NCBI GenBank assembly: GCA_961205875.1
Contig: OY540817.1
Location: forward strand, 14,233,001 to 14,297,000
DNA: 64,000 bases
Direction: 5' to 3'
From: Sialis fuliginosa
Taxonomy: Eukaryota; Arthropoda; Insecta; Megaloptera; Sialidae
Shown here piece after piece: positions 1 through 64,000 of the stretch (positions within the stretch are counted from its first letter, which is position 1; each line of letters begins with the position of its first letter). The notes under the pieces are model-generated. The model worked only from the letters and a program-made list of their open reading frames with translations. It did no database searches and was not told the origin of the DNA. The position numbers and the translations under genes are program-made.

Positions 1-1713
1 TAAATACTTAAAAGGTCTTTCTATAAACAAGAAATTACTTTTAAAGTAAATCTCGAGGATTTTTATATATGTTATATATGTTCCAGCTAAAAATTGATTA
101 TTTATGTTTATTTACAAATTTTTTGTAAAAAATATTAATAAATTTTCTGCCTAAATTGCGTAAGACGAGGTTGATCGGACATTCCGTTCATTAGATACAA
201 TGTGTTTACAAAATCCTTATCTAACGGACTGCCCTATCTAAAGGCAACACCCTTAGATTTTAGGACCCATCTAGCTGAGTTCTCTATATCCTAGTTACAA
301 ATAAAAAAAAATGCGTACCGCTATGATGTCCAAATTTGGACGTCGCCTCCCGGTCTATGACTATTGTTTAAAAAAATAATAACAAAAATGGTCATCTTCG
401 ATTTTTTATTTTGAAGAGAAATTTTGTTTACCTAATACTTTTTAAGATATCAATTTTTAAGTGCAGTGCCGCGCGGTAATTGCTTGGTGAACTCTGTATT
501 GCACTATAGCTATAATAGTTATAATCATAAGAGCAACTCTGCCTTTTTAATGTAAAATTTGTTAAAATGTAATATGTTGTACTAATGAGAAAAATAATAT
601 TAAAAAAATGTATATGTACTTTTGTTAAGAACTTATTGTTTGACGTTTTTGAACGGGAAAAAATCGACAAGGACTTAAAATATTCATCTCCTTACATTCT
701 ATTATGTTTCTTTAGGACATTGCGATATAATTATTTATTAAAGTTTAATAAGCAATTGTTCATTTTTTTTAAATCGTAGAAGCTTCACGGTTACTCGTAG
801 AACAATTATTCGAGTATAGATACATAATTCCGTCATTTTGTACTTTTTTTTTGATTACAATATGCAAAATACTTTAAAAGATATAATTATTTGTTTATGC
901 GTAATGTGAAATTTTTTCACTAAATTGTAAATAAGTTATAATCCGGAAGTCCTCCATTGCAGGTTTTTTTTGTCACATGTTATTAGAAGCATATTTAAGT
1001 GAATAAAACAATAACATTCCTCAGGGAAATTTGTTCACTTCAAAACCACAATTCGATAGAACTATTGTAGCAAGTGCAATACTGCAATACATATAAGAAA
1101 ATTATAGAGCGATCGGGCGGTGCAGTTAAAAATATATATATCGTAAAAAGTATTGGGAGTAAACTAATCAGTCAAAAGGCATTCTCTTCAGAATAAAATA
1201 AGCTATTACATATTATTTTTTCAAAATAATCGAAGCATGAGTATTTGAGTAAATACCCAATTTTAATTTTAATTTTTTATAAACAATGTATTTAATATTT
1301 TTACGACAGAAAATATTTTTATATCAGTCTATCTTTTGTGCATAGTTTTTAAGATATTTAACGTTAAAATAGTAGCTTAAAGGTTCAATACATCAAAACT
1401 TTTTTGTAAATAACTGTAAAAAATAAATTTAATATTATAACATATCCTTATAAGTGCCTGAAAAACATATTGCAAAATCGTTAAAATTCTCGAGGTAGAC
1501 CTGAAAGTGATTTTTCATTGAATAACCTTAAATAGTTATTTTATATATTTTAAAATAAACGGTAGAAGTAGTATTTATATTTTTCTAACATTAGGTATAG
1601 TACACGATTCTCATATTTATTAAAACAAATATTAAGCGTAAGTCTACTCAGCTTATACTTAATTAATGACGGCCCTGGTTCCTACATCAGTTCTAAAGAT
1701 TTAAAACAAACTG
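1..1713. other. AT-rich intergenic DNA, no recognisable gene
   Basis: Only short open frames with no protein-like composition occur. GACGTCGCCTCCCGG around 340-355 is the only GC-rich spot. No RNA gene is recognised. Confidence 0.5.
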
Positions 1714-1721
1714 TACCTACA

Positions 1722-1872
1722 CAAAGGCGTAGTTAGGGGATGGCGAAACTAGCCCCCGTCATGGCTCAAAGCCGGGGGGGAGAAAAATTACCTTATAGGG
1801 AAACAAATCTGCAGTAATGGGGGCTGATGCAGGTCCTTGCCAGAGGTACAGCGAACTCTAACTACGCCTCTG
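1722..1872. mobile_element. 151-bp non-autonomous hAT-type element
   Basis: The termini CAAAGGCGTAGTTAG and CTAACTACGCCTCTG are 15-bp inverted repeats with one mismatch. They are flanked by an 8-bp duplication, TACCTACA (1714-1721) and TACATACA (1873-1880), with one mismatch. An 8-bp target duplication with CA(G/A)-starting termini is characteristic of the hAT superfamily. The interior is GC-rich and non-coding. Confidence 0.8.
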
Positions 1873-2043
1873 TACATACAATTAGACTAAACTCATTTAA
1901 AATTAATATATGTATTATAAAACATTAATGTTTGTTCCTAATTCAATAAAACGAATAAAAATACATAACAATATGTGTTCTGTCAATAATAATAACTGTC
2001 ATATATTTTCCTAGCAGCAAGATATTCAAAATAATACCATTAA

Positions 2044-2290
2044 TGCCCGGTGTTATAAAGCTAACGCTATCTGCTAGGTATTAAATATAAATGAAAACAC
2101 ATTCAAAGATGTAGCGAATGAAATCGTACATAGGATAACCTTGATGCTTGCGTGATAAGTACAATCAACAGCTTAACCACTGCTTTAAAATATCGAGCAA
2201 TTTCAGAACAATTTGACACCTAGTAGATAGCGTCAGCTGGAAGCTAATTTTTGCATTTGCACTCATGCAAATTCTGTATAATACCGGGCA
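2044..2290. mobile_element. 247-bp inverted-repeat element with TAA target duplication (family M1)
   Basis: The termini TGCCCGGTGTTATA and its near-perfect inverse are flanked on both sides by TAA (2041-2043 and 2291-2293), as in PIF/Harbinger-type elements. A subterminal ACGCTATCTGCTAGGT is mirrored by ACCTAGTAGATAGCGT. Related copies lie near 10648-11070 and 20783-21087. Confidence 0.65.
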
Positions 2291-2497
2291 TAAGATAACC
2301 TTCATTTGACAAATGTTAAAAAGGTATCTTTATGACATCATTCTAAAAATTTGTTTGCTGTCTTGGTTCTTAATTATTTATTTTATTTATATTTATAACA
2401 TGTACCTGTAAGTCATTTCAATTTTATAATAAATGTATTTATGTTTATTCAACATTAATAAATAATGTAACTTATTTATTTCTTATTATGATATATT

Positions 2498-3545
2498 GAA
2501 ACTTTTTTACCTCATCCTTCCTTCTTATATATTATACTAGCTGGACCCGCGCGGCTTCGCTCGCGTGGACTACGGAATTATTGTTTAGGATTTAAAAAAT
2601 ATATAGTTGAATTAAGTACAAACACGATTAGTTATTATTGTAATAAAAACCAAATAACTTAAATTACCTACCTAACAAAAACGAATTAGAACAAAAAGTA
2701 AAAATAATTTTGTTCTATTTAAATTTAAACGTAAATTATTGAAAACAAAATAAACAATTGTCAATCAAAAGAATACCGGCACGCTCCCTCTTTACCGCAC
2801 GCCGCGACACGAGTCACCATCGCGCGAATAATATGTTCCCGTATGTATATTTCGATATTTTCTAAACTATACGACCAAATTGGATGCTGTAAAGGGCAAA
2901 TTATATCTACATTAAGTACTTATGACGATGAAATCATTTATTTCGATAAAGATTAATGTTTTTCAGGTCATAAGTCCACGTAAACAAAACCCAAATATTT
3001 TAAATTTTATTTGTAACATAAAAGCAATTATTGTGGCTTAAATATAAAAGTTAGACATAGGATGTCGTTGACTTTCTTGTAGATCTTTTGATTCTACACA
3101 ATTCATTAATACATTATTTTGTTCAATATTGAACGGCTTAGGCAGCGTATTGTAAAATAGTGCGCTGATGGCAAAATTTTTTTCGACTTGATTTACTATT
3201 ATCGTCACTGCTTAGTTGTTATGTTACCTAACATAACAAAATATAGCCTATAACCTGGGCAGAGAACGTACCTATGAATTAAAAAAGAAACCACGCAATT
3301 CTGATGTGTTTAGTATATACCTATATGCAAATGGTTTTACCAAACAACTTGTCTAGTCCTTATTTTTATTTTTGAAAATTAATTTAATCATTAGTACTTA
3401 TATTTTAATGTAAAATTAACGCACTCTGTTTCTTGTGTTTCGTTTTTTACTTTTTCGTCACATCTCTGAATGTTTTATGAAATTAATTTGTATCTATTTA
3501 TGTATTTATACTATATAAGAAGGGAGGATGAGGTAAGAAGTTTTG
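2498..3545. repeat. Dispersed retroelement-like repeat R1, copy 1
   Basis: From about 2535 it starts with TAGCTGGACCCGCGCGGCTT and shares most of 2535-3290 with 32730-33500, including TACGACCAAATTGGATGCTG and the 3250-3280 block. The CGCGGCTTCGCTCGCG head is common in dispersed insect retroelements; the exact class is not assigned. The copy is bracketed by short inverted matches (CTCATCCTTCCTTCTTATAT near 2511; mirror near 3512-3532). No open frame survives. Confidence 0.7.
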
Positions 3546-5560
3546 AATCCAGAATGTATCGCTGCTCCCCCTATAGTTTTTAAAATAATTATTTTTATAT
3601 GCACATCACTAATATAATATGATAATAATTAAGAAATGATAATAATTAAAGTAGGTAAATGTAATAACAATAGACGATTTTTTTCTTTTGGTACATAACA
3701 ATATTTTCAATGTACCTAACTATTACATGTTTTGTATTTCTTAAAAAAAACCAGAAGAATACAATAGTATCGAAGGTTTTAATTTTCACATGTGATATAT
3801 ATATCATGAAAGTAGTACATATTTTATGATGAAAAATCATATGTACTTTTCTGACATGCATGTAATATTAACTGTCACATATCAGTTTTATTTCCAGATA
3901 CGGATTTAATTAATATTGGTTATTTAATTTATTAAATAATAGGTACTTACTATTTTTAATTGTAAACTTAAAATGTATGTTGGATTTCTATGACATAGTC
4001 AACTTTATATACAAGTATGTATATAGTTTTATCCTTATCTATGTATTTTTTAAACAGACACTGGACACATTTCTTAACTTTGCTATAATGAAATTAAATT
4101 TAAATAAACATTATCAAATTAATTGGTACGGGACACTAGTTTGCAATGTTCGACTCGCATTTGACAAATTTGTCCTTTAAGGATTGCACATTTGTAATTT
4201 GAGAGCTTCACACCAAAATAACTCCTATAATTAAATTAAAATCAATCACCGATTTATACAAAAATTAATAACAATAATATAATATGCTGTCAAAAATATG
4301 ATTGTATAATTAAAATATTTATAAATAGGCTGGCTGCAACAAGGTGGGACTAGTGGTACAGTTACACCGGGTCCCGGAATTTGGCTCCCCATTTGATATA
4401 GAAAATGAGATCATATATTAATCTAGTTGATTAATATATGATGAGATATACGAAAGCAGGCATGATAATGTTGCTACGACACATACTTTGAAAAAAAAAA
4501 TCGACGAAAGTAAGACGGGCTCCAACATTTCTGTTGCCGGGCCTGGCTGTAACTTCTAAACTATTATAAGTAATACATATATGATAATAATCTAACAAAC
4601 ATTTTAATTAAAACCATTCTGAAACTTACCTACGAATATATGATTCATAGTTCCAGAGTACTAGTCGCTAAATATGAGATTTTTTATTGTCTTCTAATTG
4701 ATAGCTTGCTTAGATCGTAAAAACCGTAGCACCGACTCTGATGTTAATACACATCGTCACGTCCTTTTGTTTTTCATGTATGTATTTTAATCGATAACAG
4801 ATTTTTTGTGATGTGAAAATGTCATTATGTCATAGATATTACATTACACCAGTAGATAGTAGCAATGTACCCGTTGTGACCTTGTCATAAAAAATGATCA
4901 CTTATGAAATACTTCCATTGTTACATCTAATTGTTGTTTACCGACCATTGTCTATATACACAGTATAATGCAATAATGTTATTAATTTATGTCTTTCGCA
5001 GTGACTTTTATGAGGTTATCAATATGCGATTTATAGCTGTTATTATGCGGTCGGAGAGTTTAGATATTCGGGAATCGAGATATTTCATTGTTGGATTTTG
5101 AAAAATACGTTATCGTTTTAAACAACGACTATTTGAATTAACGTTTTCAATTGTTTACTGTTGGATTTTATAGCGTTGAATAATCTGGATGGTTATACAT
5201 GATTGAAATTAAAAAGCAAAATTAATGTACGTCCCATGAGCCATTTTGAAAAACACAATCAACTACACTTTTTTCGATTAATAAAAGTTTGAAATCTGAA
5301 AATTAATTAATGAATTACAGAAGCCAAAATAAAATGTATTATTTTCAAAATATTTATTAATGTGTAGTTGATGGGCGTCAGAAGAATATTTTCTCAGGGG
5401 ATGATGGATTTTTGTTTCTAAAATTTGTTGAATCACTTAAAAATTGTCTAAAATTAGTCTATTAATAGATTTCCTTGAAGGCCCAAGCAGCTGTAATTTT
5501 TTTAATGATGTTTTGTTCTGCTTTTGTGACAATAATCAATTAAACTAAAAATATACACTT
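3546..5560. other. Intergenic DNA with small element fragments
   Basis: No gene recognised. It contains a 13-bp perfect hairpin at 4411-4441 (TCATATATTAATC, loop TAGTT) and GC-richer TE-like scraps at 4330-4390 and 4510-4555 (CGGGCCTGGCTG). Confidence 0.5.
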
Positions 5561-5579
5561 TAACCACAATAAAACAATG

Positions 5580-5626
5580 TCACTCTACACGTGTTTCGAC
5601 TTTACAAGAAGTCATCATCAGAAGCC
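5580..5626 (-). ncRNA. Hammerhead-ribozyme-like motif, Penelope type (copy H1)
   Basis: On the minus strand, CTGATGA (5621-5615) is followed by a stem II GACTT/AAGTC hairpin, GAAA (5597-5594), the palindrome CACGTG (5593-5588) and GTA, the predicted cleavage triplet (5588-5586). Flanking bases GGCTT and GAGTG can form a stem I of about four pairs including two wobbles. A stem III reduced to a few self-complementary bases is known for hammerheads carried by Penelope-like retroelements, which cleave best as dimers. All conserved core bases are present. Activity is inferred, not shown. Confidence 0.65.
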
Positions 5627-6705
5627 TAATAGTTATGGTGTATATTTTAGTTTAAGTGACTAAGAAATTACAGGTTTTTCGTTTTTTCAATAACAATAAT
5701 CAATATTTATATACATAAATGTGATATACAAAAAAAAATAAAAATAAAATATGAATATGGCAATTCTTTTCTTCTGTAATAAGTATTTAACAGTAAAGCG
5801 TGCGTGAGACAACGACACGTGAAATTATTATTGTTCCAAATTATGTCATTAACAAAACTTAACCTCTAAAGTCAACTTGCCAGTGAATTTATCACAATAA
5901 AGTAATCATTCTCATTAAAAAAAAAACAGATCCACGCGTCATTAAGTGTATGAGAAAAAATATTTAATTAATAATTTCGTTTATTTTTAAGAATTATGCA
6001 TATTTTATAGTATTTAAACCGTTCTGAAGCCAGTATGATTAACTGTTACTCATAATCAGTGGTTTAAATGAAAAGATCCTGATTTTTCAAGCAGAGTTGG
6101 AAAAATTATTAAATGATAAAAATAAAAGAAAAATAAACTAAGTATTTTTTTATGTTTTTATTTATTTAAATTTTTGGGTGCCCCACTGGTTATTAATTAA
6201 TTATCAATATTTATTCTTTTATTTGTGTTTTTGAACGGATCTTTTTAAAATGAATTAACACTTTGAATGTTAAATAATATTACTGAGCTGTCGGATTAGG
6301 ACCAAGCCTGCTGACATCTTTGTAGAAAAAAAATTAAATAAAACAGAAATAAAATATCATATACCAATTAAAAACATATAAATATAATTACATAATATTC
6401 AGTAACCTGTATTTAAAACAATACTCTGCACTGCAATATCCTAAAGCAAACATTATAAAGAAAATATTAAATTACAGTCAGGTATTATACACACAGACGT
6501 GAAGTTGGGCATTTGTAGTTGTACAACTTCCGGTGCTCTACTTCCTGTGTAGCATATGGCGGCAAGAAAATTATTTATACAAGATTCCGCTTTGAAAACT
6601 TTAGGTATTCTTTAACTGTGCGGTTTTAGTCGCCAAATTATGAATGTTATCTTTGTTTTTGTTTTATGAACGTTATGATTTTTGATATCTACATAAAGAA
6701 AACTT

Positions 6706-7158
6706 AAGGTACCTATATAAAGTCAAGGTAGTCTCAATTGCACGGGAATTACGTCATCATGGGGATATATTCAAAGGTTATAAATGTATAATTAATACAG
6801 TAAAAATAAATTTTTCAAACACAATAATTCCTTTATTAACGATTGATACGTACACTTTAAGAAACTGATGAGTGTAGTCGACTAAGGGGTGCAAAGGTAG
6901 TTTTGCAGGAGGTGAAAGGAGTGAAATACTGTTTATACGTGAATAACTTCGAAATAGCAGCTGCACTCACCGGTTTCTTAAAGTGTAGGTACCAAACTAT
7001 CTATGTATCAATTTTCGTTGATAAAGGAATTATTGTGTTCTTTTTAGTGTACTACTTACTAATTATACATTTGAATATAATCCCATGGTGACGTAATTCC
7101 CGCGCCAACGTTCATTGGTTAAGGAGTTATTGAGAATACCTTGTCTTTATATATCTTG
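6706..7158. mobile_element. About 450-bp foldback element (family M2), copy 1
   Basis: Long imperfect inverted arms: 6706-6870 and 6970-7158 share ACAAGGTA(G/T)TCTCA, CGGGAATTACGTCA, ATAATTCCTTTAT and TTTAAGAAAC in mirror order. Two short opposed open frames (6778-6966 and 6903-7091) are reflections of the arms and not genes. A single-arm relative lies at 15603-15740. Confidence 0.7.
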
Positions 7159-7282
7159 GAGAAAACTCTAAAATTAGTAAAGATAACGTAAAATTCACTA
7201 GATACCTATATACGTTATGAAAATTAGACAGTAAAATGAAAACAGGCTGGATTTATTGTAACTATCGAAAATTCGGTTTATA

Positions 7283-7450
7283 TTGCTTCCTCACCACATC
7301 TGAAAGATACAAGAAGTAATGCAATTATTAAAAAAAAATGTTCTCTGATTTAAAAATTTTAACTAAATATTTAATATTTCCGTTTCAGGTCAAGACAAAC
7401 ACTTTTCGTTCTGTTTCTGTCTGTCTGTGTGTCTGTCCCCTAAATCCTTG
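7283..7450 (-). repeat. Dispersed repeat R2, fragment 1
   Basis: Carries GTTTCAGGTCAAGACAAACA followed by a TCTGTCTGTCTGTGTGTCTG run and CCTAAATCCTTGTCA. This is the reverse of 39755-39850. Other members are at 22003-22280 and 41205-41300. It resembles the 3' region of a degraded non-LTR retroelement. Confidence 0.6.
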
Positions 7451-8940
7451 TCAGACCCGTCTGACACCACCGAGCCCTCTGCATTTATTTGGTATTTTTT
7501 TTTAGGAAACTAAGAGCAAATTTATTACCTTATATGGAATCCTACAAACGGGTATAAACAGAAAGCAATTATTTAGCAGCTTCCGTATCTTACACAGTTT
7601 TCAAAATTAGATTTGGTTATCTATTCATGATAAATATACACAGGCTATCGTGATCTTATATGTAGAATTAATTGAACCCAGTATAAGTTCCATGTATGAT
7701 ATTGATATACATTTATTATATGATAGTTTACATAAGCCAGGCTACCATTTCGACTTGTGCATTATTTGTGTTCACTGCTCAGCCTCTTGGTGAGATAGCG
7801 TGATTATACATAGCCTTTGTCACTTCTATGATTCAAAGGAACACTACAGTGAAAGTTTAATCAAAATTGATCCAGTAGTATTTGAAAAATTTATTTTTCC
7901 TGGACATATTATTTTGTTCAAATTGTTATTTGTCTAATATAGATGTTGGATAAAATGCTTTTCCATTGTTGTAAATAGACATTCATAATTCACTAGATAT
8001 ATACACTTTGTATATTGTAGAATGTAGATATTGTTGAATTTTCTGTATTTAGAATGCAAATTTATATTATTATAAAACGAGATTAATTCATTTGTACTGT
8101 ACAATGATTTCATTATACGTATGTACAGATTTTGGATAAAAATTTGATATATTGCCTGCAGAATATCCAGTTATATCATGTATAGTACAAAAGGGTTTAT
8201 ATATTATATGAATGTATTAATGATTTATACAGGATAATTTCCATTTAACAACTGTTTATCTCAACTGATTGAAACAGGACGCTGGGGATTGGACAAGAGG
8301 AGGTAAATGATTGTGTTGGGATCTTTTGTAATAAACAATTCTAATTGTTTATAGACGAGAATAATCTAGGCTTTGTTATTTTCATGTTTATAGTTGGATA
8401 GTTTGGAAGCTATGTATAGGATGTATAATTATTATAGGACCAGGCATTTATTTCGTGCGCTCGGTAGATAATTTTTTTTATTAAATAGAATGGTATATTT
8501 TTTATTTTGTTCTAGATATCTTTTGTAATAAAACAATTTTTTTTTTGAGCAATAATTATGACGCCGCGCCCTTTAATATTAAAAAAATAATTTAGGAATT
8601 ATTAGTTGATTTTATTTGCAAGTTACATATGTATTATGTATATCAAGTAACGTATAATAATATTAACTAATTATTGTTGAAATGCATGTATTTATTATAA
8701 AAAATAAAATTATACGTAATTTACATTACTTTTTTATTTTCACAAATTCAAAATTAATTTAGTTTAAAAAATTACATATAATTGTATTTTTTAGAATGTT
8801 TTAAAAACACCGTGTTGCTGTTTTGTCTTTTTGGTCTAAACACGGCATAAAAACTATCTTAAGATAGTGAATACATTAAATAGTATTGTCTTCAGAAAAT
8901 CACGGTCACCAGTAGGAAATTGTCTAACATTTAAAACAGA
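7451..8940. other. AT-rich intergenic DNA upstream of gene A
   Basis: No gene or clear element. A perfect 16-bp palindrome, ACTATCTTAAGATAGT, is at about 8853-8868. Confidence 0.45.
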
Positions 8941-8983
8941 GGGGGGTTTAGAACAATAATGTGATTTTTAATTTAAACTTAGG

Positions 8984-9020
8984 TATAAATACGTAAAATA
9001 ATGTGTGTGTTTCCTCATAT
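8984..9020 (+). promoter_or_regulatory. Core promoter of gene A (TATA box and initiator-like site)
   Basis: TATAAAT sits at 8984-8990. About 30 bases downstream, TCATAT at 9014-9019 resembles an arthropod initiator, placing the likely transcription start near 9016. That leaves a 5' UTR of about 67 bases before the ATG at 9083. The spacing is seen directly; promoter function is inferred. Confidence 0.6.
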
Positions 9021-9082
9021 GTAAATGTGCATCATACCAGTGCCGTGCTAAATAAAACAGTAGCGGTGCATGTGATATAGCA

Positions 9083-9182
9083 ATGAAGTTACTTACTCTG
9101 TTAGTGTGTCTGTGCGCGTGTGTGCTCGCGGCCCAGGAGGCTAAACAACAAAGCAAACGTGGCATATTTGGTCACGGACATG
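9083..9182 (+). CDS. Gene A exon 1 (signal peptide)
   Basis: Codes for residues 1-33 plus the first base of codon 34. It contains the hydrophobic signal peptide, the AQEAKQQSKR propeptide-like stretch and GIFGHGH. The ATG is the first after the predicted start site that opens this frame. The donor is G|GTAAAT at 9183; reading past it hits a stop within two codons, which supports splicing here. Confidence 0.85.
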
Positions 9183-12100
9183 GTAAATAGTTTTATATAT
9201 ATTTATTTCGATATTTTTAAAGTAACTTGCCTATAGCGTATTTTGATTTAATCCAGTTCGTGAAATTTTCTCATAGATGTTAGCTTTAATGAAAACTAAT
9301 AAATATTTTTAATTTCTAGTGGATTATAAAAAAAATTACTTATTGAACTATATATCTGCTTTTATTATCATTTTTTTAGAATTAGCATTTAATTAAAGCT
9401 TAATCGAAGAAATATAACACAACGTAATAATCATGCCTTTGTTTTAGATAAGATAGATATATAGATTCGTTTTATTGTAAATTTATATTATTCCTTAAGC
9501 ATTTTTTTATATATTTGACAAAGTTAAGTTCTATTGGTTAAGACCCACATTTTAAAATCCCACATGCCTAGGTTATATTAAAAGATTATTTACTCTAGCT
9601 TAGCTAACTATGGTAACCCTGTTGAATTTTTTTATATTTCTAATATTTATGTCTGGGAATCATAATTTCAAGATTCTAGCTATAAAAGTTTACGAGGTAT
9701 TTTGCTGTGATGAGGACAGACACATGGACGACAACAGGGGTTATTTTAAGAAAATTTTTCAACTGCAAATACCTTTTTTTTTTTTCTAGACCCTTTTTAC
9801 AAATTATAGTGCCCTTTTTTTTGTTCTACATTTATACTTTTTTATATTTTTCTTTCTACTTACTTGCAATTTTTCAACTATACAAATTAACTTTTACAAT
9901 TGCAGTTTTCATTTTTAGAACTTCAGAAAAAGGTTAAACTACACACTAAAATAACCCCTGAACGAAAAAATGAGATTAACATACGGATTTGATTAAGATC
10001 TACGGCGTCAAAAATGTATTGTATAAGTTGTAACTATTACATTTTCACTATTTTTTATAATAAAATAATTATTTTCTAATTTAGAAATTATAATTAGCAT
10101 GAAAATATTTTTAGTAAATAATTATTGTCGCTTAAATCTAAGAATGAATTAAAAATTCATAAAAAATGCGTACATTAACACTTATAGTAACAAACAATTT
10201 ATGTATAGAAAAAAAAATTTAAATAACTAAATGTTCGAATAGAAAATTTTCCGAACAAATCTGGCAATGTTTGAATGCTTTTATAAAAAGGATGTAAAAA
10301 TACTTTTCAGGGCATCGGAAAAAACACCACCGATTCAAACATAAAAAACAGAGTAAGCCTTATTTTAACAAAAACACGTTTCCTTGCAAATGTAGTTCTG
10401 TAAACTTCACAAGCCACGTTGTAAAAATAATGCTAATTAGTTCTTGTCACAAAACCATTTTTTTCAGAGGGGGCGGTAGCTTGATGAGGTCGGTAATTGG
10501 ATGTTACAAAATACGATGCGTTTTTTGTGTCACGTAACACCAGGCCCGGCTTAAGACACATTCTTTTTGCTCATTTATTGTATCAGGGGGCTATAAAAAG
10601 ACTTGCAAATGTATGTTGGGTATTAAAAAAAAATTCTTTAGAGCAAAAGTTAAGCTAACGCTATCTGCGAGGTGTCAAATTGTTATCAATTTGTTTAGGA
10701 TTTAAGAGCAGTGGTAATAAATGTATAATGCTTTTATATCGCTGATTTCTACAAGGAAAAAAATATACGTAATAATAAGCGAAAAAATAAAATATTTTAT
10801 TTTCTGAAACTGCAATAATAAAGACGGTATTGTAATTTAATACTCAATACAACATCAAATTATATTATTACAGTTTCAAACAGTACAATATTATATGTTT
10901 TTGCTTACTATCCGGGATAGACAGAAAATATACTGTAATTCTTACAGTATATTTTTTCCGTGTACTTATTGCGCACGCATTATGGTTATTCATATATCCA
11001 ATACCATTCATTACAACTGTCATTGGGTTGTCATTTATATTTAATACCCTGCAGATAGTGGCAGCTTATTTTACTTCACGCGATTTTAATTAAATTAGAT
11101 ATCTCATAGTCTTTTTTTAATTATGAAGAATTTTTGAATCGCTATATTCGAGGTGTTCAGAATAAAACGTTCCAAATTTTTATTTCGAAAATATTACAGA
11201 AATGATTATTTTTTGATAAAAAAAGGTATAATAAAATAAAATGTTGCGATTGACTTAGGTGATGACCAAAAAAGCACTTATGCCAGCACTTACCGCCTCC
11301 TTCAAATTTTCTGTCCAGGGCAATCGTCATTTTCGTCATTTTGTAAATATGCATCTGTATGCACTTCTCATAATGTATAATTTAACATTAGCGCATTTAC
11401 TTTTTAAAATGTATTATGTATTAAAGTTGTTTTCGTAAACAAAATATTTGAACTAACTGTGACAGTGGCGATTAAAAAAAACGTCGATATGTAGATATTA
11501 ATTTGCCATTTAATTTTGTTACATTAATTAATTTCGTCATGGTCGCCTTGAATGGCAAGTACCATGTTCGGTTTTACATAATAATATGTTACATAATAAA
11601 AATATTTGGTATAAGAAAAATAATACATAATGTTCTGTTTCATAAAGGAGCTAGCAAATTTGCACTCTCCAATGTGGTATCGAACTTATATGACAGTTCT
11701 CTTTGAGTTTTTAACAGATATTTGCATGCACAGTAAGTTGGTTTTTACTGTTTTTACTCAAGGTTAGTAAATATACTTTACATACCTTTATTTTTACTTC
11801 CTATGCATGAAACTATCTGTCAAAAACTCCAAGAAAACTGTCATATAAGATCGATACGCCATTTGAGAGTGCTAGCAAGTTTATGATACTGGACATAAGT
11901 CTATTATTGGATGCGCTAATGGTACAGAATGTATGTATATAATGCCATACACAATTTAATATATTTTGTATAATTAACAGGACACCGTGGCCACGGGTCA
12001 GGTTATAGAGACAACTACGCCCCAGAAGAACCACCAAACTACAACAATCCACATCCGGTAACGCCAAATCCACATTCTGCACCACATTATTCTACACAGT

Positions 12101-12606
12101 TCATCATATCTCCACAAGGACCTACATCTCATGTTGTGTCGCCACAGATACTCTCTCCACATTTAGCCACGCATCAAGGCGTTCCTTATCATATATCCTC
12201 ACCTCACAGAGGCTCACATCACATAGCCGCACCTCAAGGCTTTTCTCCACATTTAGTTCCGTCACAAATTGGTTCTCCACACATAGCCACGCATCAGGGC
12301 GTCGTTCACCACGTGGCCGCACCTCAGATTGGTTCTCCTCATTTAGCCACGTCTCAGATTGGTTCTCCATACGTAGCCGCACCTCAAATAGTTTCTCCAC
12401 AACAGTTTCCTTCTCCACATGTGGCAACATCTCCAGTTGTAACACCGCATTATGGCGGTGCTGGTTTTGTTCCAAAATATTCGTATTTAGGACCGGCGGC
12501 ATATCCGAGTGGATTTGGTTTTAACCTCGACTACGACCATAGCTACGGATTAGGATATTCCGGACATGGGGGATATTATGGCTATACCGGATATGGAAAT
12601 TATTAA
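9083..12606 (+). CDS. Gene A: secreted histidine/proline-rich, cuticle-like protein (3 coding exons)
   Basis: Exons 9083-9182, 10311-10352 and 11981-12606 join in one frame (phases 1 and 1) into a 255-residue protein. All introns are GT-AG. Residues 1-16 form a typical signal peptide (MKLLTLLVCLCACVLA), followed by a Lys-Arg site at about 25-26 and then GIFGHGH. A short basic His/Lys stretch (35-47) comes from the middle exon. Residues 100-188 carry degenerate repeats of the type SPH(L/I)AT(H/S)Q or SPYVAAPQ. The tail from about 215 is rich in Gly and Tyr and ends GYTGYGNY. No Rebers-Riddiford chitin-binding consensus is visible, so assignment to cuticle, eggshell or another extracellular matrix rests on composition only. 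The coding sequence is clearly more GC-rich than its surroundings. The gene is 37 kb upstream of gene B, on the same strand and of similar style. Confidence 0.85.
10311..10352 (+). CDS. Gene A exon 2, 42-nt symmetric microexon
   Basis: A TTTTCAG acceptor (10304-10310) and a GTAAGC donor (10353-10358) bound 42 nt that read HRKKHHRFKHKKQ in the frame set by exon 1. The exon is phase 1 on both sides, so it could be skipped without a frameshift, giving a 241-residue form. The His-rich, basic composition matches neighbouring residues (GHGHG before, RHRGHGSG after), which supports it as genuine. No transcript evidence is available. Confidence 0.7.
10648..11070. mobile_element. Family M1-related element in gene A intron 2
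   Basis: CTAACGCTATCTGCGAGGTG near 10652 and its mirror CTGCAGATAGTGGCAGC near 11050 match the subterminal parts of the 2044-2290 element. The middle contains a perfect 14-bp hairpin (10925-10938 with 10942-10955) and another inverted pair (about 10800-10820 with 10863-10882). The terminal bases are degraded. Confidence 0.5.
11640..11887. mobile_element. Foldback element in gene A intron 2
   Basis: The left arm (about 11641-11731) and right arm (about 11800-11885) are inverse copies sharing GCTAGCA, CACTCTC, CTTATATGACAGTT and GAGTTTTT. The spacer is about 70 bases. No target duplication could be fixed. It ends about 95 bases before the exon 3 acceptor. Confidence 0.65.
11981..12606 (+). CDS. 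Gene A exon 3 (repeat region and Gly/Tyr-rich C-terminus)
   Basis: The acceptor AACAG ends at 11980. The exon opens with HRGHGSGYRDNYAPEEPPNY and has the stop TAA at 12604-12606. It carries about eight short SPH/GSPH-type repeats at 12136-12450 and a GY-rich end. The opposite strand is also open for 126 codons (12122-12502); this is a by-product of the CCA/CAY-rich repeat and is not called. Confidence 0.85.
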
Positions 12607-13125
12607 ACCAAATATGAGGGCGTTTTTTCGTGATACAGTTTGAAGCACTACTATAATATGCAATCTAATATTCGTTCTCACAAAACAATGTTTGAAGATA
12701 CCTCTTGATGATGCTATACCAACCTTCGATTTATTACTTAACGCGCGTATAGGGCGTTAGCTGGTGGTTTCGTAAAGGCAGGGGCTTCACGAGGTTTGTA
12801 TCTTAACATATGTGATCAAACTAATTTTGCGTCTCGGGCTTCAAAACTTCTAATTGTAAGTACGGCACAGTTGAGAAGTATTTATAATGACGTCACTGTT
12901 TGAATACTAATATACTACAAAGTATTCAAGATACGTCTATTCCATATGCATCATGAAAAACGTCTTTAATGATATAAGAGAATAATTTGTGAAAAGGAAT
13001 ATGCGAGATATATTTTTTAAATTGTACTTAATTTGTGAATTTTAATTAATGTATGTTTGATTTTTAGTCTTTAAAACCTAGTTAATAAGATAAAGCCAGT
13101 ATAGAGGCAAGTTTAGTGAAAAAAG

Positions 13126-13273
13126 CAGTGTCGTAGTAAGAAAATTTTCTGGAGTGGGGATAAATACATATAAGTTAAATTTTTGGAAAGTATTTTGAAC
13201 TGATGTTTTCTCAAAACTGAATATTTCGGAGCGGGGCTCCGTCCCCAAATCCCTATCCGTTACTACACCACTG
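13126..13273. mobile_element. 148-bp hAT-type element in the gene A 3' UTR
   Basis: The termini CAGTGTCGTAGTAA and TTACTACACCACTG are inverted, flanked by GAAAAAAG (13118-13125) and GAAGCAAG (13274-13281), an 8-bp duplication with two differences. It lies between the stop codon and the predicted polyadenylation signal, so it is probably part of the mRNA. Confidence 0.65.
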
Positions 13274-13447
13274 GAAGCAAGTATATAGATGTTTCACTTG
13301 CCTATCTTATCATTGTACATTTTTTACTTCTGTGTATTAGATTTATAATTTCATATATTTTTGTATGTGTTTTTTATATTATAAGTATTTTATTTAAATA
13401 TTTAAAAATACATTTGTATAAAAATGAGTATATATAAAATTTAAATC

Positions 13448-13453
13448 AATAAA
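13448..13453 (+). terminator. Probable polyadenylation signal of gene A
   Basis: AATAAA about 840 bases after the gene A stop, followed by TTTGTT-rich DNA. It is the best-placed canonical hexamer downstream of the gene. Other AT-rich hexamers exist, so the true 3' end could differ. Confidence 0.4.
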
Positions 13454-14618
13454 ATTTGTTATTTGGTTTAAATTAAAATGATTTTTTCTCATCCTATTCA
13501 AGTTTTATAATCGAAATAAGATAATTTAACTTCAAAGGTAAGTAAGTTTGATAAAAATATTAATATACCTGCAATAATTTAACCCGCCATTGGAGGCGTG
13601 AAAAATTCTCACATCAGTAGAAACGTTGGGTCAAATTGACCCGTCAGACATTAGAGGCTATTGAAAGCACTTTTTAATTACATAACTATTTCATTATTAA
13701 GTAAAACATGTCATTAGATCGCCAGCCTAATATAAATCACATAATATACCCCATTTTTTATTTTATTTATTTCAAAATTATGAAAATGTAAAATTAACTT
13801 AATCACAACAATTTTGACAAAATATGTCTGCATGGTTTAAAGTAATTTAAACAAACGCAATACATCCCTGTTTTATTCTTAAAATTTAAAAAAATAACAA
13901 CCACATAACAAAAATCAACAATCGTCACCACACAAATATTATTAACTTCAATTACATTACTTTCGCCCTACATTGAGCAATTATGCATACAAATCTGCCA
14001 ACAATGCATTTTTCCGTGTTAATTTTCGTTATTTTTTTGAAAAACTCAATTACGCAGTTAATTACACTTTCAAATTCTCCAAACAAAGAACTGCTGATGA
14101 GCGGGAAATTCATCTATTCGCAATTGGTACGCATATAACACGCGTACCCACTGATTGTCTAGTTTACATAATACTGGATGATTTCACATCAAATTATGCA
14201 TTCCTAAATGAGTGATGCCAATTGCGAAACACATAAAATCACCTACTGAAACATTTGATCGGCGCTGTGGTCAATAATCAAATAATCGAGTTAAAACAAT
14301 AGGGCGGTTGGCAACAATGACAATCAGTGCGACATGTACCGCCCTCTGTTGTGTAACTCTGTATGTTACATGGTTGTGTAGTGGGGTGAGCTACACACAG
14401 ATGTCTCTGTTAGTTGTTTTATGGCAAAATATGCTAATTAACGTGCTTTCCTTATGATTATTTTGATTTAATGTGAATTAATTAAAATATCGTTGATTTC
14501 ATATCAAGTTTTAATTGTTTTATATTAGAAATTTGCGATGTTTACGATTCTAGTGAAGTTTTATTTTGAATATCCGCTATGCTAAAAAATGATCATACAA
14601 TTAGTATAAGAGTATAAG

Positions 14619-14736
14619 CAGGCGCGTATACAGCCTAACTTTTCGGATTTTTTCATAATATTTAGTGTATTTTTTTCAATTCTTGAGGGAGAGGTCATGA
14701 TCCCTTGACCCCCCCCCCGCCTTGTATACGCGCCTG
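14619..14736. mobile_element. 118-bp hAT-type element with perfect 8-bp duplication
   Basis: The termini CAGGCGCGTATACA and TGTATACGCGCCTG are perfect inverted repeats, flanked on both sides by AGTATAAG (14611-14618 and 14737-14744). It includes a run of nine or more C near 14710. The intact duplication suggests a fairly recent insertion. Confidence 0.85.
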
Positions 14737-15602
14737 AGTATAAGCTTATTTCGTGTATTTTCTGCAGTCTTTTGTATGGATATTTGCCGATTCTATGAAA
14801 AATTTATGAATATTTTCATAATTTTTGTGTTTTAATCATATAGGTATGAAAAAAATAAATATCCTCGAAATACAAGAAAAAAAAATTAAAAGGTATATCA
14901 TTTGATACTCCACTAGCCCAGATTGCAAAAATAAATAAAAGTTTTTTGTTTGACAACTCATTTTGCTCTCTCAAGTTATTGGTCCATAATTTATTATAAT
15001 TATGTTAAATCTCAGTTTTCTAAATCAAAAAGTCTAAAAAGGCTGTGACAGATAAACAGGCACAGTGTTGCTCCTTCCGAAATCGTAATTAGTAAAACAA
15101 AAAGGAAACGCATAAGAAATAAGTAAAAGTGTATAACATTTATCTACAAACATGTACAGAAACATATTTAGAAATCTATATCAGACATTGTAAACAAATA
15201 CAATTTAATAACTTCACAATCGGTATAGCAATATATTTTTTTACAAAACATGAAATGTACATATTTCACAATTCAATCTTCAATTTCAATTTATGTTTGA
15301 CAGAACATGTTTACAATTTTATTTATTGAGAATAAATATGTCTGCTATTTCCGTTGAATATGTGGATCATTGGAACAATAAATTATCACTTTTTAATGTT
15401 TGCGTACCAATGAAAGTAACTCGATCTGGAATCTGTGGATTATGTGGTATTTATGATAAATTACAGGAAATTTAAAAAATAACACTTTTTCAATCTTGTC
15501 GAAGAAAGTGTATCAACAATATAAATGATATGTGCTTACAAGATTATAATATTGTAAATATAATCTATCTCATAAAAATTTACAAAAGAGAGCTGAGTGC
15601 GG

Positions 15603-15740
15603 GCCAAGGTATATGAAGACAAGGTAGTCTCATCAACTCTTTGACCAATCAGCGTTGGCACGGGAATTGACGTCACTTGGGGGATGTATTCAAATGCTAT
15701 AAATGTATAATAGAATATCAATTAAAAAAATTCCTTTATT
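15603..15740. repeat. Family M2 single-arm fragment
   Basis: Matches the outer arm of the 6706-7158 element: ACAAGGTAGTCTCATCAACT, CCAATCAGCGTTGGCACGGG, TGACGTCAC and TATAAATGTATAAT occur in the same order. Only one arm is present. Confidence 0.65.
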
Positions 15741-18640
15741 TATTCTTGTTTTCGTATTTTTTGATATTTAATCAAATAAGTACAAATTCGACATTGCAAA
15801 ATTATTAATAAGCGATTTTTCGTTTTAAATCGGTGTATAGACTGCAATTTTTGAGTAAAGTTCATTTTTTTAAATTTTCATAATTTAATTTTGTATCGAT
15901 CTGTTAAGCATGATTTTGCAAAAAATATTGCTAAAAATACAGTATTATTTAAGACCCATAATAATATGTATGTTCTTGTTGTTTTTGGTAACAAAATTGT
16001 TTCATTTACACAAATATGTTTTTTATTATTAAAGTAATGTACTTTTAATGATCGACTTGACGAACTGATTGTCTAAGTATGGGGTAAAGGGGGGAGGGCG
16101 ATAAATCTCACCTACGGCGTCAGACTTGCTAAGGTCGGCTCTGAACATATTATGTAGGTATATGTACATATATCGTTATTAAAATAATATAGTAATTTGA
16201 ATAGTTTGTTTAAAACTGCTAGTATATTATAAAGTTACTACACTCTGTGTACAAATAAACAAATACATCCTTAATCAATTTTTCCACCCTAACAATACAT
16301 ATTGTAGTTCTATATACGACACATAATTGTCTTGTCAAATGGTATGCAGATTCCTAACTTACCAACATAACAAGAGCGACGCTCGTGGCTACAACATTAC
16401 GGGCAATGGCATGGCGGCGGGCAGTTTTGGTAAAACCAATTACACGTCTCTAAACAACGTTAAACTACAGTATAGATGTGCGCACATAGACCGAATTATG
16501 GTCCTTAGTTAACTGAATTTGTTTACGAGTGCATGCATTGGTGCTTTAAGCTAATTCCAGTAATGTATTGCTGTTAAAATTGCATTTAACAAGAAAATAA
16601 GAAGAAATACATTGTTTATTTGCACTTACTACGCTACTACCTCTGCTTAGAGGTAGAAAGAGAGCAATTTATTGAGAGTTTACAAAGATTTAAAAACAAC
16701 TTTGACTTTATAGCGTTGTACAATTGTGTAACGCTCTAAGAGCGTATATAGTATGCTCAGTGGCTTAGCTATATTGTTTAAGAACTTATCTGGAACTTTG
16801 GAAGAGGATATGTTTTTTTGAAAAAAATTGAATTCAGGATGTGATCTATATTTCAGAAGAAAGGAATCGGGTTTATAAGGACGATTTAAGGACAGACAAT
16901 ATTATGCGTTATCATAAAATTATTAGTAATAAATGACATGAGACAAAAGGTTGTATATTTGTTGTCCCTTCATTTACTACGATAGTTCGGTTCCATTATA
17001 ATGTCGCTCCACTTTGTGATAGAGCCACCAATTGATTCTTGGTATACAGTATCGCGTTGGGTAAACGTTTCACCAGCTTTATTCTCTTGTAAAAATGAAA
17101 ATTTAAACACACCTTGATGTAGGAAGTAATCCTAAGAAAATTAGTTTAACTTTTTATGCTATTGTATTTAAGAATTGAGAGATGGTGGGTTAAAACTCAT
17201 TTTATTATAAATGGGACTATTATAAGCTATATCTATTGGAATTTTATTAATTTCTTTTCGCCACTCTACGATTATTAGTTCAAGAGATATGTTTCCAGAG
17301 TATGGCATATTTCGTTGCATTCATGCTCCTGAGGTTACCCTCTTGTACCATCATACGTCAAAATAACAAATCAGTAATTTTTTTACAAGGAATGCTTTAA
17401 CTAAAAATAATAATTATTAAATTGATAAAAAAATATCTATTTACTAAAACGAAATTATGAAAAAATTAAATATTTTTAAATGCATTCATACTTTTCATTT
17501 AATTAAAGATAATTTCTAGTTATGTGTACCAAAACGTAATAATATCAGAGTTTAAAGACATTTGATTGACTGATCTTACTAAATAACACGTTGCGGCAAC
17601 GCTTGCGTCGCGAGCTAGTAAAAAGAAAGTGATTCTCTTAACTGCAATATTATTAATATTACATTATATATTTACACGTAATTTCTCTTTGGATTCCGAT
17701 TATCGTTTATCAAGGTGAATACCCACAGCAGTGGTGGCATGCAGGCCAACTCCAGAGAATCAAAATTGATTAATCCCAATTATGTATTCATAATTGTAAC
17801 GTATTTTAAAAAATGCTAAAAAATGTGTCGTTTGAATTCCGGAATATGAATTAAAAACTAAAAATTTTTATAAAAAAACTTACAAGCTGTGTAGTCAATC
17901 ATTCTCTCTAATAAAAAAAATTTTCTGAAAAAAAAACCTCGAAAATTTGATTTATTTTTTGTCAAAGAAATGTGTAGTTTAAATAAAAAAATATTTTTTT
18001 TTTTTTAATGGAATATATTATTAGTTATTAAATATATTTTTAAATGAATTATTTGTAATAATTTTTTTGGGATGGGAGGAGGAGAAAAAAATCGCTTAGG
18101 GTGCCAAACTCATTGAGGGAGGCCGGTTCTGTTAAAAACTAATTATATTAATAACCCCGAAAGGAAAAGTTAAATTCTAACAATAAATTTTAGTTAAAAA
18201 GTTAAAATACTATTTTTCGCCAATTTAACAGTGAGTCGATTTATTTCACTTTCTACATATTTTAAATATTAATTTGATATAAGGTACATATATTATGTTC
18301 CATGTTATTCAAAATAATAAACATGGCATGGATCTATTCTCTCTGCCATTTTCAAGTTAATTATTAGTGTTCTATATACATAGGTATTTCAAACTTTATT
18401 AATATAAGCTTTGTGGTATGATGCTCCATTGGCTCCATGTTATTCAAAATCAATAATAATGTATAAATGTAGGCTTTGTTTGCACAATGAAAATGGTTTG
18501 TGTTTTTGGAGTATATGGTTGTTTTATAGGCAATATAATGCATTTTGATTGTTTTTTTAAATTTCTATATTTTTTTCGGTTTGATACAAAAACTACTTTG
18601 ACTTGAAAAATGTATAATTAGTTGATGTTTTTTATGTAAT
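15741..18640. other. Intergenic DNA, degraded repeats only
   Basis: No gene. A CGCGACGCAAGCGTTGCCGC stretch near 17590-17612 (minus strand) resembles an R1-type head. The somewhat GC-richer 16370-16450 is open for 61 codons but shows no recognisable protein. Confidence 0.45.
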
Positions 18641-18648
18641 AGTATTCA

Positions 18649-18945
18649 TTAATTAATATTTATAAACGAAAAGCACTTTTTATTTGTTTATTTAATTTAA
18701 AAAACTTTAATAAAAATAAAAATAAAAACGTTAGGTCGTATATAGATAATATATTATTATATACATAAGTACTGTTGTTTTTTTTAATTCAGTTAATTAA
18801 TATTTAGAAGCAAAATTACATGGAAAAATGAAATTTACTTTTTATTTAATTATTTATTAATTTAAAAAACTTTAATCAAAAAATAAAAACATAAGGTCGT
18901 AGAGAATATATTCTTATATATGTATCTACTGTTATTTAAAAAAAA
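18649..18945. repeat. Two-copy tandem duplication, unit about 150 bp
   Basis: About 18649-18790 and 18793-18943 share TTAATTAATATTTA, ACTTTTTATTT, AAAAAACTTTAAT, TAAAAAC, AGGTCGTA and ACTGTT in the same order with small indels. It is non-coding. Confidence 0.65.
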
Positions 18946-19802
18946 AAATTAATTAAGCGCAATCGTGGACATACAATTTTTTTTTATAATATTAAATTTA
19001 TCACTAATTAAAACTGGTTAAATGTTTTGATTTTTACTTGTACCTCGTAGATATGATTGAGATCTATAATTTGAGACCAAAACCCACGTGGTAGCTGCTT
19101 TGCGTGTCGAGATATACTGATTTTAAATTTACGCTAGCGCACAAAACTGATCTCAATGCGTTACATCAAGTTTCCGAAATCCCCACCCATAGTATCTGGC
19201 TTGAAACACTAGACGTTATTCACGTCAAAAATCAAATGTAAGATACGTTTGAACAAAATTTTCCAACTCATATTTTTTAATAAGAAGATAAGTATGTGTA
19301 GTATATTTTAGAGCAGCCAGTTGCACGAGTATTAATCAATTTCGAAAAACACGTGGACATAACCGCAGGAAAATTCTAGTATCAAATAAAATACAGAAAC
19401 TACACTCGTTTTTTAATTAATCGTAAGTGTGTATGTACCCTAACTGACATAAGTGTAAAGTAGAACATATTTAACAGCTATGCCAACTGACAAAATATAT
19501 GAATACGTAATTCATTTTTGTTATAAGTGTACAATAACGTTGATTAGGCACAAGTACTGATGTCAATTTGCAGCAGAACGAATCTATAGGGTGTCTAAAA
19601 AGTATGTAAGTATTAATTAATGTAAAAAATATATAAAATATTGTAATTATAAAAAAAATCTATATTGAGCCCCTAAGGATGTTTCCTAATCAATAGAAAA
19701 ACTTGTATGCATCTAAACATATATTTTGTCTAGTATTAGTAAAACATTGATTTTATTCTTCAGAGTGTAGATACACTACATTATTCTGGATGATAATTTA
19801 AC

Positions 19803-19842
19803 AAACATTTCGTTACACATTACTGTGGACATCTTCAGGAAA
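19803..19842 (-). ncRNA. Degenerate hammerhead-like motif (H2)
   Basis: The minus strand reads CCTGAAGATGTCCACAGTAA, then GTGTAACGAAATGTTTG: a CTGAAGA box, a hairpin and GAAA. It closely matches the motif at 42741-42780. No GTH cleavage triplet follows the GAAA, so activity is doubtful. Confidence 0.4.
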
Positions 19843-20782
19843 GAAGTTTGAAGATATCAATTTAACATTAACAAGTTTACACTCAGAAGCCAATAATGGT
19901 TGAAGTAGCGACAGTAGACAACAATATGTATAATATATAATAGTGGACTCTATTTTTTAAAAATAAATTGGACGGTTATTACCCCTTTATACACTTTTAA
20001 TGACCAAAAAAAGTCAATTGGCTTAATTTTACCTCCTGGAAGCTTTAAATTACCAAAAAAGAAGGTAAATACGCATTATTTTTTAACATTTGAGACAGAT
20101 GTCACCTTACTTCAAACTATCTCCATACAGGTAAGTGCTGATCAAAGGGGAGGGACATGGGGGGCATGACCCCCGAATCCTAAAAAATTAAAGCTAATCA
20201 AATAGAAAAATGCTTATTAAATTACTAAAGTAACTTTTTTTGACCCTAAACTGTCATTTCTCAGATCATGACCCTCCCCAAATTGGAAAATTAGATCCGT
20301 ATGATAGGTATACTAATAAATTGATATAATATTGATGATAAAAAAATAAAGTTATGTATACCTACCATATAAAACGAGAGAATATCTATTATATTTAGTT
20401 TCCACTGTATTTTCTATGGTACACTCTGTATCAGAAGACTTGTTAAACATCAAGAAAGCACTTTCTCTTTCATAGCGCAAGAAATAAAACTCATCTGGGA
20501 GCATGTGTAGTAGGTACCCAATGGCAGTCGACACTTAGCTGACGGTTTCTATTCTTTAAAAGGAAGAATTTTGTTTGAAAGTGAACTAATTTTTTATGCA
20601 AATTACATAAAACAAGAACTGTTGTCAAGGGCGTAGCCAGGATTTTATTCGGAAAAGGGAGAGTTGGTTGGCGCAAAAATTGACATTTTACACTAAAATA
20701 AATAAATAAATTAATTTTTAAATTAAAAAAGATTTAGTCTAAAATTAATCATCATGAGTCATGCAAATATATTTTTCTTTAA

Positions 20783-21087
20783 TGCCCGTATTATAAAGAC
20801 TTTGCTTGAGTGCAAATGCAAATTGGCTTCCAGATAACGCTATCTGCTACGCACTGAATATAAATGACAAATTGTTATTTATTCTTGAATCGTACATATG
20901 ATAACCTTGACGCACGCGCGATAAAAAGAAATCAGTGACTTAAAATAAGTGCTGCCAAGTGTACCTCATAAAATGCACATAGCAAAGGTATACCTACATT
21001 ATTATACCACTGCTTTAAAATGTCCAGAGCGTTAACTGGAAGCTAATTTGATTTTTCACTAAAGTAAATTATTTATAATATCGTGTT
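20783..21087. mobile_element. Family M1 copy, right end degraded
   Basis: Starts TGCCCGTATTATAAAG after a TAA and contains ACGCTATCTGCTA and ACTGCTTTAAAAT as in the 2044-2290 copy. It ends near TTATAATATCGTGTT. Confidence 0.55.
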
Positions 21088-22002
21088 TTGTTTGTATTTG
21101 AGAACAGAGTGCAAAGACCATTGAGACTTCTCTGTCACTTTTTAATTTGTCGCAACGCAGAGAAAAATCGTTCAATATTGCCTGTTGTACAATTATACAC
21201 AGCTGTGTTAGAGCAATAAGAATTGCATTTTTGGCTGCAGGAAAGAACGTGTCGCAGCCAGCTGATTAAAAAAAGTTAATGTTTGAGTTTCCAGAATATA
21301 GACTTACGTTAAAGAATTAAATGTACACATTTCTGTATAAAAATATCCTTCTTTAGTCGATAGACTTATTTGCTGATTACTTTTTTCGATAAATTGAAAG
21401 ATGTACAAATTATCAGTAATTATAATGATTGTCTCTTTTCATGTCGTACGGTGAAGTACTATTGTCCACAATATAGGCGGGGGGGGGGGATGTTGGTACC
21501 TCCCCCGTCTCCCCTGGTTACGCTCATGGCTATGATTAAATATTTCTATTGAATGAAATAATCCCCTGGCTGTTTTTGCTAACTTGTTTACTGTTAAGGT
21601 CATTAACACTCTATATAGTTATTTAGATTTAATTTAGTATGGTTTGTATACAAACCTGTTAGCTGGTGGTATTTTCTTTATAGATATCAGTGTTACATGC
21701 ATATGATTGTATTTTCATATATATATTTAGATTAGTAATTCTTGGTATTTTTTACATTCTTGTGCGGCCATATATCTATGTGCCTGTAAGAAATAATGTA
21801 TGAAAAACAAAATAATTGATGTAATTTCACTTTACACATTTTTTCTTATTTACTACAGTGGCGTAATCAGATTTTTTTATAAGCAAGGGCGCCTATATTA
21901 TACGGTGTAGCCAGCTGGTCCTCCACTTTCTGCCCCCCTCCCCCCTTTCTCGCTGGGAAAGCCAATGTTTTACTAACAATTTAGATAGCATTCTGCAGTG
22001 AT

Positions 22003-22280
22003 TTTGCTTCCTCGCAATATCGAAGATACGAGAAGCTTTGTGATCGTTTTAGAATGGGACAAAAATTGTTCTCCGATTTCAAAATTTTAAATTGATCTTT
22101 CCGTTTCAGGCCAAGACAAACACTGTCCGTCCGTCTGTCTGTGTAAAATTCTATAAAAATTAAATGTTTAACCAATTCCAGGCAATTTATCTGAACACTA
22201 TCGGTTTTTGTTTAAATTTTTCAATAATTATTTACTTTTGGTGAATTTAGCACGAGGAAGCACTGTGCATTTACTTGGCA
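22003..22280 (-). repeat. Dispersed repeat R2, fragment 2
   Basis: The reverse complement matches parts of 39250-39880, both the TGCTTCCTCG end and the GACAAACACTGTCCGTCC block. The order is collapsed relative to the long copy, indicating an internal deletion. Confidence 0.6.
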
Positions 22281-22839
22281 GATGTTAACATTTGTTATAC
22301 ATTGCGATGGAAATCTTCAGGGTTATTTAAGAATTGCGATGCTCTCTAAATAAATGTTGGCAAATGTAACAACCAAAATAACACATTTTATATCTAGAAG
22401 CCATTTTATGTTGACATAATTTTTTTTTTTACTTTTTGCTGTAAATACCTATGCCTATACGATAAAATCATGAGCGACTCATTTTATCGCCTAAGGCAAA
22501 TATTTCAAGTTTTTCCAGCTCACACTATCAATTTGAACTATTTTTATAACCTACATATGCACCTACGCTGTAAACATTTACATAAATAATACAGGGCGAA
22601 TCGTAAGTTAGAAATGTCGATATGTAACAGAAGTATAATCTTTCGGTAAGTATACTTAAAACATATGTTTTATAGTCTAATTTGAGGTCATAAAATTTCA
22701 AACCATTTTTATGATTTTTTTATAGACCGGCAAACTTTGTTCTGGCCAAAAATAATTTGTTTAAAAATCAGACCATAAATACATATTTTCGTAAATAGTG
22801 CTACCTACCGGGTTAATTTTTTTTAAATATTTCATTCCA

Positions 22840-23036
22840 CGTAACAATATGAGTGAAATCGGACCAAAACCATTTTCGTAATTATCTCAACCCCAGCACC
22901 ATCTACCGGGTCCAAAAAATCTATAAACTTACCGGGGCATCAAACGAACATATGGTGCGAATATGGTTTCGATACGTCCAGTGGTTTAGGCCTGATGAGA
23001 TGACATATACGCACCAACGTTTTTATATATTAAGAT
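22840..23036. repeat. Retroelement 3'-end-like remnant
   Basis: Contains ATATGGTTTCGATACGTCCA, GTGGTTTAGGCCTGATGAG and CATATACGCACCAACG, ending in TTTTATATATTAAGAT. This layout is common at the tails of insect non-LTR or SINE-like repeats. The open frame across it is incidental. Confidence 0.45.
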
Positions 23037-23364
23037 AATTATTAGGTTACAAAATTTTATTTATTATTGAAGTAAATGTTATATTAGTACATTTCATATA
23101 TTGTGTGTTTGTCTTTATTCTTGATTGAGAACTTTATCCTCTTTGGCATCACTCTTATAATCTTTTCACATGAGCATTAATTTCATCATTATGATATCAT
23201 AATACTTATATAAGTACCACAAATATCATTTAGTATTTCTATTAGATATTTTTTGTAAGGAGTAATCAAGAATAAATAATTTTTTGGATTACTGTACTTA
23301 TTATATACAATATTGTCTTATTGATAAACATTAATATATATGAAAACTATTCGTTAGTGTAATT

Positions 23365-23685
23365 TTAGTAACTAGTATCGCCTATAGAAATTCGACCATT
23401 ATTTTACCTGCCTTAACGGCGACACACGCACATTGTTTTTTTGTGCACATCTATGGCACAGTACCTTTCGAATGATACAAGTTTCATTCACTTCCTTTTA
23501 TTATAAATACTAAAAAAACGTACGACAATTTTCGATGTTCACGTATTCAAAACTGCTCTATGGATTTTAAAAATTTTTTATAGAAAAACACTCGGAACAC
23601 ATCCAAGAATCACCCCAAATGAAAAAAAAATCGGCTGCAAAAACATTTTATTTAAAGCCGTCATTTGTACACCGTGATATAGATA
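23365..23685. mobile_element. 321-bp insert between 22-bp direct repeats
   Basis: AAAACTATTCGTTAGTGTAA followed by TT occurs exactly at 23343-23364 and again at 23686-23707. The interval between has TAGTATCGCCTATAGAAATT near its start and no open frame. A long perfect direct repeat around a short insert fits target-primed retroposition, though local duplication could also explain it. Confidence 0.6.
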
Positions 23686-23709
23686 AAAACTATTCGTTAG
23701 TGTAATTCG

Positions 23710-26300
23710 AATAGTTTCATTTTATGCATAACAGTCTTTTATGCAAAGAACATAATAGATCTTAATCCAAGTTTGATAATAATTATTAAATAATTTCATT
23801 AGTGTTCCGTACCGAAATTGGAAAAAAAGAATACTTGTAGGATCAATACTCTGTCTGTCTGTTTTCTGTGTCAATCACAGCCTTATAAATACTGAATCGT
23901 TTGACCTAAGAAGCTGAGATTTGGCACACTTTTAGTGAATGGTGAACCAATAATAGACTGAGTTATTTAAATAAAATTTGATATTTTTATCGTTTTTTGA
24001 ACGGGACGACAAAAAATATTTCCATTTAAATGTTGAGTAATATTATCATTAATATAATAACACAAGATTATAAAACAATGTATGATTGGTAGAATACTGT
24101 GTTTCTAAACAGATGACTTGTTTTATCCATCCTGTATATACAGAAAATCACTTGAAATTCTTAATAATGATACTATCATACTTATTATAATATAACAGTA
24201 TGTAGACAAACAGAATTATATATCTAAACATACAATCAAATCCTTAAACTGCATCAATTATACATTTATAACATCACATGCATGTCATTGTAATTGTAGA
24301 CAGCAATTATATTAGAAAAGCGAGCGATTTAGAATCAACAAAACCATTTACATGAATATATTATGATGTGTTGTGATCGCTGTAGGCAGAGGTGGACTAA
24401 CATGTTATTGCTAATAAAACATACAAAATAACATATTGTGGAGCCCCTAGGAAATAACCTATGGTTCTCTGAGTTTCGTTAATGTTAACTGCCCTAATCG
24501 CCCCGAGGCATACTATCCAAATTCCACCAGTTATCCATGTCTGGTGTAGGTTGTGACATACGTTAGCTGGCTCTATATAAAACATTAAACCAAATAGGAA
24601 GTTAAAAAAATTGATGATATGGTGCTGTGGAGGTTAAAATAGATTATTTTTAGGTACAGTTTTGCTACCTACAGGATTTGTTACAAATAGCGGCAATCGA
24701 TTACATGTCTTTGGGAAAACACAAATAGTTTTACAAAAATTAAGGTTTTACAAAAACTTTTATTGTTAATCAAAGACAAGCATGATTCCATTATTAACAA
24801 TTTAATAAAACAAAAACAATTGAAGATATCAGGTCCTTATTTTCAGTGAATGTTCTGTACTACAAAATGTTTATTTTCCAGGGGTATCAACTTAAAAAAC
24901 GATAAAATTTATTAGTTATTACAGCTTAAAAAAGTGTCTTTAGACATTTTAATCAGCGTAGCGGATAAACAACTGATTTTTTTTATTTTCTTCAAAATTT
25001 AGATTGTAGGGAATTTTATAGCTAATAACTTTTATTTGAAACTTTTTTTTGTATAATCCTTATTTAGACCGCTATAAATCCGTAGAATTTTCTAAACAAC
25101 ATTTGTAACAAATCCTCATGTAAGTAACTGAACTGTACCTAAAAATTCCTATTTTAGGCACTTTTTAGCTTAGACAGCCTGGACTACTACTTCGTGTAAA
25201 GAGATTTTAAGAGAATAATTTTACTAAATAAAAACCGACGGAAAACATAAAATGAATATGTATTTTATAATACAAAAGTTGTAACTAGCTTTTTATAGAA
25301 ATTTTGATGCTCTACAAAAAATATTTTATAGAATTTAAGATATTTTGAAAAAAAAGTTTACCACTACCATATCTACCCAATTTTGATGATTTATATACAT
25401 AATATGATTATCACTAGTCAAATTTAACTAACAAACTAAGTAGACACGGAAAAAAAAGTTTGTTTTAATCTGAAAAACATGGTTTTAAAAATGATTGCAT
25501 AGATTCCTATTAATAAAGTTTAAAGAATAACTTAGAACTTTATACAGCCTTGTTTTTTTGATAATTTTATCAAAATGAATTTTTATTTAAAAAATCAAAT
25601 TTCGATTGATCTATAAACTAATTAACATAAATAAAAAAATACGTTTACTGGTAAAATCAGTTGGGTCTCTAAAAAATTGGGAATTGCGATGTGATTCCAT
25701 GGACAATCAACCTCTGGCAATATGTATAGGATAATAGGTAGACATTTGCACGATATCTGGAATTTATTATGCATGTATGGTTTAATTGCATGTTGCATGT
25801 TAGTAGTGCGTTAGACGACTAATCTAGTCGATACCTGAGGCGTCTGGGAATATAGGGCACCTAAACTAATTAAGATGTAGTATAAAGTAATTTAAATATT
25901 TTAATTTTTATTACTTGGATTTTTTTAGATTTTAATGAAGTATTAATTGTAATGTTAATATGAAGAAGTTGTTCACAAGAAAACAACAAACTGTATTAGG
26001 GTTATTATAGATTTTAATAATTTAGTTAATATATTAACTAAAGTTATAACTTGAAATGAAAACCCATAAAAACCTGTTGAATGTAATCCAGAGGTAAAAA
26101 AACTTTGTAGAACATTTTTTCGTACTCTGAAAGTTTATCGCGACCCTAAAATATCTAATTTAAAAAAAGGTATTTTTCAAACGCGCCATGTTGTGTGACG
26201 TCAGCAATAAAAAAACAATTTGTTCAATGCTATTATTATTTTTTAAGCCTAATATTTGCAATTAAGTAATAAAATAAGTATGTCAAAAATATCCGGATTA
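23710..26300. other. Intergenic DNA outside the TA-flanked element
   Basis: No gene is supported. A 62-codon minus-strand frame at 24397-24585 is relatively GC-rich and may belong to a degraded transposon, but nothing in it is recognisable. Confidence 0.4.
24653..25139. mobile_element. 487-bp inverted-repeat element with TA flanks
   Basis: The outer arms (24653-24690 and about 25098-25139) mirror each other: GGTACAGTT, ACAGGATTTGTTACAAAT and their inverses. TA lies on each side (24651-24652 and 25140-25141), as for Tc1/mariner-type elements. It has no transposase. Confidence 0.6.
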
Positions 26301-26307
26301 TTCTATT

Positions 26308-26453
26308 GAGGTGAATTCCAAAATTTGTACGTTCCATTAAAAAGATCAAGATGATAGTGGATATTGAAAGAATTTTTGACATTCTTTCATATTGCCACTA
26401 TCACAGCCACCTCATTTTTTTTAATGGAACGAACGAGTTTTGGAACTCACCTC
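26308..26453. mobile_element. 146-bp palindromic element
   Basis: The ends GAGGTGAATTCCAAAA and TTTTGGAACTCACCTC, then CGTTCCATTAAAAA with its inverse, then GATAGTGG with CCACTATC, form nested inverted pairs. This gives an almost complete foldback. No convincing target duplication. Confidence 0.7.
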
Positions 26454-27327
26454 GTTGTATTTCTATGAATATTCATTTGTTTTTGCTTGGGAGCAAATTC
26501 TTTCTGGTGAACTAGTAAAAATGATGATGAAAAATGAAACTTTTTAAAATCTTCCATACAGTTTTTCTAGTAGGAAAATGGCTTAATTTAACGAGATTGT
26601 TATTAAATTATAAAAAAATAGTTTATTTAAAATTAAGAAAATAAATTATATTATTATCCCAGGTAATAGAATTGAATTAAAAAAATTAGTTGATCCTACG
26701 ATTGACCCAAACAAAATTCATAACATCTATTTTCAAAAATACTATAAAAATCCCCAAAATGTCCAATGTTTTTCAGATTTCTATAGGATAATTCGAAAAA
26801 AATTCCTGGTTTTTGAAACTGAGACACCTGTATATGCTTATTTGTATCACTAAAATTTACAGCTCAAATTTGAAATACTTAATAACACAAACAAGTAAAT
26901 ATACAGTGATATTTTATCTTATCGAAACACTATAATAAATTATTTTTAAAACATCTGGATTCCCACGTTCCAAGCCGAATAACTTTGCGGCAGGAAAAAA
27001 CGATTTCACTTTTAGTTTTAAATAATTTTTATATAAATCATATGTACGTGTGTGTACAATTCTTCTTTGTATTGAAAATATCGTACAAATCGTTCAACCT
27101 AAATGTAGTTATGTAAGATAACCGTGTAATTATCGGTGTACATATGTAAGTACATATGTATATTTATGTTATACAGGGTGTGGCAGGTTAAATCCCTCAT
27201 TTTATATGAATAATTACTCAATCGCTTATTGTTTTCTGTTCTACATAACGTACATTTTAAGACAGGTGTTTTTTATACTCGTAGATAGAATACATAATAT
27301 GTATAATATAATAAAATAGTAGTGACG

Positions 27328-27790
27328 TTAAATATAAATAAGAACAAACTTGTTTGTTTAAACGTCAAAATTTAATAAAGAAGAGGAAAACGCAAGCTTT
27401 CGATTCATAGAATCATCGTCAGGCTAAAATATAATAAGTAACAATTAAATACAATAAATATAATGCAAAATATTGATATTTTAACATAAGATTTAAATTT
27501 GAGAACGATGTCGTTATCTCAATAATATTCATGTGACTACGGAAATGTTTGAAAAAATAACATATCTCTTTGTAACTCAAATAGTTACTAAGGAACGAAA
27601 AAATTGATTTAAAAATTAATGACAATAATTAATTATTTAAAATTGTGTTGTAAATATATATTTAAATATGTATTTAATTGTTACTTATTATATTTTAGCC
27701 TGACGATGATTCTGTGAATCGAAAGCTTGCGTTTTCCTCTTCTTTATTAAATTTTGACGTTTAAACAAACAAGTTTGTTCTTATTCATAA
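27328..27790. mobile_element. Inverted-arm, Penelope-like fragment pair with hammerhead-like cores
   Basis: The arms 27340-27445 and 27672-27787 are nearly perfect inverse copies. Both carry CCTGACGATGATTCT, a GATTC/GAATC hairpin and GAAAGCTTGCG (plus strand 27699-27732; minus strand about 27426-27392), and end in AACGTC with ACAAACTTGTTTGTTT. The layout resembles hammerhead cores of Penelope-like elements, but no GTH triplet is correctly placed. A related palindrome follows at 27889-27971 and a further fragment at 34249-34330. Confidence 0.55.
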
Positions 27791-27888
27791 TATGTATATA
27801 TATATTATATTTATATATAATAATAATATACAAATAATATAAAGGTAGCGATATTAAAATTAACAAGAATAATTTTGTTTGTATAAAA

Positions 27889-27971
27889 TGTCAAGAATTT
27901 ATTAATGAACAATTACACGCAAGCTTTCAATTTACAGAAACTTGTACTTTTTCATTAATAAATTCTTGACA
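27889..27971. repeat. Perfect 21-bp stem with hammerhead-like loop
   Basis: 27889-27909 and 27951-27971 are exact inverse copies. The 41-base loop, read on the minus strand, contains TTTCTGTAAATTGAAAGCTT and GCG, a diverged form of the core in the 27.4 and 27.7 kb arms. Confidence 0.65.
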
Positions 27972-29009
27972 TACTTCATTCAATATGGTTTTATTATGAA
28001 AATATACAGCCAGTTATTTCTACAAAACAATACTATGATCAGATATAGATGACTGGGGGAATGGGGAATGCCCTGATGTGATCAGGATAGGAGATAGTTA
28101 CGAGCCCCAATCACTTTTATTATCTATGTGTTAATTAATAACTACTCTTTATATTCTGGTCTACATACAACCAAAAGTTCATAACAAAATTAAAATAGTT
28201 TTCTATACAGGATGTCCAAGATAAGCGTGAAATGTATATGTATATCCAAAAATCCGAAAACACGAAAATTCTTTAAATGGCTATAATTTTTTTTATCAAA
28301 GTTGATAGGTACTTTTTGTTTGCGGTTTCTTAAAGCACTTTTTGTGTAGAATTGATTGATGTATTTAGAATTTTACAACGATATGTAACTTGTCATATTT
28401 ATTTATATGTATTATCTATTAGGATGTTTTTAGCACAATGTATTTTTATAAATTGGAACTACTTATCAAGTTAATATCATCTAATGGATAATTTCTAGTT
28501 TTTGATCTGCTCAGTATCATATTAATTAGTAATATTTTTTGCGGAGTCAGTTATTTTTGCTTCTTATATCCTTTAAACCATTTCCCTATCTCGTATAAGA
28601 ACATCATATTTTTTATGTACACAAGTGGGCCCTGTCATTGTATTTAAATCAGTTTCGTGTTTGGGCCCCGAGAGAAACCAAAAGTGCATTGTCTGATCGA
28701 CCTGAATACCTGCAAATAACACATTCAGTTTGCATAATTTATTTGTTTAAGGTGTAAACTGTTATATCACAACTACAGATAATTGAATCTCTGTCCAGAA
28801 CATATACATTATTCAGCAGTGGGCAGATGTGACTTATTGTTTTGTTAAACAATAAAATAGTTATATCTTATTTTTCTTAAGTTTTTTCACCTACTATATG
28901 AGTCGTTAAGAAGCTAAAATGATTAAATAATTTGTGTTTAAAAAATAAGTTAACAACAAACTTGTTAAAATATTTATTAAAAACACCTTCGTTCGTTTTG
29001 ATAATTACA

Positions 29010-29550
29010 TAAAGTACTGAAACCAGTCTTGGATATGACCCCAGTAATGGCTATTCTTTTATTAAACGTACTGAATTAGGAATATTTGTTGATATTTGAT
29101 TACTACCATTACTGAATATTAATCTATATAACAATCGGCCAATAGGTATCAAAATGGTAGACATTTAAATTAATTATTAGTATAATTTATTTATTAGTTA
29201 TTATATTATCATAGTAACTAATTTACATTGTTTCAAATTTGACGATTCTTTCTTTTATATCTTTTGTGTCGTAGCACTTATCATTTTGTAATCATTAGCA
29301 AGTGTCCATCACTGTGTTCTCATTAATGGTTTTACTTTATCCATTACTGGAGAAAAAAAAACACGAACAAATTAAAACTTTATAATTTAAAATATAAACT
29401 ATATTTGCTGACTTTGATAATTAAATTGATTAAATAAAGAGTTACTTGTTTTATTAGTAACATGAGTTCATGATAATTACAAAAAAGTAGTCCGTCAATC
29501 ACAAAAACAGTAAACCTTGCTCTTATAGCGGTCATAACTGGTGCCAGTAT
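29010..29550. mobile_element. Element M3, copy without insertion
   Basis: The terminal CTGAAACCAGTCTTGGATAT (from about 29018) is mirrored by GGTCATAACTGGTGCCAGTA near 29530. Bases 29010-29352 are the reverse complement of 61225-61399 joined to 62013-62230, so this copy shows the uninterrupted state of that locus. Confidence 0.65.
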
Positions 29551-29999
29551 TTATATGAAAAATTCCACTAAATAAATAAATGACAATAACAATGTAATTT
29601 GAAATGATAATAATTGCTTAAACTATTTAAAAAATCTGCTATTTTGATTTCAGATTTTAAAATTAAAGTCTCGGTTTTTGTTCCATGAAAATATAAATAA
29701 CATTTTTTGTAGAAGTTATAAAAATGAATTGCAAACCAGAAATAGCCGCTGGCAAAACATTTTTCTCTTAAATTTTTATGTTTTATTGTGATTCAAATGT
29801 AATATTTATGCTGTCTGAAAATATGACTTTTTGATAAAAAAATATAGCGGGTATTAATTGTCAGAACAGAAAAAATAACTATTTTTACGTTTATGTATAT
29901 AATTGGTGAGACAGGCGGAGAGGTTACTATAACATTTATAATAATGATCCAAATTTTGAAAGATACCTATATCCGTATTCAGTATTTAATAATTTTACT

Positions 30000-32700
30000 G
30001 TAAAAATGAAACGCTGTCAGCTATCACGAGTTGTGTATTTAATACGTAACATAATAACTAGAAATTAGATGTAAGTATCATTATACATTTAAAAAAATTG
30101 CACATGATTATATATTACTTAAATCTTACACTGTAACTGCAGTAATGATATTTTTAATTACTATAATAATGCATGATCTAAATTGGGTCCAGTACATTTT
30201 TTCGTAATAGAGATGAATGAAAGAGTATAACAATAAAGATTAATTGTTGGTTTCTAAACAGGGTTGACAACTAAAAAAAAAATGGCAAAATATTCGATTT
30301 AGTTTGGTCAAAAGTTGGTTACAATAATCTTGATAAAAATAGTAAATAAATGCTATTGTTTTCTAAACAGAGGTCGCTACTCACCACTAAGACAAATTAG
30401 AGGTTAAATCTATAGCCCCCCTCCTCTAATTGCCTAATTATCCTACTGTGTAGGATTCTAGCAATATACTACAAATATTATAAATCCTTTAGTCTGATAA
30501 GTTTTAATGTTGGCATCCCTGTCTAAATTCAAAATAAAAATGAATACAACAGTATGTACATAGTAATTTTAATGATTGTTATTTTATAAACAGGAATAAA
30601 AGTTATATTCCTATATATAATTTCTATGGGTGTAGCATGTTTTTATAGTTGGCAACTATGGTTGATTTAGAAATACAGCAATAATGGACGTAATTATAAA
30701 TAATTAAAGTTATTAATGCGTTTCGTAATTTATATTGTTACCATTTTAATTAATTTTGGTGTAGATATATTTCTATGAGTACCTACTATTATTTGTGTGA
30801 TATAATATTATTATATGAAATATTATTGATTGGTTCTCATTTTATTAGCTATATTTCATATGCTCTTTGTAAATATTAAAAATATTAATATTTAGAAACT
30901 AGTGTAGGTAATATTAGAATAATTTTGTAAGTATTGTAACATGAAATGAGCTACTATGAAAAAATAGAGATTTCAGGAGAGACTGCACTTTTTTTGGGGA
31001 AAAAATACATTCGTAAATTTAATATTTTCATATTTATAAAACATATAAAATGTAATATTTTACACGGACCAGTTTCATAGTTGAGAAACGCTGCCATTAC
31101 CATCTTTAGAATTAATTGTTATGGTTTTTATATTGTATATGAAGAACCAACTATTATAAGTGTTTTAATGGTTCCAAAGAATTCCTATTAATCTCACTTT
31201 GTCGTCCGTCTGTCTGTCCTTTTCAGTCAAAGCAAAATATCGTACTTTGAAACCCTTGTGGCATACACCCATGTATGTCTTGACCGATTTTTTTTATTAC
31301 AATCACTCAATAAAGCTATTTTTAGAATCTTTTATGAAGCATGATAAATATCAACAACTTTTTTAATCACCTAAATATTTTTTGTCAATTTAATAACTTG
31401 CATAGCTTCAAATTGCTTCAATCATATATTTATAAAAAATGTAACTGTAATAATAATTATTGTTTGTTGTACTCTTGAGTTACAATACATTAATCTTTAT
31501 TTTTGCAAATACAGAAAAAAAAATCATTATAGGCCAATCCAGTGGCGTAACTACGTTTATAAATAGGATTTAGATTTTATGTTGTTATAAGCAGTGTTTG
31601 TGTACATTAAAACAAAGTAATATGGAACACAAGAGAACATGAAGATTTACCAAATTATTGTATGGTATAGAAAGTAAGAGTGATTTTAAATTGCCAATTA
31701 ATAATGTATTTTAATATCGAATATTAAGAAAAATAGACCCACTAAATATTTATTTATTTATTCTCTTGGTCCAAATATAAACCATCAACTGTATCTACTG
31801 GCCCTCTAGTAAATCAAAGATGATAATTTATTATTTCGAATCACATTAACATGAATACTGTTGCGCCTCTGAGCCCTGTTTCAAATTCAAATACTACAAT
31901 CTAAAATAACGGATTCAACTATAGATACATAGTTACTTAAGTAGGTTTAACAATATTTTACGATGTGTGAAAAGCCTAAATGCGTTTAATTGTTTGAGGT
32001 TTTATTTCGCAACTTTCAAGTATTGGACAATAATAAGTATACGATATTTACATGATGTATGAATTAAACATAATAACATTTAATAATAATTATTTTTGGT
32101 CGACTTCCTTTAGAGTTCACCGACAAAAGTGAAACTGTAGCAAGTTGATTTCTCAGAATTTATAGACAATAAATGTATATGAAATGTGATCTCACCGGTT
32201 TCGCAATATGCAAACAAAAACTGTTCCTACGTACTCTGGAGTTTCTATATGTTAACATACATATATGTACCTACATACATTTGCAGTTATTGATAACTAG
32301 TGTAGAATCTAATTACGGTATATAGAGAATTAATGCTTTTTCAGATACAGTCAACATTTTAACTTCTTGTTCATATTACAAAAATATTACAAGAATATCA
32401 TATATACCTTTTTTTTACCTTAATTTTTTAATATACAGCCAGTTTTTTTTATTTGAAGATTAAAATTGATCAGGATTCACTGGCAGTTATTGTCCTCGAG
32501 TTTGGCCATAAACATCAAAATAATTGAGAAATAGTGAAGAGCATTAAATAAACTATTTTAACACTTAATAAACTATTATAGCATTTATAAATAATATTGA
32601 ACAGTATTTTTTGTGTTTTGACGATAGTTAATATAAACTAGCGTTAAGAAAATACTTTTTGTTCATTAAAGAAAAAAATGCTCCTTAAAATTGCTAAATG
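30000..32700. other. AT-rich intergenic DNA, no gene
   Basis: No supported feature except TE-end-like CAGTGGCGTAACTACG near 31541 and a TGTCTGTC-rich scrap near 31205-31220. Confidence 0.45.
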
Positions 32701-32729
32701 AGTTTTAGGTTGGTCAGATTTGTACTAAA

Positions 32730-33608
32730 CTAGCTGGGCCCACGCGGCTTCGCTCGCGTAGACTACGGAATTATTGTTTAAGATTTTTGAAAAATATAGT
32801 TTGTACTGTTATTATTATTATTGTAATAATAATTTATCAATACCTAAATTACCCAACAAAAACGAATCAGAAGAAAAAAGTACAAATAATTTGTGTTCTG
32901 TTTAAATTTAAATGTTAATTATTGAAAACAAAATAAACACAAACGATCAACCGAGGGACTCCGAATATCTACCGAGCGTACGCGAATCCAGTCTGATGTA
33001 CTCGCTTCGATGCGGCACGACACCATACATTTAAGATATTATCTTTATAAATATATTTTAAGATATTTTCTAAACTATACGACCAAATTGGATGCTGTAA
33101 ATGGCAAACTATATCTACATTAAGTACTTATGACGATGAAATCATTTATTTCGATAAGGATTAATGTTTTGCAGGTCATAAGTCCATGTAAACAAAACCC
33201 AAATATTTTATGTTTTCTTTGTAACATAAAAGCAGTCATTGTGGCTTAAATATAAAAGTTAGACATATCGTGTCGCTGACTTAATTGTAGAACTTTTGAT
33301 TCTACACAATTCTTTAATACATTATTTTGTTCTATATTGAACGGTTTAGGCAGCGTATTACAAAACAGCGCGCCGACGGCAAAATTTTTTCCGACTTGAT
33401 TTACTATTATCGTCACTGCTTTGTTGTTATGTTACCTAACGTAAAAAAATATAGCCTATAACCTGGCCAGAGAACGTACCTATGAATTAAAAAAAAAAAC
33501 TCGTAAATCGGATAAGTGGTTCTCGAGTGATAAGGTAACTAACGGACAGACAGACAGACAGACAGACAGACAGAGAGACGTTGAGCTTTATATATATTAA
33601 GGATGAGC
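32730..33608. repeat. Dispersed retroelement-like repeat R1, copy 2
   Basis: The head is TAGCTGGGCCCACGCGGCTT. The body matches 2535-3290. The tail has an ACAGACAGACAG run at 33545-33575, then TTTATATATATTAAGGATGA. This copy retains the tail that copy 1 lacks. Head and tail together look like a complete short retroelement; no reading frame is kept. Confidence 0.7.
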
Positions 33609-34403
33609 AATATCATGTATTTATATAATATTTTATAAATCGTACAGACATATTCTTCAGGTTTGACTTATTTATTTATTTTTTTGGGAGGGTGGGGAGA
33701 GGGGAGGGGGTAATGGAATAGAGAAAGTAATTTTTTTTATATGCATACATAATACTGTATGACTTAATACAAAAGTTTGAGAACTGCTGACATAAACTCT
33801 TCTGGATGTATGTCGACAATCTTAAATGATCTAAACAAGGCCCGAGAACGGAGACCCATTCATAAAAAAACACAGTAACCAAAACGTTTGAAACAAAAAC
33901 ACGCGTACTTCATTATCGACACAGTTTATCTGTACGTGTATCAGATTCTAACAATCTGATTGAATATCTCTATACAAACTATACATACATATATGTAAGT
34001 ATGTCTCTAAAAATAGGTAACTCTATTGTTACAGATAACTACAACAAATTGCATAATGTTGTACAACAACGATTGGGATAGCCGAAATGACCGATAATAT
34101 AATGCACTTCCTCTGTTTTGAAATATGTATATAATTATCACATTTACGATTTGAATTTTTTTCAAAAATAAAATTTTGCAAAAAGATGAAAATAATTTTT
34201 TTTTGTGGAAATGGTAACTTATATACATATACAGTATAATTATACACTAGTAGTGACGTTAAATATAATAAATAAAAACAACTTGATATATATAATTTCT
34301 GACGTTTAGACAACCAATTTGTTTTTACATATACAGTATAGTTATATGTATTTTAATTGATGCAATAAATGGCAATAATTGAATATTTTCATTTAAAATA
34401 AGA

Positions 34404-34666
34404 CAGGGCCGCAGAACAGATATCTTCGAGTGTTGAGTAAAAAAGTGGGGAGGTTTTTTTTTTTTAAATATGGTTTTTGGAACAAATTATCAATGAATGC
34501 AGTTATACAAATAAAAATTCAAATTAATTTTTTATTCATAAAATCTGACTCAATTATTTCGAATTACATTAAAATGCTTTTCCAATTTCTGGTGGGTAAT
34601 TCGGCACACGCAAATTTTTCGAGTGTCTAGTACAACATACCAAAGACTAGACTGATGCCGGCCCTG
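34404..34666. mobile_element. 263-bp hAT-type element with perfect 8-bp duplication
   Basis: The termini CAGGGCCG and CGGCCCTG are flanked on both sides by AAATAAGA (34396-34403 and 34667-34674). Internal ATCTTCGAGTGT and TTTTTCGAGTGTCTAG form a weak internal direct similarity. A 66-codon open frame inside is not protein-like. Confidence 0.85.
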
Positions 34667-35696
34667 AAATAAGACACTTTTTGACTTTTAATATAGATTC
34701 ATGATTATGTATATTTAATACGATTTGAAAGGCGATGTTTATCTCACAATCAGTTACTATTTTTTTACGAGTACCTACAATTTATCCAACTGAAATGTCG
34801 ATTTGACCAATTGTTACTATTTTTTGTACAAATTTAAAATGAAAGTGGTGTGGGTGATTTTTAACATCACTATATTAAAAATTAAGTTTTTATTAGTAGA
34901 TACAGTTAAGTATCAACTATCAATAAAAAAAAAAAAAAAACGTAAATGTTTCAAAAGTTTCCTTTGATGATGAGTTGACAGAATAGCAGAAGTTAGAAAA
35001 GTTTGATTGAAAAATAATTATTCATTCTACCGCATGTTCTCCAGATATTATCCTTTTGAATTAGCATTTATTCCTAAGTTTGGCTGCCGTAATTCAACTG
35101 TTCTACTCATTTGAGAAAAAAAACGAATCTTTCTTAACCAGTATCAGTATGGCTATAACCGAAAAAAAAAATATTATTTTTTCCTTTGTGAGCTGAAAAA
35201 TTATGAAAATTTATTTCGACTTGAAATTTTGCTTCCTGAAATAATGACATTTGAGGTTAATCGTTCAATTAAATCTTGACAAATTATGCCGGGCGTTAAA
35301 AATATTTTATGTATTGTTTAGAGTTTCGATGAAGATTTAATGAGTATGTTCTAATTTTGTTATTGTTAATCAACTCTTAGGCAAAAAAAAACATCTTCCT
35401 CTTGCTCAAAGTGGTCCAAATCATTGTAATTTATTATATGTAAATTCAATAATATGGATTTTGAGACATTTTTTTGAAACTCCTAGAAATCCCCCCAACC
35501 CCTCTAAAAAACAAAAAACAATAGCAATCAATTTTTAAATAAGAATAGCTTTTAACTTCTAGGAAATGAATCTTACAAAAGCATAACAATTCAGTAAAAT
35601 AAAGAAAGAAGAATATATAATTATCTGATATCTGTTCTAATTTAAGAATCTCACAAAAATATCGCTTAACTAAAAAATACACCTTAACCACAATAA

Positions 35697-35755
35697 AACA
35701 ATGTCACTCGACACGTGTTTCGACTTCACAAGAAGTCCTTATCAGGAGCCTAAGA
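35697..35755 (-). ncRNA. Hammerhead-ribozyme-like motif, Penelope type (copy H3), mutated core
   Basis: The minus strand has CTGATAA (35745-35739), the hairpin GACTTC/GAAGTC, GAAA (35721-35718), CACGTG (35717-35712) and GTC (35712-35710). Stem I (GGCTC with GAGTG) pairs better than in copy H1. The core differs from CTGANGA by one G-to-A change at a base important for catalysis, so it is probably inactive. A partial inverse copy (GAAGTCGAAACACGTATA) follows at about 35778-35795. Confidence 0.6.
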
Positions 35756-35815
35756 GTTCTGGAACTTCACTTCTTGTGAAGTCGAAACACGTATATTTTT
35801 AGTTTATGTGACTAA

Positions 35816-36311
35816 CAAGGGGGAACCCTTGAACTTGTTCTTTCCGATTTTCTTCATATTGAAATATGTTGTAGAGGGGGGTTTCCTAATAACACCTATA
35901 CCCGGTTTTGGGCGTAGACGGGTAATAGTTTAGAAGATATGATCCAAATAGTTTTTAATGCTGCATATATACTATGCTTATGTCTACAGTTTTAACAAAC
36001 ATTTTGAAAAATAAACATTGAAAATAATTTCATAAGATATTTTACAGAAGGTCTATATATTTAAATAATGTTACTGTGTGCAATTAAAACGCGTAGGTCT
36101 ATTATCATTACCGCTAGGCCAACAGACGCTTATGTCTACAGTTTTACCAAATAGGTATATATACAGCATTAAAAAATATTTTGGATCATATCTTCTAAAC
36201 TATTACCCGTCTACGCCCAAAACTGGGTATAGGTGTTATCAGGGAACCCCTCTCTATAACATATTTCAATATGAAGAAAATCGGAAAGAACAAGTTCAAA
36301 GGTTCCCCTTG
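35816..36311. mobile_element. 496-bp foldback element with TAA duplication, inserted in Penelope-like DNA
   Basis: Arms of about 175 bp (35816-35990 and 36130-36311) are inverse copies, with ends CAAGGGGGAACC and GGTTCCCCTTG. TAA flanks both sides (35813-35815 and 36312-36314). The uninterrupted target is seen near 5650-5690, where GTGACTAA continues directly into GAAATTACAGGTTTTTCG. The opposed open frames 36078-36314 and 36195-36380 are arm reflections. Confidence 0.8.
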
Positions 36312-39055
36312 TAAGTAACCACAGTTTTTCCGTTTTTCCAACTTATATGTATATAACATAAGCCAATATTGTTTTTGCACGTGTTGTATTGTATTTTAAC
36401 CAGAAATGACAATAAACCAGAAATGTACAAATAAAAGAAAATTCCATACTAATATGAACACAAAACAGTTATAATGTTTTTGACATGTTATGACTGCAGG
36501 CTGGTTCAAAAACAAGCTGCATTTATACATATTTGTTTGAAACGAATTAGAAACTATATACGTGAATGTCACCGTATTTAATTAATTGAAATTGTTGTTT
36601 TATTGGTGTTATTCTCTTTTTAAGACATGCGTGTATTTGACATAATAATGATGCATTGTACAGAGGTTTAAGTAAAAATGTATGTAGCTGTTGAAAATTG
36701 TATATAACATAAGTATACTGGATATGCCTGTTAGTTGTTTTGTAAGTGGGATGTTTGTTTAATCATGCATTTTGTCGTCAAAGTCCGTGTTTAGAAGTTA
36801 AAGTAATTTATATTATTTTACTTCCATGTTCTGAAAGAAATGGAAAGAATAATTAATTTGTTTTTAATGTAGAGCTGCCGCGTCGAAAGGTTTTTGTTGT
36901 CCCAACAAAGATAAATATTTTTGACACCCCTAGACCTAGACTTCACACTAAAATATACGCAATGAAACGGACATTTGAATTGAAGACGTTTTTTATTGAA
37001 ACTATAAATATTATAAAAAAAACCAATTAATTTAAAAAAAATTCAATGTTCGCAATTGCTACCCTTAATAATTATTTCTGAAAATTTAATTTTAATTCAT
37101 ACCAAAGTGTTACATATAGCCGTGTTTTCGATATTTAATTTTTCCGGTTTTATTAGGATCCCAGTTTCTATAGAACCGGTATTGGAAGCCTTAATGTATG
37201 TTTATAGTGATCTCATTTTATTAAGAGCATTAAAATATTCAAAGTATTTATCTATATTTATATATTAAAGTATAAATGATATTAAATTTTCTAAATAACG
37301 GTTATTGGTGCATGTTAATTAGATATAATAATCGTTTCTGTTTGTTACGGAATGTTGACCAAAAAGTATTGCTAAAAATATTAAGTTTCTACGAATATAT
37401 GCATTTTATGCATATAGTGACATGATTATTAGGCGTGAATGTCAAATTTGGATGCGATGTTTGTCTTTTTTAATTGAATGAGGTTGAATAACGGATATGA
37501 TGATCACAGCAGTGGTGTATTTAGTAAATTTTATAAATGATTTTTATTTAATTTGATTTAGGTATGTATCAAAATCTGATTTGTGTTATTATTGATTAAT
37601 TCTGTACCTATAAGGCATAAGCTACGCTCTATTATTGGTTATACTGCAAAATACTTTAGGAATGTTAAAAAACGCATACATGCAAACGCGGTAAATACAA
37701 TACTGAAATGAATTGCATTTCCTATAAACATTTATATAATTTAATTATGTATTTTTGAGTATCTATGTAAAGTATTGTAAAGATAAATACAAATAAAAAA
37801 CGCGTATTTTTTTTCAAAAAGTTATATTGTTGACAAATAATTGTTGATTGTTGTTATTTGATTCAATTGTTGAATTTGATTATTTTGTGATTTGTGTTTT
37901 GTATAATAAAGATAGTGAAGAATAAATTGGAGAAAATAAATTTGGTCGTAAGTGCGAACCGTCGCAAATCGAGGACTACTTGTACTAATATTTTTTCTGA
38001 AGACATAAAACTTTATAAAATTTATAAAAAATTTTTTTTTTACTTAAATCTAATTTTTGGTTGTTCTAAACATACCAACAAATTCATCAGAAACCGCTCC
38101 TGCTTGTCGAAAAATTAAAAACTTAAAGCATCCATGAAAATGATATTAGTTAGCTTCTAACACGCGCATGTTTAACTTCACGACAAGTTTAGAGAAAAAA
38201 AAAATGTTGTTCCAGTGATTGAACTTAGTGTGTTTGTGTTGTTGATAGTTTTGCGAATATATTTGAATTTTGCGCTGTGTTACTGATATGTTATTGTTGC
38301 AAACGGCTGAAAAACGTTGAGAAATCTGCACTGCTTGAGAGATTGATAAGATATGTAGAGTAGGGGAAAACTTCAGAATACGGAGTGGCAGTTTCAAGAT
38401 TTTTTTAATTGAAGGTTTGTAATAATGTAAAGAAGTACGTTCAGTTTTCAGAATTTTTAGATTGCAGTGGTTTTTTTAATATTGAACGTAGTTTTTAATT
38501 TAATATTATTTGCAGTGAATTTAACAGGCATATTCAAATATAGCATCGTTTTGAAATAAAAGTATTAATTATTATTGACAATCACTTCAGACAGAAAAAA
38601 AACTTAAGCCGGCATCTATTCGTTTCGTTAGCATCAGAAATACGACCGTTAAAAATATGTACTTAGTGGTTTGAATATTTTTGAGTTATAAGAAAATATC
38701 TAAACACTTAGAAAATTACAAATTCGTTTAATTATTTATTAAAAAACAATAAACAATTAAATAAAGACATAAAAAATAATATATTTGCACGACAAGTTAA
38801 GAAACAATAAGATAACATCGAAAGTGAAATTTATATAAAAATTATACATGCAAAATTAATTGCCATTTAATATCAGAAAAGAGTCTATACAAAAACATTT
38901 TTGGTTTACAATCTTGATTTAAAATATTGACTACAACGTCATAGGTGGTTATATGTTATATCGAACTTCTAACGGTTATTTTTTTTAGGTATATGTAGTT
39001 GTAGAACAAGTTTATCAGGTGTTTTTTAATCAAGGAATCTTGTTTCAAATATTTA

Positions 39056-39248
39056 GGGCTAGTTGTTATCCGCGACTTCATTCGCGTGGAATTTGTATTT
39101 TTGATCTAATCATTTTTTCGGGATACAAAGTAGTCTATGTTCTTCCTCAGGATGCAAGCTATCTCTCTGTCAAATTTTTATCAAGATCGGTTCAGCGGTT
39201 CAGTCGTGAAAAGGTAACAAACTGACAGAGTTACTTTCGCATTTATAA
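39056..39248. repeat. Non-LTR/SINE-like 3' fragment
   Basis: Begins CTAGTTGTTATCCGCGACTT, continues with CAAAGTAGTCTATGTTCTTC and CAAGATCGGTTCAGCGGTTC, and ends GAGTTACTTTCGCATTTATA. This sequence type is widespread as a short retroelement tail in insects. The 68-codon open frame covering it is part of the repeat. Confidence 0.6.
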
Positions 39249-39249
39249 A

Positions 39250-39880
39250 ACATCTGCTAAGTAAATGCATAGTGCTTCCTCGAGCAAAATTCACCAAAGG
39301 TGCTCAGATAAATTGCTTAGAATTGGTTAACCATTTAATTTTTATATATTTTTACTAAAAAATATTAGTACGAAATTTTTCTTAAAACGCACGTGATTAT
39401 TTTTTCGTATATTTTTAATTTTTTGACAATTTCAATCTAAATCTAAATTTATGCAAACGTCAAAAAGATATTTAAAACGTCAAAATGAAATTTAAAAAGC
39501 CAAAATGACATTTAAAAAGCCAAAATGATATTTAATATGCCTAAGCAAATATCAATTTAGAAGAACAAAACACTAATTTTTAAAATAAATTGAGATAAAT
39601 CTTTGTAAGGTAATATTTTACAACAAACGTTGTAGACCCATATTATAGGAAATTTAATGGTCTACAAAAAAATACTCTATAAAGCCAGATCCACCCATCC
39701 GACCAAGTTTCAACAATATCGTTTCAATGGTTCATGAGTTATGCGTGTGACAAGGATTCAGGGGACAGACGGACGGACACACACATGGACAGACAGACAC
39801 GGAACGAAAAGTGTTTGTCTTGACGTGAAACGGAAAGATCAATTTAAAATTTTAAAATCGGAGAACATTTTTTTTGTCTG
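39250..39880 (+). repeat. Dispersed repeat R2, longest copy
   Basis: Runs from AGTGCTTCCTCGAGC through a 20-bp tandem repeat to GACAAGGATTCAGGGGACAG and GTCTTGACGTGAAACGGAAA. Three shorter relatives lie on the opposite strand at 7283-7450, 22003-22280 and 41205-41300. Confidence 0.6.
39461..39540 (+). repeat. 20-bp tandem repeat, four units
   Basis: Four exact-length units start at 39461, 39481, 39501 and 39521, consensus CAAAATGATATTTAAAAAGC. It is non-coding and lies inside R2. Confidence 0.8.
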
Positions 39881-39949
39881 GATTGAAGTCTAATATATAA
39901 CAAAATAATTATTAACATCATTATAGAATGGTAATAATTTATTTGATAT

Positions 39950-40250
39950 TAGCTTTTGCCCGCGGTTCCACCCTCGAGGACTACACATAATAATAATATA
40001 ATATGTATATGCATGAATATGTCGAAAAATTTGAATTTTCTATTTTTTAACAGCGAAAAATGAAAATAGCTTAGAAACTACTTATATCGATTCCAAAAAA
40101 GTTTTAAGTTCCAATACATATAACACATCAACATTGTTGCTAAAATTAAAAAAAATGTATAAAATATGTCAGTTATAAGCGGATAAACCTACTGATACAG
40201 CGACGTTGCGTTTTTTTAAAGGTAGAGATAAATTGATTATATTAGTTTGA
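39950..40250. repeat. R1-type head remnant
   Basis: TTAGCTTTTGCCCGCGGTTC near 39949-39968 resembles the R1 head. The rest is too diverged to align by eye. Confidence 0.35.
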
Positions 40251-41204
40251 CATTTAATTATTTTTATTTATTGATCGTGTCAGAAGATTAAATGCAATAT
40301 TTATGAATAGAAATTGTTTATAAGGTTATGTTTATTTATTTAATGGAGTCAATATTAATTACTTTTTTTATAAAATATTAACCAAGGATTAATAGTAAGG
40401 AAACTTTAATTGATTTTAAAGGGTTGTTTTAAGCGTAAAATAACCTTACGTAAGGTCGTATATCTATAATAAATTGTTGTCAAGTTATGATTGTTTTTAG
40501 GGGAGTCATATTAGATTTTCAATTCGGAAAAATTCTCCGATCGATGATTTGTGTAAAATATGTATTTGCAGTTTACAATTGATCGGATAGTAATTTTCTT
40601 CCGCTTACATACTAATAATAATCCTAAAAAGTGTCTGAAGATTTATTTTTAATGTACCTACATATATTGATTAAAAAAATTATAACAGTTTTTATAGAAT
40701 AAAAATAAATGCAAGTGTTACTTAAATTTTGTTGATCTTTTTCGTTTTTATATTTCTTATAATTTTAAATGTACCTAAAGTAATGAATTACTTTTATGTC
40801 ATAATTAAAAGTATTAAAGTATGAAAAAATGCTAACATTTTTTACACGGACTGTTAAAGATGACGGTTAAAAATGGAAAAGTGGGTCCCTTTATTTCAAC
40901 AATAAGTTAATAAGTTTTACTCCATGTCCGTCGCCCCTTCTGAATTGGCACCCCGAGCAGTCACCCAGCCTCCCTCCCCAAAAAGGACTGTTATAAATTA
41001 ACAAAATAAGCAACGAATTTTAATAAATATAAAAATTTTAAACATCAACCATTCTTTTTTCCAAAGCTTACATGACTTTTTAATATTGCACTCGAGTGAT
41101 TGTTGTAATTTTGGCTGACGCCTCGACTAACAAACATTTTTAGTTTTCCATGGCAATTGTGATTTTTTATTCAATAATTAATAAAATGCGTTGTATCTTT
41201 GTTA

Positions 41205-41480
41205 TGAGTTGTTTCATTATCGAATATACGAGAAGTTTTGCGATCATTTTTTAAAGAAAATGTTCTCAGATTTCAAAATTTTCACTCGATATTTCTTTTT
41301 ATAATTGGATCACAATGGGTTCTCAAAATATTAAATAAAAACTAATTTTAATAAAATATTTGATAGTCTGTAGTCTTCTCGTGAAGAATTGCCGGACACA
41401 TGTTTATAAGAACTTTTTTTGAAATATTTTTTTCGATCAACTGTTCAAGTTTGTTCCATCTGATATGACTATTTACTAAT
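41205..41480. repeat. R2 fragment followed by a repeat shared with gene B intron 3
   Basis: 41205-41300 has ATACGAGAAGTTTTGCGATC as in 22020-22045. 41378-41475 shares GCCGGACACATGTTTATAAG and CGATCAACTGTTCAAGTTTG with about 55190-55275. Confidence 0.55.
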
Positions 41481-42601
41481 TTATTATTGACTATTTGATT
41501 AATAATTAAAAAAAGAATAATGAAACTTCATTTTCTGGAGGTCAAAGAGACAATTTTTTTTGTCGATTTTTAATTTTACCTGTATTTGATAAACGAGCTT
41601 TTTTTATTTGTCTATATTAGTTATAACATGCTACCTATTATTTTCTAGTATATAAATGTCTACCGGTCAGACATAAGCACGCAAGCACAATCTATAATAT
41701 TATTTTTATACTAAATTTTTAATAGCTTCTTGTCCAACCTTAAATCATAAAAAAATCATTTACTTACATTATAATTTGAATTCTTGTGCGATATTAAGGG
41801 TAAAAAGTAGCTAAAATTAATATTTACATATTCCTTTTATAAAAAATTCTATTGTGTAAACGTAATTGGAAATCATAAATCAATTTTACTGCCTCCAAGA
41901 TACAAAAAGATCATACCTCGGTCATTAAATGTAAAATATGTAACTAATTTAAATTGATTGAGATAGGAATTCACATATTGAAAGTTGAAAATAAAGCAAA
42001 ATCTATGAATAGCCTAAAGAAGGAACAATTACTGCCAATGTAATATCCTGTCTTTTATAATTGCTAAATATGCACATCGGAATGAATGAAATCACTATAA
42101 TTATGTGAAAAATTTAAATTAAGAGATCATTTGGTTGCTGTGTAATTGTAAAATTCTATTAGTTTGTATGGATTTATTATTAAGAGTGAAAATTGTCAAT
42201 ACCTACCTATATTATTAGTTCGTATATACGTGAGAAGTTTTAAATTTGTTTTTAGGTGTTAATTTTTATGGTACAGTTGATTGGACATATATTTTAAAGA
42301 TAATATAGTAGTTTCTTATTGCAGAAATGATCGAAATTTCTACTTTTACTTTTAAAATTTGTTTTAGTTCAAATAAACAAAATGAAACATAAAAATAATG
42401 TGTTTGTACGAAAACATCATTAAAGTGCAGATTCACTGAAGAAACCAGAGCTGTCATTGTACTCACAATCAGTACTCAATGTCAGTGCAGAAGTATCAAT
42501 AAAGTGATCATTTTCAAAAATAAAATATTATAAAATTATACAAGTCTTGAGTTTTTCACGGTGATTTTGATATGGATCTTGGCTTATGGGTGTAAGCCGC
42601 G

Positions 42602-42798
42602 TTGATTTGGTCGTGTTATCGGCCAACGTTGCGTCACACATTGCAGTGGACATCTACAGGGCTCTTCTAAAAGTGCACTGAGGCAATCGAGTACCGTGGT
42701 TAAAAACTGGTTTGGGCAGCTCGGACCCTTTAGAAGAGCCCTGAAGATGTCCACTGCAATGTGTGACGAAACATTGGCCGATAACACGACCAAATCGA
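42602..42798. mobile_element. Inverted pair of Penelope-like arms with hammerhead-like cores (H4)
   Basis: The arms 42602-42670 and 42731-42798 are inverse copies. On the plus strand CTGAAGA (42741-42747), a GTCCAC/GTGTGAC hairpin and GAAA (42768-42771) are followed by CATTGGCCGATAACACGACC. The minus arm has GCAA instead of GAAA. No GTH triplet is placed as in a canonical hammerhead. The opposed short open frames here are reflections of the arms. Confidence 0.55.
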
Positions 42799-42799
42799 C

Positions 42800-43065
42800 C
42801 CACTTGCAACCCCTCAGGGGTTGAATTATGGGAAATGCTGAAATACGTGTTTCATTATCTGCATTGTATTTATTTTAAGTTTCAAGTAAATACAACCAAA
42901 AAATATTTTTCCCCATATAAACCTTTACACCTCATTTTACCCCCGTAGGGGTTGAATTTCCAAAAATCCTTTCTTATATTATTATAAAAGGAAGACATCC
43001 CTGAAATTTCACTTTTTTAGGTCCAGGGGTTTCGACTCGGCGATGATGAATCAGTCATTACTCTT
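42800..43065. repeat. Retroelement-like remnant with GGGGTTGAATT blocks
   Basis: AGGGGTTGAATTATGGGAAA (42818-42837) and CCCGTAGGGGTTGAATTTCC followed by AAAAATCCTTTCTTA (42942-42976) form a widely repeated motif of insect TEs. It is diverged and non-coding. Confidence 0.45.
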
Positions 43066-44136
43066 AATCCATTAACTAACATAATCAGAGTTTATGTAAT
43101 ACAGCATGAGAATATAACTAGAAACAGTAAAAAAATATATGAAAATATCTAATATATAACCTATTTCGTAAATCAAATGTCAATCGAATGCAATAGTTAG
43201 TATTTGTAATACCTAAATGTATACTATATTTTATCTAATGGCATCAATATAATATAGGAAATAATGTTCACATACTAGAACTAGTTAAGTATATAAGCTG
43301 CAAGAACCAGTAATGATCTTAAATATCCGGTATTAATCCACATATTATGTAAACATATCTTATAATAGTTGTAGATTTAAATAGCAACGGATATTAACAG
43401 GTTCACAGGAGGCTTTGTGACCATGCATAGACGCCATCAAAATATTTGTATCGAATCGTATGGGGGAGGGGGGTAACTTTTTGTTGTCTTAAACCTAGTC
43501 AACTTTTTTTATTGTATTAATTTTTGAGAGAGGTTTTATGGTCAATAACAATTACTTTAAAATAGATTTTGCGATCATGCCAATGATATTTCTATATAAG
43601 AGCAGTAGTTATATTTTATAATAAATTTGTGTCAATATACAATTAAGGTAGAACTTTATAATATAATTATAATACTAATTATTATTATCGATTTGCTTAA
43701 AATTTAGGGTGAGAGAAAATAAAATAAAAATGCTTGACAGCGCCCATGATTTATGTTGTCAAATGATGTAAAGAAATCTTTGTTACAAAATACGTATGCC
43801 AATCATTTACAGGTTCCTGTTTTTCTCCTCTACTTCGCAATAGTTCTAGTTTAATGTATTTTTAATTAGTAAGTAGAAAACTTTAAACAATATAACTTTA
43901 TTTACTTATTTTGGTATATATTACTATATTACATAATAAGTTAAGTTTTAATTAACATCGATTTTGATTATTTCGTAAAGAATTAGAGTCTTATACACTT
44001 CTTGTTGGCTTTATATGTTTTCTATAATAATTATGAATTTTTTCTAACATAACGAGAGATGTTCTGAGTGGCTGACAAATGAAAGCTTAGCGGGACCGAA
44101 ATGTGTAAAATTTTAAGGTTATCTTTTATCACTAAG

Positions 44137-44221
44137 CAGTGGCGTAACCAGAGGTGGCCCAGGGGGGCCTGACCCTCCAGAAATTTTTTCCCCACCCTAA
44201 AATAGCCTGGTTACGACACTG
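44137..44221. mobile_element. 85-bp hAT-type element
   Basis: The termini CAGTGGCGTAACCAG and CTGGTTACGACACTG are inverted with one mismatch. The flanking 8-bp duplication is TCACTAAG (44129-44136) and CCACTAAG (44222-44229). It is very short and clearly non-autonomous. Confidence 0.8.
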
Positions 44222-46336
44222 CCACTAAGAAATTTATCTAAATTTAACATATAAGGAGGGAGGGGGGAGTGTTGTTTCAAGGAGCATGTATACATGTAAC
44301 ATTGAAATATAAGGATTTTCCGAAATTCAACCCATATTTCTGGGTATACAGGATTTTTGTATGATTAAAAATAAATAACAAAAAATGAAATTGTAAGTAG
44401 GGATATGTATACGATCAAGAATCTTTTTAGATAAATTTAACCAATTATATATATATCCATAAACTACAACATAAATAATATAAATCAAATACTATCCCCC
44501 ATAATACAGGTTCGTATATATGTATTTCCTAATTGAACACAGAAACTAATTTGTCTATTAAATTTGTGTTATAAGAAAATATAGTAGTTTCCTCATGTTC
44601 GACATTTTTCATATTAATATGAAATTTCGTACCGATTTGTATCTTTGACTTAATTTAATATATCAGCTCGTGTTACGTAAGAGTTACATAACTGATATAA
44701 ATGAGATGTTCAGTAACGCTATGCATGGCGAGTTGATACATTCATAAAACACTAGCTGAGTTATTACTATCACAGTGTGAATTTAACGTCGAAAACTTAA
44801 AATTAAAATTAATCTTGGAAAGGATCATGTAATATGTGATTTGCAGTTTTACGTGATGATATTTTTTAAACTTTCTCTGGGAATTAAAAAAATAATTTAT
44901 AGGTTTTATATTTTTTAGGATACTCCTACTTGATGTGTACCTTCTAAAATTCTTGCCTAATACTTTTAGAGACCTTCAAAGAAGCAAAAAGAAACCTAGA
45001 TTTTAATTTTTAATAAATACTTTTGTGTCCAATGTTCAATGTAGTGTTTCCAAATTCCCGAGAATTTTTTAATCTTTGAGAATCGGGAACAAAAAAATGT
45101 TTTCCCGAGAATTATCCAATATTTTTTTAATGTATATTTGATATAAATGTAGTATTTCTTCGATTCTAAAAGATGGATTTTTGTACCATATAGACGTCTT
45201 TAAAATTTTAAACCGAACTGCGTCTTAGAATCAAACTAATAAGGTATTTAAATGTTGTGTTTTTATGGTTCTAGGCAATCTATTCGAATGAAATTTCTAT
45301 CTGAACTAATTTCCGGATATACGTTTTTGACTTTTTTTTGTTTGTTTGATTTAACTGTGTAATTAAAAACTTAATTGAAAGAAGAAAGGATTCCGCACTT
45401 TTCTTATGGAAACTGGGTGAGAAAATGATAGTTTGTATAATGCTGATCATCATAATTTGATCCTATAAGTTGTTGATCAATTTGAAAGAAAAAGTATTCG
45501 GATAATTCTTTTAGATTTATTTTTATTAAATTCAATTTAAGCAAAATAAATAATTAGTTAACTTTTTAATGGCAAATATTGTTATAGTATAATTAAGTAT
45601 TTTTTCTAAACTTTTACCACAATATATTTCCTTGTTTATTTTTCGCTTTGATATCTTTTCATCAAATAATGTGAATGTGAAAGCGATTGTGTTAATATAA
45701 TTAGGAGTTTCCTTCGGTTCTTATTTAGATATAGCTATTGATTGAGATGTTTGATTGAACCTGATAACATCTATTGACATAACAACTACATGTGTACTGG
45801 GATTATTTGTTTTAGATTAAGAAAGTGTGATTTTCTCACTCTTGGAAATATTTTTCTTTAACGTATTTTCTATAAATACAATATACCTACAAATACGAAT
45901 TATACGATAGCTAAATCGAACTGATTTTTTATTTTTACAAATAACTTACATACATCAATAACAATATAAGTATAATTTTGTAAGTTTTGTTTGTACATTG
46001 AAAATATTTTGGATTTTTTTGTAAAAAATTAAAAATTAAAAATAAAATTTTAGTTTAGAGTAGAGCTACGTCACACCTAAATTTCCGGAAAAGGGTAACT
46101 GTAATAAATTTACTTCCGATTGTAATAAATTGTAATTAATTTGTAAAAAAATGTTGAAAAGGGTGTTATTGGATTGGGCTATGAGTAACTTTAGGGACAT
46201 CTATATTGTGGGTAGTATTGAAATTAGAAAATTGGTAAAAATGAAATTAATCTGAAAAATAAGTTTTCCTCATATCTATTAACACTGATTAAAATTTTTT
46301 TTATATGAGTAGCTTACAGAATTTTACCAAAAAACT

Positions 46337-46490
46337 CAGTGACGTAACAAAGATTTGTTTTAGTGGTGTGGGGACATTTTTTAAGGAGGAGGAATTAACA
46401 TGTATAACATATATACATTTTTATTAAACGGTATAACGATTTGGCCCCTCCCTAGAAACAACAACCTGCCCCTCGTTGTCTACGCTGCTG
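46337..46490. mobile_element. 154-bp probable hAT-type element, diverged
   Basis: The ends CAGTGACGTAACAAAG and CGTTGTCTACGCTGCTG are inverse with several differences. The flanks AAAAAACT and AAATAAAA match in only six of eight AT-rich positions, so the duplication is weak. Confidence 0.5.
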
Positions 46491-49400
46491 AAATAAAATT
46501 GACGATGAATATTATTTTAATTATTTTTATTTTTGTGGGTTTGGTTTGAATTTTGAACAATTTGCCTGTAATTGCAAATATACATATATAAATTATTATT
46601 AAATTAATATTATTATCGAAAGATGCGATGAATATTAAGTGCTACAATAATTATAATTATATGATTATTATTAATCATATAATAATTATTATGTATAATT
46701 AGTTTCCATTATATTTGTATCAAATAATATATTCTATGTTTATTTAATTTATTATTTATTAGCTACTAGCTTATATTAAAATAAATGAATCTGCACATAT
46801 ATAACAAATACGAACATTGCTGTATACATCAATTTATTCATGTAGGTATGGCGCCGGTATTTTTTCCAGTCGAACAACCCTGTAGTTACGCCACTGGAAA
46901 GAACATTAATTCTACTGCATATTAATTGTCAGGATTAGTTTATTTTATCGTTGATAATTTTAGGCTGTATGGAAAATACATACTTGTATAATGTAAAATT
47001 ATATTTTAATAATGTTTATGTTTAATTATAGCTAGTTCAGTTACAGTAATTTTCAAGCAAAAAAATCACAATGTTCAATGGCATTGTAAAGAAAATTTTA
47101 ATGTAATATGTGATTTAAAAACTTGGCAATGTTTCATATCTTTGAGGTATGTGTAGGCCTTTACATTAAAAAAATGTTGCAGGGCTTATTTTAGTGTTCT
47201 AAAAATGAAAACTACAGTTGTAAAACTAATTTGTGTAGTTGAAAAATTGTAAGTACAAAGAAAAATATAAGTGTAGAGCAAAAAATAAATATATAAAAAA
47301 GGTATTTGCAGTTGAAATTTTTTTTAAAAATAATCCATGTATTGTAGTAAATAATTATCCAAGCAAATTTTGTATTGACACCATTTTCCATAATCTTAAT
47401 ATATAAATAAGGCTATAAAATAAATATTCCTTACCTTTTATTCATCCTATTAAATTCGCATCATTTTAGTGTAGACAACATTGAATTAAAAAAAAACAAA
47501 AACAAAAACATATTTCAGTTCAGAAAATCTGGTCACTTTATGTATTTAAAATACCTACATATATCTATCCAACAATATTAGCACTGCATGAATTTCAATA
47601 AATAAATAATACCTTTTTAATGTTTCATATACACTATATGCTAATTATCGTCCAAAAATATTCGAGTGTCATTATTACACTTATAATAATAATAATATTA
47701 AATGAATATCTAATGTAATTTTCTCGCGAAAATAACAGAGCACATTTTGTGTTTGTTGTTTTAGCTTTCACTGAATTGATTAATAACGATTTTGATCGAT
47801 AGTGAGCAAACAAAAATATGTATTTGCTGTATCACTCTGTCACAAGAAGCTCGATATTCAGGTAGGTAGCAACTGTGGGGTGATCAAAAATAGAATAAAA
47901 TAATTTTGCTTAGTAAATATTTTTTTATAATGACTTAAAAGTTTTATTTAGTATTTATTAAAGTATTATTATTATTTTACATAATAGTCCAGTACATTTA
48001 GACGAAAAATAGATGTGTCTGGGGAAAAAATCGCAATGAGCTGAATTTTTGTATAAAAAATGTACTTACAAATATACATGACATATAGTATTAAATAGTT
48101 TTTCTGGTAATATTTAATGATACTGTATTAAGGTAGTATTTTGTATATGAATGATTAGAATTGTAAGACAAATAATATCGGTAAATGAGTACGTAAAGCA
48201 ATACGAATGAGATGTCAGAAGAGGATGAAAACCAGCTGACAAGAAATATATGTATATATAAAAATATAAAATAATATCGGCGGTGTCTTGAGTCAAACAC
48301 GATAACTGCAAAAATTTGACTTATCAAGAAATCGATTTGAAAATTTGATGTCTATCTTTTATTGAGAAATTGTTAAATTACCATTTATTTTAATGTATTT
48401 TGTGAACGAATACAGAAGACGATACGACAAATAAAACACACAAAACTAAATTGATATAAGAATTTGTCAGAACATTGCCAAAATGTATGTTATTATGTTA
48501 TAACCAACACCTTCGATATGGTTTTAGTAAAAGTTTTTTTGTTTTTTATTGTCAAATAAAAATATGTAAACAAAATACAGTCCAGTTGAGAGTAGTAGAG
48601 TCATTTTTTACGGCCCTGTGTAACGTCCAAGCCCCCATTTATTACGTCCCTGTGTACAACAATCTATTTCTGTAATTATAAGAACGCACACGCCCTGGTA
48701 TTTCGTTATAGTAATTGTTACTGTATGAGAATTGCAATCAAGGAGCTTTATCTTCAAGTTGCAGAATCACAAGTTATTTATAAGATGCAGATAACATTAT
48801 AGCTGTTACATGGAGTGATATAATTTTTCAGATATGAATCACGTTTGTAATTTGTTAATTTATTATCTATCTTGTTAAGTGCAGGACAGGGGGTCTTTAA
48901 ACTTTATTGAAGTATTCATATAAAAATCATTAAAGATTTAACTTACTGACTCTTTTTTTATCAACATCATGATTTATCGATTTTTTGTTATACACAGAAA
49001 AATTTCTACTATACAATGTAAACTAACAATAAACAAACATACAATTATCATCAGATGGAAAATTGTCCTGGAATGATCCGGACAGGAGACACTTATGAGA
49101 CCCATGAGTCCTAGAAATGCCTAGAATAATACACGCGGTATTAAAACTACCTTATTCTATAAGTATGCATCGGTATTCATACTTTGTAGCATAAACATCA
49201 GTGTAAACTGCACATCTCTACTTTACACCTTTATATGCATTTATTACATAATGTCCCAACTGGCTGTAACAATGTAAAATACTATTATTAAGTTAATAAA
49301 AAATTAATAATAAAAATGTAATATTATTTATGTTACTAAAATGATATAATATCGTGTATAATCTAAAGATTTAAGAAGCTAATAACTAATAATAACAAAA

Positions 49401-50022
49401 AAATTATATTCAATAACTAGGTTAAATATTCATTAAGAAAAAAACAATTTATATTTTCTAATAAAAATATATACACATACTATACCTATTGATATGATAT
49501 GTTATTATTAAAAAAAAACAACATAAAACAAAAATCAGAAGCAAATAAATTTCTAATCATTTTCTCGATGAAATGAAGTTTCAATATAAGAAGGTAAAAT
49601 AAAATTATAAGCATAATAAATTTTATTAATTTAGGCAACTACCTAGGGCCCCGAAGTAAAGGGAACCCTGAGTTGAGAAAATATAACATTTTTTTTTATG
49701 TGATAAAAAACGGGGGCCCGAATTTGAGGTCCCCACTGCAGAAATACATACTTTTTTTCACATGTTATTAAAAATATTCTTGCGTGCCACCAGTTTGGCA
49801 CGCGTGCTTAAGGTTATCGATCGTTTAATTGCATGACAGCACTTAACTTGCAGTATAAACGTCACTTAGGTACTTCTTTCAAACAAACAACTGTATCAAC
49901 AAAACAAGCTCTTTAAAAAAAATCACAAAGTGAATTTTAAATGGCATTTCCTTTAACAACCATCTCGACAACAAATAGTTTGCGAAACGCTGCTACAAAA
50001 AAACACGTCTAATGACTGTACA

Positions 50023-50080
50023 CAGAGGCGGCGCCAGGGGCAAGGCCCGGGGCCCGGGCTCCCGCAAGGCGTGGTCGCGA
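50023..50080. repeat. GC-rich TE-end-like block upstream of gene B
   Basis: CAGAGGCGGCGCCAGGGGCA followed by GGCCCGGGGCCCGGGCTCCC stands out in AT-rich DNA and resembles a hAT-type terminus. No opposite end or duplication was found, so it could also be a promoter-proximal GC-rich sequence. It ends about 40 bases before the gene B TATA box. Confidence 0.4.
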
Positions 50081-50118
50081 GGAGAAAGGATTTACCTCAG
50101 ATGGGCCAAGCGAAAGTG

Positions 50119-50160
50119 TATAAATACTTAAGATCTCTCGTACAACATAATTGTAACAGT
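50119..50160 (+). promoter_or_regulatory. Core promoter of gene B (TATA box)
   Basis: TATAAAT at 50119-50125 predicts initiation around 50149-50157, where an ACAGTC initiator-like sequence occurs. The 5' UTR would be about 50-58 bases. A GC-rich block at 50023-50080 lies directly upstream. Confidence 0.6.
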
Positions 50161-50206
50161 CTTTCACTCGATCTGGTTTTAACGGTATCTCGGGACAAGT
50201 TCGAAA

Positions 50207-50215
50207 ATGCGTGCG
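50207..50215 (+). CDS. Gene B exon 1 (codes Met-Arg-Ala only)
   Basis: ATGCGTGCG followed by a GTGAGT donor, near consensus for the six intron bases. It sits about 50-58 bases after the predicted start site. Without it exon 2 would lack a good signal-peptide start: the in-frame upstream reading before 53339 crosses a pyrimidine-rich acceptor tract. The 3123-base first intron follows. Confidence 0.75.
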
Positions 50216-53200
50216 GTGAGTGACACAACTGTCTTTAATACATACATGCACACACATACTCACACACACACACACACATACGTCTAATAAAGTGTTTATA
50301 TGTGAATAGCCGGTATATGTGCGATACTGCAGTGAATTGTTAAAAAATATATATTTGATCTAGAATTTTTAATTTTTGGTATCTTGTTATTCTTATCATT
50401 AGACCAATTCGTTGTTGCAAACAGCTACATATAAAATAAATTATTTATAGAGAAAAAATTATTTAATTATGATAAAAATGGTCGTTTATGAATAAAAAAT
50501 ATTTATAGTTTCAATGATTTTTGCAGAAAAAATTTGAAAAAAAATATTAAGTTTGAAACTGTAGCTTTCGAAGTTTAGAAAAAATGATACATTTTTTTGA
50601 TAATGAATGGAATTTAAATTTATAAGAAGCATTAGAAAGTAAAGATTTCAATCATTAAACTTTTTTTTAATTTGTATTCGATCATTCTTCCCTTAATTCT
50701 GAATTTTTTATATTGCTCTTTATATTTTCAAAAAGACTTAAAAATGTCCATTGAATATTACGCAGCTTATATCCAAATTATCGTTAACTATGGAATAATT
50801 AAAGCATTTTTTTTTTTTTTTGATACCGCATAATTTTGTACTGAAATATTAAAAAAAGAAAAAATGTTTTGAGACAGACTTGAGTTATTAAGTAAAAGAT
50901 TTTTTTAAATTTATCTCCAGTTAAAGGTTTAGGAAGGCGATGTTTGATTTAACTTTATAAAATTCGCAAAAAATATAAGTAATTTTTATTATAATATAAA
51001 ATTATTACTTTTCGAAAGAAATATGAAAATTAAATTTTACTCATTGTCAGATTAATATTACAGTTGTTGATTTTCCTTGCTTTGTATTAACAGCTAAGTT
51101 ACGCCTTTTTGGATGGGTTATTTGTAGTTATTATGCTATCGGGTATTGAAGTAAAAAATTTAATCTGCAAAAAATTATTTGTCTGGTGATTAGAATAAAA
51201 TAAATAAAGTAAATAATATGAAAAATTATAAAAATCTTTTTATGAAAAACTTCCATATCATTTACAATTTACATTATTTTGATTATGTTATATAATGTAT
51301 CACAATAACTAATTTAAAAATCAGGTGATTGATTGAAGTATTCAATTATAAAGGGTACTATTTTTAATTAAAAATTAAAAATTAATCTAGTATATTTTCA
51401 TACCGAATAACTAAAAAAAAAACGTCCGTTATTTATTTAGAATTAATAATGAATCATTCAATTTACTTATAACAGCACAACCCAGTTTATTTTTTTAATA
51501 AACAAACACATATCTATTTAAATTCACTCTGTTTCGCTAACTTCACAAATTATTTTCTGAAGTTTATTTTTATTTTTGTATCACTATTGTTATACTTTCG
51601 ATTTTTAAGTTGGTACACAAAAGAATGAAATGGCATTTCTAAATTGAAATTTGTTCGGGAACAGTAAATTATTTTTCGTTTAGTACTAAATTCTTTCGCT
51701 GAATTATTTAGTGTTTTATAGCAAGAACGATCTATTCTAAAATAATTACTTTTCTTGTCACGATAGTACGTTGTTCCATTTCTATTTAAATATTTCTGTC
51801 GTCCACATTAAAGAAAATAAATTATAAGTAAATTAGTAAACTTAAAAAATACATCAAAAATAATATTATTTATTATGAAAAATAGATGAAATATGGAGTT
51901 AATGTCTTTGGTTTCTGAATAGTTCTTAGGGATATTATTTTTCAATATTTCAATGCCATCTTTTATATATAAAAAGCTATTGTTAAAAATCGAAGGAATT
52001 TGCTGATATAATAAAAAAAGTGTCAACAGCAAAAAATATTAACGAAATCCCTCAAGACTGTCTGAGTTTTCGCAGACAAAACACAAAAACATGTCACTGC
52101 TTTCTAATTACATCAAAAAACAACACTACTGCTGTCTAATTACTTCATCATGACAAAATCGATAAAGGATATATAATGTAGATGTATTTTTTTTAACATC
52201 AATACATTTTTTTTGGTTATTTTTGAAGAATAAATTAGTAGGTAAATTAATTTTTCAAAAAAATTTAAAGAGATTGAAATATTCTACATTTTTTCAATTA
52301 ATGAATTAATTTATATTTCTTTTATTTATTGGGTCAGCTAGTTGTGCATTATTTTAAAATATTCTAATGTAAATAATATCATAAAATTAAAATTATTTGG
52401 TAGTTCTAAATTTTTATATTAAATATAATATAATACGGGTAATACTTACATCAATAATTGTCTGTTAAAGTTGAGAACGCAGATTGCAGATATGTTTCAA
52501 GTTGAGATATTAATTAAATTAAGAAACTCTAAAACATTTACTGTTATTTTAATTTTATTTATTGCAGAAACTTAATATGGGGTCAGAATCCTTACATATG
52601 CAATCTTGATTATCAAAATCAATGTTTTTACTTTTCTGAAAAGTTATATTTTAATTTATGAATTCCAAGAACTCGTTGATGTAATTAACATTTGAATTGT
52701 CAAAAAATTAGTATTAAAATATCGTAAAGGGTCAAGAATTACGTCGATACTGTATTGTTCTGATGAGGGTATAATTTATTCCAAAAGAGTACCAATACTT
52801 AACAAAAATACGCAGGATGAATAAAACATGAGGAATATTGATTCTACATCCTAAAAATTATCTTTATGAAAAAAATTTGTTTACCATATTTTGATTATTG
52901 CCATTTTTTTAATGTTTGTTTATGCTTCAGATATATGATGTTGCTGGTACAATTTATTATCTTCATGTCTATGTAAAAATATCATGGAATGGCACAGTTA
53001 AAATTTCGAATCATATTAAATTTTTGATTTAAGCATAAAAAATTTGATATAATTAACTCGTACGATAATTCTAAAATCACATTTCTAACATTATTTTTCT
53101 TCAGTTTCTTATTGCGCTGTTCTATTATATTTTCGATGGATATAAACAGAATAAAAATTATTAACAACTAAAAAAAGGTCATTTATCTAAAGTATGATAA

Positions 53201-55671
53201 AAAATTATTAGTTAAGTTGTGGCAAATAATTATCCAATTGGAAAATATTTTTCATAACGTTAATATTTTATCGTCTTGTATATATTAGGTGAAAAATTAG
53301 TGGCATCGTTATTAAACAATTGTTTTTTTTTTGCACAGGTTTACTTGATACTAGCTGTAGCGTTCACAGCTGCGCTCGCAGCCGATGAAGAGACTGACAA
53401 AAACAAGCGGGGAACAGTTGGAGGTATTGTTTACGCGGGCAAGTCCGCGCCGGTCACTGTCACCGCAGCTCCGGTCGTTACTAAAACTGTTTCTCCTAAT
53501 GTAGCGTTCTCGTCCAATACTGTCTACGCAACACCCGCGCCTGCGTTTGCAGCTAATGTCGCCTACACCGCAGCCCAGCCTGCGTACACAGTTGCGGCAG
53601 CACCGCAGCAGTATATTCACGGACAACAATTTGGTAGGTCAAAAATAAAAAATTTAAAAATATTTACATCACATCTTAAGTAAAATTTTCATCGGCACCA
53701 ATGTCTAATTCAGGGTATTTGCACAAGCAAATGACAAAAATATTTTCGAAGAAAAAATATATTTATTTTGACTAACGTTTTGCTAGAAATTACAGTGGGC
53801 GTCTTCGGGGCATTAAGATCTATACAAAAATAAAATATTTTAAAATTTTATTGACGCATTAGTCATGGACTTTATTTTATATGATTTTAATATATACATG
53901 AATAATTACAGCGTATGCACCGCAAGCAGTTAAGATAGGCTACGCTCAACCAAACTACGCACAACAAGTTTACTCGCAGCAACTCGTCCAGCCAGCAGCT
54001 ACGTACGCAGTTTCTCCAGCGCAGCAACATTACATACAACCACAAGCCTACACATTCGATCAGCAACAAGCTGTTAAAATCGGTTACGCTCAACCAGCTG
54101 CTGCGCAACTTTACGCCCACCAACCTGCATTGACAGTTGCTCACGCGCAACAATACGCCCACCAACCTGCATTGACAGTTGCTCACGCGCAACAATACGC
54201 CCATCAACCTGCATTGACAGTTGCTCATCAAGCACCCGCTTACACTTTGGCCCATGCACAGCCGTTGGCAGTTGCACAATCCCATCCACAGTTGACTTAC
54301 GCCTTACATCAGCCACAACAGATCCAGTATGCTGCGCCGGCAGCTGTGAAGGTTGGATACGCACAGCCAGCTTATGCTAAAGTCGCAGGAGTTCAACAAG
54401 TCAATTATGCAGCTCCAGCTGTAACTAAGGTATTATGGTTTTTTAATGTACAAAGCAATTCATAACACTTTTCTATGATTAAATATATTTATTTGTGATT
54501 GTTGCAAATTTTGAAAAGACAGGGAACAAATATTTAAATGGGAAAGGCATTATACAAAATATTAAAGTATTATTAAAATCTTAAAAATGTGTTACAATAA
54601 AATAACTTAATTCTCCCGAAAATATTTATATTTTATTATTTAATATTGCCTTCACTGTCATTTTTTCGGGGAAACATTGTTTATTTTCAATTAGTTGTTT
54701 AAATATGAACCTGCTGAAAAATATTTATGATATTGCGTGATGTGAATTGTGAATAATAATCTAGTATTTTAAAGAAACGATGTGAATAAACGTTTTTTAG
54801 TAAACGTTGAAAAAACTATAAAAAACTGTTTATTAAATTTTGTTTTTCTATCTATTAAGCATTAAAAATCTATGCTAGGATTGTACACTGAGACAAAACG
54901 GAAATTTTTCGTGAGGGAGCTACAGACCCCTAAAGATTTTGCTTAAAACTTTTAATTTATTTTTAATAGGTAGTATAACAAGGTATATTTTTGTGTATTT
55001 TGTAGCATATAACCATATAAAATTGTCAAATATAGGAAAAAAATTAAAAACAAAAAAATACTAGCTAATAATCATTGGTTGATACTGGAAATCGATAATA
55101 CTTATAAATACTAAATTGGGTGTCAAATTTAATTACTGTATCGCGATGTTTTTAGGCAAAATTTGTGGGGGTCTGTAGCTCCCTCTTGAAGAATTTCCGG
55201 ACACATGTTCATATAAACTTTTTTGCTTCAAATTTTTTTCTCGATCAACTGTTCAAGTTTGTTTCACCTGATTTGACTCAGCCTGTATAAAGATTCGTTT
55301 CATAAAAATAATTCCTTTTTAAATTATAGATATCTGTTTCGATAAGTATTTTTGTCCACTATGTAATTAAAAAATATGAAATATTTTCTTCAAAATTCAA
55401 AACGGATTAACTGATATATATATTTCAGGTTGGATACGCTGCACCTGTAGCATCTGCTCCCCTCCACTACTCTCCAGCGGGATCCGTATCCCAGTTCTCA
55501 TACAGCAGTCCTAATGTGAGGTACGGTTCCTCCGGGATCGAGTTCCTCAAGGCCGGCCATGTCGCCACAGCTCCGATTGCTTACGCTTCGGCTCCACAAC
55601 CGCTGTACGCGCCAGCTCCATACGCCAAAGTAGGATACGCCGCTCCAGTTTACTCCAACTATGCTCACTAA
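50207..55671 (+). CDS. Gene B: secreted Ala/Gln/Tyr-rich low-complexity cuticle-like protein (4 coding exons)
   Basis: Exons 50207-50215, 53339-53633, 53912-54429 and 55429-55671 total 1065 nt and encode 354 residues. All introns are GT-AG with phases 0, 1 and 0. The joined N-terminus, MRAVYLILAVAFTAALA, is a signal peptide, followed by a Lys-Arg site at 26-27. The mature part is a low-complexity matrix with Ala-Ala-Pro and Tyr-Ala motifs and a recurrent K(I/V)GYA(Q/A)P motif (near residues 109, 157, 247, across the exon 3/4 junction, and near the C-terminus). It also has a 14-residue tandem repeat at 169-209. Known insect structural cuticular proteins often have A-A-P-rich repeats and a first intron interrupting the signal peptide after a few codons, as here. 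No Rebers-Riddiford consensus is seen. Likely role: extracellular cuticle component; the exact family is not assigned. Confidence 0.88.
50250..50280. repeat. CA microsatellite at the start of gene B intron 1
   Basis: An interrupted (CA)n run with one CACACATACTCACAC interruption, about 35 bases after the exon 1 donor. Confidence 0.8.
53339..53633 (+). CDS. Gene B exon 2 (rest of signal peptide, Ala/Val-rich region)
   Basis: The acceptor is a T-rich tract ending TTGCACAG at 53338. The exon codes residues 4-101, beginning VYLILAVAFTAALAADEE, and ends at TTTG|GTAGGT. Motifs such as TVTAAPVVTK and VAYTAAQPAYTVAAAP are typical of low-complexity cuticle proteins. The antisense open frame (53351-53629) is a composition shadow. 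Confidence 0.85.
53776..53815 (-). repeat. Degenerate hammerhead-like motif in gene B intron 2
   Basis: The minus strand reads CCCCGAAGACGCCCACTGTA, then ATTTCTAGCAAAACGTT. It aligns with the 42.7 and 19.8 kb motifs but has lost both conserved boxes (CTGA to CCGA, and GAAA to CAAA). Confidence 0.45.
53912..54429 (+). CDS. Gene B exon 3 (GYAQP motifs and 14-residue tandem repeats)
   Basis: The acceptor ATTACAG ends at 53911. The exon codes residues 103-274 and ends at ACTAAG|GTATTA. It holds three K(I/V)GYAQP motifs, and a 42-bp tandem repeat (units at 54112, 54154 and 54196, the third incomplete) coding YAHQPALTVAHAQQ. Antisense open frames across this exon mirror the Gln/Ala repeats and are not genes. 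Confidence 0.87.
54112..54234 (+). repeat. 42-bp coding tandem repeat in gene B
   Basis: Two complete 42-bp units and one shortened unit start at 54112, 54154 and 54196. Units 1 and 2 are virtually identical at the DNA level, so the expansion or its homogenisation is recent. This is a likely site of length polymorphism. Confidence 0.85.
54899..55200. mobile_element. Foldback element in gene B intron 3
   Basis: The arms 54899-54950 and 55147-55200 are inverse copies, sharing GAGGGAGCTACAGACCCC. The right arm continues into a block shared with 41378-41475, so the right boundary may lie near 55290. Confidence 0.65.
55429..55671 (+). CDS. Gene B exon 4 (C-terminus)
   Basis: The acceptor TATTTCAG ends at 55428. 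The exon codes residues 275-354, starting VGYAAPVASAP and ending KVGYAAPVYSNYAH with stop TAA at 55669-55671. The first residues complete the TKVGYAAP motif begun in exon 3, which supports the splice junction. A short non-repetitive stretch, SSPNVRYGSSGIEFLKAGH, lies in its middle. Confidence 0.87.
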   Translation, partial: VGYAAPVASAPLHYSPAGSVSQFSYSSPNVRYGSSGIEFLKAGHVATAPIAYASAPQPLYAPAPYAKVGYAAPVYSNYAH

Positions 55672-56743
55672 CAATATGACGGTGCTGGATTTAGCGGAGG
55701 TTGTGAAACAGCAGCCTCCGACGCTTTTGGGGATCATAACTGCTCCGATCGTTGCCATTTTGCAGCATTTGCTCAAGTTCGGGAACACAGTTGCCGGTAT
55801 TGAGATCGCTGTGTTGGTTCTAACGGAAATTGGAGTCGGATTGTTGAAGGGATTGTTAAGTGTTACCATGTATATTGGTAATTTGTTTTGAATGACTTTA
55901 ATTAACTTTTAAATTTGTGCGAAATAGGTATAGGAGATGAAGTTATTTTTTTTTGGACTGGCCTAAAAATCATCTTAAGATTTTGTATAAAATTGAATTA
56001 GCATGGTAGTATTATTGCATTAAAAAATGATTTAATTTAAAAAAAAAAAAAAATAATTTGTTCAGTTACGTCTTTTTTCCACCAAAATAACTTATTTTTA
56101 ACAGGGTGACCATTTTATATACATTTTTTTCATTAGACTTGAATTGGCCCTAGAAAAAATGTCTTTATTTCTTGTACTGTTGATATTTCGATTATTTTAA
56201 ATAAGGCTTATTTCCTAATGATAACTTTCATATCATTGCATTTGAACTAAAAATATTTAAATTAGAATTATAATTAATAAAATCAGTATTACTACTATAA
56301 GAACAGAAACTAATATAACTAAAAATAATTGGTTTAAATAATATAAAAAAAAATTAAATCACTGAAAAAAATTAACATAAAATAAGATTAGTTAAAAAAA
56401 CATGAATCCTGGAAAATACTCATACTGTTAGGCTGACTAAGGCTTTCGTTGTGATTTATAACTGTTTTTTTGACTTTTGGGTGTATGTAGTGAGTTATTT
56501 GAATTGATATGAAGAATATCTATACCCAGAAGCCAAGAAATGATATGTTTCCGAAATGGCAAATTATCTGTGGAAAGTATTTTTTATTATAATTTAAGAT
56601 TATTTATTATCATTGTCTACATCTTTAACAAATATAATTAATCTATTGTAAAAATGAATAGGCTAGTCTTTTATAGTATAGTTATTTTTACTCATAACTT
56701 AATTTTAAGATTTTTGTATGATCAAAAGATGTAGCTGATTTAC

Positions 56744-56749
56744 AATAAA
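56744..56749 (+). terminator. Probable polyadenylation signal of gene B
   Basis: AATAAA followed by GTTTTTGC and T-rich DNA, about 1.07 kb past the stop codon. Placement is plausible but not proven. Confidence 0.4.
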
Positions 56750-56759
56750 GTTTTTGCTA

Positions 56760-59700
56760 TTAATTTTTTTGTATTATTTATTTTTCAGATCAAAATAATA
56801 TAAAATATGTATTTTAAATTGATTTTTACGATAAAATTCAAACAGATATCCAGTTAGTACATTTTATAATTTTTTTTAAATCATTGGAGAAAAATATAAA
56901 AAACAATTTATTGAACCTTAAAAATATATGGTTACCGGTTATCCCTGAAAAAGTTCAGGGTTCGGGTTAATGAAAAATACGGATTTTTTTGGGTTTGGGG
57001 TTGGGTTCAGGTTCAAAAACTCCTTGATTGGGATCCACAACAAATTTTGAATTGAAATAATGAGAACTATTGGTATGGCTAATATATAAATAAATACATA
57101 CAAAATCGATCGAATCTCAACTACAATATATTTATTCAACTCGCGAATACCTGTAATTATTTAATTATCAAATCATCATTAAGTAATTGAATAAATAATC
57201 ATATATGCACGTCACATATCTTTATACTATACTAGCGCATGCGTAAAGGGATAAGAGTCTGTTATGAGCAGCATGAAAAGTAACCATATGGTTTAATAGT
57301 AATTCCATAGAGGTATCCACTATCCAGTAAAATCATACTGGATCTGTGATGAAGATTTTATGAACGTATGCAAAATAAAACACATCAATGTAATATAAGT
57401 ATAATAGCTTTTTATTGTTTTGTAGTTCACAAAAGGTAGACATTTGAGTATTTTTTTTCAGCACTAGTAAAGATTACAGCCATGATCTACATTATAAACG
57501 GCCTAGTTTTTCATTTATTTAAATAAATAATATCATCTATTTAACAAATAAATAAATTATTTTAATTATAACTCTAATTAGACTAAAATTATTTTAAGCG
57601 TAAGATTTCATGTTCATTGTATTCAAAAACATTTACTGTTTATAAAATTTATACATTTCCGAATACAATAATGACCGAAAAAGTGCAAAAAGGTTTAAAC
57701 ATTAGGCTATAGAAAGGGGCTCAAAATGTTGAGTAATGCAAGAAGAAGTAAATCCTTGATGTACTCACATTTAAGATCTATAGCTGAATGTTGATCATAG
57801 ATTTTGCAAATACAATAATAGAGCGAATGTTTTATATGGTACAGTATGAGCAAGATTTAAATATGTACAAGAATTATTACAAGAATGTTTTGATTATAAA
57901 TTTACACAGGAACAAAATATCTAAAACATACGTTATAACAAAAAATATTTATTATTTGTTACCAGGTATTATTATATACAGACATTCATGTACTATACCT
58001 AAATATTTCGCGTATAAATATACATTTGTAACAGTTATTTCAATTACACAAATAAATTACATTCCCACATTTATATAGGTTTTTAAAATATAAAAATCAA
58101 CATACTTTAAAAATAAAAAGTTGTTCGCTATATTTTCAATTTTAAAAATATATCTGTGCAGAATATAATTTTGGTGTTAATTTTTATGAAAAAACAATTT
58201 AAATTAATTACAAATATATATCTTCTGCGGTTTTAGGAAATATTTACTTTTAACAAAAATATTAGCATATATTTTAACTATTTAAAATTTGCTCCTGAGT
58301 CAATTTTTTATACATATATACAAGATAAAAGTATATATACTTTATACATTTTAGTGGGAGCAATTATTTGAAATATAAAATCTAGTTTCGATATTTCTTA
58401 AATGAGCATTTTATTTTGAAATATCGTTTTTTTAAAGTAAAATATATATCAGTTTTATGGCTTACCATAATATTTAATTAAATACATTTATAGAAACAAT
58501 ATATATTATATCTATTTTTATAAATAAAAATTGAATATTATAGAACATTTATAAATCCACAATAAGTAAGATTATCACAATAAACATAAGCCAATAGTAA
58601 TTATGAGCAAAATATACATAATTTTTTGAGTTCAATAAGTCAGTGTAGAGGCAAGAAATACAAATGGGTAAGTGATTTTAATCTAAAGAAAAAAGAAAAT
58701 AGGGAATTTAATGTAAAAGACTGTGATAAAAAATTACCCATGCTGTTTTTCCATTTTCTTTATAAAAGAAAAGTATTTTATAAAAGAAGTGGTATGTTTA
58801 ATATAAAATAGAAAATATAACGAAAATAGAAATACGAAAAAATATTAAAAGAATTTTTTTAAATTATTCAGTTCTATAAACTGTGCTATAAATATAGAAA
58901 GAATATCCTAGTCCATATTTTCAAATAAAAGTAACGATACCTCGTTTTTATATTTTTTTCGAGTTTTCAGTGAAATGAGTTCCTTTTGTTTATGGCAAGT
59001 GAAAAACAAAGAAATGCGCTAGAGATTTAAATATAAGATAATTTATCGTGTTCCTTAAATCACGGGTAATATTGTTTAGGCTTCAAGAAAGAGAAAACTG
59101 CAGTGATGAAAGTTTTTTGTTTGTTGTTTATTTTTTAAAACAGAAAAACTTTTGTGAGAAGTTATATTATCATACCGGGTGTTTTTTAAAGACTTTCCAG
59201 CGGATTATTTCCAAAATAACGAAAGTTTCATGGTTTCGAGGGCGCTAAATAGTACTAAATACTGAGATAAAATAAACAACGTTTGTTTGAAATTTCTGGA
59301 TTTTAAATAATTTTTTACTCAAAAACTACACATTTAAAAAAATAAACGCACGAGGTAAAAATTGCTTAGATTTAAGCAAAGATTATCACACATGTTTTTT
59401 AATTGGTATTTTTTTTTAAATTTAAGAAAATTTTCTTTATAATATATCATATGAAAAATAACCTTAATCATTTTTTACAAATATTACCTATACAAGTATT
59501 GGTTTCATTAAATTAAATAAAAAAATAAATAAAATTTAATCAGTTACTCCTTGTAAAAAATATTCCCTGCATAAGCTATTACTAGAATGCTTGGAACCTG
59601 TGATTATTATTTGCTATATCACAAATATTAGACGAGTTTCTGATACCTAATCGTAAATTAAATGGCTGACTACATTTTTGTCGATATTTTTATTTTAATA

Positions 59701-60950
59701 CGAATTTTTTTGATTAGTAATCTTAAGAAAAAGAAATTGAAGTATGGTGATAGGATAGAAAATCTTATATAGAACTAACTTAAAACTTTACTTAAGAGTA
59801 AAGTCAGAATCGGATTGTACTACAATTAAAACGTGAAGGAAATTTATATAAAATACTCTTTCGATCATGATATTTTTTTTCAAAATATTCATCTTAGTAA
59901 AAACTTAATTTGGTGCCAATCGGATCAGTGTTTTTGGAAATATTCAAATTTTCGTTTAACAAAGTATTGTATAAGTGTTTTATTTCCGCATTCAACTTTA
60001 AATTGATGACAATTTTTTAACAGGTTAATTTTCTTGATCTCGTCGTTTTCGCTACAAAACAACATTTTGAAAAATCATTCCACACGACACAGTTACAATA
60101 ATAGGTTTTATATTTGTACAATAATATTTAACGAGCAGCAAAATAAATTTTATAAAACATTGTTTGAAATGTAGGAAAACACGAAATTCAAACGTACTGT
60201 TATTTTTTCATCAAATACTATTGTTTCAGCACATAACAACTGTTATTGATTAACGCAAGTTTAAATAAATATACAACACTGGATTTAGGTAAGGTAGCTT
60301 GGAATATATACGTTCTATATATGTATTTACATGAAAATAATTCATTTTCGATTAGGTTCACTTACATTGCAAAGTTTTTATATAGAAAATATTGAATATT
60401 TAAAACTCAGTAGGTCCTATTGTATATTTTTTATTGTTATGGGTACTGATACAAAAAGTTTTTTTTTTCTTTTTTATACTTCTAGTAGATACATGAAAGT
60501 ATAGTAATGATGAAAATTTTTATAAATCAAGATTTTGATGGAAATATCTATTATTTGACCTTCACTGCATATATCTATTTTAAATATTGTACTAATATAA
60601 AAAAATGATAAAACAATGGTGATATTTTAATATTTATGATCTATATGAGATAAATTCTGGTAGTAATGAAAAATATCGTAATACCAGAAACGAACGTAAA
60701 ATCTTGTCAATTTTTGAAGTCATTTTGAAACGGTTTGAAATAGGAAAATATGTTATAGGTAAATCAAAATAAAAGTTGTAGTAAATATTATAATATAATA
60801 TTATATTATAAACATGATTATGATTAGGTATAAGTCATGTACTGGCCAAAGCAGTTTATTTATTAATTCGAGTTAAGTAAAACCCACCATACTTAATTAA
60901 ATTAAACGAAGAAGTTGTCAGAAAAGGAGATAGTAAATTATTTTTATATA
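56760..60950. other. AT-rich intergenic DNA downstream of gene B
   Basis: No gene. A stretch at 56955-57020 has repeated GGGTT/GGTTC words. Short open frames at 57788-58078, 58626-58811 and 59048-59248 have no signal peptide or recognisable domain. A perfect 24-bp AT palindrome lies near 60786-60810. Confidence 0.45.
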
Positions 60951-60956
60951 AAAAAA

Positions 60957-61128
60957 CAAAACCCGATTGCGCTAAAACATGTAACAAAATTGTTATAAAC
61001 AAGTTGTTTTTAAACGGAAGAAGTTTAAAAGAGAAATGCGACATACCTTTTTTTCTATTCAACTTTTTCCTTTACGGACAACTTGTTTATAACTTTTAGT
61101 CGTCATGTTTTAGCATAGTCGGGTTTTA
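60957..61128. mobile_element. 172-bp palindromic element
   Basis: The arms 60957-61009 and 61078-61128 mirror each other: AAAACCCGA, GCTAAAACATG and TTATAAACAAGTTGT with their inverses. The target duplication is not clear. Confidence 0.65.
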
Positions 61129-61224
61129 GTTTTTTAAACTTTTATTTTAATGCATTTTTTAGATCTATTAACAAGCTACCTACAAACTAGTTTATTGTTT
61201 AATAGCCTTTTATTTTGCTTATGG

Positions 61225-62230
61225 TTTTTCTCCAGTAACGGATAAAATAAAACCAGTTATACATAAGCACGCAATGATGGACATTTGCTAATGATTACAA
61301 AATAATAAGTACTACGACACAAAATACTGATATAAAAGAATAAATCATTAAATTTGAAACAATGTAAAGCAGTTGCTATGATAATATAATAATTATTAAG
61401 GTAGTTCTCATGCTACAGTACCAACAAAAAGTTACGCTCATTATACCATAGTAAAATATCGAAAATAATTGCGTTGCTACAGAGAATTTTTGATCAAGTC
61501 TATACCCAAAGCCGTCTATACAGATTATTATAAACACAATCATACTATGAATATATTTTCATTATTTTATGACTAAACGCTTCGACAGATTTTGATAAAA
61601 AACTACCAAACAGTAAAGGGTTATTATTATGATATGTGATAAAAAATTCAAAATGATTGACGGTTTTGTTTTTGAAATATAATTAAATTTCAAATATGAA
61701 ACGGTCAATCATTTTGTTTTTGAAATACAAGGTCAATCATTTGGAATTTTTTATCACACATCAGAATAATAAACCGTTATTGTTTGATAGTTTTTTTATC
61801 AAAATCTATCGAAGTTTTAGTCATGAAAATGGACATAATACGAACTTAATATAGCGGATACGTACAAAAGTGGCAAACTTTAATGACAATTATCTCGAGT
61901 TTAAAACGGTCGATCTCTTTAAAATTTCACGATTGGATAGATATCATTATTCTTTTTATGCCCTGATTTTTTTTTTTAATTCTATCGAAATGACGTTTGC
62001 ACGAGAACTACCTTAATAAATAAATTATACTAATTATTAGTTTAAACGGCGACCAAATTGACACCTATTGGCGGATTGTCATCAAATCACGCTGTAAGAC
62101 AGTTAAATGTATATATTTAGATTAATATTCAGAAATGGTAGTTATAAAATATCAACAAATATTTCTAATTCAGTACATTTAATTTAAAAATAGCTATTAC
62201 CGGGGTCATATCCAAGACTGGTGCCAGTAC
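61225..62230. mobile_element. Element M3, copy interrupted by a foldback insertion
   Basis: 61225-61399 and 62013-62230 together are the reverse complement of 29010-29352. The interruption, 61400-62012, is a separate element. Confidence 0.7.
61400..62012. mobile_element. 613-bp foldback element, TTAA on both sides, nested in M3
   Basis: The ends GGTAGTTCTCATGC and GCACGAGAACTACC are inverse copies. TTAA precedes (61396-61399) and follows (62013-62016), as with piggyBac-type elements; a TA duplication is the alternative reading. Further inside, TTTGATAAAAAACTA and ATGATTGACGGT have mirrored copies. It has no coding capacity. Confidence 0.75.
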
Positions 62231-63199
62231 CTTATTTTCGATTAATTTAATTAATAACCAAACGTCACTATAATTTTATCCAGAACTACAAAAGTAGCTT
62301 AATGCGGTACTGTCATAAAGCACCCCATATGTTTACGTATTTTTCAAAAATTGAATATTTTTACGATCAAAGCGATCGTCGTTGGGTTTGTTTGTCATTT
62401 GATATTTACATTACAGCTTATAAAATGGCGTACAGCTGATAAAATGTTTGGGGTTTGGAAAATGTTAGGTGATCAGATTTTTTATTTTATTTTAAATTTT
62501 AGACGCGTATGAGGGTAGTTGTTTTCAGTGCTTCCATATAGATCTTTTTGTGCGGCTCACTGGGTTACACGTATATGGGTATTTACTTGATTGTTTTTTC
62601 TTTTTGATTCGTTAAACGGATTCGTACTTTCCAGACAGATTTTAGAATTTTCTAAAAAGTCATTTGTTCATTTATATCTATATAATGTGTTAGTTGTTTG
62701 AAAAGTTTGTAACGATTTTAAAGGGTATATCTCAAGACGATTTTGACGTAAAAATGAGCACTAATATGCAGAGATTTTTTACTAACAATTCGAAAGTTAT
62801 TTTCCGGAACTAATAATCGTAGGGCAATAAATAAAACGACAGCATATTTATATTTTGTATATTTTACCTAGTCCCATTTAAAATAAAATTTTAACCCTCT
62901 GTTTCTCAATCCTAAAATACAGTAGCATAAAAAAATTAAGCCAATTTCCATTAAAAAAATTAATCTTAAAAAAGTTACATTACTACGTTATACCAGTGGT
63001 GAAGCGTCCATGGAAGCAGGGGAAGCAGTGCTTCCCTTTCTTTATGGGTAAATTAATACAAATCTGTGTTTTCAGTTAATAAATAATTTAAAAATATTAT
63101 TAGAATATTCATCTTTATGCGCAACCCAAATATTTTAACCAAAAGTCAAAAATAGCATTTAATATTAATTTACACGTTCAATTATAAAACTATAATACC

Positions 63200-63840
63200 T
63201 CTACTACGTCTTGTTTTCTTGTATTTTAGTCGATATTTGTATGACGAATTGAAGTTCACTACTGGAAATTTCACTAAAATTTTTTGAATTTTTGATTTCG
63301 TTAAAAGTATGTTTATTATATAGAAAATGACGTGAAAAGTTGAAATTTTCAAACCGCAGGTCTGTATCTCAAACCGTTGTTGAGATATAGCCTCCGAAAG
63401 TTTCAGTTTTTTCAAAATTTTGAAGAAAAATGGCCATAACTTGTGAACGGATGGTCGGAATTGATTTTAGTTGACGGATTTGGAATCAGCGTGTCAAAAT
63501 CTATGTAGTAACATGTACAATACTTTAAAACTCGAAAAAAAAATTTTCGCGAAAAATCGAAAAAATTCAAAGGGGTATACCTTAAAAAAATGTCGATTTT
63601 TGACCAAATTTTTTTTGTCGGATTTTAAAGTATTGTACATGTCATTATATAGATTTTGACACGCTGATTTCAAATCCGTCAACTAAAATGCGGTTTGAAA
63701 ATTTCAATTTTTTACGCCATTTTCTATATAATAATAATACTTTTAACGAAATCAAAAATTCAAAATTTTTTAGTGAAATTTTCTGCAGTGAACTTCAACT
63801 CGTCATACAAATATCGATTCTTTTATTACATTATTCAATA
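63200..63840. repeat. Large imperfect inverted repeat at the window end
   Basis: The left arm (about 63229-63540) and right arm (about 63605-63835) are inverse copies around a centre near 63570. The left arm has about 105 extra bases (around 63358-63462) absent on the right. Paired short frames on both strands give near-identical peptides (for example MTDLESACQNL and MTDLKSACQNL) because the arms mirror each other; they are not separate genes. Confidence 0.7.
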
Positions 63841-64000
63841 TTTTATCAATTGTCGATCCTCTCGTACCCGCCCTCGAACATATGATTTGTACGAAATTAT
63901 GTGTACTAACAAATAAATTATATAGCCTCTTACAATAATAACGACAAGTCACAAAAAATGTATTGCATTTAAATCACTTTATAAATATACAAATATGTTA

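Follow-up and report, generated by a model that had tools for sequence, protein, structure and literature searches.

Minimal type I hammerhead ribozymes of Penelope-like elements (PLEs) are the closest described counterparts of the motif analyzed here. In the passages of two reports that cover them (PMC7761336, PMC7229834, reporting Cervera & de la Pena 2014 and Lunse et al. 2017), these ribozymes lack a proper helix III, cleave as dimers, and lie in pseudo-LTRs (pLTRs), with animal genomes holding thousands of such motifs at scattered sites; their in vivo activity and role are termed a mystery in the relevant section of the 2020 review (PMC7761336). For the Anolis element PAc, the sections of PMC11167929 used here describe two internal start sites, both-strand copying, a hammerhead in the locus, and cleavage seen only with the PLE protein. 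Rotifer Penelope insertions, in the structural part of PMC3846280, comprise a pLTR, an inverted shorter pLTR, a one-sided 31-bp tail, target-site duplications (TSDs) of 8–10 bp, and head-to-head arms. According to part of PMC7229834, animal retrozymes are arranged as direct tandem copies and give rise to circular RNAs; the ribozyme that they carry is mostly of the classical type I.

The locus described here lies in a 64,000-nucleotide stretch of the Sialis fuliginosa genome (contig OY540817.1, positions 14,233,001–14,297,000), hereafter the window. Like the known PLE hammerheads as those passages present them, the ribozymes in this genome take the minimal type I form without a proper helix III and occur in hundreds of dispersed copies; unlike them, they have new sequences and, in some lineages, palindromic stems III of 8 and 14 nt. 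The kind of ribozyme—a dimer-type PLE hammerhead—is already known; the sequences are new. In the PAc sections, the ribozyme sits at the pLTR/ORF start in the same format as here, and its RNA, compared by eye, shows one additional U ahead of stem II together with GAA-ACGU-C, also as here (PMC11167929). The inverted shorter arm, tail, TSD, head-to-head arms, and microhomology joint are common to the rotifer elements and to those reported here, whereas the rotifer elements of that part of the source are mostly long (solo pLTRs are mentioned) and here there are hundreds of copies, the measured ones with about 100–150 bp per arm (PMC3846280). With retrozymes, as far as that part of the source describes them, the Sialis units share small non-coding size, type I hammerheads, and, in one array, direct tandems; they differ in being mostly single or head-to-head and in carrying a minimal hammerhead (PMC7229834).

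The window motif and its insertion

Read on the minus strand, positions 5621–5586 consist of CTGATGA, a single T, a 5-bp stem II, GAA, the palindrome ACACGTGT, and A. The individual elements are CTGATGA (5621–5615), the extra T between A9 and stem II (5614), an intact stem II of 5 bp closing a 6-nt loop (GACTT-CTTGTA-AAGTC, 5613–5598), GAA (5597–5595), the palindrome (5594–5587), and A17 (5586), flanked by the stem I strands GCTT (5′ side, 5625–5622) and GAGT (3′ side, 5585–5582). All letters of a type I hammerhead core—CUGANGA...GAA, A15.1-U16.1, and H17—are present, so read as one feature (5586–5621, minus strand) the core is whole, with predicted cleavage between 5586 and 5585. Stem I is weak, with four pairs (U.G, U-A, C-G, and G.U), two of them G.U. 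A sequence-only reading of this DNA had named the motif pieces in order on the minus strand, and each is found at its place. The self-complementary CACGTG that it described is likewise present; the full palindrome is the 8-nt ACACGTGT, which takes in A15.1 and U16.1, and the extra nucleotide before stem II was missing from that earlier description.

The motif exceeds what chance supplies in DNA of this composition. A structured descriptor (the core, at most one extra nucleotide, stem II of at least 4 bp, a palindromic or hairpin stem III, H17, and stem I of at least 3 bp) matched the window solely at 5621–5586, and in 300 random 64-kb sequences generated with dinucleotide steps taken from the window it matched three times, a rate of about 1% per window. 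For the looser pattern CTGANGA-N{6,30}-GAAA, the window has 7 matches where 1.8 would be expected. As a scale for stem III, a palindrome of 4–12 nt follows 167 of the 1008 GAAA sites in the window.

The ribozyme belongs to a complete 152-bp insertion (5541–5692) between two copies of an identical 12-bp TSD, ATTGATTATTGT on the minus strand, at 5529–5540 and 5693–5704; a shared 12-mer occurred at 40 of 100,000 random boundary pairs placed 152 apart in the window. The forward arm (5541–5634, minus strand) holds the ribozyme and its leader and stops at the proximal 3′ end known from other copies of its repeat family, F1, at TTTTAGTTTA. The inverted arm (5632–5692, plus strand) is a pLTR 3′ end with a tail of about 35 nt, reversed relative to the ribozyme; over its full 61 nt it can be aligned to +57..+117 of the copy with a tail at locus L020. 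The two arms are joined head-to-head with a 3-nt overlap, AAC. The window copy accordingly shows the insertion traits of PLEs (TSD, one-sided tail, inverted arm), and the minimal Penelope-type format proposed from sequence alone is borne out by motif layout, duplication, tail, and arms together. Reverse transcriptase (RT) and GIY-YIG coding are absent, and an insert of 152 bp is too short for a gene, which leaves it non-autonomous at most.

Comparison with other F1 copies bears on whether this copy is functional. Beside the predicted cleavage site, the window copy has U.G where the other F1 copies read have C-G; it has GUA where the copies at L020, L025, L070, and near 35.7 kb have GUC; and its extra nucleotide is U against G in the other F1 copies read. 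The remaining fetched F1 copies read GTATC, having been chosen by a GTA pattern. The U.G pair, the GUA, the extra U, and a predicted dimer without stem I speak against the earlier description of this copy as apparently intact. From its letters, the window copy is best described as a slightly degenerate non-coding fragment that keeps the core, with stem I weakened.

A second F1 copy, about 90% identical, lies at 35668–35762 on the minus strand with an inverted partial arm before it; its core reads CTGATAA, and with G8 changed to A it is probably dead. A repeat of about 800 bp (82% identical; 2530–3305 and 32723–33513) is found at near-equal distances from both F1 copies, by coincidence or through an old duplication of about 3 kb. 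Elsewhere, a 42-bp tandem repeat (54103–54228) falls within a 187-aa alanine- and glutamine-rich open frame without a Pfam match; Pfam assigned no family to any of three window ORFs.

Repeat families and ribozyme lineages across the genome

Copies were counted in the 392-Mb assembly (20 contigs), as the sequence-only reading had proposed. With two letters left free, the F1 motif matched 712 times and its reversed-pattern control 0 times; a loose ribozyme pattern matched 828 times against 33 for its reversal. A second family, F2 (CTGATGATGATAGCATTGCTATTGAAACACGTGTA), had 392 exact matches, again with 0 in the reversed control. These counts cover the searched strings only, and a single letter in loop II sets the window copy apart from the F1 search pattern. 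A 27-letter F1 pattern had no match in viral_contigs.

Among fetched copies, F1 and F2 units are short (about 100 or 130–145 nt), start about 15–20 nt 5′ of the core, and have two alternative ends about 35 nt apart. For 48 F2 copies, with boundaries gauged against L034, a long copy included in the 48, the 5′ end fell at −11..−18 from the core in 31, of which 13 were exactly at −15, at AGTGTC; the 3′ end fell at +79..+83 in 18, at +113/+114 in 13, and elsewhere in 17. A TATAAATA-like stretch lies upstream on one arm in three longer copies (L034, L038, and L044), from which we infer that the unit 5′ end is a putative transcription start. Flank repeats of at least 9 nt (9–15 nt) were present at both ends of 22 of 38 F2 insertions—6 of 10 pairs and 16 of 28 singles—compared with shuffled-flank means of 0.8 of 10 and 3.6 of 28. 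Copies at L065 and L067 escaped the script's pattern and stand outside the boundary and flank counts.

Orientation is strongly asymmetric. In several of the copies read, two units stand head-to-head and just one side carries a tail. Neighbors within 200 bp were 12 (−,+), 0 (+,−), and 3 (+,+) among the 100 F1 places listed out of 712, and 6 (−,+) and 0 (+,−) among the 47 F2 places listed on contig C1.

The same architecture recurs in lineages of different sequence. Within the window, F5 (CTGACGA-T-GATTC...GAATC-GAA-AGCT-T; 27386–27430, minus strand) faces a head-to-head mate at 27692–27736 on the plus strand, the two forming an inverted repeat (27333–27789) whose 121-nt arms are 98% complementary and each carry a hammerhead-like motif with stem III AGCT. 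F4 (42733–42783, plus strand) has a degenerate stem III, ACAT, and a mutated head-to-head mate that begins near 42659 on the minus strand. A third ribozyme-like lineage, CTGAAGATGTCC...GACGAAA-like, was observed as an inverted repeat at 42601–42799 and solo at 19808–19838, and also at L014 and L021.

Ten representatives—F1 to F6, PLE_L010, PLE_896, PLE_904, and PLE_915—were compared by counting pairs with a script from anchored positions, a MAFFT alignment of 16 copies having misaligned stem III. All ten accommodate a single extra nucleotide ahead of stem II plus a self-complementary stem III, and stem II pairs at 45 of 50 positions (shuffle mean 31.4; 0 of 5000 partner shuffles reach it); because F3, F5, and F6 were noted partly via a scan requiring palindromes and at least three stem II pairs, and the extra nucleotide and stem III length were set per lineage, both of these results lean toward the model. 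Stem I pairs at 30 of 40 positions (shuffle mean 18.2; 0 of 5000); F3, F5, and PLE_904 each form just 2 of 5 pairs there. CTGANGA...GAAA matches that by eye had no such structure, one of them within the ORF of L073, were left out. The stem III palindromes are ACGT in four representatives, ACACGTGT in two, AATT in two, AGCT in one, and AAAATAGCTATTTT in one: five sequences for ten representatives, such that self-complementarity is kept while the letters change between lineages.

Pairing of two transcripts through the palindrome, as the sequence-only reading proposed, finds qualified agreement in two-strand folding. The predicted gain is 8.9 kcal/mol for the window copy and 9.5–9.9 kcal/mol for F1 and F2, where stems I and III would be intermolecular. 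Folding returned a full hammerhead dimer for F2 and the same for F1, where two further pairs form within the core, and stems II and III without stem I for PLE_915 and the window copy. The hammerhead fold was not recovered for the other seven representatives (F3, F4, F5, F6, PLE_L010, PLE_896, and PLE_904), which makes three of ten at best, nor for whole units of about 100 nt, where other structures were preferred. The predicted dimer draws its support from F1, F2, and the palindromes more than from folding generally.

Library searches were largely silent. The covariance-model hit proposed as a check is absent: curated Rfam models gave no match at the gathering threshold in the 64-kb window or in nine further ribozyme loci, so that the curated library recognizes none of the ribozyme loci tested. 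In a permissive search of the window, the only hammerhead match was HH10 (15 bits, E 3.2). We do not regard the missing match as decisive, because the genome-wide copies and the covariation point the other way. Readings as a snoRNA or miRNA were rejected, since SNORD66 (16.3 bits), rliB (19.9), and mir-76 (35.3) all scored under their gathering thresholds; the miRNA-like matches on the 35.7-kb copy sit on its inverted arms.

Penelope-like genes and their arrays

Protein-coding PLEs are apparently present in intact, parent-type form, judging from their reading frames. A GIY-YIG profile search of the genome (150 of 160 candidates scored) gave two matches. One, L011, is a PLE fragment with RVT_1 (1e-10) and GIY-YIG (1.9e-6) in two overlapping frames, and a ribozyme of the same format lies 586 nt downstream (3′) of it on the same strand. 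The other, L009/L012, has the stronger GIY-YIG match by E-value and was set aside, its neighboring cysteine-rich residues being, we presume, reminiscent of SLX1. The L011 reverse transcriptase has at least 120 relatives (120 of 489 candidates scored), many with stop-free frames of at least 896 aa.

Ribozymes accompany these genes. Five of eight regions fetched at the expected distance from PLE genes contain a same-format ribozyme 5′ of the ORF: L072 and L079, which form one family, L077, which is akin to them, and L073 and L075, which form another. No ribozyme was found in the regions fetched at L074, L076, and L078. All four subfamilies in which a hammerhead lies beside an RT gene have a palindromic stem III—ACGT in one, AATT in two that are related, and AAAATAGCTATTTT in one—and these ribozymes came from search patterns without a palindrome requirement. 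The ribozyme of the 896-aa PLE family has 332 exact genome copies, with 0 for the reversed control.

The small families differ from the Anolis element here: in the PAc sections of PMC11167929, the ribozyme overlaps the start codon, whereas the F1 and F2 loci examined gave no RT match. No autonomous element with the F1 family's own pLTR was found among the genome loci examined. A same-strand F2 pair 3.7 kb apart on contig C2 was considered as an autonomous element and rejected: the middle 701 bp fetched is interrupted by stops in every frame, and its best RT match does not improve on E 0.058.

Full-length PLE genes occur as outward-facing tandems with units of 3559–3594 bp on several contigs (for example, G000:C10:984944-1019606). 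Opposite-strand neighbors among 896-aa-family ribozymes less than 25 kb apart were 29 (−,+) and 1 (+,−), and both strands were present in 29 of 35 insertions, each count covering the first 100 of 332 places. Units repeat at nearly constant length: eight spacings of exactly 3563 at C10 and seven of 3562 at C7. Across an RT list of 14 hand-picked clusters with 40 spacings, drawn from the 120 of 489 candidates scored, unit lengths differ by a mean of 0.31 nt within insertions and 4.70 between them (0 of 2000 shuffles); for a ribozyme list of 30 spacings, drawn from the first 100 of the 332 places, the corresponding values are 1.84 and 6.60. The arms of seven insertions agree in unit length, with 57 of 20,000 shuffles as close (65 of 20,000 for the ribozyme list). 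The two lists overlap, making their tests not independent, and the unit-length test omitted RT matches without a same-strand cluster and the 915-aa clusters. Exceptions are arms of 3576 vs. 3562, 3570 vs. 3564, and 3594 vs. 3583, such that arms differ by 6–14 nt in three insertions, and one of 3561 vs. 3564.

If a single template were copied by a rolling circle, unit lengths would be uniform inside an insertion and different between insertions, as seen here, but arrays might also have been homogenized by unequal exchange or gene conversion. That PLE insertions arise by rolling-circle reverse transcription of circular RNAs cut out by the dimeric hammerhead is a tentative proposal, which we rate on the doubtful side. 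Short tandems occur as well: five 896-aa-family ribozymes lie on one strand at G000:C4:26069325-26070674, with spacings of 526, 263, 263, and 263, the 263-bp spacing being placed at C4:26069851-26070640.

Competing explanations and significance

The motif is very probably a type I minimal, dimer-type PLE pLTR hammerhead in a very short non-coding insertion. Under this explanation, transcripts would start just upstream of the ribozyme, and the PLE protein would use both cut strands of the target to prime copying at two internal start sites, as described for the Anolis PLE; copying that reaches the RNA 5′ end would leave short inserts. Two RNAs would pair via ACACGUGU to create a shared stem III, and hence two hammerheads, each of which would cleave after UH. 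The window copy would be one dead-end insert of such copying. A chance resemblance in AT-rich DNA, for which the silence of Rfam might speak, has a vanishingly small probability: it is rejected on the rate of descriptor matches in random sequence and on the genome counts of 712 against 0, and the stem pairing of the ten representatives exceeds that of shuffles. A palindromic MITE-like DNA transposon, whose inverted repeat merely happened to contain the motif, would account for the many copies that are inverted repeats. We consider it highly improbable and reject it on the unequal arms and on single-arm copies with flank repeats of their own; the one-sided tail, the variable flank-repeat length (9–15 nt), and the same kind of motif 5′ of PLE genes also count against it.

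A retrozyme, in which a ribozyme-made RNA circle spreads a small non-autonomous element as direct tandem repeats, finds its best case in an F1 insertion at L070 (G000:C1:39236050-39237050), where four 176-bp direct repeats, 99% identical, each carry a ribozyme. This insertion also includes a tail arm in inverted orientation, and its 14-nt flank repeats agree, by eye, at 13 of 14 positions. As proof of a ribozyme-made circle, however, the array was rejected: its 176-bp junction lies off the cleavage site and is private, all 3 exact matches in the genome falling within the array, which may thus be a local duplication. Direct neighbors within 200 bp occur only in this array among the 100 F1 places listed, and the window copy is not tandem, where a retrozyme would have direct repeats of 170–400-bp units; we therefore hold a retrozyme origin improbable. 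It is conceivable, at a low probability, that the motif is kept for another step—binding of the PLE protein, or RNA dimerization that joins templates—with the core a relic or structural. Dimerization bringing two templates together would account for the head-to-head pairs; the ribozyme is kept uncleaved in the inserts, which means that the RNA being copied was whole at that point; self-complementarity is held in different letters; and, in the part of PMC11167929 that describes them, catalytic mutants of the Anolis PLE insert normally in vitro. Against it, the catalytic letters CTGANGA and GAA are kept in all ten representatives, though the search patterns required them.

Read as a PLE hammerhead, the short and dead window insertion is of less interest than the genome around it. 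If the rolling-circle proposal for the full-length arrays is true, the self-complementary stem III would tie together two template RNAs, one per target strand, explaining the head-to-head arms, and the missing biological role of the PLE hammerhead would be supplied. A genome with apparently intact PLEs, hundreds of ribozyme copies, and array lengths that are informative about their templates would make that role directly testable.
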